In this document: positions 1 to 64,000 of the stretch, piece after piece | Position numbering within the stretch: the first letter of the stretch is position 1 | Layout of the letters: the number at the start of each line of letters is the position of its first letter | NCBI GenBank assembly: GCA_020249435.1 | Contig: JADCFQ010000017.1 | Location: 1 to 64,000, forward strand | DNA from: Roseomonas sp. | GTDB lineage: Bacteria > Pseudomonadota > Alphaproteobacteria > Acetobacterales > Acetobacteraceae | Length of the DNA stretch: 64,000 nt | Direction of reading: 5' to 3' | Notes under the pieces: generated by a model | What the model was told of the DNA's origin: nothing | The model's input: the letters and a program-made list of their open reading frames with translations, nothing else | Database searches by the model: none | Translations under genes and position numbers: made by a program

Positions 1-136
1 ACCGGGGGGGACAAACTGATGCAGCGAAGCGGGAAGTAGCCAACCCTGGTCCACATCCCACGCTCGGAAGGTCTTGCTCATAAAACAAGTGAATCAGAAA
101 TAATACCAAAAAACTAGCGAATTCTCAGACAGGCTC

Positions 137-814
137 CTAGACGGCATGGCCCGGCACAAGGCGTTGGCCATAGCCAGCGGCAACCAGATTGCGGAGCGCC
201 GCCATGACCTTCGGCGGTGCGTCCTGATGTTCAGAAAAGCCGAGCGCGGGATAGACAAAGATGCGATGAAGGTCGCCGACCAGGGCGCTGAGGGTCCTAG
301 CCGGGTTGGGATCACGTGCAAAATAGGCTTCTGGCCCAATGTCTTCACACTGCATAAAAAGTTCCGCGTCAGGCCAAACCCGGCGGCCGGTTGCCCAGGC
401 TCGTCGCGTCATATAGGGCTTGGCGACTACGGTCAGTTTTTTTGGATGTAATCCGACACTCTCAAGAAGACGCCGACTGAAAATGAAGTTTTCACCGGTA
501 TTCTGCGCCTGGTTTTCGATGAGGATCGAGTGCCTGGGAACGCCCTCAGCGATGGCTCGGTCGCAAAAGACCTCTGCTTCCGGCCTGTCCCATCCCGTAT
601 CGAGCAAGCCTCCCTGATGGGCAATACCACCAGACATGACAATGATCGGGGCCACTTCTGCTCGCCATAGCCGCGCAGCCACACGCGCGACTTCCACGTC
701 GAAACTACCAAGCGCCAGGATAGCATCCGATCTCACGGGCTCATGAGTGAGCTTCATGAAATTCCAAGCGATCTCAAGAGGCGCGGCTATCGTGGAATCG
801 TAAAAGCAATGCAT
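137..814 (-). CDS. YdcF/ElyC-SanA-like (DUF218) protein
   Basis: This 225-residue protein has the DUF218 layout: a first beta strand with ILALGS near residue 32, an IIVMSGG strand-loop near residue 57, a conserved acidic residue in the following helix (EAEVF), and the family hallmark AQNTGENF near residue 102. Family members are small Rossmann-like proteins, some acting in envelope or vancomycin-resistance functions, but the reaction is not established. No signal peptide or membrane helix is visible, so this copy looks cytoplasmic. I start at the ATG at 814. An in-frame upstream ATG at 856 would add 14 residues read out of frame through a decayed cynS remnant, so that extension is probably not native. 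The substrate is unknown. Confidence 0.75.
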   Translation of the reverse strand: MHCFYDSTIAAPLEIAWNFMKLTHEPVRSDAILALGSFDVEVARVAARLWRAEVAPIIVMSGGIAHQGGLLDTGWDRPEAEVFCDRAIAEGVPRHSILIENQAQNTGENFIFSRRLLESVGLHPKKLTVVAKPYMTRRAWATGRRVWPDAELFMQCEDIGPEAYFARDPNPARTLSALVGDLHRIFVYPALGFSEHQDAPPKVMAALRNLVAAGYGQRLVPGHAV

Positions 815-819
815 GCAGC

Positions 820-921
820 CTATTCTTCCTTGAATCGGTAATCCGGGATGCCCCATCGAATTACCATAATGCGCATAGGGCAGGAATTTGCCTCAGATGA
901 TGGTCTTCGCGCGGTCGTCAT
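820..921 (-). pseudogene. cynS 3'-end remnant
   Basis: Read on the minus strand, this segment matches the last 30-odd residues of the intact cyanase at 4013-4495: a piece resembling GDRVKI, then GKFLPYxxYGN, and after one extra G a frame ending IPDYxFKEE and the same TAG context. It carries an in-frame TGA at 893-895 and a one-base insertion near 850, so it is dead. The rest of the gene is missing. The two DNA copies share long runs around the stop codon. It is either a scrap left by a duplication or a second cynS lost after transfer. Confidence 0.7.
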
Positions 922-973
922 TTGCGTCGTTGATCAGGGCGTGCCGCGTGATCCGAAAGCACGCACCATTACC

Positions 974-1071
974 GTAGATCACGTTCAGATGGAAAATCTG
1001 AACGTGTGAAGATGCTCGAAAAAACGAGGAAGGACGGGTCGCGTTAACACATGTGAACGCAACACGCTCTA
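974..1071. repeat. Dispersed palindromic repeat, copy A
   Basis: About 98 bp closely matching 60526-60625. The left half contains a perfect 10-bp inverted repeat (ACGTTCAGAT / ATCTGAACGT) around 5 bases, and the right half contains a second imperfect hairpin (GCGTT ... AACGC) ending in AACACGCTCTA. The layout of two hairpins in intergenic DNA resembles intergenic repeat families common in alphaproteobacterial genomes. It lies next to the cynS remnant. Confidence 0.7.
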
Positions 1072-1154
1072 GGCGCAAGGCGTTTCCGTTTGCACGGCCA
1101 CCAGCCCGAGGGGTGCGAAAGCGCCGACAAGAACCCTGGGTCTGGTTCGGCTGA

Positions 1155-1700
1155 TCAGGCGGCTTCGCCCGTTGGTGCTGGGCAGGCGCCTTCCGCACAT
1201 CCCGCATCAGAAGCAGAGATTGCATCCGGCATCGGCGCCCGTGCGATGAGCGAACCAAGCAGCACACCCAAAGCGAGGTCTTCTTCCTGACCGAAGGCGT
1301 GCTCCACAATGCGGCCCGCCGGGTCAATGATGATGGTCGTTGGCGTGCCGCGCATGCCAAAGCGCCGCATCGTCACTGGAATGGCCTCATTATCGCTTGC
1401 CTGATCAACACCAATGGGAAAGCTCAGGCGATACTCATGGATAAAGGCTTCAAGTGAAACCGGCGTCATTGCGGCGTGGTGTTCGAAGACAGTGTGCAGC
1501 CCAATCACGGCAACACCGGGATGGTTCATGAACAGACGATGCAGGCGTTCGGTCTGCGGCAGTGCATGCATGACACAGCCGGGACAAAGCATCTGGAATG
1601 CATGCAGGACCACGGTTTTGCCGCGCAATCCAGCAAGCGAGAGTGGGCGCGCGGCATTGAACCAGCGCGAGACGGCGAGTTCGGGTGCGAAGACGGTCAT
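1155..1700 (-). CDS. Redoxin/TlpA-like thioredoxin-fold protein
   Basis: 181 residues with a thioredoxin-type fold: a strand ending HAFQML, a CPGC active-site motif (C39, C42), and a GTPTTIIID segment supplying the usual cis-Pro, followed by GRIVEHAFGQ. These are features of AhpC/TSA-Redoxin proteins that reduce peroxides or disulfides. There is no signal peptide, so it should act in the cytoplasm. I use the ATG at 1700, where the family N-terminus begins; an in-frame ATG at 1745 would add 15 low-quality residues. It is the last gene of the MarR-led operon (64 bp after the AhpD-like gene). A Cys-containing tail (DAGCAEGACPAP) is unusual. The exact substrate is not known. Confidence 0.75.
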   Translation of the reverse strand: MTVFAPELAVSRWFNAARPLSLAGLRGKTVVLHAFQMLCPGCVMHALPQTERLHRLFMNHPGVAVIGLHTVFEHHAAMTPVSLEAFIHEYRLSFPIGVDQASDNEAIPVTMRRFGMRGTPTTIIIDPAGRIVEHAFGQEEDLALGVLLGSLIARAPMPDAISASDAGCAEGACPAPTGEAA

Positions 1701-1764
1701 GTCGGACTCCGTGTGGGGTTTTGCTGAGGGGCGGCCGCGAGGCAACCCGCGACCGCGCGACAGA

Positions 1765-2310
1765 TCAGGCGCTGCGGCTGAGCTTCACGCCCGGGAAGTC
1801 CACCGGAACATCGAAGGCGACATTGACGTAGTTTGTGAACAGGTTGAGCGCGACATGGGCCAGGATTTCGACAATGGCGCCATCATCGAACCCAGCCGCG
1901 CGCAGCGACTGCACATTCGCGGCAGTGATCGCAGCACGGTTTTCAACCACATTGATCACGAAGGCGAGCGCTGCTCTTGTCTTGGGATCGCTGGAAAGGC
2001 CCGTCTGCGCCTCAGCCATTTCGGCAGCGCTGGCGCCGGCCTTTTGGCCAAGCACGGTATGGGCCGCAAGGCAGTAATTGCAGTCATTTCGATCTGCTAC
2101 CGCAACGGCGATCTGTTCGCCGAGCTTCGCGCCAATCGTCCCGGCGCCGAGTGCGGCGAAGGACCCCCACATGCTTTGCAGCGCGGCGGGCGAATTCGCA
2201 ACCGCCTTGAACATGTTCGGGACCATGCCGAAGGCGCCTTGGATCTGTTCCAGCGCTGCCCTGGACCCGGCGGGGGCCGAGGCTTTGTCAACAAGGTTCA
2301 CACGTGCCAT
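1765..2310 (-). CDS. Carboxymuconolactone decarboxylase / AhpD-like protein
   Basis: 181 residues. The central helix carries the AhpD-type redox motif CNYC-LAAH (C77, C80, H84) preceded by a conserved Glu in KLGEQIAVAVA, which is the catalytic arrangement of alkylhydroperoxidase-like CMD proteins. Such proteins reduce peroxides with an external thiol donor; this copy sits directly before a CPGC redoxin, which could be that partner (inference). The second half (ALAFVINVVENRAAITAANVQSLRAAGFDD) is the usual helical CMD tail. Cytoplasmic, full length. Its operon is led by the MarR regulator at 3146-3820. Confidence 0.85.
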   Translation of the reverse strand: MARVNLVDKASAPAGSRAALEQIQGAFGMVPNMFKAVANSPAALQSMWGSFAALGAGTIGAKLGEQIAVAVADRNDCNYCLAAHTVLGQKAGASAAEMAEAQTGLSSDPKTRAALAFVINVVENRAAITAANVQSLRAAGFDDGAIVEILAHVALNLFTNYVNVAFDVPVDFPGVKLSRSA

Positions 2311-2400
2311 AAGAAATCTCCTTCTCTGTTGCTTGGAGGGGAATAATCGGGCGGTCCGACGATGGCAGTCGCCGGGCCGCCTTTTTGTTACGACACGCCC

Positions 2401-3129
2401 TTAGCGCGCCGGAACCACGCGGCCAGGCAGGCTCAGATTGCCTGACGCGACCTTGAAGACATTCTCAACGCATAGCAGCGGCGCGTGCAGATTGGCGTTG
2501 ACCTTGAGGCCCGCCGTCACGCCATCAAACCGTGCCGTTGCCAGGGCACCGAGCTGGGCGAGAGGCACCTGCACCTCGACCGCATCGCCCATGAAATCAG
2601 TCTTGAAGTCTGGGCTGTCGATCAGGATCGGCGCACCGGGCCAATCCGGCGGCAGCCTCGGCGTGGTTCCGGCCGGAATGTCCTTGACCTTCAAGCCGCC
2701 TGGCCAGGCCTTGTCCTCATTCAGGATGACCCAATGCGCATGCCAGCGATCGCGGTTGACGGCGCTTTGCGCCCGCTTGGATGCGTCGTCGAAATCGGGA
2801 TGGAAGGTTGCGGCAAGCGCCACGATGCCCTGATCGCTTTCAAAGCCCACGTCGGCCGAATTGAGCGATGTTGGCCAAACATAGGCGAATACCTGCGATC
2901 CTTCGAACTTGCCCGTGGCTGCTGGCCGAGCGCTGCCGGCCTCTCCGCGCACACGCGTGCGGAAGGTCGCCATGCCGTTGGCCGTGGTGATCCTGGTTTC
3001 GATGATGTCGAAGGAAGCATTCACCGCCTGGTTCGCGTCGGGTCTGATCTCGTTCGCACAGGCGGCTGCGCCAAGGCAAAGCAAGGTCGTCGCTGCAAGG
3101 CCAAGGCCCCGCACGCTCAAAATGCTCAT
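2401..3129 (-). CDS. Exported protein of unknown function in MarR operon
   Basis: 242 residues. The N-terminus (MSILSVRG, then a hydrophobic stretch ending LCLGAAACANE) is a secretory signal; the Cys at the end of it resembles a lipobox only loosely because position -3 is Ala, so it may be a lipoprotein or a freely exported protein. The mature part is beta-rich with no motif I recognise. I start at the ATG at 3129, 16 bp after the MarR stop, rather than at the upstream ATG at 3189, which overlaps the MarR gene. Position in an antioxidant operon suggests an envelope stress role, which is inference only. Confidence 0.6.
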   Translation of the reverse strand: MSILSVRGLGLAATTLLCLGAAACANEIRPDANQAVNASFDIIETRITTANGMATFRTRVRGEAGSARPAATGKFEGSQVFAYVWPTSLNSADVGFESDQGIVALAATFHPDFDDASKRAQSAVNRDRWHAHWVILNEDKAWPGGLKVKDIPAGTTPRLPPDWPGAPILIDSPDFKTDFMGDAVEVQVPLAQLGALATARFDGVTAGLKVNANLHAPLLCVENVFKVASGNLSLPGRVVPAR

Positions 3130-3145
3130 GTTGAAGTTTTCCTTT

Positions 3146-3820
3146 CTAGGTCTCTTGGGTTGCTTGGAAGGGCGGCTGTCCCGTTTCAAAGCTCATCCAA
3201 TTGGCAGACTGGATGGACGGAGCGGCCGCTTCATGCTCACCGCAATCGAGCCGGAGGTCCCGGTCGCCGATGGCGGCGTTCACGAAGGCGCAATGATGGG
3301 GCTGGGCCGCGCCTGGATGGGCGTTCGGCCGAAAATGGCGGCAGCTTAGGCACATGCGCTGCTCGGGAATGGCACCTGCCAGTTGAAGGGATCGGATGAT
3401 CCGAACTTGTGACAGCAGAAGGTCAGCCTGTTGGGTGGGTGAAAGGCCGGCGAGCGCTGTCGTCACCTGCGACTTGGACTGCGTAACTGCGCGCCCGACC
3501 TGCCGGCCTTCCTCCGTCAGGTTAACGCGCATGGCGCGTGCATCGGCAGGGTCCGGCCCGCGCGCGACGAGGCCCTTGCGTTCGAGTGCGGCGAGCGTAT
3601 CGGCGATTGTTGGCGGCGATACGGCCAGATGTGCGGCGATGTCCTTCGCGCGCAGGCCGTCCGCCCGTTCCACCAGTAAGGCCAAGACCTGTGCCTGAGC
3701 AGGGTTGAGACCTGCCTTGCCCGAGGCTGTCCACAGGTCCGACCGGAGCACGAGCGCGATCCTCTCGAACCCTTCGCGCAGGCGGGTTGTGACGGAATCG
3801 GGCGTTTCGGCGTGGCTCAT
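3146..3820 (-). CDS. MarR-type regulator with C-terminal Cys cluster
   Basis: 224 residues. Residues 10-145 form a MarR winged helix: recognition region LRAKDIAAHLAVSPPTIADTLAALE, and a wing region around RGPDPADARAMRVNLTEEG. After residue 150 an extra domain carries C157, C160, C177 and C193 among several His residues (CLSC, HHC, LDC), a pattern suited to binding zinc or an iron-sulfur cluster. It heads the operon running to the exported protein, AhpD-like protein and redoxin, so a redox-sensing repressor of this antioxidant set is likely (inference). Its promoter is packed against the ATG and contains an 11-bp palindrome, fitting autoregulation. Confidence 0.8.
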   Translation of the reverse strand: MSHAETPDSVTTRLREGFERIALVLRSDLWTASGKAGLNPAQAQVLALLVERADGLRAKDIAAHLAVSPPTIADTLAALERKGLVARGPDPADARAMRVNLTEEGRQVGRAVTQSKSQVTTALAGLSPTQQADLLLSQVRIIRSLQLAGAIPEQRMCLSCRHFRPNAHPGAAQPHHCAFVNAAIGDRDLRLDCGEHEAAAPSIQSANWMSFETGQPPFQATQET

Positions 3821-3826
3821 ACAGTA

Positions 3827-3855
3827 TAAATAGGAGTCCTAATTATATCTGTCAA
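3827..3855 (-). promoter_or_regulatory. MarR operon promoter with operator-like palindrome
   Basis: On the minus strand, TTGACA (3850-3855) and TATTTA (3827-3832) are separated by 17 bp. The spacer contains the palindrome TAGGACTCCTA (3831-3841), the size and place expected for a MarR operator. The predicted start point, 6-7 bases after the -10, coincides with the ATG at 3820, so the transcript may be leaderless. Predicted by eye. Confidence 0.5.
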
Positions 3856-4012
3856 GGCGCGTTTTGCTCAAACGTGATCGCCGGCGAGCGTCCGCAGCCA
3901 GGACCTGTTCCGGCACAGATCCGGGCCGCTTCAATTAACCCCGTCGGAAAATCGCCCGCACCACGCGACATTCGGGCGCGGCCGCGCAGCATGTTTGGGG
4001 CAGAGCCGAAGG

Positions 4013-4495
4013 CTATTCTTCCTTGAACCCGTAATCCGGGATGCCCTGCTCATTGCCGTAATATTTATAGGGCAGGAACTTCCCGGACATGGTGATCTTC
4101 ACGCGATCACCCTTGGGATTGGCAACCCGTTCGAAATCGAAATCGAAATCAATGGCGGACATGATGCCATCGCCGAATTCTTCCTCGATCAACGCTTTCC
4201 AGGCCGGGCCATTCACCATCACCATTTCATAGAAGCGATAGATCAGCGGGTCCGTCGGCGGCATTTGCGTGCCGCGATAGGGCACTTCATTCAGCATGCG
4301 CTGTTCAACCTCAGAAAGGCCAAAGAGCTTCGCGGCCTTCGCCGCCAGCGGCTTCACGAGCTTCATCTGCCCAAGCAGCGCGCCTACCACCAGGGTTGGC
4401 GACATGCCGCCGATTTCCTCGCAGATGTATTTCCAGCTCCAGCCTTTCTCGCGCTTGATGTCGAGGATTTTTTCAGTGAGTTGGGCGCGCGTCAT
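4013..4495 (-). CDS. cynS: Cyanate hydratase (cyanase)
   Basis: 160 residues, the usual cyanase length. It catalyses bicarbonate-dependent breakdown of cyanate to ammonia and carbon dioxide. An N-terminal helical DNA-binding-like domain (residues 1-75) is followed by the cyanase-specific C-terminal domain. The catalytic triad of E. coli (R96, E99, S122) maps to R87 and E90 in LIYRFYEM and S113 in GIMSAIDF with identical spacing. The C-terminus (GKFLPYKYYGN ... KEE) is typical. The gene ends the operon binding protein - permease - ATPase - cynS, 30 bp after the ATPase, so imported cyanate is probably detoxified and used as nitrogen. A decayed copy of its 3' end lies at 820-921. Confidence 0.95.
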   Translation of the reverse strand: MTRAQLTEKILDIKREKGWSWKYICEEIGGMSPTLVVGALLGQMKLVKPLAAKAAKLFGLSEVEQRMLNEVPYRGTQMPPTDPLIYRFYEMVMVNGPAWKALIEEEFGDGIMSAIDFDFDFERVANPKGDRVKITMSGKFLPYKYYGNEQGIPDYGFKEE

Positions 4496-4525
4496 CGCGT
4501 TTCTCCAGCTTTGGTTTGGGAAGGA

Positions 4526-5383
4526 TCACGCCGCCGCAAGCGGCGGGGCGGAAAGGGCGGGGCTGACTTCCGGCACGGCGCGCGCCGACCAGCCAGCCGG
4601 CGGTGCATCGGCCTTGAAGGCACGCGACCGCGCGATCAGGAAATCGAGGATATGATCACGCAGCGCATGATAGCCTGGCATGTGGTGCAGATTGGCCCGT
4701 GTGCGGGGCTTCGGCAGCGTGTTCAACACAACCTCGGCAATGCGTGCCTCCGGCCCATTGGACATGAGCAGAATGCGATCCGCGAGCAAAATCGCCTCAT
4801 CCACATCATGGGTAATCATGAAGCCGGTCTGTTCGGTTTCACTGACCAGGCGCGCGACCTCATCCTGAAGCGCGCCGCGTGTCAGCGCATCAAGCGCCGA
4901 AAACGGTTCATCCATCAGCAGCATTTTCGGATGGATGGCGAGTGCACGGGCAATGCCGACGCGCTGCTTCATGCCGCCGGAAAGCTCGGCCGGTTTGCGA
5001 TCCGCGGCGTGATCCAGGCCAACACGCTTCAAGGCTTCGCGTGCGGCGGCATCGCAGGCAGCGCGCGACCAATCGCGATGGCGGCAGGAAATGGCGAAGG
5101 CGACATTGCCGGCCGCTGTCATCCAGGGCATCAGCGCATGGCCCTGAAACACCACAGCGCGATCAAGCGATGGGCCGGAAATTGCCTGGCCATCCACAAT
5201 CACCGCGCCATCATCCGGCGCTTCAAGCCCGGCCAGGATATTCAGGATGGTCGTTTTGCCGCAGCCCGAATGCCCGACCAGGCAGACGAATTCGCCGCGC
5301 GCAATGCCGAACCAGACATCCTGGAAGATCGTGGTCGGCCCATAGCGGCGCGCGACACCTTCAATGGAAACATAGGCGGTCAT
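4526..5383 (-). CDS. ABC importer ATPase (NrtD/CynD-like)
   Basis: 285-residue ATPase of the nitrate/sulfonate/taurine family. Visible motifs in order: Walker A GHSGCGKTT near residue 40, signature LSGGMKQR, Walker B LLMDEPFSALD, and H-loop ITHDVDEA. The C-terminal extension (LPKPRTRANLHHMPGYHALRDHILDFL) resembles NrtD-type ATPases. It energises uptake through the permease encoded just upstream (4-bp gap). I start at the ATG at 5383; an upstream in-frame ATG at 5452 would run into the permease gene. The proposed substrate, cyanate (possibly nitrate), comes from the adjacent cynS. Confidence 0.9.
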   Translation of the reverse strand: MTAYVSIEGVARRYGPTTIFQDVWFGIARGEFVCLVGHSGCGKTTILNILAGLEAPDDGAVIVDGQAISGPSLDRAVVFQGHALMPWMTAAGNVAFAISCRHRDWSRAACDAAAREALKRVGLDHAADRKPAELSGGMKQRVGIARALAIHPKMLLMDEPFSALDALTRGALQDEVARLVSETEQTGFMITHDVDEAILLADRILLMSNGPEARIAEVVLNTLPKPRTRANLHHMPGYHALRDHILDFLIARSRAFKADAPPAGWSARAVPEVSPALSAPPLAAA

Positions 5384-5387
5384 GGCG

Positions 5388-6239
5388 TTACTCCCGCCAG
5401 GCCACGGCACGTGCGCCGAGGCCAAGCAACCGGTCCAGCGCAAGCCCGACAAGCCCGATCATGAGAATGGCAATCACGATATCGGCGATGGAAAGATTGT
5501 TCCATTGATTCCAGACCCAATAACCAATGCCGGTGCCGCCCACCAACATCTCAGCGGCGACAATCACCAGCCAGGCAATACCGATGGAAATGCGCATGCC
5601 GGTCACAATGGTGGGCGCGGCAGCGGGCAGGATGACGCGAATGGCAGTGCGCCAGCGCCCCGCTTCCAGCGTGCGCGCCACATTCAGCCATTCGCGCCGC
5701 ACACTTGCGACACCAAAGGCTGTGTTCAGCAGCATGGGCCAGATGGAGCAGATGAAAATCACGAACACCGCTGAAATCGCGCTATCCTTGATGGAATAAA
5801 GCGCCAAGGGCATCCAGGCGAGGGGCGAGACCGGGCGCAGCACCTGAATGAAGGGATTGAGCGCGGCATTCAGCAAGGGCGACATGCCGATGACGAAGCC
5901 AAGCGGAATGGCAACAATCGCGGCAAGCCCAAAGCCCGCGCCAACACGCAGCAGGGAATAGGCGATTTGCACGCCAATCCCCTGATCATTCGGCCCGCGC
6001 ACATAAAAGGGATCAGCGAGCAATTCCAAAAGCCGCTTGCCGATGGCGCTTGGCCCCGGCATGGGCGTGGTGCCGCCCTGCGCCGCCGCCTGCCCCAAAA
6101 GCGCGGCGTATTCAGGATCAAGCGCAGCACCGCCGCCACCCGATTTGGGCATGACGGCGATTTCCCAAACGCCCAGGAACAGCGCCAGGATCAGCAGGGA
6201 AAGCCCGGCAGAACGCCAGAAGGATACGCTTGCAGACAT
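5388..6239 (-). CDS. ABC importer permease (NrtB/CynB-like)
   Basis: 283 residues with about six hydrophobic helices, beginning with LSLLILALFLGVWEIAV near residue 14. It has the binding-protein-dependent transport fold, including the EAGRWRTAIRVILPAAAPTIVTGMRISIG segment, which is the EAA loop region docking to the ATPase. Nitrate-type permeases carry the same long first periplasmic segment seen here. The start codon overlaps the stop of the binding-protein gene by one base (TAATG), and the ATPase follows after 4 bp, so the three are translationally linked. It should sit in the inner membrane and pass cyanate or a related anion. Confidence 0.9.
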   Translation of the reverse strand: MSASVSFWRSAGLSLLILALFLGVWEIAVMPKSGGGGAALDPEYAALLGQAAAQGGTTPMPGPSAIGKRLLELLADPFYVRGPNDQGIGVQIAYSLLRVGAGFGLAAIVAIPLGFVIGMSPLLNAALNPFIQVLRPVSPLAWMPLALYSIKDSAISAVFVIFICSIWPMLLNTAFGVASVRREWLNVARTLEAGRWRTAIRVILPAAAPTIVTGMRISIGIAWLVIVAAEMLVGGTGIGYWVWNQWNNLSIADIVIAILMIGLVGLALDRLLGLGARAVAWRE

Positions 6240-7594
6240 TACGAACGGCGAATGGCGAAGCCATTGAGATAGGCTTCGGGCTGCGCGGGATCAAAATCAC
6301 GCCCGAAAATGCGATGCGTGCGCGAAGCACTCGCCGGTACGGTCATGCCAAGATCACGCATAGCTTTCGCGGCATCGGTCGCGAGAAACACCTGCTGCGC
6401 CACGGCCGCGTAATCCACATCGCCGCGGATTTGTCCCCAGCGCTTCATTTGCGTCAGGATCCAGACCGCCATGGAATGCCAGGGGAAGGGATCGAAATTG
6501 ATCCGGTCTGGCACACGCTGCACGCGGCCAAGACCATCGGCGAAGGTGCCGGTCAGCACCTGTTCTACCACGGTCTGCGGCTGGTTCAGGTAATTCTGCC
6601 CCGATATGGCTTGCGCCACTTCGCGCCGGTTTTCTGCCTTGGAAGCATGGGCCGTCGCTTCCACAATCGCGCGCATGAGGGCTGCAAAGGTATTGGGCGT
6701 TTCGGTCATCATGCCGCGCGGCACAGCAAAGGCGCAGCAAGGGTGACCATCCCAAAATTCCTTGGTCAGCACATGAATAAAGCCAACGCCATCAAATACC
6801 GCACGCTGATTGAAGGGATCGGGGCCAAGGAAGCCATCAATATTATCGGCGCGCAGATTGGCGACCATCTCCGGCGGCGGCACGGCGCGGATTTGGATGT
6901 CGCGATCAGGATCAAGCCCAGCTTCCGCGACATAGGCGCGCAGCAGATAATTATGCATCGAAAAATCAAATGGCACCGCAAAGCGGAAGCCCTTCCAATC
7001 CTTCGGGTCGCGCTTTTCCTTGTGCTTATTGGCAAGCGTAATCGCCTGGCCATTGGTATTCTCAATCGCCGCGACCGACCACGGCACGGGCTGCGCCACG
7101 CCAACGCCAAGCGACATCGCAACCGGCATGGGCGAGAGCATATGCGAAGCGTCATATTCGCGCGCGATGGATTTATCGCGGATCACGGCCCAGCCTGCGG
7201 TGCGGATCACTTCCACATTCAGGCCATTGCGCCTGTAGAAGCCCATGGGATCGGCCATGATGATCGGGGTCGCGCAGGTGATCGGAATGAAACCGATTTT
7301 GAGGTCGCGCTTTTCCGGCGCGCCCCCACCTTGCGCCATGGCTTCGCGCGCCCGGGCCAGCGGGAAGACGCTATCAAGCGCGGCAAACAGCGTGCCGGCA
7401 CCAACCGCATTGATCAGCGCGCGCCGCGTGGCCGCTTGCGGAAAGGCCGCGCGCAGCACCGCTTCCTGCGCGACCTCACCGTAAGCCCCGGTGCCATCGG
7501 TTGGCGCGGCATCACACGCGAAACCGGAATCATGGGCGACACCGCAGCCGCAAGCGGCAAGGCGACGCGAAGGGGGGCGAGGGCGAAAGGCCAT
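6239..7594 (-). CDS. CmpA/NrtA-family binding protein for cyanate-type import
   Basis: 451 residues. The N-terminus carries a short Cys cluster (CGCGVAHDSGFAC) before a twin-arginine-like signal (TRRALINAVGAG near residue 57), an arrangement seen in proteobacterial NrtA-like proteins. The mature domain begins DLKIGFIPITCATPIIMA, with the canonical pocket segments (GFYRRNGLNVEV, KGFRFAVPFDFSMHNYLLR, DGFLGPDPFNQRAVF) of the CmpA/NrtA fold. It captures the anion in the periplasm. It opens the operon with the permease, ATPase and cynS; a strong stem-loop covers its ribosome-binding region. Nitrate or bicarbonate remain alternatives, but cynS makes cyanate the best guess. Confidence 0.88.
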   Translation of the reverse strand: MAFRPRPPSRRLAACGCGVAHDSGFACDAAPTDGTGAYGEVAQEAVLRAAFPQAATRRALINAVGAGTLFAALDSVFPLARAREAMAQGGGAPEKRDLKIGFIPITCATPIIMADPMGFYRRNGLNVEVIRTAGWAVIRDKSIAREYDASHMLSPMPVAMSLGVGVAQPVPWSVAAIENTNGQAITLANKHKEKRDPKDWKGFRFAVPFDFSMHNYLLRAYVAEAGLDPDRDIQIRAVPPPEMVANLRADNIDGFLGPDPFNQRAVFDGVGFIHVLTKEFWDGHPCCAFAVPRGMMTETPNTFAALMRAIVEATAHASKAENRREVAQAISGQNYLNQPQTVVEQVLTGTFADGLGRVQRVPDRINFDPFPWHSMAVWILTQMKRWGQIRGDVDYAAVAQQVFLATDAAKAMRDLGMTVPASASRTHRIFGRDFDPAQPEAYLNGFAIRRS

Positions 7595-7603
7595 GTGACA
7601 TCT

Positions 7604-7639
7604 CCCGGTGTGTCAGCGCGGGGCGCTGTTCACACCGGG
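7604..7639 (-). promoter_or_regulatory. Stem-loop over the ribosome-binding site of the cyanate operon
   Basis: Nine-base arms CCCGGTGTG (7631-7639 on the minus strand) and CACACCGGG (7604-7612) enclose an inner CAGCG/CGCTG stem. The 3' arm contains part of GGGAG, the likely Shine-Dalgarno, ten bases before the ATG at 7594. Closed, it should hide the site, so translation may be controlled here. Ligand or regulator unknown. Confidence 0.45.
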
Positions 7640-7785
7640 AATAGCAAGGCTTATGCCGCGAATTTGGGCGAAAACACTGCCTGGATCAGGGTGACAAGCC
7701 CGCAAAATCACCAATTTGATTAGAATTTAATCATTTCACACCAAGCCAGCCCCGCCGGCTTGGTGCGTGATGCCCTCAGCGCTGG

Positions 7786-8571
7786 TCAGACTACCGGGCT
7801 CTTGCCGCCATCCACATTGATCGCGGTGCCGCTGATGAAGCCGCCCTGTTCGCTCGCCAGCAGCAGCGCCATAGCCGCGAATTCCTCGGCCTTGCCGATC
7901 CGCCCAAGCGGCACGGCCTTGCCCTGCTCCGCCTTCCAATCTTCCCAAGAGATGTTGCGCTTTTCGGCAGCATGCCGCCGCACCCATTGGTCGCTTTCAA
8001 TAATGCCAACCAGCATGGCATTCACCAGCACATTATGGGGGGCGAATTCGCTCGCCATCGCCTTGGTCAGCGCCATGCCGGCAGCGCGCGATACCGAAGT
8101 CGGCGTGGACCCCGCCAAGGGCGCCTTGGCGCCGATATTCAGCACATTGATGATGCGGCCCCATTTGCGATCCCGCATCGCGGGCAGCGCCAGCCGACAG
8201 AAGCGGATCGCGGCAAACAGCTTCAGGTCCAGATCATCCTGCCAAAGCGCATCGGATACCTCGAGGAAGCCGCCGCGCTGCGATGTGCCGGCATTATTGA
8301 TCAGGATATCCACCTGACCGAGCCCTTTCACCGCCGCCGCATAGGCAGCCTCGCAGCCCTCAGCAGTGCGGATATCGGCGGCAATGGCGGCCACCTTGGC
8401 GGTGGGGGCGGCAGCGCGGATTTCGGCTTCGGCCTTGGCCAGGCTCTCTGCCCCGCGCGCCACAATCGCGACATGCCCGCCCGATTCAGCAAACATCTTT
8501 GCCATGGCAAGCCCCAGGCCCTTGGACCCGCCGGTGATGAGCGCAGCGCGCCCATTCAAGGTGATATTCAT
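7786..8571 (-). CDS. SDR-fold protein lacking the catalytic Tyr-Lys pair
   Basis: 261 residues with a classic short-chain dehydrogenase scaffold: the NAD(P) motif TGGSKGLG near residue 14, the NNAG motif, and the C-terminal INVDGG. However, where SDR enzymes have Ser ... YxxxK, this protein reads IINVLNIGAKAPLAGSTPTSVSRAAG, putting Thr for the catalytic Tyr and Arg for Lys. It may bind the cofactor without the usual oxidoreduction, or use a different mechanism. I start at the ATG at 8571 with a purine-rich site before it; the open frame continues upstream through the tRNA, so longer models are wrong. It stands alone between the cyanate operon and tRNA-His. Confidence 0.8.
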   Translation of the reverse strand: MNITLNGRAALITGGSKGLGLAMAKMFAESGGHVAIVARGAESLAKAEAEIRAAAPTAKVAAIAADIRTAEGCEAAYAAAVKGLGQVDILINNAGTSQRGGFLEVSDALWQDDLDLKLFAAIRFCRLALPAMRDRKWGRIINVLNIGAKAPLAGSTPTSVSRAAGMALTKAMASEFAPHNVLVNAMLVGIIESDQWVRRHAAEKRNISWEDWKAEQGKAVPLGRIGKAEEFAAMALLLASEQGGFISGTAINVDGGKSPVV

Positions 8572-8647
8572 GGATTTCTCCCCCGATGAAGGCGGCCATC
8601 CTGCCGCAACTGGGCCAAGACGCAAACCTGACAGGAAGGGGGAAAGC

Positions 8648-8724
8648 TGGGGCGACCAACGGGACTCGAACCCGTGACATCCAAGACCACAACCTGGCGC
8701 TCTACCAACTGAGCTATGGCCGCC
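8648..8724 (-). tRNA. tRNA-His (GTG anticodon)
   Basis: The minus strand folds as a complete cloverleaf: acceptor GCGGCCA/TGGTCGC, D arm GCTCAGTTGGTAGAGC, anticodon stem CCAGG/CTTGG with loop TTGTGGT (anticodon GTG), T arm ACGGG-TTCGAGT-CCCGT, and an encoded CCA. The extra 5' G (8724) faces C73, the identity signature of tRNA-His. Confidence 0.95.
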
Positions 8725-8817
8725 ACCAACGGCGCTGAAATAGGCCCGCCCGCCCGGCGCCGTCAACCGCGAAGCCTTGGGTTGCGCGGCCCCCGCGCAA
8801 AATGACATGGTGGGTGC

Positions 8818-10044
8818 ATGACCCAGACCGCGCCGGCCCGCCCGCTTGCCCTGCCGATTGCCCTGGTGATCGCTTGCGCGATTGCCGGCGCCATGCTCGC
8901 CATGGGGCTGCGCCAATCCTTCGGCCTGTTCCTGGCGCCCATGACCACCGAACATGGCTGGGCAGCGCGCGACTTCGCCTTTGCCATCGGGCTCCAGGTT
9001 CTGATCAATGGCATCAGCCAGCCCTTCATGGGCCAGTTGGCGGATCGCTTCGGTGGCCGGCGCGTGGTGATGGGCGGCGCGGTGCTTTATTGCATCGCCA
9101 TCCTCGGCATGGCGCTGTCCGAATCCGTTCTGCCCTTCACCTTTTTTGCGGGCTTGATTTTGGGCATGGCGGTCTCAGCCGCCGGCATGCCGACCATTAT
9201 CGCGAGCCTCACGCGCATGTTGCCGCCCGAAATGCGCGGGCGCGCGACAGGGCTTGGCACGGCGGGGTCCTCGGCGGGGCAGTTTCTGGTGGTGCCGCTG
9301 GCGGGCTTCGCCATTCAGGGCTTTGGCTGGCAGGGCGCGCTATTTGCCATGGCAATTGCGGCGCTATTCATGATCCCGCTCGCGCTGCCATTGGCCGATA
9401 AGCAGCCGGCAGCGACACCTGGTGTGGCCGCGGATAATGAAACCGCGCGGTCCGCCATGGGCCGCGCCTTGCGTGACCCGAGCTTTTGGTACCTGTCTTC
9501 CGGCAATTTTGTTTGCGGGCTGCATGTGTCCTTTCTGACCGTGCATCTGCCGGGCTTTGTGCATAGCTGCGGCTTGCCGCTTTATGTCGGTGCTGGTGCC
9601 ATTTCCATGATCGGGCTGTTCAACATCATTGGTTCATTGGCTGCGGGTGAACTCTCACAACGCTGGAAGCGGCGCGAATTGCTGGTCGGGATTTTCGCGG
9701 CGCGCGCCGTGCTGATGACGGTGTTTTTGTTGTCGGAGAAAACCACGGCAACCGTGCTGATTTTCTCGGCCATGATGGGGCTGCTTTGGCTTTCCACCGT
9801 GCCGCCAAGCCTCGCACTTTGTGCGCGCAATTGGGGCTTGCGCTGGCTGGCCACGATTTTCGGCATGGTCTTTGTCAGCCATCAGATTGGCGGCTTCACC
9901 GGCGCCTTTCTGGGCGGGATTATTTTTGACCGCACCGGGTCTTATGATCTGATGTGGGTGATCGGCATTCTGGCCGCAGTCTTCGCCGCCGTGATCCATA
10001 TGCCGATGCGTGACGGCCCGCGCACCCAGCCCGTGACCGCCTGA
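8818..10044 (+). CDS. MFS transporter (OxlT/monocarboxylate-like)
   Basis: 408 residues with 12 predicted hydrophobic helices in two halves separated by a hydrophilic loop near residues 195-215. The first loop has DRFGGRRVVMGG, the canonical MFS motif between helices 2 and 3, and the N-terminal part (GLRQSFGLFLAPMTTEHGW) is typical of bacterial monocarboxylate or oxalate/formate antiporter-like carriers. It should act in the inner membrane on an organic acid; no substrate can be read. It is followed after 21 bp by a racemase-like gene, probably in one operon. Confidence 0.85.
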   Translation: MTQTAPARPLALPIALVIACAIAGAMLAMGLRQSFGLFLAPMTTEHGWAARDFAFAIGLQVLINGISQPFMGQLADRFGGRRVVMGGAVLYCIAILGMALSESVLPFTFFAGLILGMAVSAAGMPTIIASLTRMLPPEMRGRATGLGTAGSSAGQFLVVPLAGFAIQGFGWQGALFAMAIAALFMIPLALPLADKQPAATPGVAADNETARSAMGRALRDPSFWYLSSGNFVCGLHVSFLTVHLPGFVHSCGLPLYVGAGAISMIGLFNIIGSLAAGELSQRWKRRELLVGIFAARAVLMTVFLLSEKTTATVLIFSAMMGLLWLSTVPPSLALCARNWGLRWLATIFGMVFVSHQIGGFTGAFLGGIIFDRTGSYDLMWVIGILAAVFAAVIHMPMRDGPRTQPVTA

Positions 10045-10065
10045 TTTGTTCCGAAAGGGTTTTCC

Positions 10066-10698
10066 ATGCGCCTTGCCCTGATCCATGCGCTGCGCCATTC
10101 ACCGCCGCCGATTGAAGCCGCCTTCGCGCGGCTTTGGCCGGGCCAGACTCTCATGAATCTGCTGGATGACAGCCTTTCCGCCGATCTGGCGCGGGAAGGC
10201 AAGCTCACGCCCCGCATGACGGAACGGTTCTTGACTCTGGCGCGCTATGCCGCCGGCACCGGGGCGGATGGCATCCTGTTCACCTGCTCTGCCTTCGGCC
10301 CCTGCATTGAAGCCTGCGCGCAGGATTTGGCACCGATGCCGGTGCTGAAACCGAATGAGGCGATGATTGAGGAAGCGATCACCAAGGGCAAACGCATCGG
10401 CCTGCTGGTGAGTTTCGCCGGCACCATCCCGTCCATGATCCCTGAATTTCCACCCGGCATTACCGTGGTGCCGAAGCTGGCCGAGGGCGCCTTGGCGGCC
10501 CTTGATGCGGGCGATTTGGCCACGCATGATCGGCTGGCCGCCGAAGCGGCGCGTGATTTGGCCGATTGTGATGCCATCGCGCTTGGCCAATTCAGCCTGG
10601 CGCGCGCCAAGGCTTTGGTGGAGCAAGCCACCGGCAAACCCGTACTGACCACGCCCGATAGTGCAGTGTTGAAGTTGAAGCGTTTGCTGGGCGGGTGA
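10066..10698 (+). CDS. Asp/Glu racemase-superfamily protein
   Basis: 210 residues. Two cysteines in ILFTCSAFGPCIEAC near residue 70 and a second-half strand DCDAIALGQFSLARAKAL correspond to the two symmetric halves of the aspartate/glutamate/hydantoin racemase fold. The second catalytic Cys of typical racemases is replaced in the second half by AIALGQFS, so a maleate isomerase, decarboxylase or other activity is possible. Cytoplasmic. It is 21 bp downstream of the MFS carrier, so it may process the imported acid. Confidence 0.7.
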   Translation: MRLALIHALRHSPPPIEAAFARLWPGQTLMNLLDDSLSADLAREGKLTPRMTERFLTLARYAAGTGADGILFTCSAFGPCIEACAQDLAPMPVLKPNEAMIEEAITKGKRIGLLVSFAGTIPSMIPEFPPGITVVPKLAEGALAALDAGDLATHDRLAAEAARDLADCDAIALGQFSLARAKALVEQATGKPVLTTPDSAVLKLKRLLGG

Positions 10699-10741
10699 CG
10701 TGCTTGACCAGCGCGTGATGGCATAAGCCAGTTTTTGTCGC

Positions 10742-11332
10742 TCAGGCCAGACTTACTTCCAGCATTTTCACAACTTCACGCACATTGGGGCGAAGCGCTT
10801 CGGGCAGCGCTTCGAGATAGCCGCCAAGGCTCAAAATCGCGAAACCATGCACCAGGGACCAGGCCGCAATCGCCGCCTTGGTCGCGCTGGGTTCATCCAT
10901 GGCCACTTGCTGAACCGCAGCGACGCATCCAACCACCACGGCAAAGGCCGCTTCGGCCGATTGGCGGAAGCGCTCATATTCCGCGAAGCGTCCCTCTCGC
11001 CCGAACATGAGCTGGAACAACGCCGGGTCATGCTGCGCGAAATGGACATAAGCCTCTCCGGTGGCGTGCAGCCTTTCGATGGTGTCGGCGGCGCCAAGCT
11101 GCGCCACGGCCCCAAGCATATGCGCGCGCAAGGCGTCGAAGCCCTCTGCGGCCAATTCCATAAGCAAGGCTTCCTTGCTGTCGAAATGGCGGTAGGTGGC
11201 ATTGACGCTGACGCCAACGCGCGCGGCCAGATCACGCAGGCTGAGCGTTGCCTCTGCCCCTTCGGCCAAGCGCGCGCGCGCTGCTTCCAGCAGAGCCGCC
11301 CGCAAGTTCCCGTGATGATAGGGTTTTTTCAT
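10742..11332 (-). CDS. TetR-family repressor
   Basis: 196 residues. The N-terminal helix-turn-helix (LSLRDLAARVGVSVNATYRHFDSKEALLMEL, residues 33-63) is a clear TetR DNA-binding domain beginning KKPYHHGNLRAALLEAA; the C-terminal ligand domain (residues 70-190) includes QHDPALFQLMFG, as in the TetR_C_33/WHG type. I place the start at the ATG at 11332. It is divergent from the DUF2214-SDR-DUF2141 operon, and the intervening 119 bp contain an inverted repeat well placed to repress that operon. The ligand is unknown. Confidence 0.88.
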   Translation of the reverse strand: MKKPYHHGNLRAALLEAARARLAEGAEATLSLRDLAARVGVSVNATYRHFDSKEALLMELAAEGFDALRAHMLGAVAQLGAADTIERLHATGEAYVHFAQHDPALFQLMFGREGRFAEYERFRQSAEAAFAVVVGCVAAVQQVAMDEPSATKAAIAAWSLVHGFAILSLGGYLEALPEALRPNVREVVKMLEVSLA

Positions 11333-11368
11333 TCTTCGATCCACCGTGGCGCTTCTTAAATTTTAATG

Positions 11369-11419
11369 TTGACAATGTCTACTCCTATCATCTACTCCAA
11401 TGTATACGTTGCATACATT
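11369..11419 (+). promoter_or_regulatory. Promoter and TetR operator candidate
   Basis: On the plus strand TTGACA lies at 11369-11374 with a weak -10 (TACTCC) about 18 bp downstream. Immediately after it, at 11399-11419, is an inverted repeat with perfect 7-base arms AATGTAT / ATACATT (9 of 9 with one mismatch) around a 7-base centre. Size and position over the start site fit a TetR operator controlling the DUF2214 gene. Confidence 0.5.
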
Positions 11420-11451
11420 TGCTGCGTTTGACTCGGGAAACGGGATTACCG

Positions 11452-11907
11452 ATGCCACTCACGCTCGATCTTGTGCTGGCGGTACTGCACCATCTGGGCA
11501 TTCTGATATTGGTCGGCTGCCTGGCAGCGGAGCTTGCTCTGCTATCCCTGCGGGCTGATGGTCGCTCCGCCGAAATCTTGGCGCGCATTGACCTCGCTTA
11601 TGGCCTGATCGCCGGGGCAGTGCTCAGCTTTGGGTTGGCGCGGGTTTTTTGGGGTGCGCGCGGAAGCGGTTTTTACATGGAAAACCCCGTTTTTTGGCTG
11701 AAGCTCGGGCTATTCCTGCTGATTGCGCTGGTCTCCATCAGGCCAACCATGACCTTCCTGCGCTGGCGCCGCTTGGCGCGGGCCGAAGGCAGCGCACCGC
11801 CCGTCACCGAAATCGCAACGACGCGCCGCTGGGTACTGCTTCAGGCCGGGCTTTTGCTCGCCCTGCCGATCTTCGCCGCCCTGATGGCGCGCGGCATCGG
11901 GCTTTGA
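11452..11907 (+). CDS. DUF2214-family membrane protein
   Basis: 151 residues with four hydrophobic helices (LAVLHHLGILILVGCLAAELALL, AYGLIAGAVLSFGLARVFWG, FWLKLGLFLLIALVSI, WVLLQAGLLLALPIFAALMA). The arrangement, with HH near residue 11, RIDLAYG, and GSGFYMENPVFWLK between helices, matches DUF2214, a small inner-membrane family of unknown function. I start at the ATG at 11452. It is the first gene of an operon with an SDR and a DUF2141 protein, divergent from a TetR gene. Confidence 0.8.
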   Translation: MPLTLDLVLAVLHHLGILILVGCLAAELALLSLRADGRSAEILARIDLAYGLIAGAVLSFGLARVFWGARGSGFYMENPVFWLKLGLFLLIALVSIRPTMTFLRWRRLARAEGSAPPVTEIATTRRWVLLQAGLLLALPIFAALMARGIGL

Positions 11908-11954
11908 CGCCGGCCATCTCGAAACCCCTGCGCCCCCCCCGGAAAGGAGCATCC

Positions 11955-12743
11955 ATGAAACGACAAGTGGCAGTCATCACAGGCGCCTCATCAGGTATTG
12001 GGGCCGGTTTGGCGGAAGCGCTGGCGGCGCGGGGGGCGCAGGTGGTTTTGGTCGCGCGGTCCGCGCCGCGGCTTGAAGAACTGGCCGCGCGCCTGCGCCA
12101 AGCCGGTGGCGTTGCGCATGTGCTGCCGATGGACCTTACGGAAGCCGGCGCTGCGCGAAAACTGCATGAAGCCATCCGCGGCTTGGGGCTTTCGGTTGAT
12201 ACGCTGATCAATAACGCCGGCACTGGCTATTACGGCCCCTTTGAAGATGAGCCCACCGAGCGTCTGAGCCGAACCTTGCAACTGAATATCGTCGCGCTGG
12301 CGGAACTGACGCGGCTATTCGTGCCCGAATTATTGTTCCGCAAGGGTACGATCCTGAATATCGCCTCAACGGCCGCGTTCCAGCCGACGCCCTTCATGTC
12401 CAGCTATGGCGCGACCAAGGCATTTGTCCTGTCCTTCTCGGAAGCCTTATGGGCCGAGTATCGTGATCGCGGCTTGCGTGTTGCGGCGGTTTGCCCAGGC
12501 CCCGTCGAGACACCCTTCATCAATGCCATGGGCGCTGATGTGCGCCGGACATCAATTTTCCGAAACCCGATGACGATTGAAGCAGCGGTCGGGGCTTGCC
12601 TGAAGGCGCTCGATGCTGCCGGTCCGTCCAGCATTGTGGGAAGCATGAATTGGCTTTCGGCGCAGATGATCCGGCTTTCCCCGCGGACGTTCACGGCCTT
12701 GCTAAGCGCTGCGATGTTGAAGCAAGGCGCCAGAAATCAATGA
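11955..12743 (+). CDS. Short-chain dehydrogenase/reductase
   Basis: 262 residues, preceded by GGAAAGGAG. It shows TGASSGIG (cofactor loop) near residue 10, NNAG, the catalytic Ser in LNIASTAAF and YGATK with the active-site Tyr and Lys. The sequence from MKRQVAVITGASSGIG and the C-terminal region (SFSEALWAEYRDRGLRVAAVCPGPVETPF) match the YqjQ/DltE-like branch often annotated as 3-ketoacyl or sterol-type reductases. Complete. It lies between the DUF2214 and DUF2141 genes and should share their TetR control. Substrate not readable. Confidence 0.9.
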   Translation: MKRQVAVITGASSGIGAGLAEALAARGAQVVLVARSAPRLEELAARLRQAGGVAHVLPMDLTEAGAARKLHEAIRGLGLSVDTLINNAGTGYYGPFEDEPTERLSRTLQLNIVALAELTRLFVPELLFRKGTILNIASTAAFQPTPFMSSYGATKAFVLSFSEALWAEYRDRGLRVAAVCPGPVETPFINAMGADVRRTSIFRNPMTIEAAVGACLKALDAAGPSSIVGSMNWLSAQMIRLSPRTFTALLSAAMLKQGARNQ

Positions 12744-12769
12744 TCAACAACAAGAAAGGAAGCATTCCC

Positions 12770-13222
12770 ATGTCAACCACGCACCATATCTCACTGCTGC
12801 TTGCCTGCGCCTTGATCGGCATTGCTGGCACGGCATCCGCCTCATCCGGTGGCAGGATTGAAGCCGCAGTTTCCGGCGTTTCGAATGCGCAAGGCATGGT
12901 GGGCTGTGCGCTCTTCCCCTCAGCGGCTGGATTTCCACTGGAATCGGACAAGCCCAGTGTCAGGATTCTGCGCGTGGCACCGGCGGCCGGCGCGGCGCTT
13001 TGCATCTTTGATAATGTGCCGCCGGGCACCTACGCCATGGCCGTGGTGCATGACACCAATGGCAATGGGCGGGCCGATACGAATTTTCTCGGTATGCCCA
13101 CCGAAGGTGTTGGCGTCAGCAATAATGTGATGCCGAGACTATCGGTTCCGAGCTTCGACGCCAATAAATTCAGTGTTGCCACAGGGCATATCACCAAGCT
13201 TTCCATTGCCTTGCGCTATTGA
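12770..13222 (+). CDS. DUF2141 exported protein
   Basis: 150 residues: a signal peptide (ISLLLACALIGIAGTASASS) followed by a DUF2141 domain. Recognisable are the core FDNVPPGTYAMAVVHDTNGNGRADTNFLGMPTEGVGVSNN, where an Asp/Asn-rich loop resembles a calcium-binding turn, and a beta-rich layout. Family function is not established. I choose the ATG at 12770 with AAGAAAGGAAG upstream; an ATG at 12740 overlapping the SDR stop would spoil the signal peptide. Third gene of the TetR-linked operon. Confidence 0.85.
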   Translation: MSTTHHISLLLACALIGIAGTASASSGGRIEAAVSGVSNAQGMVGCALFPSAAGFPLESDKPSVRILRVAPAAGAALCIFDNVPPGTYAMAVVHDTNGNGRADTNFLGMPTEGVGVSNNVMPRLSVPSFDANKFSVATGHITKLSIALRY

Positions 13223-13233
13223 TCGATATATCG

Positions 13234-13255
13234 AGCCAGGCAATCTCGCCTGGCT
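13234..13255. terminator. Hairpin between convergent genes
   Basis: Perfect 8-bp stem AGCCAGGC / GCCTGGCT with a 6-base loop between the ends of the DUF2141 gene (+) and the histidine kinase gene (-). No strong T-run follows on either strand, so termination efficiency is uncertain. Confidence 0.5.
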
Positions 13256-13264
13256 TGAAAATGC

Positions 13265-14629
13265 TCAAACCGGCAGGCTTGCCACCGCGATCAAGCCGCC
13301 TTCTGGCCGGTTCTGCAGCACCACATCGCCGCCATGGCCGCGCAGAATATTGCGCGCGATGGTCAGCCCAAGCCCTGTGCCGCCGGTTTCGCGATTGCGG
13401 CTGGCTTCCAGCCGGCGGAAAGGGGTGAAAACCGCTTCCAGCTCCGCTTCCGGAATGCCGGGGCCTTCATCGGCGATAGTCAGGCGCACCTGATTGGGAG
13501 TTTCTTGCGCGAGTGTAAGCTGGGCCGCGCCGCCATAATTCAGCGCATTGGCGACCAGATTGGCGATGGCGCGCTTAAGCGCCAGGGGCTTGGCGCGGAT
13601 CACCAGTTTCTCCGGCCCCTCATAGCTGATTTTCTCTGCCCGATCGGGATGCGCGTCACTCGCCTCATCGGCCACGGTGCGGCAAAGCGCCGCGATATCC
13701 ATCTGGGTCGCCGGTTCCGTCGCCGCATCATCCCGCGCGAAAGCCAGGGTCGCGCCGATCATCGCTTCCATCTCATCCAAATCAGCCAGCATTTTGCGGC
13801 GCTGTTCATCATCATCCATGAATTCCGCGCGCAGTTTCAGCCGCGTGATCGGGGTGCGCAGATCATGGCCAATCGCGGCCAGCATTTGCGTGCGGTCCGC
13901 GACAAAAAGCCGGATGCGCGCGGCCATTTCATTGAAGGCGCGGGCTGCGGTCGCAACCTCGGTCGGGCCGTTTTCGGGCAGGGGCGGCGCATTCACATCG
14001 CGCCCAAGCCTATTCGCTGCCTCCGCCAAAAGCCGCACCGGGCGCATGAGCCGCGCCACCGCCCAAAGGATGAGCAACACCGCCGCCAGCGTCATGCCAA
14101 GAAAGGCAGCAAGGAACGTATCCGAATGCCAGGGCCGTGGCGTGGGCAGGGACGCCCGGAGGTTAAGCCAAGGCCCATCGGGCAGCCGAAGCGACGCGGC
14201 GAAGCCAGCCGGCCCCAATTCCGCAATGCGGATTTCGCGCGGGCGCAACCTTGGCGGGCCGGAAGACAGCAAATCCAGGCGAAACAGCCTGAGGATATGG
14301 GGCGAGACCGGCGGCGCGCCCAGGCGCACAATCGGCGCCAAATCCAAATCCACCGTAAGGCCTTCGGGCAGATCAAGATCAGCGATGATTTGCGCGCGCC
14401 GATCCGGTGCGGTCAGCACTGCCGCGCGCCAGGCGCCCAAGCTGCGCCCGGCAATCTCACGTGCCTGCACAAAACGCTGCAAATCCACGCGATCCAGCGC
14501 ATGGATGGTGAGCCCCGCCGCTTGCACCAGCATGAGTGCTACAATCAGCGCAACGGCGGTGCGGCCACCCAGGCTGCCAGGCCACCAGCGCCGCCGCGGG
14601 GGCGCGGCGACAGGGGCTGCTTCAGCCAC
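13265..14629 (-). CDS. Sensor histidine kinase (EnvZ-like)
   Basis: 454 residues from a GTG at 14629 that overlaps the response-regulator stop by 8 bases, which makes translational coupling likely. Order of parts: helix 1 (GRTAVALIVALMLVQAAGLTI) near residue 25, a periplasmic sensor region of about 130 residues, helix 2 (FLAAFLGMTLAAVLLILWAVARLM), a HAMP segment, HisKA with the phospho-accepting His in AAIGHDLRTPITRLKLR, and an HATPase domain with N box NLVANALNYG, DEGPGIP and GGTGLGLTI. It senses an envelope signal and phosphorylates the adjacent OmpR-type regulator. The signal is unknown. Confidence 0.92.
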   Translation of the reverse strand: MAEAAPVAAPPRRRWWPGSLGGRTAVALIVALMLVQAAGLTIHALDRVDLQRFVQAREIAGRSLGAWRAAVLTAPDRRAQIIADLDLPEGLTVDLDLAPIVRLGAPPVSPHILRLFRLDLLSSGPPRLRPREIRIAELGPAGFAASLRLPDGPWLNLRASLPTPRPWHSDTFLAAFLGMTLAAVLLILWAVARLMRPVRLLAEAANRLGRDVNAPPLPENGPTEVATAARAFNEMAARIRLFVADRTQMLAAIGHDLRTPITRLKLRAEFMDDDEQRRKMLADLDEMEAMIGATLAFARDDAATEPATQMDIAALCRTVADEASDAHPDRAEKISYEGPEKLVIRAKPLALKRAIANLVANALNYGGAAQLTLAQETPNQVRLTIADEGPGIPEAELEAVFTPFRRLEASRNRETGGTGLGLTIARNILRGHGGDVVLQNRPEGGLIAVASLPV

Positions 14630-15341
14630 GATCCACCGTGGTGGCCAGCACATAGCCGCCACCGCGCACGGTCTTGATCAGGGCGGGGTTGCGGCCATCA
14701 TCTTCCAGCCGGCGCCGCAGCCGCGATACAGCGACATCAATCGCGCGGTCATAAGGCCCGGCCTGCCGCCCGCGCAGCAAATCCATCAGCATATCGCGCG
14801 TCAGCACGCGATTGGGCCGATCCAGCAGCACCAGCAGCAATTCATATTCGCCGCCAGTGAGCGGCACCTCCACCCCATCGGGGTTGAGCAGACGACGGCG
14901 GGAGGGTTCCAAGGTCCAGCCGGAAAACTGGATCGCCTTGGCGGGCGGTTCCTTGGCGGCGGCACCATCGCCAGAGGCGCGGCGCAAAACGGCGCGGATG
15001 CGCGCCAGCAATTCGCGCGGGTTGAAGGGCTTTGCCAGATAATCATCAGCGCCGAGTTCCAGTCCCACGATGCGATCCGTCTCCTCACCCATCGCGGTCA
15101 GGATCACGATGGGCACATCGGATTGGGTGCGCAGCCAGCGGGCGAAATCAAGCCCCGATTCGCCCGGCATCATGAGGTCAAGCACAACAAGATGATAGCG
15201 CCCAAGCGGCCAAAGCCGGCGGGCGTCGCGGGCATCGCGTGCGGCACTCACGCGCAGGCCCTGCTTTTCCAGGAAGCGGGACAGAAGATCACGGATTTCG
15301 CGATCATCATCAACGATCAGGATATGCGGTGCGTTTTCCAT
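14622..15341 (-). CDS. OmpR-family response regulator
   Basis: 239 residues. The receiver domain (residues 6-118) has the acidic pocket DDD at 11-13, the phosphorylation site D55 in VVLDLMMPG, and K104 in YLAKPF. The C-terminal winged helix (from about 140) shows LTGGEYELLLVLLDRPNRVLTRDMLMDLL and DVAVSRLRRRLEDD, typical of OmpR/PhoB DNA-binding domains. It forms a pair with the histidine kinase encoded just downstream. Targets cannot be read from the window. Confidence 0.95.
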   Translation of the reverse strand: MENAPHILIVDDDREIRDLLSRFLEKQGLRVSAARDARDARRLWPLGRYHLVVLDLMMPGESGLDFARWLRTQSDVPIVILTAMGEETDRIVGLELGADDYLAKPFNPRELLARIRAVLRRASGDGAAAKEPPAKAIQFSGWTLEPSRRRLLNPDGVEVPLTGGEYELLLVLLDRPNRVLTRDMLMDLLRGRQAGPYDRAIDVAVSRLRRRLEDDGRNPALIKTVRGGGYVLATTVDRG

Positions 15342-15354
15342 GCCCTGTTACATT

Positions 15355-15573
15355 AGTGGTTTTGTGGCGCCATTCATCGGCCCATGTTGCGAAGTGTATC
15401 GTGCGCCCTGCCAGTTGCTGTTCGTTGCACTTTGGCATGCCCAGTGCCTTTTGCCAGCAATATTTGCGTCCCAGATTTGGGCATAGCGGATCAGGGCCTG
15501 ACCTGCCCCAAACTCACCCGGCCCTGTATTCGCTGATGCTCCCCGGCCTTACCGCCGGGGCGCATCGCCTTTT
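15355..15573 (+). ncRNA. Candidate structured RNA with terminator
   Basis: No protein is visible here, but the plus strand folds into successive stems: TTGCTG/CAGCAA (15415-15460) enclosing GCACT/AGTGC, CCCAGATTTGGG (15470-15481), CAGGGC/GCCCTG (15492-15526), and finally a GC-rich 13-pair hairpin at 15535-15566 followed by GCCTTTT. No plus-strand protein gene upstream needs that terminator, which suggests an independent small transcript. I do not recognise an RNA family; 6S-like RNA was considered but not supported. Confidence 0.3.
15535..15573 (+). terminator. Strong hairpin with short T-run
   Basis: GATGC-T-CCCCGGC / GCCGGGG-C-GCATC around CTTACC, followed on the plus strand by GCCTTTT. 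The minus strand has no T-run after it, so it is oriented against the neighbouring minus-strand MOSC fragment. Confidence 0.5.
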
Positions 15574-15580
15574 GGGTGTG

Positions 15581-15795
15581 TCACACCGGCTGCAAGGGCC
15601 GATGCGGACCGGCGGGCGGGATCACGATGATCGGATCACCCAGGCGCAGCACACCACCTTGCAGCACAATCGCCATGACGCCGGATTTGCGGATCAGCCC
15701 GCCCGCTTCATCGCGCCCGAGCATCGCCGCCATCAACCCTGCCTGGAAATGATCAAGCTGCGCGCAGAGATTGCGGAGCCCGGTTATTTCCACGA
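15581..15795 (-). pseudogene. MOSC-domain gene, 3' fragment
   Basis: About 71 codons encode the C-terminal half of a small MOSC protein: VEITGLRNLCAQLDHFQ, then GLIRKSGVMAIVLQGGVLRLGDPIIV, with the conserved Cys of MOSC domains in NLCAQ. The missing N-terminal half lies at about 16755-17086 in the same orientation, so the gene has been split by roughly 960 bp of foreign DNA. MOSC proteins bind sulfur on a Cys and relate to the molybdenum cofactor sulfurase tail. Upstream the frame now reads into a dnaE2 scrap, so any product would be chimeric. Confidence 0.75.
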
Positions 15796-15797
15796 CC

Positions 15798-15910
15798 GCT
15801 TCCACCGTGACGAAGACGATGCCCCTCGCACTGCCGGGCCGTTGCCGTACCAGAACGAGGCCAGCGAGCCGCACGCGCGCCCCCGGCCGCGCGGCGTCGA
15901 GTGTGCGGGT
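15798..15910 (-). pseudogene. dnaE2/imuC fragment
   Basis: The minus-strand reading gives a stretch containing ARPGARVRLAGLVLVRQRPG followed by SARGIVFVTVE, the very characteristic segment near the C-terminal OB domain of error-prone DNA polymerase DnaE2 (ImuC). Nothing on either side continues that protein: downstream it is fused to the MOSC fragment, upstream the match fades within about 35 codons. It is a scrap carried in with the inserted DNA. The next 200 bp (to 16113) hold nothing else I recognise. Confidence 0.65.
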
Positions 15911-16113
15911 GTCGGTGCAGCCGAAGGCGCCGCGACCGACGCGCCTGCCAACCCGAACACGCCGGGGACCACACGCCAGGACCGAGATTCGGGCGCTTTT
16001 GCGCGCGCCGCCGCCGAATCCGCCTCCGCATCGGCATTTGACAGGCAAGGCCGGATGGCGTTTGTTTTTCCTATAGAGCAGGCTCTCGTTGGCCTCAGTA
16101 GCGGAGATGACGG

Positions 16114-16725
16114 ATGAAGCTCTACGCCATGCGGGTCTCCGGCAATTGCTGGAAGGCGGCCCAGATCCTGGCCTTGACCGGCCACGCTGCTGAGTTGATC
16201 GAGACCGATGCCAATACTGGGGCAACGCGGACGGCGGAGTTCCTCGCCATCAACCCCGCCGGCAAGGTGCCCGTTCTGGTGCTCGACGATGGCGCGGTGC
16301 TGACCGAGAGCAACGCGATCCTGCTTCACTTCGCCGAGGGCACGTCGTGGCTGCCTGCGCCGGGCCTGGCCAGGACGCGCGTGCATGAGTGGCTGTTCTT
16401 CGAGCAGTACAGCCATGAGCCGTATATCGCGGTGGCGCGGAACCTGATCAGTTGGCGGCGCGAGGCGCATCTGCATGCGGCGCGGCTTGCCGAATGCGCC
16501 ACGCGCGGCGCGCATGCGCTCGACGTGATGGAGCGCAGGCTTTCAGGCGCCGCGTGGCTCGCGGGCGATGCGCCGACGGTCGCGGACCTTGCCCTGTTCG
16601 CCTACACGCACAGGGCCGACGAGGGAGGGTTCGAGCTTGCGCGCTGGCCGGGCGTGCAGGCGTGGGTCGATCGCGTCGCCGGGCTGCCTGGCCTGTGGAC
16701 GCTGCCGCGGGCGTCCACCGTCTGA
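16114..16725 (+). CDS. Glutathione S-transferase
   Basis: 203 residues with a thioredoxin-like N-terminal domain (residues 1-75; MKLYAMRVSGNCWKAAQIL start, cis-Pro in NPAGKVPVL, glutathione-binding acidic/Ser pair in TESNAI) and an all-helical C-terminal domain with the capping motif GDAPTVADLALFAYTH. It conjugates or reduces electrophiles with glutathione in the cytosol. A Ser/Cys pair (SGNC) is the likely catalytic site. It lies on the plus strand inside a minus-strand MOSC gene, in DNA of visibly higher GC and different codon use than its neighbours, so it arrived with the insertion. Confidence 0.9.
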   Translation: MKLYAMRVSGNCWKAAQILALTGHAAELIETDANTGATRTAEFLAINPAGKVPVLVLDDGAVLTESNAILLHFAEGTSWLPAPGLARTRVHEWLFFEQYSHEPYIAVARNLISWRREAHLHAARLAECATRGAHALDVMERRLSGAAWLAGDAPTVADLALFAYTHRADEGGFELARWPGVQAWVDRVAGLPGLWTLPRASTV

Positions 16726-16754
16726 TCCCCGGGTTCATTCGTCTCTCAACGGAA

Positions 16755-17086
16755 ATCGCGGCTGTCCCCAGGCAAAGCCGCGTGCCGGTGCCAAGCCCGA
16801 GCAGATCAAGCCCGCGCGTTGTCAGATTCTCCCCAATATCACCGGGCTTCAGCGCAAAACCCTGGGGCGCGAGTTCTTCAATGATTTCCGCATGCAGCAA
16901 ATGCAGCTGGCGCAGATTGGGCTGTGATGGATCGCGCGCAACGCGGGAGCGATGCTTCACTGTCACACCCGCATGCGCATCGCCTTCCACGCCAAGCCCC
17001 GTCAGAAGTGTCAGGCTTTGCGCTGGCTGCTTGCTGAAGCGATGCGCGCCATCGCGGGCAAGTGCTTGGATATAAGGCGCGGTCAT
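16755..17086 (-). pseudogene. MOSC-domain gene, 5' fragment
   Basis: About 110 codons of a MOSC N-terminal half, starting MTAPYIQALARDGAHRFSK and including GVEGDAHAG, QLHLLHAEIIEEL, GDIGENLTTRGLDL and GTRLCLGTAAI, all typical. The ATG at 17086 overlaps the pgi stop (ATGA), so it was translationally coupled to pgi. Near 16755 the match stops and the frame runs on into inserted DNA to 16448; the rest of the domain is at 15581-15795. Confidence 0.75.
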
Positions 17087-18732
17087 GCGCGACCTTCCGG
17101 CCATAGCGCCGCCAGCTTGCCGATCAGCCCCGCGGTTGACGCATCATGCGGCTTTTGCACGACGCCAGCGCTCAGTTCCGGCAGGATGACGTTGGCGAGT
17201 TGCTTGCCAAGCTCCACCCCCCATTGATCAAAGGGATTGATCCCCCAAAGCGCGCCGAGCACCGCGACCTTGTGTTCATAAAGGGCGACCAATTGGCCGA
17301 GGGTGAAGGCATCAAGTTGCGGCAGCAGCATGGTCACACTTGGCCGATCACCAGGGAAAACGCGATGCGGCAAAAGGCGTGTGATTTCGGCCTCTGCCAC
17401 ACCAGCGCTCCGCATTTCGGCAATCACGGCCGCTGCATCCTTGCCCATCAACAGCGCTTCAGCTTGTGCGAGGCCATTGGCGAGGAGTTTGCGATGGCTA
17501 TCGGCATGGGCGTGATCCGGCCGCGCCACCAGAATGAAATCTACCGGCACGGGCGTGGTGCCCTGATGGAGCAATTGCATGAAGGAATGCTGCGCATTGG
17601 TGCCCGGCTCACCAAACACCACGGGACCAGACGCGCGCTGCAAGGGTGCCCCAGAAAGCGCCACACGCTTGCCCAGGCTTTCCATTTCCACTTGCTGCAA
17701 ATGCGCGGGCAAGCGTGCCAGGCGTTCATCATAGGCCAGCACGGCGCGGCTTGGATAACCCAACCCGTTTACATGCCAGACCTCCACCAGCGCCAGCAGC
17801 ACCGGCAGGTTTTCGGCGAGTGGGGCGTTTCGAAAATGCTGATCCATCACGCGTGCGCCAGCCAGCAGCCGCGCGAAAGCATCCCAGCCAAGCGCCAGCG
17901 CCAGCGATAGCCCAATCGCACTCCAGAGCGAAAACCGCCCGCCGACCCAATCGCGAAACCCAAAGACGCGATCAGGCGAAATGCCGAAGGCGCCGGTTGC
18001 GGCAAGATTGGTGGAAAGGGTCGCCATATGCTGCGAAGCACCTGCCTCACCCAAGGCAGCGCGCAACCAATCGCGCGCCAAAGCGGCATTGGCCATGGTT
18101 TCCTGCGTGGTGAAGGTTTTGGACGCAATCAGCACCAGCGTGCGCGCGGGATCGAGCTTCGCTTGCATCTCCGCCCAGGCATGGCCATCCACATTCGCGA
18201 GAAAATGCCCGCGCAGCGGTGCATCAGGATTCCATAGGGCGCGCGCCACCATGGCCGGGCCAAGATCAGACCCGCCAATGCCGATATTCAGCACATCGGT
18301 GAAACGCTCACCCTTGGCTGTCAGGATGCGCCCTTCATGCACGGCGCGGGTGAATTCCTCCATACGCGCGCGCACCGCGAGCAGTTCGGGCATGATGTTT
18401 TCAGTACCTGCGCTGAATTGGTCTTCGGGCGCGGCGCGCAACGCCATATGAAGCGCGGCGCGGCCTTCCGTTTCATTCACCGCCGCACCCGCGAAAAGCC
18501 GCGCGCGAAAGCCTGCGACGTCACGCGCTTCGGCAAGTGCGAGCAAAGCGGCAAGCGCTTCATCCGAGAGTGCGGTTTTGGAAAAATCGAGCAGCACATC
18601 GCCCGTCTGGCGTGAGTACCGGGCGAAACGATCAGGATCAGCGGCGAAAAGCGGGCGAATTTCCGCTGCCCCCGGCCGTGCCGCCAAAGCCATCAGCGCC
18701 GCCCAGGCGGCCTCAGATTTATCCTCTGCCAT
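17083..18732 (-). CDS. pgi: Glucose-6-phosphate isomerase
   Basis: 549 residues, normal length for the long bacterial form. It interconverts glucose 6-phosphate and fructose 6-phosphate in glycolysis and gluconeogenesis. The signature GGRFSLWSAIGLSLAL, the catalytic-Glu region GEPGTNAQHSFMQLLHQG, the phosphate-binding GIGGSDLGP, and the C-terminal FDQWGVELGKQLA with the catalytic Lys are all present. It was followed by a coupled MOSC gene (4-base overlap), now broken. No partner glycolytic gene is adjacent. Confidence 0.96.
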   Translation of the reverse strand: MAEDKSEAAWAALMALAARPGAAEIRPLFAADPDRFARYSRQTGDVLLDFSKTALSDEALAALLALAEARDVAGFRARLFAGAAVNETEGRAALHMALRAAPEDQFSAGTENIMPELLAVRARMEEFTRAVHEGRILTAKGERFTDVLNIGIGGSDLGPAMVARALWNPDAPLRGHFLANVDGHAWAEMQAKLDPARTLVLIASKTFTTQETMANAALARDWLRAALGEAGASQHMATLSTNLAATGAFGISPDRVFGFRDWVGGRFSLWSAIGLSLALALGWDAFARLLAGARVMDQHFRNAPLAENLPVLLALVEVWHVNGLGYPSRAVLAYDERLARLPAHLQQVEMESLGKRVALSGAPLQRASGPVVFGEPGTNAQHSFMQLLHQGTTPVPVDFILVARPDHAHADSHRKLLANGLAQAEALLMGKDAAAVIAEMRSAGVAEAEITRLLPHRVFPGDRPSVTMLLPQLDAFTLGQLVALYEHKVAVLGALWGINPFDQWGVELGKQLANVILPELSAGVVQKPHDASTAGLIGKLAALWPEGRA

Positions 18733-18785
18733 GAAGGGTCTTTCGCACGCCTCCGCGGCGGGACTATGGCAGAAGCGGGTGTGCC

Positions 18786-20051
18786 TTAGCCATGGCGCGC
18801 CACACGCATGGGCGCCAGAATGGCCGCACCAAGGGCGAGGAAGGCGATCACGGTCGCAAGGCCCCAGGCTTGGCTGCCAGTGGCTTCAGTGACCAGCGCC
18901 AAGACCGCCGGGCCAAGAAAGCCCGTCACGCGCCCGGAAAGCGCGAAAAGCCCGAAATGCGCCGCCACTTCCTCGGGCGGCGCCATATGCGCCATCAGCG
19001 TGCGTGACGCCGCCTGGGCCGGCCCCATGAAAAGCCCAAGCGCCAGCGCCAAGGCCCAGAACAGGGTCTTGTCATTGCTCAGCAGCAGGAAACTGCCCAA
19101 CACAATCATGGCGCCAAGCGCCATCAGCACAGTGGGCTTGGCACCGAGCCGATCCTCGATCAGCCCGAAACCTGCGGCCCCCAGCCCCGCCGTGACATTC
19201 ATGGCAATGCCAAACAGCAGAATTTCCTCAAACCCCATGCCATGCACACCGGCGGCATAAATCGCGCCGAAGGCAAACAGCGTATTGAGGCCATCGGTAT
19301 AAAACAGCCGCGCCACCAAAAACCGCGCCATGGCAGGGTGCTGCGGTAGGCCGCGCAGAATGCTGCGTGTCTCAGCGAGGCCAGCGCGCATGGCTGACCG
19401 CAACCCAGGCCGCGGCCCGGCAGGGTCAGGGAGCGCCAGCAGTACCGGCCAGCCAAACACCAATAGCCACACCGCGACCAGCAGCGCCGTGGCGCGCACA
19501 TGCTCTGCCGCGCCGCGATCAAGGCCGAAAGGGGATGGGTTGGGTTGAATGAACAGCACAAGTGCCAGAGCCAAACACGCAAGCCCGCCCGCATACCCAA
19601 GCCCCCAAGCCAGGCCCGAAAGCCTGCCCATGCGTTCTTCCGGCACCAGGCCGGGCAGCATGGCGTTGTAGAAGACCGTGCCCAATTCAAAGGCGATGGT
19701 AGCCAGGCCGATACAGATCAGCGCGTAAAGCGCATCGGCTGGATCGGGGCGCGCGACCCAGATCAGCGCGGTGAAGCTTGCGGTCAGCAGCGTACATATC
19801 GCCAGCATCGCACGCCGCCGCCGCCCCTGATCGGCAATGGCGCCCAGAATGGGCGAAAGCAAAGCAATCGCAATGGCGGCCAGGGTTTGCATCCAACCCC
19901 ATTGCGCCTGACCTGTCACCGGATCGGGCGCAATGCCTTGCGTGAAATAGGCAGCAATGACGAAGGTGGAAACCACCGTCGGGAAGGCGCTATTGGCCCA
20001 ATCATAAAGCGCCCAGGCGAAAGCCTTCGTCTTGCCCGGGGCTTCCGCCAC
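18786..20051 (-). CDS. UMF1-family MFS transporter (Atg22-like)
   Basis: 421 residues with about 12 hydrophobic helices. The opening FAWALYDWANSAFPTVVSTFVIAAYF is diagnostic of the UMF1/Vps22-Atg22-like branch of the major facilitator superfamily, and GAIADQGRRRRAM is its loop 2-3 motif. It lies in the inner membrane; relatives are proposed amino-acid effluxers, which would suit its position 5 bp downstream of ilvH as an outlet or salvage carrier for branched-chain amino acids (inference). Confidence 0.85.
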   Translation of the reverse strand: MAEAPGKTKAFAWALYDWANSAFPTVVSTFVIAAYFTQGIAPDPVTGQAQWGWMQTLAAIAIALLSPILGAIADQGRRRRAMLAICTLLTASFTALIWVARPDPADALYALICIGLATIAFELGTVFYNAMLPGLVPEERMGRLSGLAWGLGYAGGLACLALALVLFIQPNPSPFGLDRGAAEHVRATALLVAVWLLVFGWPVLLALPDPAGPRPGLRSAMRAGLAETRSILRGLPQHPAMARFLVARLFYTDGLNTLFAFGAIYAAGVHGMGFEEILLFGIAMNVTAGLGAAGFGLIEDRLGAKPTVLMALGAMIVLGSFLLLSNDKTLFWALALALGLFMGPAQAASRTLMAHMAPPEEVAAHFGLFALSGRVTGFLGPAVLALVTEATGSQAWGLATVIAFLALGAAILAPMRVARHG

Positions 20052-20056
20052 CTGCG

Positions 20057-20578
20057 CTATTCCATGATCCCCTTCGGCCCGCGCGCAATGGCAACGGCGC
20101 CGGTGCGCGAAACCTCAGTAAGGCCAATCGGGCGCATCAGGGCCACGAAAGCATCAATCTTGTCGGCATTGCCGGTCATCTCAAGCACGAAGCTTTCCGT
20201 GGTGGCATCCACCACGCGCGCGCGGAAGGCATCGGCCAGGCGCAGCACCTCCATCCGGTTATCGCCCTTGCCGACAACCTTGATCAGCGCCAATTCGCGC
20301 GTCAGATGCGGGCCTTCGATCGTAAGGTCGGAAACCTTATGCACCGGCACCAGCCGATCCAATTGTGCCTTGATTTGTTCAATCACCATATCCGTGCCGC
20401 TGGTGACGACCGTGATGCGTGAAATGCGCCCGGTTTCATCAACCGGGGCCACGGTCAGGCTATCAATATTATAGCCACGGCCAGAAAACAGGCCGATGAC
20501 GCGCGCCAAAACGCCCGCTTCGTTTTCAACCAGAACAGCAATGGTCGCGGCGCGTTGGCCGCCTTTCAGATCAGACAT
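20057..20578 (-). CDS. ilvH: Acetolactate synthase small (regulatory) subunit
   Basis: 173 residues. An N-terminal ACT domain (residues 8-85) begins AATIAVLVENEAGVLARVIGLFSGRGYNIDSL, with the Gly/Asn residues used for valine binding, and a C-terminal ferredoxin-like domain (DNRMEVLRLADAFRARVVDAT) completes the standard length. It binds the large subunit and gives valine feedback inhibition. It follows ilvB by 11 bp and should be co-transcribed. The downstream UMF1 carrier is only 5 bp away. Confidence 0.95.
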   Translation of the reverse strand: MSDLKGGQRAATIAVLVENEAGVLARVIGLFSGRGYNIDSLTVAPVDETGRISRITVVTSGTDMVIEQIKAQLDRLVPVHKVSDLTIEGPHLTRELALIKVVGKGDNRMEVLRLADAFRARVVDATTESFVLEMTGNADKIDAFVALMRPIGLTEVSRTGAVAIARGPKGIME

Positions 20579-20589
20579 TTCAACGCTCC

Positions 20590-22389
20590 TCAGACCAGGA
20601 CCTTGCCTTCATCGGTAACGCCGGCGACGCCACCTTCCTGCCCCGGTGCCAGGATCATTTCATTATGCGCCGCCCCCGATGGGATCATGGGGAAGCAGTT
20701 TTCATCCTTGGCCACCGCGATATCGGCAATCACGGGCTTGTCTATCGCGATCATTTCACGGATCACGCGATCAAGATCATCAATGCCTTCCGCGCGCATG
20801 CCAACCGCATGGAAGCTTTCCGCGAGCTTCACAAAATCCGGCAGGGATGCCGAATAGCTTTCGGAATAGCGCCCGCCATGCAGCAATTCCTGCCATTGGC
20901 GCACCATGCCCATATATTCATTGTTCAGAATGAACACCTTCACCGGCAGGCGATATTGCGCAAGCGTCCCCATTTCCTGAATATTCATCAGGATCGAAGC
21001 TTCACCCGCGATATCAATCACCAGCGCATCCGGGTGCGCGATCTGCACGCCCATGGCCGCCGGCAGCCCATAACCCATGGTGCCAAGCCCGCCTGAGGTC
21101 ATCCAGCGATTGGGCTTGTCAAAGCCGAAATACTGCGCAGCCCACATCTGGTGCTGGCCAACCTCGGTGGTGATAAAGGTCTCACGCCCCAATTCGCGGG
21201 TGATCTCATATAGCCGCTTCACCGCATGCTGCGGCTTGATGATCTTGCTTTCCTGGCGATAGGACAAGCATTGCTTGCCACGCCATTCATCAATCTGGCG
21301 CCACCAGGCGGCGATGGCGCCCTTATCCTGCGGCGCTTCATCCGCCTTCCAGGCTTCAATCATGGCAGCGAGCACGGCGCGCGCATCGCCCACAATCGGC
21401 ACATCCACCGCGACATTCTTGTTGATGGAAGACGGATCGATATCCGCATGGATCTTTTTCGATGCTGGTGAGAAGGCATTGAGCCTGCCCGTCACGCGGT
21501 CATCGAAACGCGCACCGATATTGAACATGACATCACAGCCATGCATCGCAAGATTGGCTTCATAGGTGCCGTGCATGCCAAGCATGCCAAGGAATTGCGG
21601 GTCTTCCGCCGGATAGGCGCCAAGCCCCATCAGCGTATTGGTGCAGGGCATCCCTGTCATGCGCACAAATTCACGCAGCAGGCGGGACGCTTCCGGCCCG
21701 GCATTGATCACGCCGCCCCCGGCATAGACAATCGGGCGCCGCGCGCGCTTCAGCAGGCGCACCGCATCATGAATGCCCTTGGCATCGGGTTCCGTGCGCG
21801 GGCGATAGGAACGATGGCTTTGCGTGGTTGCTTCCCGATAGGGCGCCTTGTTGATCAGAATATCCTTGGGCAGATCAATCACCACCGGCCCGGGGCGGCC
21901 GGATTTCGCGACGTAAAATGCCTCATGCATCACACGCGAAAGGTCTTCGGATTTCTTGACCAGATAATTATGCTTGGTCGCGGGGCGGGTGATGCCGGTC
22001 GTATCGGCTTCCTGGAAGGCATCATTGCCGATCAGATGCGTCGGCACCTGGCCGGTCAGGCAGATCACCGGGATGGAATCCATCAGCGCATCCACAAGGC
22101 CCGTCACGGCATTGGTCGCGCCGGGGCCAGAGGTCACCAGCACCACGCCAACCTTGCCGGTGGAACGCGCATAGCCTTCCGCCGCATGCACCGCCGCCTG
22201 TTCATGGCGGACCAGGATGTGGCGAATGGCGTTTTGCTGGAAAATCGCATCATAGATCGGCAGCACCGCGCCGCCGGGATAGCCGAAGATGACCTCAACG
22301 CCGTTATCCTTCAGCGCGCGCAATACGACCTCGGCACCCGACATGGTCAGGGCATCAGAGGCGGGCGGGGCTTGGGTCGCGGCGGACAT
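20590..22389 (-). CDS. ilvB: Acetolactate synthase large subunit
   Basis: 599 residues. This thiamin-diphosphate enzyme condenses pyruvate to acetolactate (or with 2-ketobutyrate) at the start of valine, leucine and isoleucine synthesis. Visible are the TPP-activating Glu in VRHEQAAVHAAEGYAR, the FAD-region GARFDDRVTGRL, and the TPP/Mg motif region VIDIAGEASILMNIQEMGTLAQYRLPVKVFILNNEYMGMVRQWQ (Glu in place of the common Asp, as often in alphaproteobacteria). The ATG at 22389 has AAGGAAG upstream. An intrinsic terminator lies only 17 bp before the start, so expression is probably set by attenuation. Confidence 0.96.
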   Translation of the reverse strand: MSAATQAPPASDALTMSGAEVVLRALKDNGVEVIFGYPGGAVLPIYDAIFQQNAIRHILVRHEQAAVHAAEGYARSTGKVGVVLVTSGPGATNAVTGLVDALMDSIPVICLTGQVPTHLIGNDAFQEADTTGITRPATKHNYLVKKSEDLSRVMHEAFYVAKSGRPGPVVIDLPKDILINKAPYREATTQSHRSYRPRTEPDAKGIHDAVRLLKRARRPIVYAGGGVINAGPEASRLLREFVRMTGMPCTNTLMGLGAYPAEDPQFLGMLGMHGTYEANLAMHGCDVMFNIGARFDDRVTGRLNAFSPASKKIHADIDPSSINKNVAVDVPIVGDARAVLAAMIEAWKADEAPQDKGAIAAWWRQIDEWRGKQCLSYRQESKIIKPQHAVKRLYEITRELGRETFITTEVGQHQMWAAQYFGFDKPNRWMTSGGLGTMGYGLPAAMGVQIAHPDALVIDIAGEASILMNIQEMGTLAQYRLPVKVFILNNEYMGMVRQWQELLHGGRYSESYSASLPDFVKLAESFHAVGMRAEGIDDLDRVIREMIAIDKPVIADIAVAKDENCFPMIPSGAAHNEMILAPGQEGGVAGVTDEGKVLV

Positions 22390-22406
22390 GGGTGACTTCC
22401 TTCATG

Positions 22407-22439
22407 AAAAAACAACCGGCCCCAAGGGTGCGGGGCCGG
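22407..22439 (-). terminator. Intrinsic terminator / ilv attenuator hairpin
   Basis: Minus-strand stem CCGGCCCC / GGGGCCGG (22432-22439 and 22416-22423), loop of 8, followed by TTGTTTTTT. It ends 17 bp before the ilvB ATG, leaving no room for a promoter downstream. It must therefore be read through by ilv transcripts, besides ending miaA. A competing stem CCGGC/GCCGG (about 22435-22447) uses part of the same arm. Confidence 0.65.
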
Positions 22440-22452
22440 CGAGGCCGGTCTG

Positions 22453-22554
22453 TTAGACCCTGAAAACCGGGGCGTCAACGGATAAAATCAAGAAATGCGA
22501 AAAATTTGGCTGATTCACTTTCCGAAAATTGCGCGAAATCTTCAAATCGCGCAT
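22453..22554 (-). CDS. Possible ilv leader peptide overlapping miaA
   Basis: A 33-codon frame from the ATG at 22554 to the TAA at 22453, in the +1 frame relative to the end of miaA. Its last 13 residues, HFLILSVDAPVFR-V, contain two Leu, one Ile and three Val codons, and its stop lies inside a GGTCT/AGACC hairpin just before the terminator. This is the layout of a branched-chain amino-acid attenuator. No good ribosome-binding site precedes the ATG; GTG (V13) or TTG codons could be alternative starts. Speculative. Confidence 0.3.
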   Translation of the reverse strand: MRDLKISRNFRKVNQPNFSHFLILSVDAPVFRV

Positions 22555-23440
22555 TTATGATATAGGTACGCTCGGGCGGGGCCAGTTCATGGTGGCGGAA
22601 CCAGGTGGCCTGACGCTTGGTGTATTGCCCGGTCGCCAGGATAGCGCGGGCAGAGGCTTCGTCTGCCCCCAGCTTCCCGGCCAGCATGGCCGAGAGTTCC
22701 GGCACGCCATGGGCGCGCATGGCGGGCAGGCTGGGATCAAGCCCTTGCGCCAGCAGGGCGCGCACTTCCTCAACCGCGCCGGCCTTGATCATCGCTGCCC
22801 AACGCTGGGCGATGGCGGCGCGCAATTCCGCCCGTGGCGGATCAAGCAGAATGGCGGCGAAGCGCCAGGGGGCGGGGCTGGCGGCGCCCTCTGCCTGCCA
22901 AGCGGCGATGCCGCGCCCGGTGCCGCGCCAAACCTCCCAGGCGCGGGCCAAGCGCTGGCTGTCACTGGGGCGGAGCCGCGCGGCGGAGGCAGGGTCTTCA
23001 GCCGCAAGCCGCGCATGCAGGGCAGCCGGGCCTTCCTCGGCCAGAAGGCGCCGGGCTTCTTCCCGCGCCGGCGGCGGGATGGGCGGGATGGCGGCGATGC
23101 CTTGCGTCAGGGCCGCGCAATACATGCCCGTACCGCCGCAAATGATCGGGAGCCGTCCTGCGGCGCGCGCTTCCTCCATGGCCTTGAGCGCGGCATCGCG
23201 CCACCAGGCGACGGAGGCAGCCTCAGCGGCAGGGCGCACGCCGTAAAGCAGATGCGGCGCGCGGGCCTCATCCGCCGCACTCGGGCGGGCGGTGATGATG
23301 TGAAGTTCCCGATAAAGCTGCATGCTATCGGCATTGATGATAGCGCCGCCAAGGCGTTCAGCGATGGCCAGCGCAAGGGCGGATTTGCCTGAGGCGGTCG
23401 GCCCCACAACAAACAGAGCGAGAGGTTGATCCTGGCTCAT
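22475..23440 (-). CDS. miaA: tRNA dimethylallyltransferase
   Basis: 321 residues. It transfers a dimethylallyl group to A37 of tRNAs reading UNN codons. It has the P-loop GPTASGKSALA near residue 12, INADSMQLYREL, the ICGGTGMY segment, and the C-terminal GQYTKRQATWFRH tRNA-binding signature. The middle insertion is Ala/Pro-rich as in other GC-rich bacteria. It is divergent from serB with only 20 bp between starts, and its 3' end overlaps the putative ilv leader. Confidence 0.96.
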   Translation of the reverse strand: MSQDQPLALFVVGPTASGKSALALAIAERLGGAIINADSMQLYRELHIITARPSAADEARAPHLLYGVRPAAEAASVAWWRDAALKAMEEARAAGRLPIICGGTGMYCAALTQGIAAIPPIPPPAREEARRLLAEEGPAALHARLAAEDPASAARLRPSDSQRLARAWEVWRGTGRGIAAWQAEGAASPAPWRFAAILLDPPRAELRAAIAQRWAAMIKAGAVEEVRALLAQGLDPSLPAMRAHGVPELSAMLAGKLGADEASARAILATGQYTKRQATWFRHHELAPPERTYIINARFEDFAQFSESESAKFFAFLDFIR

Positions 23441-23460
23441 GGCGCGGGCATAGGCCGGAT

Positions 23461-24357
23461 ATGGAAAAGGTTTTGACCCTGATCGCGCCGCGCGGCGCGC
23501 TTGTCCCGGAACACCATGCCAAGGCCGCCGCAGCGCTGCGAAATGCAGGCGCTGAAGTCGGTGCCGCAGCGCCGCTTGCCGCGCATGAGGCCGCGGATAT
23601 CCCCTTCGCCGGACTGCCGCTCGATGTCGCTGATCGCGCGGCGCGTGCGGCTCTGGCGGGCAGCCACGTGGATGCTATCGCGCAGGAGGCAGCCGGGCGG
23701 CGCAAGCGCCTGCTGATTGCCGATATGGACAGCACCATGGTCACCAGTGAAACGCTCGATGAGCTGGCGGGAGAGGCTGGGCTGAAGGATGAAATCTCGG
23801 CCATTACGCGCCGCGCCATGAATGGCGAATTGGATTTCGAAGGCGCGCTGCGGGAACGGGTTGGCATGCTGAAGGGCCTCGCGCTGGAGGCTTTGGAGCG
23901 CACCTGGGCCACCACCGCGCTGATGCCCGGCGCCGAGGAATTGGTCGCGACCATGCGTGCCCATGGCGCGCGCTGCGCCCTGGTTTCCGGCGGCTTCACC
24001 TTTTTCACGGGCCGGGTCGCGGAACGGCTCGGCTTTCATGAACATTACTCCAATACCCTGCTGCATGAGGCCGGCCGGCTGACCGGCCAGGTAGGCGAGC
24101 CCATTCTGGGGCGCAATGCCAAGCTGGTTACGCTGAAGCGCCTGGCAGCGGAAGAAGGGATTGATCTGGCGGCGAGCCTGGCCGTGGGCGATGGCGCGAA
24201 TGATCTGGATATGCTGGGCGCGGCAGGGCTTGGCATTGCCTTCAAGGCCAAGCCCGTTGTGGCGGCGGCAGCGCGGGCGCGGGTGGATCACGCGGATTTG
24301 CGTGCGCTTTTGTTTGCGCAGGGGTATCGGGGGGAGGAGTTTCGGCGGGGGGGTTGA
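23461..24357 (+). CDS. serB: Phosphoserine phosphatase
   Basis: 298 residues. The C-terminal HAD domain (from about 80) has the nucleophile motif ADMDSTMV, LVSGGFTFFTG (motif II), the Lys region KLVTLKRLA, and GDGANDLDMLGAAGLGIAFKAKP (motif IV), which together identify SerB, the last enzyme of serine synthesis. The N-terminal 75 residues correspond to the small regulatory domain of the long form. Cytoplasmic. It starts 20 bp from the miaA start on the other strand. Confidence 0.95.
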   Translation: MEKVLTLIAPRGALVPEHHAKAAAALRNAGAEVGAAAPLAAHEAADIPFAGLPLDVADRAARAALAGSHVDAIAQEAAGRRKRLLIADMDSTMVTSETLDELAGEAGLKDEISAITRRAMNGELDFEGALRERVGMLKGLALEALERTWATTALMPGAEELVATMRAHGARCALVSGGFTFFTGRVAERLGFHEHYSNTLLHEAGRLTGQVGEPILGRNAKLVTLKRLAAEEGIDLAASLAVGDGANDLDMLGAAGLGIAFKAKPVVAAAARARVDHADLRALLFAQGYRGEEFRRGG

Positions 24358-24363
24358 AGCTGC

Positions 24364-24377
24364 GGGGCTTCCGCCCC
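24364..24377. terminator. Short GC hairpin between convergent genes
   Basis: GGGGC-TTCC-GCCCC between the ends of serB (+) and the Bug gene (-), followed on the plus strand by CCGGCTTTAG. A weak bidirectional stop signal at best. Confidence 0.35.
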
Positions 24378-24383
24378 CCGGCT

Positions 24384-25370
24384 TTAGCCCGGCTGAACAC
24401 CCACGACGCTTACCGCTTCACGCACTTTTCGGCGCTGCGTTTCGATCACCTCGGCCAGTTCCGCGCCTGATCCGTGGCGCGCGACAATGCCCGCCTGCTG
24501 CAAGCGATCCGCCATTGTCTGATCAGAAAACATTGCCGCGACGATGGCTGCTAGGCTGCTGCGTTGATTTTCCGAGATGCCCTTCCAGCCGAATAGGCCC
24601 GTGAAGGCATCGTAGCGCAGTTCCTCAAAGCCAGCCTCGGCCATGGTGGGCACATTTGGCAGCGCCGGAGCGCGCTGACTGGATGTGACAGCCAGGGCGC
24701 GGATTTTGCCTTCTCGGATACTGCCAAGCAGTGGCGTCAGGGGCAGTATTGCGAAGTGAAGACGCCCCGCAGCCAGGTCGAGCACTGCGGGCGGTGAGCC
24801 TCGGAAACCGACGAAGCTTGCCTGAAGCCCGCGACGGTGCAGAAACAATCGCATATCAAGTTCCGCGTAGCCCGGCACGGAATTCCAGTTCATTTCACCA
24901 GACCGCGCCTCCATCAGGCGGATAAGGCTGGCCAAGTCTGATGCCGGCAGGTCCCCATGCGTAACCAAACAGAGGAATTCGCTGCCGGCGATGGCAACCG
25001 GGACAAGGTCGCTATCCGGGTCGTAAGGAAGGCGACCGTTGAAAGTATAGGGCACTGTGCTTGCCATGCCGGTCGCGCCCAACAGCAGGGTTTCGCCTGC
25101 CCGCGCCGCCGCATGGGTTTGGGCGGCGAGGACGGAACCCGCGCCCGGGCGGTTGTCCACTGGAAAGGCTTGGCCGAAGCGCTGACTGAAGCCATCCGCC
25201 AGGAGCCGCGCGAGAAGGTCAATCCCAGAACCCGGCGCCCCTGAATTGATCAAGCGAACCGGCCGATCTGGCCAGGGCCGCTCGCCCTGGGCGAAAGACC
25301 GCATGGGGGCCAGCAGCAGGCCCAAGCCGCCGGCAAGCGCAGCACGCCTGTCGAATACCGTATTCATCAT
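24384..25370 (-). CDS. Bug-family (TctC-like) binding protein
   Basis: 328 residues. An N-terminal twin-arginine-like segment (DRRAALAGGLGLLLAP) precedes a mature domain beginning WPDRPVRLINSGAPGSGIDLLARLL and containing the family pocket elements (VDNRPGAGSVLAA, GTSSQRAPALPNVPTMAEAGF-type region read here as TSSQRAPALPNVPTMAEAGF). Bug proteins deliver carboxylates to TctAB transporters, but no TctA or TctB gene is near, so it is an orphan receptor or sensor. Its start overlaps the MarR stop by 4 bases (ATGA), so the MarR protein probably controls it. Confidence 0.85.
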   Translation of the reverse strand: MMNTVFDRRAALAGGLGLLLAPMRSFAQGERPWPDRPVRLINSGAPGSGIDLLARLLADGFSQRFGQAFPVDNRPGAGSVLAAQTHAAARAGETLLLGATGMASTVPYTFNGRLPYDPDSDLVPVAIAGSEFLCLVTHGDLPASDLASLIRLMEARSGEMNWNSVPGYAELDMRLFLHRRGLQASFVGFRGSPPAVLDLAAGRLHFAILPLTPLLGSIREGKIRALAVTSSQRAPALPNVPTMAEAGFEELRYDAFTGLFGWKGISENQRSSLAAIVAAMFSDQTMADRLQQAGIVARHGSGAELAEVIETQRRKVREAVSVVGVQPG

Positions 25371-25894
25371 GTTGTCTCTCCCTTTTGGTTGGCGCGTCGC
25401 GGTGGCCGCCGACCGGCCCCGGGGCGCGCAAAAACCTGATGCGAGTCAACGACCCGCGACAGCAGAAGAAGCAGGGTTTCGCCTTCCGCCTCAGACAATG
25501 GCGACAGAAGGCGCCGGGCTACGTCGCGGACCGGGCCGGCCATTTCGGCCCTTAGTGCCGCGCCGGCAGGGGTGAGCGAGAAGGCATTGGCGCGACGATC
25601 AGCCGGATTTGGTTCCCGCCGCACCAGACCGCGCGCTTCAAACAATGTCAGCGCCTGGCCGGTCGAGGTCGCGTCAATGCCGATCGCGGCCGCGAGCCAG
25701 TTGCGATCCTGGCCGGGGGTCGCGCTGATTTGCGCAATCAAGGCGACCTGCCAGGGCATCAGGCCAAAGGGGGCCAGCGCTTCGCTCTGCAGGGTTGCGG
25801 CTATCTGCCAGAAACGGCGCGCCAGGTATTGCGGGACCTGCCGATGAAGGTTCGGCACGGGCATTTCGGGGGATGCAGAGGAAGGACGCTTCAT
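25367..25894 (-). CDS. MarR-family regulator
   Basis: 175 residues from the ATG at 25894. The winged helix runs from about residue 25 to 150: PWQVALIAQISATPGQDRNWLAAAIGIDATSTGQALTLFEARGLVRREPNPADRRANAFSLTPAGAAL, with the usual wing around DRRAN. It is the first gene of a two-gene operon with the Bug protein. Two identical-type palindromes upstream (25899-25942) are placed for autoregulation, and the promoter is so close to the ATG that the message may be leaderless. Ligand unknown, perhaps the carboxylate bound by the Bug protein. Confidence 0.88.
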   Translation of the reverse strand: MKRPSSASPEMPVPNLHRQVPQYLARRFWQIAATLQSEALAPFGLMPWQVALIAQISATPGQDRNWLAAAIGIDATSTGQALTLFEARGLVRREPNPADRRANAFSLTPAGAALRAEMAGPVRDVARRLLSPLSEAEGETLLLLLSRVVDSHQVFARPGAGRRPPRRANQKGETT

Positions 25895-25898
25895 AAGC

Positions 25899-25942
25899 GA
25901 AGAATACTTCTTATAAACGGGGGCCGTCAAGAAGAATTCTTC
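25899..25942 (-). promoter_or_regulatory. Twin MarR operators and promoter
   Basis: Two copies of GAAGAATNCTTC, at 25899-25910 (centre A) and 25931-25942 (perfect EcoRI-centred palindrome), lie 32 bp apart centre to centre, three helical turns. On the minus strand TTGACG (25925-25930) and TATTCT (25901-25906, spacing 18) fall against or within them, so binding would block RNA polymerase. Confidence 0.6.
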
Positions 25943-26069
25943 GCAAATTTTGTTTCTCGTGAGGTTCGTTGGGATATGGCGTGTTTAAAGGCGGCCAAGG
26001 GGTAGCGGATGGAGGCGCTTCGATGACGCGTTTAAGGCTGGGGCGCCTGGGGTAAGGGTTGGAAAAGCT

Positions 26070-26096
26070 TTGACAACGGTGCTACCTGGTATTACC
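26070..26096 (+). promoter_or_regulatory. Toxin-antitoxin promoter/operator candidate
   Basis: TTGACA at 26070-26075 is followed by two adjacent boxes of the form GGTNNTACC (26078-26086 and 26088-26096), the second nested in the palindrome TGGTATTACCA. They end 8 bp before the antitoxin ATG, fitting autorepression by the antitoxin. The -10 is unclear. Confidence 0.4.
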
Positions 26097-26104
26097 AAAG
26101 AGCC

Positions 26105-26380
26105 ATGACAGTGAAGTCTTCCATCTCGCTCGCCGATGAACAGCACGCCTTCGCCAAGACGCTGGTTGATGCCGGGCGGTTCCCGAGCATGAGTGCCGTG
26201 TTGCAGCAAGGGGTCGAACTTTTGCGCCAGCAAATGGAAGCTGAGGCCTTGGAGCGTGCGGCGCTCGCGGAAGTGCTGAAGCAACGGCGCGCGGGCAGGT
26301 TCATCGCTGGCGACAAGATGGATGAGCGCATCGCGGCGATGCTGGCCCGCAAGCGCCAGGCCCATGCCGCACAGGATTGA
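26105..26380 (+). CDS. ParD/CopG-like antitoxin
   Basis: 91 residues. The N-terminal half (KSSISLADEQHAFAKTLVDAGRFPSMSAVLQQGVELLRQQME) is a ribbon-helix-helix domain of the ParD type, with the typical GRFPSxSAVLQ segment; the C-terminal half is a charged helix that should wrap the toxin. It forms a type II pair with the overlapping ParE-like gene (17-base overlap). Expected to bind its own operator and neutralise the toxin. Confidence 0.85.
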   Translation: MTVKSSISLADEQHAFAKTLVDAGRFPSMSAVLQQGVELLRQQMEAEALERAALAEVLKQRRAGRFIAGDKMDERIAAMLARKRQAHAAQD

Positions 26381-26729
26381 ATTCGCCGAAGCCTCTGAGC
26401 GTGATCTTGAACTGATTTTCGATCATCTGTTCGAAAGCTATCTTGGCTTCGGCGAAAGCACTGTCCATGCCTTGGATCATGCGGCAGAGCGCATCATGCA
26501 TATTCGCGCTGCCGCTGAAGGCCTAACGCTATTTCCCGAACGTGGCACGGCGCGTAGCGATATCCTGCCCGGTCTTCGTTTCATGGTGATGGATCGCGCA
26601 ATCTATTGGTATGATGTTGATGACGAAGCGAAGGCGGTCCGGGTGCTCGGGATATTCTTCGGCGGGCAGGATCATATTCGCCGCATGCTGATCCGGCTTT
26701 TGGGGCCAGAATCCTCCGGCATCACGTAA
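26364..26729 (+). CDS. ParE/RelE-family toxin
   Basis: 121 residues of the ParE-RelE fold: HRIEFAEASERDLELIFDHLFES at the N-terminus, a helical pair with FGESTVHALDHAAERIMHI, the FPERGTARSDILPGLRFMVMDRAIYWYDVD core and a final VRVLGIFFGGQDHIRRM strand-helix. These are standard elements of ParE toxins, which poison DNA gyrase. The ATG at 26364 overlaps the antitoxin gene. The last 8 bases overlap the convergent TauE-like gene. Confidence 0.85.
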   Translation: MPHRIEFAEASERDLELIFDHLFESYLGFGESTVHALDHAAERIMHIRAAAEGLTLFPERGTARSDILPGLRFMVMDRAIYWYDVDDEAKAVRVLGIFFGGQDHIRRMLIRLLGPESSGIT

Positions 26730-27552
26730 AGATTGACCAAAACATTCGCGCGCTTGTGATTGCCAGAAACACCGCGAAGGCGCGCTTCAGCACCAAGGGC
26801 GGGATGCTATGCGCAAGCTTCACGCCCCAAGGGGTTGCGATGATGGAGGTGGGTGCAATCAGCGCAAAGCCGATCAGGCTGACATAGCCGAGTGAGAAGG
26901 GCGGCACGCGCGGATCGCTCCAGCCGCCCCAGATCAGGCCAATAGTGGCTGGAATGGCGATAATCACCCCAAAGGCCGATGCGGTCGCGACCGCGGCGCG
27001 GATGGGGTAGCCAAGCAGGGACAGCAAAGGCACGCCAAGCGTGCCGCCGCCAATCCCCATCATGGCGCTGACCGAACCAATACCCAAACCAAGCGCCGCG
27101 CGCGGCGCGCCCTCCGGCACACGATCGGTCAATTTGAAGTCAAGCCCGGTGAAGCCCATGTTGAAGGCAACCAGCAGGGCAACGAGGGCGAAGATCGCTG
27201 TCTGCCCTTCTCCCCGCACATAAACCGCGAGCAGCGTGCCCACCAAAACGCCGGCCAACATGCTCGGCCAGATGGAGCGCAGCAGCGCCATATCCATCGC
27301 CCCCGTCGCGCTGTGCTTGCGCGCCGATTGGATCGAGGTTGGGATAATGGTGGCGAGTGAGGTCGCGACGGCAACCTTCATCTGCACCGCCTCAGGAATG
27401 CCAAAGAGCGGAAAAACATTGAACAGCAGCGGCACAATCACGATGCCACCACCAACGCCAAGCAAGCCCGCGAGCGTGCCGGAAACCAGACCGGTTGCTG
27501 CCATGGCCAAAGCCAGGGCGCCGAGCCAAAGCGGATCGTTCAAGTAATTCAT
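26722..27552 (-). CDS. TauE/SafE (TSUP) family anion exporter
   Basis: 276 residues with about eight hydrophobic helices. The two family repeats are clear: GTLAGLLGVGGGIVIVPLLFNVFP near residue 25 and IGSVSAMMGIGGGTLGVPLLSLLGYP near residue 165. TSUP proteins move sulfite, sulfoacetate or other organosulfur/carboxylate anions across the inner membrane. No sulfur-metabolism gene is next to it, so the substrate is open. Stands alone, convergent with the toxin gene. Confidence 0.9.
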   Translation of the reverse strand: MNYLNDPLWLGALALAMAATGLVSGTLAGLLGVGGGIVIVPLLFNVFPLFGIPEAVQMKVAVATSLATIIPTSIQSARKHSATGAMDMALLRSIWPSMLAGVLVGTLLAVYVRGEGQTAIFALVALLVAFNMGFTGLDFKLTDRVPEGAPRAALGLGIGSVSAMMGIGGGTLGVPLLSLLGYPIRAAVATASAFGVIIAIPATIGLIWGGWSDPRVPPFSLGYVSLIGFALIAPTSIIATPWGVKLAHSIPPLVLKRAFAVFLAITSARMFWSIFT

Positions 27553-27652
27553 CTTTTGTCCTTAGTGGCGCTGTGCCGTCCTCAAGCGGCGTGGCATAAA
27601 GCGCCCTGGCTTGCGCGTCACCCCATGGGGGCGCGCCAAGGGGATGTTTTCA

Positions 27653-28354
27653 ATGGCTGATGCGCGAATCCTTGGCGTTTTGGGCGGCATGGGGCCGCTC
27701 GCGAGTGCATGTTTCATGCAGCGCCTGACGCTACTGACGCCGGCAGAGCGTGATCAGGACCATATCCCGACCATCCTGTGGTCTGACCCGCGCGTGCCGG
27801 ACCGCACGGCAGCGCGGGTCGCCGGCGGGGAAGACCCCTTGCCCGCGCTGGTGCGCGGCATTCGCGGCTTGGAAGCCGCCGGCTGTAGCGCCATCGCCAT
27901 TCCCTGCAATACCGCCCATGGCTGGTATGATGGCATGCGTGCCGCAACGAAGCTGCCTATTCTGCATATTGTGGATGCGGCGGGCGCGGAATTGCAGCGG
28001 TTTGGCGTTGCGGGCGGGCGCATTGGCGTGATGGGCACGGCGGGCACCCTCGCGATGCGGCTTTATCAGCAAAGGCTGGATGGGCTCGGCTATGAATGCC
28101 TGACGCCGAACGAGGCCGAAATGCAAAGCCGCGTGACGCCAGCGATTACGGCGGTGAAGGCAAATAAACTGGTGGAAGCCTATGAACCGCTCGCGGAAGT
28201 GGCGCGCAGCCTGATGGCGCGGGGTGCGAAGGCGGTGGTGCTGGGGTGTACGGAAATACCGCTTGGCATTGCGGCGGGGCCGGCGCTGCCCTTTCCGGTG
28301 GCGGATACGATTGATGCGCTGGCGCGGGCGGCGATTGGCTGGGCGAAACCGTAA
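27653..28354 (+). CDS. Aspartate/glutamate racemase
   Basis: 233 residues from the ATG at 27653, with AAGGGG eight bases before. The two catalytic cysteines sit in the textbook motifs AIPCNTAHGWYD (near residue 83) and VVLGCTEIPLGI (near residue 193), and the opening ILGVLGGMGPLASACFMQRL is typical of aspartate racemase. It interconverts L- and D-aspartate or related substrates. The protein is complete. An upstream in-frame ATG (27611) is less likely. It stands between the TSUP and PfkB genes and could feed D-amino-acid metabolism. Confidence 0.9.
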   Translation: MADARILGVLGGMGPLASACFMQRLTLLTPAERDQDHIPTILWSDPRVPDRTAARVAGGEDPLPALVRGIRGLEAAGCSAIAIPCNTAHGWYDGMRAATKLPILHIVDAAGAELQRFGVAGGRIGVMGTAGTLAMRLYQQRLDGLGYECLTPNEAEMQSRVTPAITAVKANKLVEAYEPLAEVARSLMARGAKAVVLGCTEIPLGIAAGPALPFPVADTIDALARAAIGWAKP

Positions 28355-28358
28355 CGCG

Positions 28359-29270
28359 TCACTTCCCCGCCAACATCGCCTCCACCATCGCACGATAGGG
28401 CGTGGTGCCATCGCGTGCGCGCAAGGCGCCCGCCGCTGAGGCGAAACGCAGCGCGGCATCCAGCCCCATGCCCTCTGCCATCGCCAAGGCATAGGCGCCG
28501 TGGAACACATCGCCCGCGCCGGTGGTATTGGTGGCCTCCACCGGAAAAGCCGGGATTTCCTGCGGCGCGGCCATGCCGGGGGCCAGCCATAGCGTGCCTT
28601 TCTCCCCGCGCGTCACGGCAGCGAGCTTGACGGGGCCTGAGGCCAAGGCGCGGCGCAGCCCTTCTTCCGGCGCGCAACCGGGTGCGAAATTCTGCAAGCC
28701 GGTGACGGAGAAAATCGCGTGATCCACGCGCGGCACCAAATCCACCAGAATGCGCGTTTCGCTTTTCTCGCCATCCAACACTATGGGAATGCCAAGCCGT
28801 CGCGCCTCGGCAGCGGCGGCGGCGACACCTTCGGGCCAGCGCGGATCGCAGCATAAGGCACCGGCACCGACCAGCGTTTCCAGGGGCAGCCAGGCAGGGT
28901 CTATCCCCACATCAGCGCCGCGAAAGCCGATAATGGTGCGCTCCCCGTGGCGGTCCACCAACACGGCGGAAACCGGGCTCCGCCCACCCGCCACGCGCTT
29001 GAGGCCGGCAGTGTTCACGCCATCCGCTTCCAGGGCAGCGGCGAGCAAGGGCGCGTTCAAATCATCGCCAACCCGGCCCCAGAAATCCGCGCGACCACCA
29101 AGGCGCGTGACCGCAATCGCCGCATTGGCCGCCATGCCGCCGGCATTCAGCACATAGGATCGGGCGGCGATTTTCGCGGGCGGTTGGGGTATATCCTCCA
29201 CCCGGAACACATGATCGGCGACGACATTGCCAAGGCAGACGACACGCGGCGGAGAAAGGGGGGCGGCCAT
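28359..29270 (-). CDS. PfkB-family carbohydrate kinase
   Basis: 303 residues. The N-terminal signature region NAGGMAANAAIAVTRLGGRADFWGRVGDD and the C-terminal NTTGAGDVFHGAYALAMAEG, with the anion hole GAGD and catalytic Asp, define a PfkB/ribokinase-type kinase. The closest overall look is KDG kinase, ribokinase or sulfofructose-kinase-like enzymes, but the sugar cannot be told. The ATG at 29270 overlaps the divergent RluA-type start within three bases. Its end is 4 bp from the end of the convergent racemase gene. Confidence 0.9.
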   Translation of the reverse strand: MAAPLSPPRVVCLGNVVADHVFRVEDIPQPPAKIAARSYVLNAGGMAANAAIAVTRLGGRADFWGRVGDDLNAPLLAAALEADGVNTAGLKRVAGGRSPVSAVLVDRHGERTIIGFRGADVGIDPAWLPLETLVGAGALCCDPRWPEGVAAAAAEARRLGIPIVLDGEKSETRILVDLVPRVDHAIFSVTGLQNFAPGCAPEEGLRRALASGPVKLAAVTRGEKGTLWLAPGMAAPQEIPAFPVEATNTTGAGDVFHGAYALAMAEGMGLDAALRFASAAGALRARDGTTPYRAMVEAMLAGK

Positions 29271-29976
29271 GATGGGGCAAAGCCTGTCACGGCAAGCCCG
29301 GTTTGGCCAAGTGCCAAATGAAATCGCGTCCCGCATCCTGCTGCTGCGCGATGATGCGCTGGTGCTGAACAAGCCGGCGGGGCTTGCGACACATCGCGGG
29401 CCGCGCGGTGGGGCTTCGGTGGAAGATTGGTTGCCCGCTTTGCAAATGGGCAGGCGCCATCTGCCACAACCAGCGCATCGGTTGGATCAGGATACGGCGG
29501 GCTGCCTGGTGCTGGGGCGCACCAAACCGGCCTTGGCGACGCTTGGCGCCATTTTCGCCAAGGGCTCGGCAGCGAAGACCTATTGGGCGGTGGTGCAGGG
29601 CGGCCCGTTGGAGGATGTGGGGGAGATCGCCTTGCCGATCCGCAAGATCAGTTCTCGCGCCCAGGGGTGGCGGATGGAAGCCCATGCGGATGGGCTGGCT
29701 TCACTGACACGTTGGCGCTGCCTGGGGCGCGGTGCTGGCATGGCCTGGCTGGAATTGGCGCCGGAGACCGGGCGGACGCATCAGTTGCGCGTGCATTGCG
29801 CGGCGATGGGCTGGCCGATTTTGAGTGATGCGCTTTACGGCGCTGGCGGGGCGGGCGGCTTGCATTTGCTGGCGCGGGCGATTGCGCTGCCGCTTGAGCC
29901 ACCCTTGCAGGCGGAAGCGCCGCCGCCGCCGCATATGGAAGGCGCGTTGCGGGAATGTGGCTGGCAAGGCGGATGA
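29269..29976 (+). CDS. RluA-family pseudouridine synthase
   Basis: 235 residues. The catalytic Asp is in the motif HRLDQDTAGCLVLG near residue 80, followed by KTYWAVVQG and the C-terminal ETGRTHQLRVHCAAMGWPILSDALYG, the standard RluA set. It isomerises uridine in rRNA or tRNA. An N-terminal S4 domain is absent, as in RluA/RluC-like short forms. Two ATG codons (29269 and 29272) abut the start of the divergent PfkB gene. Its last codons are duplicated as part of a direct repeat at 31023. Confidence 0.9.
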   Translation: MMGQSLSRQARFGQVPNEIASRILLLRDDALVLNKPAGLATHRGPRGGASVEDWLPALQMGRRHLPQPAHRLDQDTAGCLVLGRTKPALATLGAIFAKGSAAKTYWAVVQGGPLEDVGEIALPIRKISSRAQGWRMEAHADGLASLTRWRCLGRGAGMAWLELAPETGRTHQLRVHCAAMGWPILSDALYGAGGAGGLHLLARAIALPLEPPLQAEAPPPPHMEGALRECGWQGG

Positions 29977-29990
29977 AAGCGGTTAGGCTG
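29959..29990 (+). repeat. Direct repeat, left copy
   Basis: 32 bp covering the last codons and stop of the pseudouridine synthase gene; it matches 31023-31054 with two mismatches. The pair flanks an AT-rich gene, separated by 1064 bp. Confidence 0.8.
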
Positions 29991-30015
29991 GGTTTGCTGA
30001 CGGGAGAAAACCATC

Positions 30016-30948
30016 ATGCCGTTGCGCGGACAGGTCATGGTTAGGGCGGCGGGGGCCGGGGCTTTGCCTTTGAGCAGGCAATCCTGCGCCGAAGTTGAAC
30101 CGAAGGGTTCGGGTGCGCGGAGGCTGTTACCCAAGCTGTGGTTTTATTTTGTCCTGCTTGCCGGCTTATTTTGTTTCGGTCTCGCCCGGGCGGAGGGTTC
30201 GCGCATGCCGCAACCAAATTGGGAAGCCTGTCGTGCCATGTCCGGAGTTGCGGCCATATTGGAGGAGCATCCTCGCCCGGAACATGCCGTGTTGGAAGTT
30301 CCGGTCAATATTGCGGTTTACGCATTAGAATGGTCCAATGCGCAAAAACCACTTCGTGTGCTGACACTCCCAGAAGGTCCTAGAAACAGTGATGTCGTCT
30401 CGCAGGAAATCCTGGATTATGTCGAACAGGGAATAGTCTCTAGCTCCTTCCGTGTTTTTATAGATTCTCCATCAATCGACCCAAAATTGTGGCCACGCAT
30501 AAGCCTGACTCTTGCCCCTCCTATTCATTCGATGCTGCCAGATAATGATATTTGGTTTGGTCGTCATTTGTTTCTTTTGTACAACAAGGACGGTCGTGTT
30601 CTTGTGGAGGAGACCAGGGGGCGTTATGAATTCGGGTGTTTCGATCGAAGGCCGTCGGGTGCGCCTGTTGTATGGACCCCCGTGCGTGAGCAACCCGATA
30701 TTTTTTGGTTTGCCGCATCGCGTAACGATGCCGCAGATGGAACCGGTATTCGCATTAGTTGTCGTGATATCGTTCCCATTATGGGTGCACCGCTGCCTCA
30801 TCCAACCATGTCTTGCAACCTCTACCTCACCGGGCCTTTGCACCGGATCTATGTGAGCATTGGTTCACCCAGCACCGAAGCCTTGGTGCGGGGCCTTCGC
30901 TGGCTTCGCGCCGCTTTCCCAAATTTCTGGCCGCCTGGATATTTGTGA
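30016..30948 (+). CDS. Orphan exported protein, AT-rich gene
   Basis: 310 residues, unrecognised. A hydrophobic segment (LWFYFVLLAGLFCFGLARA, near residues 41-59) ending ARA-EG looks like a signal peptide preceded by about 40 residues that are probably not native, so the true start may be an internal codon that I cannot fix. The mature part has several Cys (EACRAM, FGCFDRR, ISCRD, MSCNLY), suggesting disulfides in the periplasm. Base composition from about 30200 to 30800 is clearly more AT-rich than anything nearby, and the gene is bracketed by 32-bp direct repeats, signs of transfer. No function assigned. Confidence 0.6.
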   Translation: MPLRGQVMVRAAGAGALPLSRQSCAEVEPKGSGARRLLPKLWFYFVLLAGLFCFGLARAEGSRMPQPNWEACRAMSGVAAILEEHPRPEHAVLEVPVNIAVYALEWSNAQKPLRVLTLPEGPRNSDVVSQEILDYVEQGIVSSSFRVFIDSPSIDPKLWPRISLTLAPPIHSMLPDNDIWFGRHLFLLYNKDGRVLVEETRGRYEFGCFDRRPSGAPVVWTPVREQPDIFWFAASRNDAADGTGIRISCRDIVPIMGAPLPHPTMSCNLYLTGPLHRIYVSIGSPSTEALVRGLRWLRAAFPNFWPPGYL

Positions 30949-31022
30949 TGGGCCTTGGTCGCCTCGCTACGATTGGCGGAGGGCATGGGGCTGCGCCCAT
31001 CGGCACGCGCCCCAGCTGCGCA

Positions 31023-31054
31023 GGCTGGCAAGGCGGGTGAAAGTGGTTAGGCTG
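31023..31054 (+). repeat. Direct repeat, right copy
   Basis: Second copy of the 32-bp repeat at 29959-29990, ending 27 bp before the Bug gene. It retains the same in-frame codons (GWQGG-stop) as the end of the pseudouridine synthase gene. Confidence 0.8.
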
Positions 31055-31081
31055 CCCGCCAAGAATGGGGGGACGACCAAC

Positions 31082-32032
31082 ATGGTATCTCGCAGACACA
31101 TCATCACTGGCGCGGCGGGCTTGGCCGCTTTGGGCAGCGCCGCGCCGGCGCGGGCTTGGGAACCATCGCGGCCCATTCAATTGATTGTCGGCTTCGCGCC
31201 AGGCGGCGGCGCGGATTTGGCAGCGCGCGCGATTGCCGAGGCCTCATCGCGCTTTTTCCCAACCCCGATTGTGGTGATGAATCGCCCCGGCGCGGGCGGG
31301 GCGATTGCCGCGCAGCAAGTGGCGGGCATGGCGCCGGATGGGCTCAATCTGCTCGTCGGCGGCGGGAGTGAGAGCATCGCCCTGCCGGCCTTTCGTGAAC
31401 TTCCCTACGATCCCAAAAAATCCTTCCGCGCCATTATTCGCATCACACGCCAGCCGCTGCTGATTGTCGCGCGGCGCGGCGGGCGCTTCGCTGATTTGCA
31501 GAGTGTGATTGAAGCGGCGAAGCGCGCACCGGGAGCGATCCCGCATGCCTCATCAGGGCAGGGTTCGATTTATCATGCGGTGTTTGTGTTGCTGTCACGC
31601 GCGGCGAATATCGAATTGCTGCATGTGCCCTTCACGGGTGGCGCGCCAAGCTTGCAGGCACTGATGGCGAATACGGTGGAATTGGCAGTGCTGGCGCCGG
31701 AAGAAATGGCGGGGCTTGCCAATGCAGGTGAAATCCGCCCGCTCGCGGTGGCCTCGGCTGCGCGCATACCTGGCTACCCGGATGTGCCGACGCTGCGCGA
31801 ATTGGGCTTTGATGTGGTGATTGAAAACATGAAGGGGCTGAATGCGCCGGCGGGTCTGCCGGATGAGATTTATACCAGCCTGCATGATCGCTTCCGCCAG
31901 GGCATGCAGGCGCCGGCCTGGAAAACCTTTCTGGAACGTACCGGCGCGATGGATGGCTACCTTGATGGGCCAGGCTTTCAGCGCGCCATGGATGATGTGC
32001 TGGATGCGCTGCGCGCTGCCTTGGCCAGATAA
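31082..32032 (+). CDS. Bug-family (TctC-like) binding protein
   Basis: 316 residues from the ATG at 31082. A Tat-like leader (SRRHIITGAAGLAALGSAAPARA) is followed by the mature motif PIQLIVGFAPGGGADLAARA, VMNRPGAGGAIAAQQVA, and GEIRPLAVASAARIPGYPDVPTLRELGFD, all typical of the family. It should bind a carboxylate in the periplasm. No membrane components are near. Its upstream region ends at the right-hand direct repeat, so its original promoter may have been shared with the pseudouridine synthase gene before the insertion. Confidence 0.87.
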   Translation: MVSRRHIITGAAGLAALGSAAPARAWEPSRPIQLIVGFAPGGGADLAARAIAEASSRFFPTPIVVMNRPGAGGAIAAQQVAGMAPDGLNLLVGGGSESIALPAFRELPYDPKKSFRAIIRITRQPLLIVARRGGRFADLQSVIEAAKRAPGAIPHASSGQGSIYHAVFVLLSRAANIELLHVPFTGGAPSLQALMANTVELAVLAPEEMAGLANAGEIRPLAVASAARIPGYPDVPTLRELGFDVVIENMKGLNAPAGLPDEIYTSLHDRFRQGMQAPAWKTFLERTGAMDGYLDGPGFQRAMDDVLDALRAALAR

Positions 32033-32034
32033 GC

Positions 32035-33312
32035 CTAACGCGCGCTGGAGATCACACTATCGCCGGACCTGCCTTCCAGCACCGCATCAAACAATTTTAT
32101 CTGTTGCGGCAGGCAGATGGATTGCAGGTCATAGCGTCCCAGCAAGGTCCGTCGCGCGGCCTTGCGGATCGGCTCATACTGGTCCGGGTTTGCCAGCGCT
32201 TGCACCACGGTCTCGGCCAAAGCTGCCGTGTCGTAAAACGGCACCAGCAAACCGTTCACGCCATGCTCGATCACTTCCTGCACGGGCGGTGTGGCGGAGC
32301 CAATCACCAAAGCCTCGCACCCCATCGCCTCAATCATGGACCAGGAAAGCACGTAAGGATACGTCAAATAGACATGCGCGCGGCTGATACGAAATAGCGC
32401 GAGCAAGGCCGGGTGCGGAATGCGTCCGGTGAAATGCAGGCGGCTTAAATCAAGCCTGTCGCCCAATTCTTCCAGCAGATGTTCGCGCCAGGAACGCCCA
32501 TCGGCGGGCTTGTCGCCATAGCCACGCGCCTCACCACCCACCAGCACCACTTGCGCTTGTGGGCGACGCGCCAGGATTTCCGGCAGGGCGCGCATGAAAA
32601 CATCAAAGCCGCGATAGGGTTCCAGATTGCGGGCGACATAGGTAATCACCTCATCACCGCGCTTGATCACGCTCCCATTGGGCAGTTTCACGTGATGCGC
32701 GCCAATGGGCGTGGCGACTTCGCTATTCACGCCTTCATGCACCACGGAGATTTTGCGGCGGAACACTTCAGGATAGCGGTTGCGTTGGAAATGCGTGGGG
32801 CTGACACCCCAATCCATCGCCTCTAGCGCCGGGGTTTGCGGCAGGTTGAGCAAACGCGTACGCGCTGCCTCATCCAATTCCACTTTGTGCGCCGGGTTGA
32901 AGCCGACATCGCCGCCCGAGGTCGTGAAGTGGAATTCGCAATACTGCAGCAGCTTCGCATCGGGGAAGATATCGGGCAGGAACATGCCCTCCCCCCAACC
33001 CGGATGGCAGCAGATGATATCGGGGCGGAAGCCTTTGCTCCGCAGATCAACCAAGGCGCGGGCCACGTTTTGCGCACGGCGGATGGCGGCTTCCATGCCG
33101 CGCAGATAGTGATGTGTTTGCTCGCCCGCGCCTTGCGGTTCCGGGTAGCGGATATGGGTGACACCAGGCAGGGCGATATTCTCCCGCTCCCCCAGGCCAA
33201 TCACGCGCGTGCCGGGACGCGCGGCAATCACCGGCGCCAAATGGCGATACTGGCCGGGGAAATTCTGGTGAATAAAGAGCGCCTGAACCAAGCCAACCCA
33301 TCCTGAAGCCAA
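32035..33312 (-). CDS. Family 4-type glycosyltransferase
   Basis: 425 residues of the GT-B fold. N-terminal half: LFIHQNFPGQYRHLAPVIAARPGTRVIGLG and CCHPGWGEGMFL. C-terminal half: VTYVARNLEPYRGFDVFMRALPEI, then VYLTYPYVLSWSMIEAMGCEALVIGSATPPVQEVIEHGVNGLLVPF, the E-x7-E donor-binding signature. It transfers sugars from an NDP-sugar to a polysaccharide or lipid. The family usually starts at the residue equivalent to QALFIHQN, so a TTG near 33291 is an alternative to the ATG at 33312. No other polysaccharide genes are adjacent. Confidence 0.87.
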   Translation of the reverse strand: MASGWVGLVQALFIHQNFPGQYRHLAPVIAARPGTRVIGLGERENIALPGVTHIRYPEPQGAGEQTHHYLRGMEAAIRRAQNVARALVDLRSKGFRPDIICCHPGWGEGMFLPDIFPDAKLLQYCEFHFTTSGGDVGFNPAHKVELDEAARTRLLNLPQTPALEAMDWGVSPTHFQRNRYPEVFRRKISVVHEGVNSEVATPIGAHHVKLPNGSVIKRGDEVITYVARNLEPYRGFDVFMRALPEILARRPQAQVVLVGGEARGYGDKPADGRSWREHLLEELGDRLDLSRLHFTGRIPHPALLALFRISRAHVYLTYPYVLSWSMIEAMGCEALVIGSATPPVQEVIEHGVNGLLVPFYDTAALAETVVQALANPDQYEPIRKAARRTLLGRYDLQSICLPQQIKLFDAVLEGRSGDSVISSAR

Positions 33313-33416
33313 CCGCCGCTAAATCCGCCATTTGCCGGGCGCGCGCAATTGCCCCCTTGGCGGGGCGGCGCGAAGCCCCGACAATGGCTTTAACTCCATG
33401 AAAGAAAGACCCCCTC

Positions 33417-34166
33417 ATGACATTCGATTTCACCGGCAAGAAGGTTTTGGTCGCGGGCGGTAGCCGCGGCATTGGGCGTTCCATTGCGCTGGGCTTCGCC
33501 GCCGGCGGGGCTGCGGTTTCCATCTGTGCCCGTGGCGCTGCCGGGCTGGAAGCCACGCGGGCGGAGATTGCTGCGCATGGCGTGCCGGCCCATGCCATGG
33601 CCGCGGACCTCGCCAATCAGGCGCAGATCGAAGCCTGGGTGGCGGCTGCGGCGGCGGCGCTCGGCGGCGTGGATGTGCTGGTGAATAATGCCTCGGGCTT
33701 TGGCATGGCCGATACGGAAGATGGCTGGCAGAAAAGCCTTGATGTGGATGTGATGGCGACGGTGCGTGCCTCCCGCGCCGCACTCCCATTCCTGCGGGCG
33801 GCCAAGGGGTGCATTGTGAATACCACCTCCATCTCCGGGCTTGGGCCTTCGGTGCGCACGCCGGCCTATGCGGCGGTGAAGGCGCTGGTCATCAATTACA
33901 CGGCATCCCAGGCGGCGGGCCTCGCCAAGGATGGTATTCGCGTGAACGCCATCGCGCCCGGTTCCATCGAATTTCCGGGCGGCATGTGGGAAGAACGCAA
34001 GACCACCGACCCCACGTTATACGGGCGCATCCTGGCCAGCATCCCCTTCGGCCGCTACGGCACGCCGGAAGAAGTGGCCAATGCGGCGCTGTTCCTGGCC
34101 TCCCCCTTGGCCGGCTGGATCACGGGGCAGACCCTGGTGGTGGATGGCGGCCAGACGCTGACCTGA
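33417..34166 (+). CDS. Short-chain dehydrogenase/reductase
   Basis: 249 residues with complete SDR features: VAGGSRGIG near residue 13, NNASG, catalytic Ser in NTTSISGLG, YAAVK, and the C-terminal WITGQTLVVDGG. It is of the FabG-like classical type, NAD(P)H-dependent, cytoplasmic. AAGAAAGACC precedes the ATG. It is monocistronic, divergent from the glycosyltransferase. Substrate cannot be told. Confidence 0.9.
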   Translation: MTFDFTGKKVLVAGGSRGIGRSIALGFAAGGAAVSICARGAAGLEATRAEIAAHGVPAHAMAADLANQAQIEAWVAAAAAALGGVDVLVNNASGFGMADTEDGWQKSLDVDVMATVRASRAALPFLRAAKGCIVNTTSISGLGPSVRTPAYAAVKALVINYTASQAAGLAKDGIRVNAIAPGSIEFPGGMWEERKTTDPTLYGRILASIPFGRYGTPEEVANAALFLASPLAGWITGQTLVVDGGQTLT

Positions 34167-34318
34167 TGGATCATCCACCCCGTGAATTAAAAACTTCAAA
34201 ATTATGAGTTGGACAGCTTGCCGGGGCTGGCCTAGTCACTCGGGCAGAGTGCCGGGACGTCTGGGCAAGGCGTGATCCGGCGCCATATCAGCGGGGCGGG
34301 CTTCGCCCCGAACCATAG

Positions 34319-36541
<2,223 letters not shown>

Positions 36542-36566
36542 GGTTGTAAGCCGCGACAAGTTGAGG

Positions 36567-36596
36567 GGGCGCCGGTCACAAGCCGGCGCCCTTTTT
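36567..36596 (+). terminator. Intrinsic terminator after katG
   Basis: Nine-bp perfect stem GGGCGCCGG / CCGGCGCCC with a 7-base loop, followed by TTTTT. It lies 25 bp after the katG stop. Confidence 0.9.
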
Positions 36597-36665
36597 CATG
36601 CTTGACGCTTGGGATGTGGCAGGGGACGCTTCAGCGCCGCGAAGCCCGTCCTGGGAGAGCCCCCC

Positions 36666-36860
36666 ATGTCCGAACCCGATCCCGAAGCCGAATTTGATAT
36701 GGCGCTGGCGCGCGCCGGTGTGGTTGTGCCACCGGAACGGCGTGCCGCGATGATGGAAGGCTTTCGCGCCTGGTTGGAAATGCGGAAGCTGCTGAATGAA
36801 CCCATGCCGCTGGCGACTGAACCCGCTTTCGCGCTGACGCAACCAATGGGTCCAAGATGA
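36666..36860 (+). CDS. AtzG-like small protein (DUF4089-like)
   Basis: 64 residues: EAEFDMALARAGVVVPPERRAAMMEGFRAWLEMRKLLNEPMPLATEPAFAL. A short helical protein ending in a proline-rich tail and encoded directly before an AtzE/AtzF-type amidase, it has the look and position of AtzG, the GatC-like partner that stabilises that amidase. The stop overlaps the amidase start (ATGA). Confidence 0.75.
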   Translation: MSEPDPEAEFDMALARAGVVVPPERRAAMMEGFRAWLEMRKLLNEPMPLATEPAFALTQPMGPR

Positions 36861-38248
36861 CCGCACCCGTTCCCTCCCTCGCGGAAGCCTCGGCTGGCAT
36901 TGCCGCCGGGACGCTTTCACCTGTCGCACTGACAGAAGCGGCGCTGGCGCGCATTGCCGCACTTGATCCGAAGCTGAATGCCTTCATCACCATCACCGCG
37001 GATCGCGCGCGGCGCGCGGCAGCCTTGGCCGAGGCTGAAATCAAGGCCGGCAGAAGGCGTGGGCCGCTGCATGGCATCCCCTATGCGCTTAAGGATATCT
37101 ACGATGTGGCGGGCGTGCGCACCACGGCGCATTCCAAGCTGCTGATTGACAATGTTGCGCGCGAAGACGCTGCCTCCACCGCCAGGCTGGAAGCCGCCGG
37201 CATGGTGCTGCTCGGCAAGCTTTCGACGCATGAATTCGCCCGCGGCGGGCCGACTGATGTGCTGCCCTTCCCCAATGCGAAGAACCCTTGGAACACCGCG
37301 CATTTCGCTGGCGGGTCCAGCAGCGGTTCCGGCGTTGCCGTCGCCTCTGGCATGGTGGGGCTTGCCATGGGCAGCGATACGGCCGGGTCCATTCGCCTGC
37401 CCGCCACCTTTTGCGGCGTTGTCGGGCTGAAGCCGACCTATGGCGTGATCAGCCGGCGCGGTATTGTGCCGCTTTCCTTCACACTGGACCATGCTGGGCC
37501 GCTGACGCGCTCGGTGGAAGATTGCGCTTTGGCGATGCAGGTATTGGCCGGGCATGATCCCGGCGATCCGGGCTCGGCGCGGGAAGCGGTGCCGGATTAC
37601 AGCGCCGATCTGCGCAAGGGTGTGGCGGGCCTCACGATCGGGCGCGCGCGTGCTTACGATAGTGAAGCGGGTGTGGATGCCGAAGTCATGGCCGCGGTGG
37701 ATGCGGCGGCTGAACAATGGCGCGCGCTGGGGGCCAAGATTGTTGACGTTGCGCTGCCGAGCAAGCGGCGCATGGATGCCTGCATTCAGACCATTCTGAT
37801 CGCGGAAGGTTTCGCCATTCATGGTGGGTGGCTGCGCACCCGCCCGAAGGATTATGGGCGCGTCACGCGCGAACGCCTGATGATGGGCGCCTTCGTCACC
37901 GGCGGAGAATACGTCCAGGCGCAGCGGCTGCGGCGGATCATCACGGCAGAAGTGGATGCGGTGCTGGCCGGTTGTGATGCGATTCTCTGCGCAGGCAATC
38001 CAACCGCCGCGCCGCGTGTGGTGGATGTGGATGAAGGACCGTTCCGCAAATCCCACCCCATCACCGGCCCCTTCAATGCCACCGGCCATCCGGGGCTAGC
38101 GCTGCCTTGCGGCTTTGGCGCGTCTGGCCTGCCCTTGGGGCTGCAATTGATCGGGCGGAGTTACGGGGAAGCCATGCTGCTGCGCATTGCGCAGGCTTAT
38201 GAACAGGCAGTGGGGTGGATGGCGCGGCGTCCTGATTTGGGGGGATGA
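36857..38248 (+). CDS. Amidase-signature hydrolase (AtzE/AtzF-like)
   Basis: 463 residues. The Ser-cisSer-Lys triad is visible: K79 in GIPYALKDIYDV, the cis-Ser in AGGSSSGSGVAVASG near residue 155, and the nucleophile Ser in GSDTAGSIRLPATFCGVVGLKPTYG near 178. It hydrolyses a carboxamide, biuret- or allophanate-type substrate being plausible given the AtzG-like partner. Translational coupling on both sides (ATGA at each junction) ties it to the AtzG-like gene and the MFS carrier downstream. Confidence 0.9.
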   Translation: MTAPVPSLAEASAGIAAGTLSPVALTEAALARIAALDPKLNAFITITADRARRAAALAEAEIKAGRRRGPLHGIPYALKDIYDVAGVRTTAHSKLLIDNVAREDAASTARLEAAGMVLLGKLSTHEFARGGPTDVLPFPNAKNPWNTAHFAGGSSSGSGVAVASGMVGLAMGSDTAGSIRLPATFCGVVGLKPTYGVISRRGIVPLSFTLDHAGPLTRSVEDCALAMQVLAGHDPGDPGSAREAVPDYSADLRKGVAGLTIGRARAYDSEAGVDAEVMAAVDAAAEQWRALGAKIVDVALPSKRRMDACIQTILIAEGFAIHGGWLRTRPKDYGRVTRERLMMGAFVTGGEYVQAQRLRRIITAEVDAVLAGCDAILCAGNPTAAPRVVDVDEGPFRKSHPITGPFNATGHPGLALPCGFGASGLPLGLQLIGRSYGEAMLLRIAQAYEQAVGWMARRPDLGG

Positions 38249-39378
38249 GGGGCGCCACGCTCACCGCGCTTTCCGGCACGGCGGCAACCTGCACCGGCAT
38301 CGGCCTTGCGCGCTTTGCCTATGTGCCGCTGTTTCCGGCGATGGTCGCGGCCGGCTGGGTTGATGGCGCGGAAGCGGGCTTGCTCGGCGCGCTCAATCTT
38401 ACCGGCTATCTGATTGGGGTTGGTGGCGTGCGGGCCTTAGCGCGGCGCGTTTCCGTGCCGCGTGCGCTGGATATGGGTATGGCGATGGCGGTGATCGCTT
38501 TCGCCGCCTGTGCCTGGCATGGCGGGCTGGCCTGGCTCGGCTTTTGGCGCTGCTTGGCAGGTATTTCAGGCGGCATGTTGATGGGCCTTGCGGGGCCTTC
38601 GGTGCAGGCGGTGACACCGCCGGAACGTCGCGGGCGCGCGGGAGGCATGGTGCTGTTTGGTGTTGGCGGCGGCATTACACTTGGGGCGCTGTTGGTGCCG
38701 CTATTGCTGCATGGAGGGGTCGCTGCGGCCTGGCTTGGGCTTGCTGGCGTTGCGCTGGTCTTGTGGCTGGTGATGCGCCCCTTCTGGCCGCGCCCACCAG
38801 TGGCGGAAACCGCGCCGGAAGGCCGCGCCCCGCCGGCGCTTGGCATCATCATCGCCTATGGGCTTTCAGGTGCGGGGCTGGTGCCGCCGATGCTCTATTT
38901 GTCGGACCTTGCCGCGCGGGGCAGGGGGCTTGGTGTTGCGTTTGGTGCCGGCATGTGGGTGCTATTCGGCCTTGGCTGCATCGCCGGTGCCGTGCTGGGT
39001 GGGCGCGCGGTGGATCGTTGGGGAGGGCGCCTCGCCATCCTGGTATGGATGGTGATCCAGAGCATTGCGCTATCACTCGCCTTGCCGCGGGCGCTTTGGG
39101 TGCTGGTGCCGCTTGGCCTGGTTTCCGGCTTTGCCGCGCTTGGTATTACGACCGTCGCCTTGGCCGCAGCGCGGGAGAGGGCGGGCGCCTTGGCCGGCGT
39201 GATCTGGGTGCGCGTGACGGCAGGCTTTGCGGTTGCGCAGGCCATTTCGGGTTTTGCCTTGGCAGCACTATTTCGCATGACCGATGAAAGCCACGCCGCG
39301 GTATTTGCGGCGGGGTTTTTGCTGTCACTCGCGGGTTTGGCTGTGGCCTGGGCGGATTGGCGCTGGCGCTGGAACTGA
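38245..39378 (+). CDS. YbfB/YjiJ-family MFS transporter
   Basis: 377 residues with about 12 hydrophobic helices. The N-terminus (CTGIGLARFAYVPLFPAMVAAGW) is the diagnostic YbfB/YjiJ opening, and YLIGVGGVRALARRVSVPRALDMG is its first cytoplasmic loop. The ATG overlaps the amidase stop (ATGA), so the carrier probably imports the amide or exports the product. Inner membrane. Confidence 0.88.
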   Translation: MRGATLTALSGTAATCTGIGLARFAYVPLFPAMVAAGWVDGAEAGLLGALNLTGYLIGVGGVRALARRVSVPRALDMGMAMAVIAFAACAWHGGLAWLGFWRCLAGISGGMLMGLAGPSVQAVTPPERRGRAGGMVLFGVGGGITLGALLVPLLLHGGVAAAWLGLAGVALVLWLVMRPFWPRPPVAETAPEGRAPPALGIIIAYGLSGAGLVPPMLYLSDLAARGRGLGVAFGAGMWVLFGLGCIAGAVLGGRAVDRWGGRLAILVWMVIQSIALSLALPRALWVLVPLGLVSGFAALGITTVALAAARERAGALAGVIWVRVTAGFAVAQAISGFALAALFRMTDESHAAVFAAGFLLSLAGLAVAWADWRWRWN

Positions 39379-39382
39379 AAAG

Positions 39383-40837
39383 CTACGCCCTTCCGCGCGT
39401 GACCAAGCGCCCCGGCTTTTCGCCCGTCGCACCCTTGCCGGCAACGAAGGTGGATACACCATTGGCCCAGACTTCCTCGATCCCGGCGCTTTCCTGCTTC
39501 GGGTTTTCGAAAGTCGCGCGGTCAATCACCGTATTCGGATCGAACAGCACCAGATCGGCATAGGCGCCTTCGCGGATCACGCCGCGATCCACCATGCCAA
39601 AGACCGCAGCAGGACGGCCGGTCATTTTATGCACGGCGGTCTCCAGGGTGAACAGGCGCAATTCGCGCGCATAAAGGCCGAGCACGCGCGGGAAAGTGCC
39701 CCACAGCCGAGGATGCGGATGCGCATCATGCGGAATGCCATCGGAGCCAATCACCGACATGGGATGCGCCATGATGCGGCGCACATCGGCCTCATCCATT
39801 TGAAAGGTGATCTGGCCTGCGGGCAGCAAACGCTCAGCCGCCAGGCGAATATCCGTATTCCAGCCGCGCGCAATATCGGACAGATATTTGCCCGCCATTT
39901 CCGGATGCGGAATGGACCAGGTGATCATCACCTTCACATCATCGCGCAGCCGATCCGGCATCAACACGGTGGACCCCGCCGGATAGGGATAAACGTCAAA
40001 GCAGACTTCCTGGCTTTGCGCATAGGCATCAATCAGGGCGAGCGTCTGATTGGACCGCCCATAATTTTCCGGCATCGAGCATTTATGGTGGCTGATCCAG
40101 ACCGGGCAGCCGACACGATCACCGATTTTCAGCGTTTCCTCGATGGAAGCGCAAACGCGATCCGCCTCATCACGCATATGTGTGACGTATATGCCGCCAT
40201 AGGCGCGGAGCGGCTCGGCCACCGCGATCACTTCTTCGGTCGTCGCATGCATATTCAGCGGATAGTAAAGCCCGGTCGAAAAGCCGGATGCACCTTCAGC
40301 GAGGGATTGCTTGACGCGCAGCCGCATGCGCTCAATTTCGGCATCATTGGCAACGCGCATGACATCGCCATTCATCACCTCAACCCGCATGGTCTGATGG
40401 CCGACCAGCGCATAGGTATTCACTTCAGAACCCTGCTTTTTCAGCTCATGCGCGTAATCGCCGAAACTGTCGAAGCGCCACCAGCCATCTTCGCCAATCA
40501 GATCAAGCGGCGGCGGCGGGCGATTGGTGAAACGCGCGGGGGCCAGGCTGACACCGCAATTGCCAACCACAACCGTGGTGACCCCCTGGCTGATCTTGCA
40601 GGTCATGCAGGCGGGCCCGCATAGCACGGCGCGGTCATCATGGGTGTGGCTGTCAATGAAGCCGGGTGCCACTGCCTTGCCGCCCGCCATCACTTCACGG
40701 TCCGCACTCGCGCCGCCGAGATCACCGACGGCCACGATGCGATCCCCCGAAACCCCAATATCGCCGCGCCGGCTTGCAGCGCCGGTACCATCAATGATGG
40801 TCGCATCGCGGATGATCAGATCGCAGCGGAGAGCCAT
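39383..40837 (-). CDS. N-acyl-D-amino-acid deacylase (amidohydrolase)
   Basis: 484 residues from the ATG at 40837. The metal-binding amidohydrolase start GFIDSHTHDD near residue 60, a C-terminal EGAYADLVLFDPNTVIDRATFENP, and VTTVVVGNCGVSLAP are typical of the D-aminoacylase family. It removes the acyl group from D-amino acids and related N-acyl compounds. Its end is 4 bp from the end of the MFS gene on the other strand. An upstream ATG at 40936 would add 33 residues of low quality. Expression must come from the 198 bp between 40838 and 41035, in which I see no clear promoter. Confidence 0.88.
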   Translation of the reverse strand: MALRCDLIIRDATIIDGTGAASRRGDIGVSGDRIVAVGDLGGASADREVMAGGKAVAPGFIDSHTHDDRAVLCGPACMTCKISQGVTTVVVGNCGVSLAPARFTNRPPPPLDLIGEDGWWRFDSFGDYAHELKKQGSEVNTYALVGHQTMRVEVMNGDVMRVANDAEIERMRLRVKQSLAEGASGFSTGLYYPLNMHATTEEVIAVAEPLRAYGGIYVTHMRDEADRVCASIEETLKIGDRVGCPVWISHHKCSMPENYGRSNQTLALIDAYAQSQEVCFDVYPYPAGSTVLMPDRLRDDVKVMITWSIPHPEMAGKYLSDIARGWNTDIRLAAERLLPAGQITFQMDEADVRRIMAHPMSVIGSDGIPHDAHPHPRLWGTFPRVLGLYARELRLFTLETAVHKMTGRPAAVFGMVDRGVIREGAYADLVLFDPNTVIDRATFENPKQESAGIEEVWANGVSTFVAGKGATGEKPGRLVTRGRA

Positions 40838-41035
40838 GGCGCAGTCCTGGGCTGAGTGTTGCAATTCAAGGGATAATGACCCAGAGCCGGTAAGGAGGAA
40901 ACCCCTGAGATAGCAGCTCAGACCAGGGGGCCTCAATTTGAATCTCGTTTACTTTCGTTCACGGGATACGCTCCAACCTCTTGTTTGATCGCATTTTCCG
41001 AGTCACCAATTGAAGGCGCTTGGTTTGAAGACGCG

Positions 41036-43486
41036 CTATTTGCGCGGGGCAGAATTGGCTGGCGGCGCCACCAGGGCCATCGCCTTTTCTGTGCCAAGCA
41101 GGATTTCGGCAAACCTGATGATGTCATGGCGTTGCAGCCCACCGCCATCCAGCCCGTTGAGGATGGATTTGAGCTTTACGGAATGACTAGTCTGCAGATT
41201 GTCGAACGCTTGAAAGTGTCCGGCACGGCGACCGGCCTCTTCCAGGCGCCTTAGCGCCCGGGCTAAAACTTCAATATTGAGGACAACGGCAGCACGGCGC
41301 TTGGCATTCGGTTCATGAAGGGCGGGCAGAAATTGCAGTTTGATGATCTGTTGCGTGGCCTCCTTGATTACTGAACCGATGTTATCTAGCAGAGGAGTAA
41401 AGATTTTTTGCTTATCCTTGATGCGTCCACGGGATGCGATTTCGAATTCGCTTAGCAGAGCGACATATTCCTCGGCGATTTGCGCAGCGCGCACAGCGTC
41501 TTCGGAGGGTAGAGACGGCAAAGGATTTCGTTGTAATGCCTGAAGATTTTCATCGATAATGCTGACAGCGACCGCCGAGATACGAGTCGCAGTTGCTAGT
41601 ACCGAACTGGGGCTCTGCGCGCGGTCCAGAAGGCTTGCCAAAGCCAAGCTGAACGCGGCTTGTCCCTCCTCCGCGGGTCCCTTGAGCGCGGCCAGGACCA
41701 GTTCTGGAGATGGTCCGGAAAAGGAGGCCAGCTTCGCTTCCCAAATCCCATCCGCGTGCCGCCAAATGCTGGCCGCCAGATCAAGCAATTGCCTGGTTCC
41801 TGCCGCGTCAAGCCCGACACCCGGCAAGCCTTGGGGGAATGACAGGGTCGCCGAAAGACGTGCGGCTTCGGCCCAAAGTGCGCGGCCTTCCGAATCAACC
41901 TGCAAGACATCAAAGAAACTGCGACCGCCGAGTTTGGCCGAAATCTGCTGTACCTCTGGCCCCATCACTTCTCGGAGTGCATCTGCAATCGGCTGCAGGG
42001 CAGGGCGCGGTAATTTCGCGCTACCGGCGCGCCATTCACTCATGGGCACTACCGCGCCATCGAAGGGCAAGAACAATATACGCGTGAAAGTGATTGGGCG
42101 CGGCGGCCTCAGGAGCTTCAGCCTTGGGCGTGCTGCTTCGATGATCGGATCAAGCATCGCGCGCGCAGGTACGGCTTCCAAAACCGCAACGACCTGCCGC
42201 AATACCGAATCGGAAGCAAGGGAGGTGCGCTTGGAAATGCGCGAAAGCGCGTCCGCGCCATCATTGCCGTCATGCCCAGCCTGGGTGAGGGAGCGTGTGG
42301 ACTGCACCAGATAGGCTTCACGCAGCTTCTTTGCTTCAGCGGCGATGCTTGTGCCATGTGACCCGGTCAGAAGTGTTTCATTGCGGGCGATGAATTCCAT
42401 CGGGCGGAAACGCCGCCAGTCGACGCCCTCGATGCTGGTTGCCCTTTCCTTTCGGTCTTTGCTGGCGCCTTTGGGGAAGCCACTCCAGCCTTCGACCTCC
42501 TTCGGGAGATGCGGCACCAAATCACTCATTTCCCAGAATGATGCTTCCCTGTCGGGTGGCGCGGATTGCCGCCATAAGGCGATAATGATATCCCAACCAT
42601 CGAGCAACCACTGCGGGCGGAGTATGCGCTGCATTACCGCTGCCTGATCGCGCTGCCAAGCGCGCAGAAGGATTGTAGTATCCTCTATCACCCGATCAAG
42701 TTCGCTAATCGATGCCTGAGCGCAGATCAGGGAAAGCTTTGCCTTACGCAACAGGAATTCTGCCCGAAACCCACGCGCGCTGTCGCGGCGAGGGGCGAGC
42801 CACTGCTCAAGCTCGGCAATAAAGGATTGCAGATCGGCCAATGCCCTTCGGGTATGGCCGGTCACAGAATCATTTCGCTTGCCGAGAGGCATTAAAACGC
42901 TAGCCAAGGCCTCCAACGCCGCCTCAACCGCCTCAACGGTCATGGAAAAGCGCTTAGCGATGCGGGCCACTGCCTTGCCGATACGTGGACGTAGGTAAAG
43001 CAGACTTTCCTGTTCCGGGGGCACCTTTGCCTCGGCGTGCAATTCGGTACGACGAATCAAGTCAGTCAGTAGCAGAAAGAATATGCGGCGCCGCGCATTG
43101 GTATCAGCCGTCTTTTGTTCCTCTGCCCAGGCCATGGCAGACCTGCCACGCCACCCTTCAAGGGCAACGCTGATCATTGCCTCACGCAGCCTGTCCGGGG
43201 AAATTTCGGGTATGGCTTGGAGTTTTCTCCAGAGTACTTTGTCATGCGCCGTGAGCCAAGGCGTACGTAGGAATTGCGTTTCCGACAGGGTCATTTGCCC
43301 CGACTCTCCCGCAAGGTGGCTCAGAGTCACATGGGGCTGGGCACCCGGGAGGGCGCGACTGACGCAGGCACCGAACAATTGCGGCGTAGTGAACGCTACG
43401 ACAACGCCGCGTTCCGCAAAGCCAGCCGGATCGTCTCTACTCTGCCGTCCCGGGACTGAGGGGGGGGAATTGCCGCTTCCTGACAT
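41036..43486 (-). CDS. Paralogue D of an uncharacterised 820-residue family
   Basis: 816 residues, fourth and most divergent of four tandem relatives. It keeps the N-terminal RGVVVAFTTPQLFGA, EGWRGR, the central PQWLLDGWDIIIALW, LPKEVEGW and FIARNETL, the C-half LRPPRPITFTRILFLPFDGA, LWAEAARL and IWRHADGIW, and the tail FAEILLG. It lacks the LPW-type segment in its usual form (TPW instead) and has a shorter linker between the halves. No signal peptide, membrane helix or enzyme motif is visible; the composition is helical. I cannot name a function. It starts 124 bp after paralogue C, with two small hairpins in the gap (AACCT/AGGTT and GTTTCA/TGAAAC). Confidence 0.75.
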   Translation of the reverse strand: MSGSGNSPPSVPGRQSRDDPAGFAERGVVVAFTTPQLFGACVSRALPGAQPHVTLSHLAGESGQMTLSETQFLRTPWLTAHDKVLWRKLQAIPEISPDRLREAMISVALEGWRGRSAMAWAEEQKTADTNARRRIFFLLLTDLIRRTELHAEAKVPPEQESLLYLRPRIGKAVARIAKRFSMTVEAVEAALEALASVLMPLGKRNDSVTGHTRRALADLQSFIAELEQWLAPRRDSARGFRAEFLLRKAKLSLICAQASISELDRVIEDTTILLRAWQRDQAAVMQRILRPQWLLDGWDIIIALWRQSAPPDREASFWEMSDLVPHLPKEVEGWSGFPKGASKDRKERATSIEGVDWRRFRPMEFIARNETLLTGSHGTSIAAEAKKLREAYLVQSTRSLTQAGHDGNDGADALSRISKRTSLASDSVLRQVVAVLEAVPARAMLDPIIEAARPRLKLLRPPRPITFTRILFLPFDGAVVPMSEWRAGSAKLPRPALQPIADALREVMGPEVQQISAKLGGRSFFDVLQVDSEGRALWAEAARLSATLSFPQGLPGVGLDAAGTRQLLDLAASIWRHADGIWEAKLASFSGPSPELVLAALKGPAEEGQAAFSLALASLLDRAQSPSSVLATATRISAVAVSIIDENLQALQRNPLPSLPSEDAVRAAQIAEEYVALLSEFEIASRGRIKDKQKIFTPLLDNIGSVIKEATQQIIKLQFLPALHEPNAKRRAAVVLNIEVLARALRRLEEAGRRAGHFQAFDNLQTSHSVKLKSILNGLDGGGLQRHDIIRFAEILLGTEKAMALVAPPANSAPRK

Positions 43487-43610
43487 GATCCTGGATTATC
43501 GTTACTGCCATTCGTTTCACGGTCATGAAACACAACCTTCGTGAGGTTAGGGCATCTTGATCATTTCTCCAAGGGCTTTTGCACGTAATGTCACAGTCCT
43601 TCGTGGGTCA

Positions 43611-46073
43611 TCATGCAAGAAAGGCGAGGCCTGCTTCTGGCCCCAGCAAAATTTCTGCCAAACGCGCAAGGTCCAATCTCGTCATTCCGCTCGGCTCCAG
43701 CGCGCCTTGCGCTGCCCCGAGCGCCGCAGAGATGCGCGCCGCGGCGCCATCATAGCCGTGGTCGGCACCGTAGCGGCGCCCAATGTTTTCAATGCGGCGC
43801 AAGGCGCGTGCCTGGCCTTCCATGGCCAGGATGAGTTCCGGCGTGGCAGCGGCGCAGAGGGCGGGCAATTGACGCAGGATATGGGTTTCAAGCCCTTCTT
43901 CATAGGCGAGGCGGCAGGTCACCTCGGCCTCCTGGCGTAATTGCACCAAACGCGTGCCACGGCGCGGATTGCGTGTGGTGGGCGCGTTTTCCAGATCCTG
44001 GAAGGCTCTTCCAAAGGATTCGGCAAAGGCAGCGGCGGTGATGAGATCCTCGCCCGGCAAATGAACCCGCGCCCTTTCCAGCCAATCATCCACCGCTGCA
44101 TCGGCGATAATGCCCGCCTTGTCGGATAATCTGGCCGCTTCCTTGGCGACCTGGCCCGGGCTGGTTGCCTTTTGCATCAAGGTCGCCAGCGCCATGCCGA
44201 AGGCGGGCGAATTCTCGGCGACCATGGGGGAAAGCGCGGCGCGCACGGCATCATCCGGTGGCCCCCAGCCGGCAAGCTGGATCGCTGCCCAAAGCGGGAC
44301 GGCATGCTGCCAAATGCCGGCAGCGAGTTGAACCAGGGGCGCGAAGTCATCGCCGCGCAGGCCAGTGCGTTCCCAGCGAGGACCTGGCCTGAGCTCCGGT
44401 GCGAGCCGCGCGGCGGCCCCCCAGAGGATCCGCCCGGCATGATCAACCGCGGCGATGTCATGAAAAAATTTGCCACTGAAGGAAGCTTCAAGCTGTTCAG
44501 CTTCTGCGCCCATGGCCAGGCGCACGGCCTCGGCTATCGCGGGTAATGCGCTTCGTGGCAGCCTGGCATCGCCCTTTTGCCAATCCCGATTATCGGAAAT
44601 GGCCCCGTCGAGGGGTAGAAACAGCAGGCGGGTGAATTGCAGGCCGCGCGACGGCCTGATCTGCCGAAGCCTGGGCCGCGCCGCATCAAGCAGGCGATCA
44701 GCCTCGGAACGATCGGGCAGTCGGTCAAGAATTTCGATGACCTGCGCAAGCGCCATATCCGATGCTGATGCCAAGGCATGTATCAGGTGGCGTGTTTCTG
44801 CGAATTGGTTCCTGCCCCGCCCGGTATCCTTTCCCCCATGGCCATTCACCTTGGCCGCCGCCGGCTGGATAGCGGCTTTGGCATTGTTGTTTGCCGGGCG
44901 AGACACGCTCGCTTTCTTGATGATGATGGGTTTGCCGCGCGACTTGCCTACACTGAAGGCCAGGTTTTCATTGCGTGCAATCATGTCAATCACGCGCCCG
45001 CTCCGCCAATCCTCAAATTGGCGGATGATCCTGAGCTTGCGCCTTTCCTGTGCCATGTCAGGCGCGAAGCCGAGCCACCCCATGACCTCCTTAGGCAGGA
45101 TTGGCGCGAGCATCGCCATTTCAATGATGGCGGCGCTCCTGTCCGATGCGTCGGCTGCATTCCAGATGCCGAGAATCGCCTCCCACCCGTCCAGCAACCA
45201 ATCAAGCCTCGACAATTCCTGGAGAATATCCGTCCTGTCACGCTGCCATGCCTGAATGGCCGCGTAGGTATTGCCAATCAGCGCGTCAAATTGCTCGGTT
45301 GCCCTGAGTGAGCCTTCAAGGGTCAGCTGCAGCGACTGCCCGACCAAAGCGGCTGAACCGGAATCCATATGCGCGGGCAGGTCGCCCCGCCATGTTTCCA
45401 ATGAAGCCGCAAGGGTTTGAAGCTCCCAAATCACCCGGCGTGAGGGGGCCATATCATTGTCTTTTGGCATGCCAAAGCCGTTGAAAGCCCGGGCCAATTC
45501 CTCAAGCGCGGCAGCCACCGCCTCGGTCGTCATGCGCAGTTCTTGCGCGCAGGCCATGACCGCGCGTTGGCCGCGCATGGCAACTTGGCGCGGGTCATCC
45601 ATTTCCGGTGCCGGACGACCGGGGTTGGGCCCTTCCATTTGTTTGATAAGACCGAGCAATAATCCGAAATTGATACGCTTGGCACGATCTTCGCGGCCTT
45701 GGCGTGTCTGATTGACAGCCATCATGGCCGCGCGCCCGGCATGGCCTTCAAGCGCTGCCGTCTCGGCTGCCTCCCGAACGATCGCAGGCGTCAGAATGGC
45801 CTCATCGCGCAGCAGGTGCCAAAGCCTGCGATCATGCAAGGTTGGGGTGCAGATTTCGGGTATGGAGGCCCATGGCAGGATATAGACCCCGTCTCCGCCT
45901 GAAGGATTGGGGATCAATACCTCAAGGCCCTCGCGCTCTTGTTGAGGTCTCGCGCGCGCACCAAGCAAAATGGGTGTTGTGAAAGGTACATTCACACCAC
46001 GCTCGGTGAAGGTCACCGGCTCATAGAGGTTCGGGCTTAGACGCTGAAGGTCATGTGCAAGGTTTGTCGACAC
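43611..46073 (-). CDS. Paralogue C of an uncharacterised 820-residue family
   Basis: 820 residues from a GTG at 46073. Shared blocks in order: FTERGVNVPFTTPILLGAR (near 22), VYILPWASIPEICTPTLHDRRLW, EGHAGRAA, LDWLLDGWEAILGIW, LPKEVMGWLGF, DWRSGRVIDMIARNENL, then a basic Ala/Asn/Gly-rich linker (KPIIIKKASVSRPANN region, roughly 390-430), then IRPSRGLQFTRLLFLPLDGA, ILWGAAARL, AAGIWQHAVPLW and LAEILLG at the C-terminus. No known fold or catalytic motif is recognised. A terminator-like hairpin separates it from paralogue B upstream, so it probably has its own promoter. Confidence 0.78.
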   Translation of the reverse strand: MSTNLAHDLQRLSPNLYEPVTFTERGVNVPFTTPILLGARARPQQEREGLEVLIPNPSGGDGVYILPWASIPEICTPTLHDRRLWHLLRDEAILTPAIVREAAETAALEGHAGRAAMMAVNQTRQGREDRAKRINFGLLLGLIKQMEGPNPGRPAPEMDDPRQVAMRGQRAVMACAQELRMTTEAVAAALEELARAFNGFGMPKDNDMAPSRRVIWELQTLAASLETWRGDLPAHMDSGSAALVGQSLQLTLEGSLRATEQFDALIGNTYAAIQAWQRDRTDILQELSRLDWLLDGWEAILGIWNAADASDRSAAIIEMAMLAPILPKEVMGWLGFAPDMAQERRKLRIIRQFEDWRSGRVIDMIARNENLAFSVGKSRGKPIIIKKASVSRPANNNAKAAIQPAAAKVNGHGGKDTGRGRNQFAETRHLIHALASASDMALAQVIEILDRLPDRSEADRLLDAARPRLRQIRPSRGLQFTRLLFLPLDGAISDNRDWQKGDARLPRSALPAIAEAVRLAMGAEAEQLEASFSGKFFHDIAAVDHAGRILWGAAARLAPELRPGPRWERTGLRGDDFAPLVQLAAGIWQHAVPLWAAIQLAGWGPPDDAVRAALSPMVAENSPAFGMALATLMQKATSPGQVAKEAARLSDKAGIIADAAVDDWLERARVHLPGEDLITAAAFAESFGRAFQDLENAPTTRNPRRGTRLVQLRQEAEVTCRLAYEEGLETHILRQLPALCAAATPELILAMEGQARALRRIENIGRRYGADHGYDGAAARISAALGAAQGALEPSGMTRLDLARLAEILLGPEAGLAFLA

Positions 46074-46146
46074 ACCCGACGTTTTTGCATGAAAGGCTTA
46101 AAAATTCTGCAACGGAGGCCTGAAGGGCATCTGAACGAAAATCATG

Positions 46147-46171
46147 AAAAAAGACGAAACGCCAATAGGCG
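46147..46171 (-). terminator. Intrinsic terminator after paralogue B
   Basis: Minus-strand hairpin CGCC-TATT-GGCG (46160-46171) followed by TTTCGTCTTTTTT, 17 bp after the paralogue B stop. The stem is short, so termination may be partial. Confidence 0.5.
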
Positions 46172-46188
46172 GTCAAAGATATTCACAC

Positions 46189-48639
46189 TCAGGAAACGTC
46201 TTGTCGGTCGAGCAGGATTTCACGGAGTCGTGCCAAATCGGTCGCCGTTATGCCCAAATCTGATTTTACCTTCTCGGCCGCGTCAAAGGCCCTTGCCAGG
46301 CGCTGCTGATTTTCACCATAGACAGGATCATTGCCGAAATGTCGGCCAAGAATTTCCAAGCGCCGTGCTGCCCGCGCATGACTTTCGACAGCGAGTAGAC
46401 GGTTATCCGAATAGGGTTCGGTGCTTGGGTTAAGCGCCGGCAGAATCTCCTCATCAATGATTTCGAGCAGCACTTCACGGCAATGCTCCTCAAGCCGCCA
46501 GAAAAAGGAGGATAGCTGCTGTCGTCTGCGTGGGATTTGGAAATAGGGCGTCAGGCCAAGCGCTTCCAGGGTCTTGCCGATTTCCTCAGCCCGGTTGGTG
46601 GCTTCGATCCAGTCCTGTTCGGCAAGCTTTGGCAGCGCGGCTTCAATCCATTCTTCCAGGGCCTGAATGACTACTTCTGAAGCCCCCGGCGGCATGCCTG
46701 CGGTAAGCGCAGTGAAATTGGCGACATTGCCGGAGGCCAAAAGCAATGTTCTGAACGCCGCGCGAAATACATCAGGCCCTTCGCCGGCTGGCCCGGACAG
46801 GGCAGCGCGCAGTGCATCGGCGGAGACAGGCGCTGCACCCTGGCGGAGCACACCCCAAATGGGACCAGCATGGCGCCAAACACCGGCAGCAAGGCGCATC
46901 ATGCTGCGGAAATCTTCGGGCGTGAAGCCCGCATCGGCCCAACGGGAACCTGGGGTGATTTTCTCGCATAGGCGTGCGGCAGAGGCCCAAACGGGGCTTC
47001 CCAAGCGTTCCACAAGATCAAGATCCGTGAACAGCGCTTGCGATGGCGCTGCTTCCACCTCTGTCAAGGGACCATGTGGTAGATCACGCAGCAGCGAAAA
47101 AATCGGCCTGAGTGCGGCCCTTGGAATGGAAGCCGGATCCTGGCGCCAGGCGGCCCGATCCACCAAGGCGCCTGACAGCGGCATGAAAAGCAGCCGCATC
47201 ATGTTAAGCGGACGCGGCGGCCGTAGCTGTGCCAGCCTTGGCCGAACATCGGTCAATAATGTATCAAGTTGAGAACGATCCGCTAGGCGATCAATCATCG
47301 CCATGATGCGCAGCAGATTTTCATCACTGGCATTGCTGAGATTGGCAGCCAAGCCATCCACATTGGCGCCATCCGAAGGCGCCTGCTTCCTGATGCCATC
47401 CTGGAATTCGGCGCTTGCCGACCTTTTCGTGCCACCGCCTGAATACTTGTTGATCCGAACACGCCTTTTTCCAATGGCTGGCTGTTCCCCAGCCCCGGTC
47501 ATGCGATTTTCATAATTGAGCGTGAAGCCGATCAGCCCTTCATTTCGGGCTGTGATTTCAATATTGCGCCCGCTGCGCCAATCGGTGCCTTGCGAGATCA
47601 CCCGCGTCAGTCTTGCGGGGGCTTCCCTGTTTTTCTCAGCCGTAAACCATTCATGCACCTCCCGCGGGAGAGGCGGGAGCAAGGCTGCCATATCCCAGGC
47701 GATGACGTGGCGAAGATCATGCGGGGTGCGATGCCAAAGGGCCACCAATATTGACCAGCCATCAAGAAGCCATTCAACGCGCCTTGCTCTTTCAAGAATT
47801 CTAGCCGCATTGATTCTGGGGCGGGACAGAAGCTCCACCATATCGCCAAGGCGCGCGTCCGTTTCAGCCCAGGCAAGATCCACATAATGCAGCGTCGTCG
47901 CTGCAGCTTCCGAAAGAAAGCGCATTACGGAGGCGTCATCGCCAGTCTCACGCTTGTCGGCGGCTGCCCTGAATGCCGCGCTCATGCCAAGGATTTCTTC
48001 CTTCAGCCGGACGAAGGGGGCCTTCTCGGCCGATCCGGAGGGACCAAGGCAGGCCAGCGTTTCTGCCAGTGCTCCAAGAGATTCCATCATTGCGGGATCG
48101 AGTGGTTGCGCCGGCGGCTGCAGGGTCTGAATGCGCTGCTCATCGGCGTTCGGTGCCGCCTCAGCTTGCAGGCTCGCCGGCGCCCCACCAGCCAGCTGCG
48201 CTAGAAATTGGCGCATGAGCCTTGACTGATTGCATTGTTCATCCGCAAGCGCCTTGCGGGCTGCATGGGCAACCTGCCGTCCCGCAGTACCTTCACTGGC
48301 GACCTTGAGTGCTTCATGGCGGATCGCGGTTGGGTTGATATCCTTCAACTGCGAAAGGATTTCCCAAAGCCGAAGGTCGAAAAGGCTGGGCGCACCAATA
48401 TCAGGCAGGGCGCGCCAGGGCATTACATAGCTGCCCTTGGTCTGTGCCGGATTGATCAGAATGAGTTCGAAGCCGCGGCCATTTGGCTCGAGCCTGATCC
48501 GAGCCCCCAACAATCTTGGGCTCGTAAAAGGAACACTCGCGCCAAGGGCCGCGAAGGAGGCAACATCTTCCCGTGCCGATTGCGCTTCCTCGCGCGTCAT
48601 GGCTTTGGGCACAGACGTACTCACCGGGCGTGGTACCAT
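46189..48639 (-). CDS. Paralogue B of an uncharacterised 820-residue family
   Basis: 816 residues. Shared blocks: ASVPFTSPRLLGARIR, VMPWRALPDIGAPSLFDLRLW, EGTAGRQ, VEWLLDGWSILVALW, LPREVHEWF, DWRSGRNIEITARNEGLIGF, a basic Ser/Gly linker (KRRVRINKYSGGGTKRS) near residue 400, then LRPPRPLNMMRLLFMPLSGA, VWASAARL, AAGVWRHAGPIW and LREILLD. The N-terminus is uncertain: ATG codons at 48639 and 48600 are both possible and neither has a clear ribosome-binding site. No function can be read. It follows paralogue A by 76 bp. Confidence 0.78.
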   Translation of the reverse strand: MVPRPVSTSVPKAMTREEAQSAREDVASFAALGASVPFTSPRLLGARIRLEPNGRGFELILINPAQTKGSYVMPWRALPDIGAPSLFDLRLWEILSQLKDINPTAIRHEALKVASEGTAGRQVAHAARKALADEQCNQSRLMRQFLAQLAGGAPASLQAEAAPNADEQRIQTLQPPAQPLDPAMMESLGALAETLACLGPSGSAEKAPFVRLKEEILGMSAAFRAAADKRETGDDASVMRFLSEAAATTLHYVDLAWAETDARLGDMVELLSRPRINAARILERARRVEWLLDGWSILVALWHRTPHDLRHVIAWDMAALLPPLPREVHEWFTAEKNREAPARLTRVISQGTDWRSGRNIEITARNEGLIGFTLNYENRMTGAGEQPAIGKRRVRINKYSGGGTKRSASAEFQDGIRKQAPSDGANVDGLAANLSNASDENLLRIMAMIDRLADRSQLDTLLTDVRPRLAQLRPPRPLNMMRLLFMPLSGALVDRAAWRQDPASIPRAALRPIFSLLRDLPHGPLTEVEAAPSQALFTDLDLVERLGSPVWASAARLCEKITPGSRWADAGFTPEDFRSMMRLAAGVWRHAGPIWGVLRQGAAPVSADALRAALSGPAGEGPDVFRAAFRTLLLASGNVANFTALTAGMPPGASEVVIQALEEWIEAALPKLAEQDWIEATNRAEEIGKTLEALGLTPYFQIPRRRQQLSSFFWRLEEHCREVLLEIIDEEILPALNPSTEPYSDNRLLAVESHARAARRLEILGRHFGNDPVYGENQQRLARAFDAAEKVKSDLGITATDLARLREILLDRQDVS

Positions 48640-48715
48640 GATGCTAGCGGTTCAATGGCCTGCGAACAGAAAAACGCATTGGCCGCTACGCGGACCGTGC
48701 AGCTTGGGTGGAAAA

Positions 48716-51250
48716 TCACTGGTTCCTGAGCCTTTGGCGGCGGGCGCGGGGCACGAATCTCTCGGCGGCTTTCTGCCCGATGAGGATTTCTTCGATGCGG
48801 GCCACTTCCATTGATGACGCGGCGGGTGATTTTTCCTGCTGCAGCCAAGTTTCCATCCTGGTACGGAATTCGTCCTGAAGCTCCTCATAGACTATGGATG
48901 AGCCAAAAAGCTTGCCGGTGTCTTCCAATATGCGCGCGGTACGCGCCATGCTTTCGATCTGGCCGATACCTTCCAAATCATCAACTGCCAATTCGAGCAA
49001 GGCCTGAATCACGTGCACGGATACAACTTCGCGGTAGGTGTTGCGGCAGAATTGATCCAGGTTGCGCCGATGGGCGACAAGCTCCTTGGCGTCAGTTTTT
49101 GCCGCAATGCGCGGCAATTTCTCAAGTGCAAGGATGACGATACCGATCTCTCTGGCAAGGCGCGCGCCAGCCGCAAGATCCTCTTCCAGCAAGATGCGCA
49201 GGGTGGCGCCAACCCATTTGTTCAGAATATCCTCAACGATCGGTATTGTTGGGGCCGGCAGATCCTGCAGCAGGGGAACTAAGACCGAAGGCCGCGCGGC
49301 GCGTTGCAGAAGCCCATTCATGGCGGCGGCAAATACGGTCTTGTTCTCATTGGCAGGACCGATCAAGGCAGCGCGAAGGCCTTCCGGCGTGCATTCCCCG
49401 GCAACCTGCTGCATGCCATCCCATAGTGGCCCAGCATGGCGCCATAGGGCGCCGGCAAGACTGGTGATTGCGTCAAATTCCGGCCGCCCAAGTTCAATCC
49501 GCGACCAGGAGGCATCATGCACTAATTGCGGCACCGCCAAACCTGCAGCTTGCCATAATGGACGAGCGACACGGTCTATAAGCTTATCGTCTTCAAGGGT
49601 GGCGCCGCGGAGCTGTAGCGTTGCTGCTTCGATCTGCGGCCCGAGCCTAGCCGTAACGGCCCCCAGCAGCGGGGCAAGCGCAGAACGGGGTATTCGCCCT
49701 TCAGTGCGCCGCCATTGCAACGGGTCTATCAGGGCACCCTCAAGCGGGATGAATAGTAGACGCATGAGGCTTGCCGGACGAGGCGGGCGCAGGCGCTTCA
49801 GGCGCGGCAAGGAAGGTCCAAGAAGCCTTTCATGAATTTCGGCATTGCCGATCCTATCCACCAATGCGACGATCTTGCTAAGCACCCGCTCCGAAGCTGT
49901 TTCGATAGCGAATCCCAGTGACATTGTTTCGTTTATTTTGCCGGCTTCTCCGGTAGTCTGCTTTGCGTCGTCTTTGCCGCCATTGGGCGACTGGTCTTTG
50001 GCTTGACTGATGTTAGGGGTAGTATTGTCACGTTTTCCCGTGACTGTCGCCCCATTCATGCGTGACATCGTGACTTTTTCGTGCAGCATGGCGGGTGATG
50101 AAACACGGTTTTCAAAAGCGATCGAAAGACCGATCAGGTTTTCGTTACGCGCCACCATTTCCATCGTATTGCCGCTACGCCAATCTGATTTTTCGCGGAC
50201 AACCTGCGTGATGCGCCGTGGCGTATCTCGCCAATCGGCTTTTTCGCCAAGCCAGATTTTACCTTCGCGCGGCAGTATCGGCGCGATCGTGGCCATTTCC
50301 CATATGGCCGCTTGGCGCTGATTGGGGCCCGCCGCCTGCCAAAGCGCCATGGGTGTTTTCCAGCCATCCAATACCCAATCAGGCCCACGTGCGCTTTCGA
50401 GAATGCTATCCCTTTCGGTACGCCATCTCGGTATGCGGTTCCCCAGATCGGCGATTAGGGCATCCGTACTCGCCAAGGCCAAGTTGCCGCATTCCAAGGT
50501 CTGACGCGCCGTTGCCACCACGAACTTGGCAGCCATGATATGCGCGCCTTCCTGCTGTTCACCATCTATCCAATCGGTAATCTCATCTGTTGTTCTTTTG
50601 AGTTCTGACATCATTCGCCGCAGCCGTCCCTCTTCGCCCTTCATTTTGGGGCGGGCGCCGCTCAAAGCCACGGCGAGTGCTTCAAGATCAGCCGCGAACT
50701 CCGCCAATCCAACTTTCGCGACCGTAGCGGCACGCGCCGTGGCGCGTTTGGCGCGTTTCATGAAAGCTGAGCCGTCTTCTGTAGCGGGGCGGCTTGAGGA
50801 TTCGTCTGTTGTCTCAGTGGCGGCGATCAGGCTTTCAAGCAGCATGCCCCGGACCATCCGCTGACTTGCCTGTTCCCTGCGCAGGGCATCCTTCGCCGCC
50901 AATGCAGCTTGCCGCCCCGCAAGCCCCAAGGTTGCCAATCTTTGAGCCTCATGCCTGATGCCGATGGGCGAGATATCGCTGCTTGTGGCAAGGCTTTCCC
51001 ACAAATGTCGATCGAAAAGTGTTGGCGAACAGATGTCCACCATCGCCGACCACGGCAAAATCAGCGCGCCTCTGCCCCCGGAAGGATTGGCAACCACCAT
51101 TTCAAAGCCGCGTCCGGATGCGGCGACACGGATACGCGCATTGAGCAAAAGAGGCGTCGTGAAAGGGACGGTTGCGCCCCTATCACGAAAACTCGTTGGC
51201 TCAAAGGCATCTGATCGGAACCGGTCAAGTTCGGCGAGGGAATTGGACAT
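48716..51250 (-). CDS. Paralogue A of an uncharacterised 820-residue family
   Basis: 844 residues, first in transcription order. N-terminal module: RGATVPFTTPLLLNARIR (24-41), NPSGGRGALILPW (55-67), CSPTLFDRHLW (74-84), GLAGRQAAL (109-117), WVLDGWKTPMALW (292-304), ILPREGKIW (325-333), DWRSG (356-360), VARNENLIG (366-374). A polar linker (about 385-445, rich in Asn, Lys, Asp, Gln) separates the C-terminal module: LRPPRPASLMRLLFIPLEGA (487-506), ALWRHAGPLW near 600 and EEILIG near the end, then a very basic tail (RARRQRLRNQ). No transmembrane segment or known enzyme motif. DNA is somewhat less GC-rich than the neighbouring operons. Function unknown. Confidence 0.8.
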   Translation of the reverse strand: MSNSLAELDRFRSDAFEPTSFRDRGATVPFTTPLLLNARIRVAASGRGFEMVVANPSGGRGALILPWSAMVDICSPTLFDRHLWESLATSSDISPIGIRHEAQRLATLGLAGRQAALAAKDALRREQASQRMVRGMLLESLIAATETTDESSSRPATEDGSAFMKRAKRATARAATVAKVGLAEFAADLEALAVALSGARPKMKGEEGRLRRMMSELKRTTDEITDWIDGEQQEGAHIMAAKFVVATARQTLECGNLALASTDALIADLGNRIPRWRTERDSILESARGPDWVLDGWKTPMALWQAAGPNQRQAAIWEMATIAPILPREGKIWLGEKADWRDTPRRITQVVREKSDWRSGNTMEMVARNENLIGLSIAFENRVSSPAMLHEKVTMSRMNGATVTGKRDNTTPNISQAKDQSPNGGKDDAKQTTGEAGKINETMSLGFAIETASERVLSKIVALVDRIGNAEIHERLLGPSLPRLKRLRPPRPASLMRLLFIPLEGALIDPLQWRRTEGRIPRSALAPLLGAVTARLGPQIEAATLQLRGATLEDDKLIDRVARPLWQAAGLAVPQLVHDASWSRIELGRPEFDAITSLAGALWRHAGPLWDGMQQVAGECTPEGLRAALIGPANENKTVFAAAMNGLLQRAARPSVLVPLLQDLPAPTIPIVEDILNKWVGATLRILLEEDLAAGARLAREIGIVILALEKLPRIAAKTDAKELVAHRRNLDQFCRNTYREVVSVHVIQALLELAVDDLEGIGQIESMARTARILEDTGKLFGSSIVYEELQDEFRTRMETWLQQEKSPAASSMEVARIEEILIGQKAAERFVPRARRQRLRNQ

Positions 51251-51308
51251 CCCTAAAATTTACCAGAAGGATAGAGACTTTGGAAAGATTTAGAGGTGCC
51301 GTGCCGAA

Positions 51309-51337
51309 AAATAAACGCTCTTGCTAGCGATTTTCAA
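51309..51337 (-). promoter_or_regulatory. Promoter candidate for the paralogue array
   Basis: Minus strand TTGAAA (51332-51337), 17-bp spacer, TTATTT (51309-51314), in the AT-rich 161-bp gap (51251-51411) before paralogue A. The predicted transcript would have a leader of about 50 bases. Found by eye. Confidence 0.4.
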
Positions 51338-51411
51338 TGCACAGGGGAATTTTTTGGGCTCTTTTCAACTGATGGGCGTTTTGCTCAGGCTATAAAACTG
51401 CCGCCGCGTCC

Positions 51412-52350
51412 TTAGGCTACGCGGTGCAAAAGCGCCTCTCCGCCGGCGAGTCGCCGGCAATTCTCGCCAGCAAGGCTGAAGGACCGGGCGAAGGTCCCGG
51501 TGGAAAGCCAGGCGACATGCGGCGCCAGCACCACATTGGGCAGGGACAGCAGCGGGTCGCCAGGGTCCACAGGCTCGGCCGCAAAGACATCCAGCCCGGC
51601 GGCGGCCAAATGGCCGGATTGCAGCGCCGCCACCAGGGCCGGCTGATCCACGAGGCCGCCGCGGGCGGAATTCACCAGCACGGCACCCGGCTTCATCCGG
51701 GCAAGTGCTGCCTTATTGAGCAAGCCGCGCGTTTCTGGCGTTTCCGGGATATGGAGTGAGACGACATCAGCCTCTGCCAATAGCGCCTCCAAGGGCCGAA
51801 ATTCACCCACCGCCTCGGGCTTCGGGGTGCGGGCGGTATACAAAACCTCGCACCCCATGGCGTGCAGAACAGGGGCCAGCAGCTTCGGCACCGCGCCATA
51901 GCCAACCAGGCCCACTTTCCGCCCCCCCAATTCAAACAGCCCATCCTGCAGGGCAGGGGGCTGGGACCAGCCGCGCCCGGCGCGGGTCTCGGCATCGAAA
52001 TAGGCGATGCGGCGGAGTGCCCCCAGCATCAGCAATAGGGTCATTTCCGCGACGGCCCGGCTATTGGTGCCGGGCAGGTTGCACACTGCAATGCCCCGTG
52101 CGCGGGCGGCTTCCAGGTCAATCGTGTTCACGCCCACACCGATTTTCTGGATCAGGCGGAGCTTGGGTGCGGCGGCGATATCAGCCGCGGTGATGGGGCG
52201 GAGCACATGCCAGATCACCTCCGTCTCCGGCAGCAGGCGCGCGAAAAGCGCCGCATCGGCTTCCGGGCAGATGGTCAGGTCAAGGCCGGGAAGGGAGGCC
52301 AATCGCGCTGCCAGCCCCGGCCCGGCGTCATAATGCAGGAGCACTTTCAT
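51412..52350 (-). CDS. D-isomer-specific 2-hydroxyacid dehydrogenase
   Basis: 312 residues from the ATG at 52350, overlapping the enolase-like stop (ATGA). The catalytic trio is present: Arg in VNSARGGLVD, Glu in FAAEPVDPGDPL and His in VVLAPHVAWL. The cofactor loop reads VGYGAVPKLL, with Pro at the third Gly position of GxGxxG, a variant seen in some members. It should interconvert a 2-keto acid and a D-2-hydroxy acid with NAD(P)H. As last gene of an operon with a kinase and an enolase-like protein, it may act on the keto acid they produce (inference). Confidence 0.9.
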   Translation of the reverse strand: MKVLLHYDAGPGLAARLASLPGLDLTICPEADAALFARLLPETEVIWHVLRPITAADIAAAPKLRLIQKIGVGVNTIDLEAARARGIAVCNLPGTNSRAVAEMTLLLMLGALRRIAYFDAETRAGRGWSQPPALQDGLFELGGRKVGLVGYGAVPKLLAPVLHAMGCEVLYTARTPKPEAVGEFRPLEALLAEADVVSLHIPETPETRGLLNKAALARMKPGAVLVNSARGGLVDQPALVAALQSGHLAAAGLDVFAAEPVDPGDPLLSLPNVVLAPHVAWLSTGTFARSFSLAGENCRRLAGGEALLHRVA

Positions 52351-53636
52351 GGCCCGGACCGCCCAAGATAGGCGCCGCCCGCAAAGCGTGCCCTCGCGCC
52401 AAGGCTTTCTTCCACGCGCAAGGCTTCGTTCCATTTCGCCATGCGTTCAGACCGCGCGAAGGAGCCGACCTTCAATTGGCCGACACCCCAACCCATCGCC
52501 AGGTGGACAATGGTGACATCCTCGGTCTCGCCCGACCGGGCGCTGACAATGCCGGCGAAGCCCACGTCACGCGCGGCATCCCAGGCAGCTTTCGTTTCGG
52601 TCAGCGTGCCGCGTTGGTTCGGTTTGATCAGCACGGTATTGGCGGCACCCATGGCGGCAGCCCGGCGCACGCGCGCGGCATCCGTCACCAGGAAATCATC
52701 GCCCACCACCTGAATGCGCCCGCCCACTTCACGGGTGAAGGCGGCAAAGCCCGCCGCATCATCCTCGGCCAGAGGGTCTTCGATGGACGCAATGGGATAG
52801 GCCGCAATCCAGCCAAGCAGCATGCGGATCATCTCATCAGTGCCGAGTTCGCGGCCTTCAAGGCCAAGCTTGTAGCGCCCGCCCTTGCCGAAATCCGTCG
52901 CGGCAATATCAAGCGCAATCGCCACTTGGCTACCCGGCGTGAATCCTGCTTTTTCGATGGCGGCAACAAGGGTTTCCAAAGCCTGTTCATTGGCGGTGAA
53001 AGCCGGCCACCAGCCACCTTCATCGGCGACCCCTTGCAATAGGCCGCGCTGCTTCATGATGGCGCCGGCGGCGCGATAGACCTCAGCGGTCCAATCCAAA
53101 GCCTCGGCAAAGCTGGTCGCGGCCGGGCACATCACCAGAAAATCCTGGATATCCACGCGCCGCCCGGCATGGGCGCCGCCACCCAGAATCTGGATTTGCG
53201 GCAGCGGCAAAACATCCGGCGCATCACCGCCCAGATAGCGCCATAATGGCACAGCTTCCGCCGCGGCGGCCGCATGGGCGGCAGCCATGGAAACGGCGAG
53301 TGTTGCATTGGCGCCGAGGCGCGTTTTTTGCGGCGTGCCATCGCGCGCGATCAGCCGCGCATCCAACCTGGCTTGCGCGCGCGCATCCATGCCAAGCAGG
53401 GCAGGGGCCAATTCGCGGTTCACGGCATCCACCGCGCTTGTCACATCATACCCGCCAAAGGCGCTGCCGCCATCGCGCTTGTCCAAAGCCTCACCACTGC
53501 CGGTGCTCGCACCGGCGGGGGCAATGGCGCGGCCTGTAGCACCGCCGGCGAGCGTGATTTCCGCCTCCACGGTAGGCCGGCCTCGGCTATCCCAGACGCG
53601 GCGGCCACGAATGGCGGTGATGATGGTGCTGTTCAT
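52347..53636 (-). CDS. Enolase paralogue with altered active site
   Basis: 429 residues, normal enolase length, with clear homology: WDSRGRPTVEAEI, GASTGSGEALDKRDG, GANATLAVSMA, GGGAHAGRRVDIQDFLV, VADEGGWWPAF, ALDIAATDF, SIEDPLAEDD, VGDDFLVT, LIKPNQRGTLTET, SGETEDVTIVHLA. Metal ligands (D in ALDIA, E in SIEDP, D in VGDD) and the base Lys (LIKPNQ) are kept, but the enolase His in SHRSGETED is Ala here (SARSGETED), and the Glu of QEF is Asp. It probably dehydrates a different phospho- or hydroxy-acid rather than serving glycolysis. Coupled by ATGA overlaps to the kinase upstream and dehydrogenase downstream. Confidence 0.85.
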   Translation of the reverse strand: MNSTIITAIRGRRVWDSRGRPTVEAEITLAGGATGRAIAPAGASTGSGEALDKRDGGSAFGGYDVTSAVDAVNRELAPALLGMDARAQARLDARLIARDGTPQKTRLGANATLAVSMAAAHAAAAAEAVPLWRYLGGDAPDVLPLPQIQILGGGAHAGRRVDIQDFLVMCPAATSFAEALDWTAEVYRAAGAIMKQRGLLQGVADEGGWWPAFTANEQALETLVAAIEKAGFTPGSQVAIALDIAATDFGKGGRYKLGLEGRELGTDEMIRMLLGWIAAYPIASIEDPLAEDDAAGFAAFTREVGGRIQVVGDDFLVTDAARVRRAAAMGAANTVLIKPNQRGTLTETKAAWDAARDVGFAGIVSARSGETEDVTIVHLAMGWGVGQLKVGSFARSERMAKWNEALRVEESLGARARFAGGAYLGRSGP

Positions 53637-54643
53637 GCGCCGATTTCTTCCCCCCAGGCCGCGCGCACCGCCATCAGGCGATCCGTGGGCCTGGTCAACA
53701 AGGCGCGCGCCACACGGCGCACGCGGTTTTTGTCTGCCTCTGCGGTCAGGTATTCGACCGGGCTTTTACCGTCCACCCGCGCGAGGAAAAGCCCCGGCAG
53801 CAGCCGCGCCGCGCGCGCTTCCAGCGCATCCGTCGCTTCCCAGGTGATGCTCGCCAAATAGCGCGCCGCCAGCGCCTCAAAACAGGCCATGAAGCCGGCG
53901 GCAGCGCGTGGCGTCCAGAGGCATTTCAGCAATAGATGATTGAGGCAAAAGGCAAGATCGAAAGCGGGGTCACCCCACCAGGCACATTCCGCATCCAGAA
54001 ATACCGGGCCTGATGGCCCGCACAGGATATTCTTTGGGCTGACATCACCATGAACCAAACTGCGTTTGCTGCGCGCGGTCACCGCCGCGATATCTTCCAG
54101 CACCACCGCCAAATCCGGATGCGCGCGCGCGGTTGCCAGCAAATAGGGTTCCAGCCGGATGGCGTGGAAAATCTCATCGGTGGGGAAGGCTGCGGCCAAT
54201 TCAGGCTGCGCCGCAGCATGCGCATGGATGGCGGCGATGCGCCGCCCGACCTCAGCCGCGAAGGCCACATCCGCAAGGCCATCACGCAGCCGCGTCTTCC
54301 AGACCGGATGATCCGCGGGCGAGAGAAATTCCATGGCCAGCGCGCCCGTCGCCTCATCCTGGCCGAGCAGTTTTGGCGCGGCACCTGGCAATGCGCGATC
54401 TGCCTCCTTCAGCCAGCGCGCTTCATAGATATTGCGCACCACCGGCGCGCGCCAATCGGCGGCAACTTTCAGCTTGGGCAAAGCGCGCTTGACGCAAATC
54501 TCCTGACCATCGGGCAGCGTCAGGTGCCAGATATCGGATGAAACGCCACCCGCCAGCGCATCCCCCTGCATGGCCGCGCCGGGGGCGAGAAGCCCCATGG
54601 CGACAAGCCCAGTGGTGATGGCTTCGGGCAGGGGTTCCGGCAC
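53633..54643 (-). CDS. APH/choline-kinase-fold phosphotransferase
   Basis: 336 residues. The kinase core includes ICVKRALPKLKV (ATP Lys), the catalytic loop LVHGDVSPKNIL and the metal-binding FLDAECAWWGDPAFDLAFCLNHLLLK, close to the aminoglycoside phosphotransferase / methylthioribose-kinase group. It should phosphorylate a small hydroxylated substrate. It lies 4 bp after the Bug gene and overlaps the enolase-like start, so it probably primes the imported compound for the next steps, not antibiotic resistance. Substrate unknown. Confidence 0.85.
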   Translation of the reverse strand: MPEPLPEAITTGLVAMGLLAPGAAMQGDALAGGVSSDIWHLTLPDGQEICVKRALPKLKVAADWRAPVVRNIYEARWLKEADRALPGAAPKLLGQDEATGALAMEFLSPADHPVWKTRLRDGLADVAFAAEVGRRIAAIHAHAAAQPELAAAFPTDEIFHAIRLEPYLLATARAHPDLAVVLEDIAAVTARSKRSLVHGDVSPKNILCGPSGPVFLDAECAWWGDPAFDLAFCLNHLLLKCLWTPRAAAGFMACFEALAARYLASITWEATDALEARAARLLPGLFLARVDGKSPVEYLTAEADKNRVRRVARALLTRPTDRLMAVRAAWGEEIGA

Positions 54644-54647
54644 GTGA

Positions 54648-55589
54648 TCAGCGCTTCAACAGCGCTTCCCAGCGCGTCACCTCGGCGGCCATATAGGCTT
54701 CGCTTTCGGCGACATTCAGGCTGAGGATGCGGTCAGCGCCAAGATCACCCAAGCGCTTGCGCAGCGCTTCCTGCCCAAGCGCGCGATTGATGGCGGCATT
54801 CAGCACGTCACGCCGGTCGCGCGGTGTTGCGCTTGGGACAAAAACCGCTTGCCAGACACTCATTTCTGCATCCACGCCGCCTTCGCGCCAGGTCGGCACA
54901 TCAGGATTGGCGGCATTGCGATGCGTTGTGGTCACCGCAAAGGCGCGGGCCTGGTTGCCGCGTGCGGTCTGAAAGCCAGTCAGCCCCGCATCGAACATCA
55001 TGGCGATGCGCCCGGCAGCCAGGTCAAGCGTTGCCGGCGCGCCGCCGCGATAGGGCACTTCATTCAACTGCACGCCCGTTGCCTTCAGATAAAGCAGCGC
55101 CGCCATTTGCAGAATGCCGCCACCGCCAGAGCTGCCATAATCCAATTGGCCCGGCCTTGCCTGCGCGAGTGCGGTGAATTCGCGCAAATTATTGGCCGGC
55201 ACATTATTCGCGACCAACATCACAATTGGTGACTCCGCCACCACCGCCATCGCCTGCAAGCTGGTGATGGGATCAATCGGCGGATTGGGGACCAGCACCC
55301 GCAAGGCCGCATGGCCAGTATTGTTGAACAACACCGTATGGCCATCAGCCGGCGCGCGGGCCACCACCTCGGCCCCCACCATGCCGCCAGCGCCGCCGCG
55401 ATTTTCGATAATCAGCGGCTGAGGCAGGATCGGCGCCATGGCTTCCGCCAGCACGCGGGCGACCACATCGGTCGCTCCCCCCGCCGCATAAGGCACGATC
55501 ACGCGAATGGGCCTTTCGGGAGAGGCATAGGCCGACACCCAGGGCGCCAGGACCAGTACGGCACAGCAGAGCATCCGGCGCAGCAGCAT
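54648..55589 (-). CDS. Bug-family (TctC-like) binding protein
   Basis: 313 residues from the ATG at 55589. A signal peptide (LCCAVLVLAPWVSAYAS) precedes PERPIRVIVPYAAGGATDVVARVLAE, IENRGGAGGMVGAEVVARA and the domain-II segments YGSSGGGGILQMAALLY and EVPYRGGAPATLDLAAGRI, all family standards. It opens the operon with the kinase, enolase-like and dehydrogenase genes and is probably their uptake receptor, though no TctAB membrane genes are near. An upstream ATG at 56213 would run into the divergent protease-like gene. Confidence 0.87.
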   Translation of the reverse strand: MLLRRMLCCAVLVLAPWVSAYASPERPIRVIVPYAAGGATDVVARVLAEAMAPILPQPLIIENRGGAGGMVGAEVVARAPADGHTVLFNNTGHAALRVLVPNPPIDPITSLQAMAVVAESPIVMLVANNVPANNLREFTALAQARPGQLDYGSSGGGGILQMAALLYLKATGVQLNEVPYRGGAPATLDLAAGRIAMMFDAGLTGFQTARGNQARAFAVTTTHRNAANPDVPTWREGGVDAEMSVWQAVFVPSATPRDRRDVLNAAINRALGQEALRKRLGDLGADRILSLNVAESEAYMAAEVTRWEALLKR

Positions 55590-55712
55590 ATCTCCCCCCT
55601 TTTCCCAATAAGATGTCTTATCTTGCCCGGCCTTGGCGCCGCTGCCAAACCCTGTAACCTGACCCGGAACAAAGCCTATGATATACAGGCTGACGCATTG
55701 ACCCGAGAGAAC

Positions 55713-56681
55713 ATGGCCGACGAAGACTGGGACATTCCTGAGCATTTGCAGCCTGACCCAACGGAGCATGGCTTCGATCTGGATCAGGCCTATCGCGCCG
55801 TGGTCAGCTTGCGGAGCCAGGTGCCGCCGGATGCCTTTACCGCGCGGGTACTCGGCACCGAACGCGAAGGCAGCGGCGTGCTGATTGGCGATGGGCTGGT
55901 GCTGACGGTTGGCTATTTGGTGAGCGAGGCCGAGAGCATTTGGATCACCACCGCCGAAGGCCGCGCGGTGCCGGGCCATGCGCTGGCGGTGGATCAGGAA
56001 ACCGGTTTTGCTTTGGTGCAGGCCCTGGGCAAGATCCCGATGAAACCCGCATCCCTTGGCGATAGCGAAAACCTCAAAATCGGTGCGGCGACGGTGATGG
56101 CGGCGGCGGGCGGGCGCGCCCATGCGGTGGCCGGCAAGCTCGTCGCGCGCCAGCCCTTTGCCGGTTATTGGGAATATCTGATGGAGGATGCGCTGTTTGT
56201 CGCACCCGCCCATCCTTCCTGGGGTGGTGCGGGATTATTCGGTCCGGATGGCAAGCTGGTGGGCATCGGCTCCCTGATCTTGCAGCAAGGGGAAGAAGGC
56301 CGCCGGCTGGACCTGAATATGGTCATCCCCGTGCATCAATTGACGCCCGTTTTGGATGAGCTGATGACCCAGGGTCGGCGATCTGGCCCGCCGCGCCCCT
56401 GGCTTGGCCTTTACGCCACCGAAGATGAGGATGGGCTTTCGGTTGCCTCACTGGCGCCCGGTGGCCCGGCCGAGGCAGCGGGGATGCGCAATGGCGACCG
56501 CATCCTGACGGTGGAGGGAGCCGAGGTCAGCGAATTGGCCGATTTCTGGCGCGCCATTTGGGCGATAGGCCCGGCGGGCAGCCATGTTCATCTGCAGGTG
56601 ACGCGGGGCAAGGCGCGGCGGGATGTGACCATCACCTCAGCCGATCGGGTGCAATTCCTGAAGCGCCCGCGCCTACATTAA
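55713..56681 (+). CDS. HtrA-like pseudoprotease with PDZ domain
   Basis: 322 residues. The trypsin-like domain aligns with DegP/HtrA (EGSGVLIGDGLVLTVGYLV, AVDQETGFALVQ, HPSWGGAGLFGPDGKLVGI), but the catalytic His (LTNAHVV) is Tyr, the Asp (RTDLAL) is Gly, and the Ser (GNSGGPL) is Gly. A C-terminal PDZ domain follows (PWLGLYATEDEDGLSVASLAPGGPAEAAGMRNGDRILTVEG). There is no signal peptide, so it is probably cytoplasmic and may act as a peptide- or protein-binding factor rather than a protease. It is 15 bp before the cupin gene and divergent from the Bug operon. Confidence 0.82.
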   Translation: MADEDWDIPEHLQPDPTEHGFDLDQAYRAVVSLRSQVPPDAFTARVLGTEREGSGVLIGDGLVLTVGYLVSEAESIWITTAEGRAVPGHALAVDQETGFALVQALGKIPMKPASLGDSENLKIGAATVMAAAGGRAHAVAGKLVARQPFAGYWEYLMEDALFVAPAHPSWGGAGLFGPDGKLVGIGSLILQQGEEGRRLDLNMVIPVHQLTPVLDELMTQGRRSGPPRPWLGLYATEDEDGLSVASLAPGGPAEAAGMRNGDRILTVEGAEVSELADFWRAIWAIGPAGSHVHLQVTRGKARRDVTITSADRVQFLKRPRLH

Positions 56682-56695
56682 AAAAAGGGAAGCCC

Positions 56696-57259
56696 ATGTC
56701 AGAGGCCGGTGGTTTCATCCTTATCCCGCCGGGCGGCGGGGCCCAGCATTGGCAGCCGCAACCGGCCAATGGCTGGATCGAGGTACTGACCTCACCCCGC
56801 ATCGCCGGTATGCCGGCTGGGTTTTCGGCAGGGCTTCAGGAATTGCCGCCGCTCGGCAAAATCCGCGAACACGCCCACCCGGCCCAGACCGAAATCTTCT
56901 GGGTGGTGGCCGGCGAAGCGCTGGGGCGGCTGGATGGCGTGGTGCGGCGCATCCCGACCGGCAGTTTCATGGTCGCACCGCCCCATATTCGGCATGGCTT
57001 CATCAATGACGGTTCGCATCCCTTTCGGTTCCTGTGGCTGCTGATTCCGGCGGGGTTGGAGGATTTTTTCATCGGCATTGGCCGACCGAAACTGCCGGGC
57101 GCGCCAGACCCCACCCCCTATCCGCGGCCCGCCGATGCCGGGAATATCGAGCTTTCCACGGTGTTTGAGACGCTCGACCCGCCCCCGCCGCCGCCCTGGG
57201 ATACCAGCCCCATCACTGATCCGGCGGTATTGGAAGCGCTGCGGGGAGAGGCGATCTGA
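56696..57259 (+). CDS. Cupin-domain protein
   Basis: 187 residues. The cupin barrel shows both conserved motifs: LGKIREHAHPAQTEIFWVVAGEALGRLDG (first, with His residues and Glu for metal) and PPHIRHGFINDGSHPFRFLWLL (second, with His). The C-terminal tail is proline-rich. Probably a metal-binding oxygenase, isomerase or sugar-acid binding protein; no substrate can be named. AAAAGGGAAG precedes the ATG; likely co-transcribed with the HtrA-like gene. Confidence 0.85.
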   Translation: MSEAGGFILIPPGGGAQHWQPQPANGWIEVLTSPRIAGMPAGFSAGLQELPPLGKIREHAHPAQTEIFWVVAGEALGRLDGVVRRIPTGSFMVAPPHIRHGFINDGSHPFRFLWLLIPAGLEDFFIGIGRPKLPGAPDPTPYPRPADAGNIELSTVFETLDPPPPPPWDTSPITDPAVLEALRGEAI

Positions 57260-57364
57260 GAGCATTTTCAAGCCAAGTGGGAAACTTGGCGGCTCGGAAA
57301 AAGCGACCATACAAAGCTTCCCGCTTGCAGTGCGGCCCAGTTGCGTGAAGGATCACCCCTGAAA

Positions 57365-57384
57365 GGGCGGCACCGAAGCCGCCC
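57365..57384 (+). promoter_or_regulatory. Hairpin before ABC binding-protein gene
   Basis: Seven-bp stem GGGCGGC / GCCGCCC with loop ACCGAA, 21 bp before the ATG at 57406 and just upstream of the GGGAGG ribosome-binding site. A second inverted repeat (CCAAGT/ACTTGG) lies at about 57275-57291 next to GAGCATTTTCAAG, the start of a common alphaproteobacterial intergenic repeat. Confidence 0.4.
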
Positions 57385-57405
57385 GGAATCGGGAGGGTCC
57401 GGAAA

Positions 57406-58743
57406 ATGACCAATCACATCACGCGCCGCCAGGCGCTTGGCGCCACCGCTGCCTTGCTCGCCGCGCCTGCCATTGTGCGGCAGGCCAATGCGCAAAGCCG
57501 CTTTGACTGGAAGCGCTTCGCCGGGGAGCGGATTGAAGTCACGCTGCAAACATCGCCACGCGGCTTGCTGCTGCAACGCCAGAACAAGGAATTCGAAGAC
57601 CTGACCGGCATTCGCTGCGGCATTGAAGTGGTGCCGGAACAGCAGCATCGCCAGAAGATCATCGTCGAATATGCCTCTGGCCGGCCTTCCTTTGATGTGG
57701 CGGAACTGAGCCTGCATGTGAATAAGCGGCAAGTCGGCAAGGCGCGCTGGAATACGGATATCAAGGCGCTGATCGCGGATACGTCTATCACCGCGCCGGA
57801 TTTCGACTTTGCCGATTTTGGCGCTGGCATGGTGCAATACGCGACCCAAGCCGATGGGCGGATGGATTCGCTGCCGGCCTTCGCGGATTACTTCATCCTT
57901 TACTACAACAAGGAATTGCTGTCGGCGAAGAATATCGCCGTACCGACCACCTGGGATGGCATGTTCGAAGCGGCGCGCGCGCTGACCGAACCTTCCCGCC
58001 AGATCTATGGCCATGTCGGGCGCGGCCTGAAGAACGCCAATGTGGTGCTTTGGTCCAGCTATCTGCTTGGCACGGCGCAGCGCGACATGATCAATGCGAA
58101 CCGGCAATTGATCACCGATACGGATGACGCGATCTGGGCCGGGGAGATGTACAAGAAGTTCCTGCGCGATGTCTCACCGCCCGGGTCCATCGGCTTCAAT
58201 TGGAATGAATGCCAAACCACCTTCATGCAGGGCCGCGCGGCCATGTGGGTTGATGGCATCGGCTTTGCTGCACCCTTGGAAGATCGTCAGCGGTCACGCG
58301 TCGCGGGCAAGGTTGGCTATGCGCTGGTGCCGAAGGGGCGCGGTGCCAATCATCATTGCTGCCTGTTCGGCGCGGGCTATGGCATTCCCGAGGCCTCGCG
58401 CAAGAAGGGCGCTGCCTGGCTTTATCTGCAATGGGCCTTGGGCAAGGAGAATCAGCTCCGCTTCCTCACTAGCGGTGCCGGCGTGCCGGCGCGCAGCAGC
58501 CCCTTCGGCAATGAGGCAGCGATTGCCGCCAGCACCTTCCCGCGCGAATTCTTCAATACGCTTAATGAAAGTGCCAAGATTGCGCGCGCTGGCCTACCGG
58601 AGATTGTGCCGGTGACGCAATTCCGCGACGTGATCGGCACGGCACTCACCAATACCATCAGCGGTTCGGATGTGGCGACGGAACTGCGTCGCGCCACGGC
58701 TGAATTCCGCCCGGTTCTTGAGCAAAGCGAAAGGGAAAGCTGA
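57406..58743 (+). CDS. ABC sugar-type binding protein
   Basis: 445 residues. A Tat signal (TRRQALGATAALLAAPAIVRQANA) precedes a family-1 extracellular binding domain: IEVTLQTSPRGLLLQRQNKEFEDLTGI, NKELLSAKNIAVPTTWDGMFEAARALT, and the sugar-binding loop MQGRAAMWVDGI. It captures a carbohydrate or polyol in the periplasm for the two permeases downstream. AAAATGACC context with GGGAGG before the ATG. It has no neighbouring ATPase or catabolic gene to show which sugar. Confidence 0.9.
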   Translation: MTNHITRRQALGATAALLAAPAIVRQANAQSRFDWKRFAGERIEVTLQTSPRGLLLQRQNKEFEDLTGIRCGIEVVPEQQHRQKIIVEYASGRPSFDVAELSLHVNKRQVGKARWNTDIKALIADTSITAPDFDFADFGAGMVQYATQADGRMDSLPAFADYFILYYNKELLSAKNIAVPTTWDGMFEAARALTEPSRQIYGHVGRGLKNANVVLWSSYLLGTAQRDMINANRQLITDTDDAIWAGEMYKKFLRDVSPPGSIGFNWNECQTTFMQGRAAMWVDGIGFAAPLEDRQRSRVAGKVGYALVPKGRGANHHCCLFGAGYGIPEASRKKGAAWLYLQWALGKENQLRFLTSGAGVPARSSPFGNEAAIAASTFPREFFNTLNESAKIARAGLPEIVPVTQFRDVIGTALTNTISGSDVATELRRATAEFRPVLEQSERES

Positions 58744-58758
58744 GGCTTTCACGATTTG

Positions 58759-59670
58759 ATGCAACAGGCTGAAACCATCACCGCGTCCCCCGGTAAGGGG
58801 GCGCGGGTGCGCAATTACGCCCGGCATTATGGCTGGTTCATCGTCCCCGCGGCGGTGGTGGTGCTTGCCGTCATCATCTTTCCCTGGATTTTTACTATTT
58901 ATGTCTCTGCCCATGATTGGCATCTGGGTGGGGCGCGAAGTTGGGTTGGGTTTGATAATTATATAAAACTGTTTTCGGATTCCCGCTTCGGCTGGGCCAT
59001 GCTGCGGACGCTGTTTTACACGGTGCTGGCGGTGATCTTCCCGATGATCCTGGGTCTGGCGGCGGCATTGGCCTTCAATCGCAAATTTCCGCTGCGCGGT
59101 CTGGCGCGCACCATTTTCATCCTGCCCATGATGGCAACGCCGGTGGCGGTCGCCTTGGTGTGGACCATGACCTTCCACCCGCAGCTTGGCGTGCTGAATT
59201 GGCTGCTGGCCCAGGTGGGGCTGCCGCCCAGCATGTGGATCTATAGCGCGAATACCGTGATTCCGACGCTGGTGATGATCGAGGTTTGGCATTGGACACC
59301 CTTGGTGATGCTGCTGATCCTGGGTGGCCTCGCCTCCCTGCCGATTGATCCTTATGAGGCCGCGAAGATTGATGGCGCCAATGGCTGGCAGGCCTTCCGC
59401 CACATCACGCTGCCCTTGCTGATGCCCTTCATAGTTGTGGCGCTGATCATTCGCTGCATTGATGCGCTGAAGGCCTTTGATACGATCTATGTCATCACCC
59501 AGGGCGGGCCTGGTTCGGCGAGCGAGACGATCAATATCTTCCTCTATCTGCAGGCTTTTGCCTTCTACAATGTCGGCTATGCCTCGGCCGTGGTGGTGGT
59601 ATTCTTCGCGATCATCCTGGCGCTGGCCGCGCTGCTGTTATGGACGCGTCAGCGGGTGAAAATGACATGA
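58759..59670 (+). CDS. ABC sugar permease (MalF/UgpA type)
   Basis: 303 residues with six hydrophobic segments, the first at YGWFIVPAAVVVLAVIIFPWIFTIYVS. The EAA motif region DPYEAAKIDGANGWQAFRHITLPLL is well conserved. The start is the ATG at 58759 (TTG at 58756 possible). Inner-membrane subunit of the importer. Its end overlaps the next permease start (ATGA). Confidence 0.9.
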   Translation: MQQAETITASPGKGARVRNYARHYGWFIVPAAVVVLAVIIFPWIFTIYVSAHDWHLGGARSWVGFDNYIKLFSDSRFGWAMLRTLFYTVLAVIFPMILGLAAALAFNRKFPLRGLARTIFILPMMATPVAVALVWTMTFHPQLGVLNWLLAQVGLPPSMWIYSANTVIPTLVMIEVWHWTPLVMLLILGGLASLPIDPYEAAKIDGANGWQAFRHITLPLLMPFIVVALIIRCIDALKAFDTIYVITQGGPGSASETINIFLYLQAFAFYNVGYASAVVVVFFAIILALAALLLWTRQRVKMT

Positions 59671-60524
59671 TTGTGGAAGCAAAGCGTAGCCCCGCGCAGT
59701 ATCGGCTGCGCCGGCTGATCGGCAATATCGGTTTTGGTTTTTCGGTGTTGGTGCTGATCTCGCCGGCCATCCTGTTCTTCCTGTGGATGCTGTCGCTGTC
59801 CTTCAAGAATGAGCTGGACAATACGGATTGGCCGCCGGTCTTCATTCCGCAATCGCCAACCTTGGACAATTACCGAGAGGTTTTCGCGCGCAATGATTTC
59901 CTGCGCTTTGCCTGGAATTCCGTGGTGGTGTCCTTCGGTGCCACCGGCATTGCGCTGCTGATTGGCGTGCCGGCGGGTTATGGCATCGCCAAGATGCACG
60001 CCATGCGCGCCGCGGCGCTGATCCTGATTGCGCGCATCACGCCTGGGCTTTCCTACCTGATTCCGCTGTTTTTGCTGTTCCAATGGCTCGGCATGACCGG
60101 CACGCTGACGCCCATTGTCATCACCCATTTGGTGATCACGGTGCCGATTGTGGTCTGGGTGATGATTTCCTTCTTTGAAGGCCTGCCGCCGGAATTGGAG
60201 GAAGCCGCTTTGGTGGATGGTGCGACCATCTGGCAGGCGTTTCGCTATGTGGCGATGCCACTCGCACGGCCTGGGATCACCGTTGCCACCATCCTGTCCT
60301 TCATTTTTTCCTGGAATAATTTCATCTTCGCCATGGTGCTGGCCGGGCGAGAAACCCGCACCTTGCCGGTTGCGGTGAATAATATGCTGACCTTCGAGCA
60401 AGTCGCCTGGGGGCCGCTTTCTGCCGCGGCACTTTTGGTCACCGCGCCGGTGCTGATCCTGACGCTATTGGCGCAGAAGCAGATTGTGGCCGGGCTGACG
60501 GCGGGTGGTGTGAAGGGGGCTTAG
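59667..60524 (+). CDS. ABC sugar permease (MalG/UgpE type)
   Basis: 285 residues with six hydrophobic segments, opening FGFSVLVLISPAILFFLWMLSLSF. The EAA region PPELEEAALVDGATIWQAFRYVAMPLARPG and the C-terminal LAQKQIVAGLTAGGVKGA are typical of the second sugar permease. Translationally coupled to the first permease (ATG at 59667 inside ATGA). No ATPase follows; a dispersed repeat begins 2 bp after the stop, so the transporter must share an ATPase encoded elsewhere, as MsmK-type systems do. Confidence 0.9.
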   Translation: MIVEAKRSPAQYRLRRLIGNIGFGFSVLVLISPAILFFLWMLSLSFKNELDNTDWPPVFIPQSPTLDNYREVFARNDFLRFAWNSVVVSFGATGIALLIGVPAGYGIAKMHAMRAAALILIARITPGLSYLIPLFLLFQWLGMTGTLTPIVITHLVITVPIVVWVMISFFEGLPPELEEAALVDGATIWQAFRYVAMPLARPGITVATILSFIFSWNNFIFAMVLAGRETRTLPVAVNNMLTFEQVAWGPLSAAALLVTAPVLILTLLAQKQIVAGLTAGGVKGA

Positions 60525-60525
60525 A

Positions 60526-60625
60526 GTAGATCGCCTTCAAATGGAAAATCTGAACGCGTGAAGATGCTCGCAAAATAAAGATGTAGAGCATGTTGCGTGA
60601 ACCCATGTGAACCCAACACGCTCTA
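60526..60625. repeat. Dispersed palindromic repeat, copy B
   Basis: About 100 bp matching copy A (974-1071), including ATGGAAAATCTGAACG, TGAAGATGCTCG and the ending AACACGCTCTA. It sits immediately after the permease stop. The inner hairpins are less perfect than in copy A. Confidence 0.7.
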
Positions 60626-60735
60626 AAGTGTCGGCTCGATGATATCCGTTTTGCCGCAATCCAACGCGCCGAGATCGAAGCATCCCCCAAGCCGCCTGTT
60701 TTTTCCACGCGGCTTGGGAACGCTCAGCAACCGCA

Positions 60736-61272
60736 TCAGGCCGTCTGATTGACGAAACTGCCGGGCTTCAGGCTGGCGAGATACTCCGTGAGCATGCTGA
60801 TCACCGCATTGTCGTTGGAGCCGCTATTTTGGGCTGGGCGGGAAGCCCCTTTCTGTCCCCCTTCAGGAGGGGCACCGCCCGGACCACCACCAGGAGGAGG
60901 GCCGCCCGGCCCGCCACCAGGAGGAGGGCCGCCAGCGCCATTTGGTGGCATCATGCCTATGCCTGCCTGTGGTCCCTGCCCGGAAGTTTGTTTGGCCGGA
61001 TCAAGATCCTCGAATGTCTGGAAGACGATTTTCGCATCTTCGTCGGAAAGTTTACCCGAAGCGACATCCGCTGAGATGCGCTTTTCAAGAGCCGACTTGA
61101 CACTCTCCTTGTGAGAGGCGCCAGGAGGCATATTGCCTACCGACTGAAAAGCGGCTTTTGCTTCTGTCGCAACGAAGTTCGCTTTTTCTGTTGTCAGACC
61201 ATTACTGGTGAGCTGCGATACAAACTGCCTTTGCATGGCAGGGGGCGGCGCCCCTAGAGAAGAGATGTTCAT
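60736..61272 (-). CDS. Small Pro/Gly-rich protein
   Basis: 178 residues. The first half is helical with no recognised motif (SHKESVKSALEKRISADVASGKLSDEDAKIVFQTFEDLD has the look of a single EF-hand-like or coiled element). The middle (about 110-140) repeats GPGGPPPGGG twice, encoded by a 27-bp tandem DNA unit near 60883-60935, and the tail ends NAVISMLTEYLASLKPGSFVNQTA. No signal peptide is visible. Similar small proteins of unknown role occur in Proteobacteria; I cannot assign one. It lies alone, read from its own upstream region. Confidence 0.65.
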   Translation of the reverse strand: MNISSLGAPPPAMQRQFVSQLTSNGLTTEKANFVATEAKAAFQSVGNMPPGASHKESVKSALEKRISADVASGKLSDEDAKIVFQTFEDLDPAKQTSGQGPQAGIGMMPPNGAGGPPPGGGPGGPPPGGGPGGAPPEGGQKGASRPAQNSGSNDNAVISMLTEYLASLKPGSFVNQTA

Positions 61273-61584
61273 TTTCGAACGCTCCTTGGTACAGGTGTTG
61301 CCCGGTCAATTCAAAACGTGCCTGGCAAAGCGGGAGCAAAGCCAAGGGAAATGATGGGGTAGAATGCCACTCGATCTCCCTCATTCCATTGTTGCCCACC
61401 CTGCCCGACGCCGCCATTGCCGGTCGGCGAGAAGGAGCAAAAAGCCCCTCCCCCAAGCATAACGTCCGAGCCCTTAGCATTCCTGCGCGCCACGTCATTC
61501 CATCCGACTTGAAGACTGCCCCCAAACCCTTGGCCTTTGGTCGTGCAATATCGCGGGATGGCGCAAGGATCGCGCAATACGCGA
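61273..61584. other. 312-bp gap without a supported gene
   Basis: Between the Pro/Gly-rich protein and the metal-sensor gene. A minus-strand frame (about 61311-61634) stays open with a Gly-rich reading but has no start signal or recognisable family. It probably holds the promoter of the 61272 gene and the end of the sigma operon. No strong terminator found. Confidence 0.4.
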
Positions 61585-62022
61585 TCAGGACCGAGGTGGA
61601 CGCAGGCCGGAGATTCGCGTGCGCCCTTCAACACTCAAGGATGGCGCGACGGATACCACGAAGGAATGCGCAATCGCCTCCATCCGCGCCTCGGCCTCTC
61701 GCATGGATGCAAATGCGTCGGCAAGACGCGTTTTGTCAGGGGTGTCTCGGTGAAACTCCCGAAGCACCTCCGCCCGCGCCCGCTCCAAGGCAGCGCGGCG
61801 TGCGGTGAACTCAGCGTCCCAAACCTGCCATCCAGCGCGCAAGAGGCGGGCATCCTCCGCACCAACGGCGGCTGCCATGCGTTCGGCCGGTGTCGGTGGA
61901 AGGCTGCTGGCCGACCGCGCCTCCCTCACGGCCCAATGCGCGGTCCAATTGGCAAGGATGAAGGCATTTGCTGCGAAAGATGCGATCACGATGCCTGTCA
62001 ACAAGACCTTGCGAAATGTCAT
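61585..62022 (-). CDS. Periplasmic heavy-metal sensor-like protein
   Basis: 145 residues from the ATG at 62022. An N-terminal membrane anchor (KVLLTGIVIASFAANAFILANW) is followed by a long helical hairpin (ARLLRAGWQVWDAEFTARRAALERARAEVLREFHRDTPDKTRLADAFASMREAEARMEAI), the fold of the CnrX/ZraP/Spy-like metal-resistance family (PF13801). It overlaps the anti-sigma gene start region by 4 bp of coding sequence. By analogy with CnrYXH it would sense an envelope signal and release the sigma factor. The metal, if any, is unknown. Confidence 0.75.
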   Translation of the reverse strand: MTFRKVLLTGIVIASFAANAFILANWTAHWAVREARSASSLPPTPAERMAAAVGAEDARLLRAGWQVWDAEFTARRAALERARAEVLREFHRDTPDKTRLADAFASMREAEARMEAIAHSFVVSVAPSLSVEGRTRISGLRPPRS

Positions 62023-62420
62023 TCGACCCTCCCGGCCAAAGGTCGGATTGGAGCGCCCCAAGCACCCTGCTTTGTCGAAAAAAGCAAGCTTTCATGGCGA
62101 TTCGTTTCGGTGAAGGATCCCGTCGCAGCACCAAGGACGGCCGCGAATAGAACGGAGGCAGCGGCCGCACGTAGGGGCCAATTATCCCACCTTCGCTTGG
62201 CGGCGCGTGCAATCGCTGCCCCGGCCAATGCCTCATCGTCAAGAATGCCGCGTGCCGGCGGCTCCCGTCTCAAAGCCTGCAACGCCGCGTCAACCGAAGC
62301 CGCCGCGCGCAGAAGACCAGGCGAATGCTGGGCGTAGTCTGACAAATCACCAGCTTCCGGCCATTTCGCGACATCAGTGCCATAGGCCCGGATCATTCGA
62401 TCAATACGTTCTGGTCTCAT
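62019..62420 (-). CDS. Membrane anti-sigma factor candidate (CnrY-like)
   Basis: 133 residues. A cytoplasmic N-terminal part (MRPERIDRMIRAYGTDVAKWPEAGD ... ALQALRREPPARG) precedes one hydrophobic helix (PLRAAAASVLFAAVLGAATGSF) and a short periplasmic tail. It sits directly after an ECF sigma gene (4-base overlap) and before the CnrX-like gene, which is the usual place of the antagonist. No zinc-binding HxxxCxxC motif is present. Sequestration of the sigma factor is therefore inferred. Confidence 0.7.
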   Translation of the reverse strand: MRPERIDRMIRAYGTDVAKWPEAGDLSDYAQHSPGLLRAAASVDAALQALRREPPARGILDDEALAGAAIARAAKRRWDNWPLRAAAASVLFAAVLGAATGSFTETNRHESLLFSTKQGAWGAPIRPLAGRVE

Positions 62421-63016
62421 GACAAACCCTCATCCCAATCCTTGGCCGCCGCCAGGCCACGCTGGGCCAGCACAATCCTGAGTTCGCGTCGTGCACGGGA
62501 TAGCAAGCCTTCCAAGGCGCCAATGGACGTGCCAAGCAGCACGGCGGTCTCGGCGCCAGACCGGCTTTCCAGATGCACAAGTTCAACCGCGAGGCGTTGG
62601 CGTTCCGGCAGCTCAAGCAAGGCAGCGCGGACTGCCGACGCAAGTTCCGCCTGCAACACGGTGGCGCTTGGGGCAGGTGCCATATCGGCGATCATGGACG
62701 CGGCCTCGAGCGATGTCACAGGTCGACGCTTTTCGCGCCGCAACAAGTCAATCGCGAGATTGGACGCGACGCGATAAAGCCAAGCGGCAAAAGGTGCGCC
62801 ATCTGCAGGCCAGTTTGGGGCTGCATCCCAGGCACGTGAGAAAGTCTCCTGCGCCATGTCATCGGCATCGTGCGAACCAAGACCATATCGCCCCGCAACG
62901 CGCGCGACCAGGCTACGATGGCGCGATACCAGGCGGGCGAAGGCCTTGCGATCTCCCCGACCCGAAGCCAGCAATAGTTGACGGTCTTCAACATCACCGC
63001 CGCGCACATCGGCCAA
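62417..63016 (-). CDS. ECF RNA polymerase sigma factor
   Basis: 199 residues, starting from a TTG at 63016 (a GTG at 63007 is an alternative). Region 2 includes AFARLVSRHRSLVARVAGRYGLGSHDADDMAQETFSRAWDAAP and AWLYRVASNLAIDLLRREKR; region 4 includes LPERQRLAVELVHLESRSGAETAVLLGTSIGALEGLLSRARRELR. Together these are a standard ECF sigma. It is coupled to the anti-sigma and periplasmic sensor genes. It probably drives its own operon; I see no certain promoter in the 158 bp upstream. Confidence 0.9.
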   Translation of the reverse strand: MADVRGGDVEDRQLLLASGRGDRKAFARLVSRHRSLVARVAGRYGLGSHDADDMAQETFSRAWDAAPNWPADGAPFAAWLYRVASNLAIDLLRREKRRPVTSLEAASMIADMAPAPSATVLQAELASAVRAALLELPERQRLAVELVHLESRSGAETAVLLGTSIGALEGLLSRARRELRIVLAQRGLAAAKDWDEGLS

Positions 63017-63174
63017 CCGCCTTTGCTCCCAAAAACTTGCCCCGAAATCCCTTATTCGCCAACATCATGCATATTGATGAAAACCCCCATAACTTTCTTC
63101 CGTCACATAAGGTCAACCCAATCCCATAACGCTTGAGCCAATGGGATTCCTGCGCGGCCAGATGGCTCTTTCGA

Positions 63175-64000
63175 TCAGGCGCGGTAACCTCGCAAAGCTG
63201 GCGGTACCCCATCAATGCCAGGGCCAACACGGTGCCCGGAAAAGGAGGGATGTGGCTGCCCTCGGAAAAACCTTGGAATCCAGGGAAATGCAGCGGTGAC
63301 GATATAGTGGAAGATGCCTGACGGCCAATCCGGCGTCACGCCGATCCGGCCATTCAGCGGATCAAGCCGTCCACGGGCCCCATCATACACATAATCCTCA
63401 ACAAAAGTGCCATCATGGCGGCCGCCGGGTCCACCATCACGGGTACCGGACCGCAGGACATAGCCGGAATGCAATTCAACCAGCGGAGAGGCAGGATCAT
63501 CGGCCACAAGATGCCCCCAGCGCCAATAGATTGGAAAGCCATCCGCCGCAAAACCCAAAAGGACCATGCTTTTGGGGGGCGCATCAGCAACGCCAAGCGA
63601 CCGCAACAACCCGGAAGGCGGGCCGTGATAATGGTAGACACCATCCGGATGGACATGCGCGTTACTGTCATCAAGGCCAAGATGCGGGCGGGCGTTCGGT
63701 GACATAACCTCAAACTGCCAGCCGCTGCGCCGGTCGCCTCGCCAATGTGGCCCTGCCGGGTCCAAAGGAATGCCGTTCAGCATGACGCCAAACTCCGAGA
63801 AACCGATGGGCATGGGGTCTGACGCGGCGACCGGGTCTGAGGGCACGATAAAGGACCGGCGCCGGGCGCGAACCGAAAACGGGTTCCCGGGATTGGGGAA
63901 TGGGCCGAAATCATGGTCTGGAACCAGGTTTGAACTCAGCACGCGCCATGGGGGGGCAAAAAACATGTCTGCTGATGGCTCTGGCAGGGCATCGGGACCA
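63175..64000 (-). CDS. YHYH-domain protein, N-terminus outside the window
   Basis: At least 275 codons, open to the right edge. The frame continues beyond the internal ATG at 63966 (upstream codons read GPDALPEPSAD), so the gene is partial here. The diagnostic DGVYHYHGPP lies near codon 110, with HPHL/HVH His residues and a FPIYWRWG segment around it, as in YHYH-domain proteins (copper- or other metal-associated secreted proteins of unclear role). It is the nearest gene upstream of the ECF sigma module. Confidence 0.8.
   Translation of the reverse strand, partial: GPDALPEPSADMFFAPPWRVLSSNLVPDHDFGPFPNPGNPFSVRARRRSFIVPSDPVAASDPMPIGFSEFGVMLNGIPLDPAGPHWRGDRRSGWQFEVMSPNARPHLGLDDSNAHVHPDGVYHYHGPPSGLLRSLGVADAPPKSMVLLGFAADGFPIYWRWGHLVADDPASPLVELHSGYVLRSGTRDGGPGGRHDGTFVEDYVYDGARGRLDPLNGRIGVTPDWPSGIFHYIVTAAFPWIPRFFRGQPHPSFSGHRVGPGIDGVPPALRGYRA

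Follow-up and report, generated by a model that had tools for sequence, protein, structure and literature searches.

Among described systems, one point of comparison is FlmG of Caulobacter, which is reported to be a cytoplasmic flagellin glycosyltransferase acting on several flagellins (PMC7591256). FlmG resembles what we guess for the proteins of this study, namely a cytoplasmic alphaproteobacterial system working on several flagellins. It differs in being a glycosyltransferase: membership of the present proteins among FlmG-like enzymes is not claimed, and no Pfam match to a glycosyltransferase domain was obtained in the window proteins or in 96 separate halves of their relatives. Importin/karyopherin-type proteins and designed helical-repeat proteins are a further point of comparison, as the top weak structural matches were helical repeats and bundles.

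A nearer comparison is offered by pairs of genes, termed here N and C, in Neoroseomonas, Paracraurococcus, Rhodopila and Azospirillum (for example AZOLI_RS23215/AZOLI_RS23220), which encode the same two domains in the same order. The N half of Neoroseomonas alkaliterrae is 44% identical to copy B of the present set, and the split pair of Neoroseomonas oryzicola occupies the same chromosomal locus. These relatives have two genes, mostly as one pair (two in locus L145), whereas the present set consists of four fused genes. No published description of the N-C family was found in a literature search that included accessions and locus tags.

The present set lies in a stretch of 64,000 nucleotides of Roseomonas sp. 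(contig JADCFQ010000017.1, positions 1 to 64,000), which is referred to as the window.

Four tandem genes of a two-domain family

The four genes, their domains and the linker of copy B are as follows.

41036..43486, minus strand: copy A, fused N+C protein of 816 aa; 73 of 83 near-invariant residues kept, the most diverged core
41069..42274, minus strand: C domain of A; relatives encode it separately (about 400-450 aa)
42368..43438, minus strand: N domain of A; relatives encode it separately (about 375 aa)
43611..46073, minus strand: copy B, fused N+C protein of 820 aa, GTG start; 82 of 83 core residues kept
43614..44813, minus strand: C domain of B (C profile)
44817..44963, minus strand: linker of B, residues 371-419, mostly low pLDDT; stop and start codons here in relatives
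44961..46028, minus strand: N domain of B (N profile)
46189..48639, minus strand: copy C, fused N+C protein of 816 aa; 77 of 83 core residues kept
46213..47388, minus strand: C domain of C (C profile)
47533..48579, minus strand: N domain of C (N profile)
48716..51250, minus strand: copy D, fused N+C protein of 844 aa; 77 of 83 core residues kept
48752..49945, minus strand: C domain of D (C profile)
50132..51214, minus strand: N domain of D (N profile)

The genes fill positions 41036-51250 with intergenic gaps of 124 bp (A-B), 115 bp (B-C) and 76 bp (C-D). In the core count, copy B served as the reference row besides being scored itself. The preliminary description of this DNA had reported four same-strand paralogues of about 820 residues and proposed their shared descent. 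Both points are borne out, since the proteins have the lengths listed above, all on the minus strand, and BLASTP aligned all six pairs along their full length (810-837 columns) with 27-34% identity and 238-388 bits, far above the best score of 28 bits among 100 shuffled copies. The same description had listed an ordered series of motif blocks. Their order and consensus were recovered in the alignment, but not every copy carries every motif: copy A reads VAFTTP and EGWRGR and lacks LPW, copy B has IRPSRG, and copy C terminates in EILLD, with the departures falling mostly in copy A. The reported absence of a signal peptide or membrane helix agrees with the highest 19-residue Kyte-Doolittle mean of 1.39 across the copies. 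A search of the window's genome for a fifth copy returned only these four.

Using profiles built from the split genes, we defined the N-C family by an N domain followed by a C domain, and copies A-D all show this arrangement. The E-values of the four genes ranged from 8.3e-78 to 2.9e-117 for the N profile and from 1.7e-65 to 1.1e-107 for the C profile.

Within the libraries searched (Pfam, NCBIfam, PADLOC and PDB sequences), the earlier statement that these proteins have no recognisable family is confirmed. Pfam and NCBIfam gave nothing near cut-off for the four window proteins. When 48 N-half and 48 C-half relatives were searched singly against Pfam, for which cut-offs were available for the first member only, each family that appeared did so in 3 of 48 at most, and the lowest E-value was 0.00038, in 1 of 48. 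The best PDB sequence match for profiles of either half was a designed helical protein (E 0.013), which was judged to be chance. A distant kinship visible solely to profile-profile methods could still exist.

Concerning the fold, the AlphaFold2 models of copy B (143 aligned rows, pLDDT 87.9, pTM 0.84) and of a lone N half (pLDDT 86.5, pTM 0.86) contain a small three-stranded sheet near the N terminus, the remainder being mostly helices. Foldseek against the PDB gave no match at E <= 0.001 for the copy B model or the N-half model; the fold of the C half is less well tested because it was folded only within copy B. Against viral models, the best Foldseek match (0.0074) was a tape measure protein with a TM-score of 0.07, which was rejected, and the VIA structure search gave generic helical matches only. 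Karyopherins, designed repeats, BAR domains and others in the fold lists were attributed to common helix packing. The explanation that fits best takes the four proteins for isoforms of a soluble two-domain scaffold composed mostly of helices.

Two-gene ancestry, fusion and the four types

Outside the window's clade, most relatives encode this protein in two adjoining genes, N of about 375 aa and C of about 400-450 aa. The median N-C spacing was -4 bp (range -19 to 184) among 55 pairs from Acetobacteraceae loci, a set that includes a few unplaced or oddly named MAGs and in which gene starts were set by a codon-usage script; such spacing is the usual sign of translational coupling. In other alphaproteobacterial families, 16 adjacent N-C pairs were found in 15 of 18 regions around C-profile matches; one of these 15 contains two pairs, and the three remaining regions show a C gene with no called N gene next to it. 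Across the sampled genomes, matches to the C profile occurred in 18 of 289 from the class, and matches to the N profile in 6 of 398 from the phylum, every one of the latter within the class (window's genome included in both counts), and the absences are not firm because few candidates were scored per genome (at most 8 for the C profile in the order, 6 for the C profile in the class and 4 for the N profile in the phylum).

Several of these pairs have features of their own. One locus in another alphaproteobacterial family (L145:5330-10565) carries two unfused N-C pairs in tandem, apparently an independent duplication. Much diverged pairs occur in another genus of the bacterial family (L118:6461-8738 and L119:6242-8547), with a C half that the profile recognises weakly; the neighbours of the L119 pair include an RsmB-like methyltransferase and a ribulose-phosphate epimerase. 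On large Azospirillum plasmid records, N-C pairs are annotated as 'hypothetical protein', and both halves were confirmed by profile in three.

The fusion point of copy B falls inside a linker that is mostly of low confidence in the AlphaFold2 model (residues ~371-419). The 83 core residues, conserved in >=85% of rows, include 24 in residues 22-113, 20 in 289-369, 21 in 437-571 and 12 in 752-811. As the blocks 289-369 and 437-571 flank the junction, they are read as a putative N-C interface.

Two phylogenetic trees were built by a quick method, one from 111 rows of the N part and the other from 114 rows of the C part. A single branch set the 47 fused rows apart from the others (SH-aLRT 94 in the N tree and 97 in the C tree), and A, B, C and D formed four clades with support of 100 each in both trees. 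As judged from these trees, it is shown that the fusion happened once and was followed by duplication to four types in one Roseomonas-like clade. In the N tree, the rows closest to the fused clade are the split pairs of Neoroseomonas and its allies; copies C and D join in this tree, where the program flags a possible long-branch effect.

A survey of copy number showed the four types to be common to the clade, with all four present in 16 of the 19 genomes that have fused copies. Four full-length copies each were found in the window's genome and in G005, G007, G014, G019, G022, G023, G024, G031, G033 and G034. G012 has all four types and an extra D, while G008 (with an extra D), G017, G026 and G027 have all four types with some copies cut by contig ends. 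The second D-type copy lies near the first in G012 and G008 (L193 and L194). In G002, which is 91% complete in 520 contigs, A, B and D were found and C was not matched. The genes stand in tandem in many genomes of the fused clade; in G005 and G024 they lie at four separate places and are all retained.

Between orthologues, dN/dS was 0.13-0.26 (9 comparisons), and by this measure the four copies are shown to be under purifying selection. The tandem arrangement in many clade genomes could be taken for a recent, near-neutral amplification without functional meaning. Such an origin is hardly credible in view of the 27-34% identity between copies, the low dN/dS, the retention of the same four types and the conservation in each copy of 73-82 of the 83 core residues. 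We are highly confident that the architecture and history of the family, that is, the fusion and the four types, are as described here.

The preliminary description had also suggested a joint function of the copies, as subunits of one assembly or variants of a single function. The clade of its own formed by each copy and the joint retention even when the genes are dispersed support joint function indirectly; the sequences are compatible with both subunits and variants. That the four are independent variants, each with its own homo-oligomer, client or condition, has in our estimate an even chance. This reading draws on the depth and full support of each type's clade, on the separability of the genes in G005 and G024, and on the different computed pI values (A 9.7, D 9.0, B 6.5, C 6.4), but one obligate assembly would account no less well for the joint retention in 16 of 19 genomes. 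It concerns the set and not the question of flagellar function, and its probability is not to be added to those of the other alternatives.

The flanking genes allow the locus to be compared with that of Neoroseomonas.

39383..40936, minus strand: amidohydrolase-like gene, marker on the other side of the set; 89% identity over 483 residues to the Neoroseomonas counterpart
51412..52434, minus strand: D-2-hydroxyacid dehydrogenase, flank marker; 77% identity to the gene near the Neoroseomonas oryzicola split pair
52347..53636, minus strand: enolase, flank marker; 84% identity to the Neoroseomonas counterpart

In Neoroseomonas oryzicola, a single split pair stands between the same markers, together with an enoyl-CoA hydratase gene and one more gene. 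In the genomes with a dispersed set (L048 and L053), copy D remains beside the 2-hydroxyacid dehydrogenase and enolase genes. The shared flanks and the position of D at enolase together indicate that the set grew at its ancestral site. Two predictions near the set were judged doubtful. A plus-strand open reading frame at 39284-40624 has no Pfam match and is probably spurious, the real gene being the minus-strand amidohydrolase-like one; the tRNA-Arg (CCG) called by ARAGORN at 38416-38515 (plus strand) lies inside an MFS transporter frame (38245-39378) and is probably a false positive.

Tandem genes without a known family are sometimes defence loci, and a mobile, defence or phage-derived system was weighed as an explanation. 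Such a nature is very improbable, as PADLOC gave no match at E 0.01 for six proteins, no confirmed match was found in the viral contigs or phage records searched, and the ancestral locus lies between housekeeping genes. Members of the family are, though, present on the large Azospirillum plasmid records.

The neighbours of the pairs in the order include HhH-GPD and MmcB-like DNA-repair genes upstream (in several lineages), two-component genes, enoyl-CoA hydratase and, on the downstream side, MotA/MotB. The upstream neighbours were set aside as a functional clue, since they change between lineages. No common theme was seen among the neighbours examined in other alphaproteobacterial families (lytic transglycosylase, Lyase_1, radical SAM, pentapeptide protein, AsmA, MoxR-type ATPase and others).

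Possible association of the family with the flagellum

Of the 200 genomes searched in the order, 53 gave a match to the C profile and 150 a match to flagellin, and all 53 fell within the 150. The Fisher test gave p 1.3e-8 when the genomes of the order were treated naively and p 0.0066 when counted by genus (20 of 51 versus 42 of 51). Outside the order, flagellin was found in 20 of 20 positives, and that test is uninformative because 17 of 17 negatives, picked by genome completeness and size, were flagellated too.

Loss of flagellar genes within the fused clade provides a second line of evidence. Among the 18 fused-clade genomes tested, FlhA was missing in G025 and G029 only, FliF was missing in both as well, and these are the two clade genomes with degraded sets. 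In G025, A, B and D are in pieces and C is absent; MotA is broken in two, and of five flagellin matches four have internal stops and one is a fragment. Poor assembly alone was judged an unlikely cause in G025, since its ABC permeases are all open among the rows listed. G029 has an open D at a contig end and a B that matches to about residue 591 only, with no A or C; its MotA is open, and its flagellin matches are three open ones, a fourth interrupted by a stop, a short fragment and a weak match. The probability of this coincidence is p 0.0065 if the losses in G025 and G029 are independent, although the two may share one loss event, and about 0.02 if the absent C of G002 is counted as a third degraded set. 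The decay of the set together with the loss of FlhA, FliF, MotA and flagellin points to a service for the flagellum that is not essential to all flagella.

Gene positions and flagellin numbers add further observations. In 9 loci, the distance between MotA and the pair is 1.5-5.4 kb, and this MotAB adjacency looks like one ancestral arrangement. In G005, copy C is on one contig with a flagellin at about 23 kb and FlhA at about 36 kb. In the neighbourhoods annotated, the copies are flanked mostly by housekeeping genes, and none was seen to lie within a flagellar gene cluster. Flagellin matches per genome numbered 4-8 in the 19 fused-clade genomes and 2-3 in the other 16 of the genus; the flagellin expansion and the quadrupling of the family are each one event in one clade. 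The window's genome (G000) has five strong flagellins and a weak match with a 355-aa frame, which is probably the hook-associated FlgL. Its flagellins are on contigs C45, C60 and C10, with four of the five strong ones in two tandem pairs; the split-pair genome G009 has two.

These data have to be weighed against an alternative in which the family is not directly flagellar and serves another trait of free-living, motile alphaproteobacteria (envelope, stress or surface life), the joint losses in G025 and G029 reflecting a lifestyle shift. Many flagellated relatives lack the family: 97 of the 150 flagellin-bearing genomes of the order gave no family match, G003, G011, G013 and G015 have FlhA and no copy, and in G032 the N half is broken while FlhA, FliF and MotA are present. 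Conversely, neither FlhA nor FliF was matched in G016, whose split pair is retained and is open except where contig ends cut it; with 770 contigs in this assembly, a gap is possible. FliF also went unmatched in three genomes that retain the family (G006, G028 and G031), so the absence of any one marker may come from a gap in the assembly. The mostly housekeeping contexts, with no copy seen in a flagellar cluster, also suit the non-flagellar alternative. What speaks against it is that all 53 positives among the 200 genomes carry flagellin and that the decay of the set in G025 coincides with the loss or breakage of FlhA, FliF, MotA and flagellin and not with general gene breakage. We regard the alternative as a real possibility that falls somewhat short of being probable, and a flagellar role of the family as plausible, at slightly under an even chance.

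Proposed function and its meaning

Soluble sequence, coupled genes and later fusion together argue for an obligate cytoplasmic N-C heterodimer. We consider the heterodimer itself probable, and we infer the cytoplasmic site from the soluble character of the proteins. The ancestor is a two-gene N and C unit of Alphaproteobacteria whose products most likely form this heterodimer; in the Roseomonas-like clade, N and C were fused into one chain that was then quadrupled. Flagellar service would be the most likely role of the N-C unit, and the four isoforms may be kept as a set since each would have a different client or a different position in one hetero-oligomer. The explanation as a whole, a two-part helical scaffold serving the flagellum and expanded to four isoforms, is offered tentatively and with less than even confidence.

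As to the step that is served, our guess is the handling of flagellins before export, because the fused clade has about five flagellin genes compared with about two in split-pair relatives. The parallel rise, from about two flagellins to five and from one family member to four, suggests that the isoforms may serve different flagellins or may form one hetero-oligomer. Flagellin handling as the step served is nevertheless doubtful, and the hetero-oligomer of four isoforms is itself guessed. The most specific version, in which a cytoplasmic helical flagellar machine, ancestrally an N-C heterodimer, is now a four-isoform hetero-oligomer sorting, holding or timing flagellins for export, is unlikely as it stands.

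The fusion of two normally separate genes and the possible flagellar link go beyond the earlier reading of this DNA. Novelty is meant here in a narrow sense, namely that no family, fold or known kind of system was matched. Within that sense, the N-C proteins represent a family without a named relative or a recognised fold in the libraries searched, which is spread across several alphaproteobacterial families and is under selection. Its members provide a natural series from two coupled genes to one fusion and then to four retained paralogues, and thus from a heterodimer to a multi-isoform system. The decay beside flagellar genes in two genomes makes the question of motility a specific one. If the family does prove to belong to the flagellum, it would add a new component to a machine that is already known.
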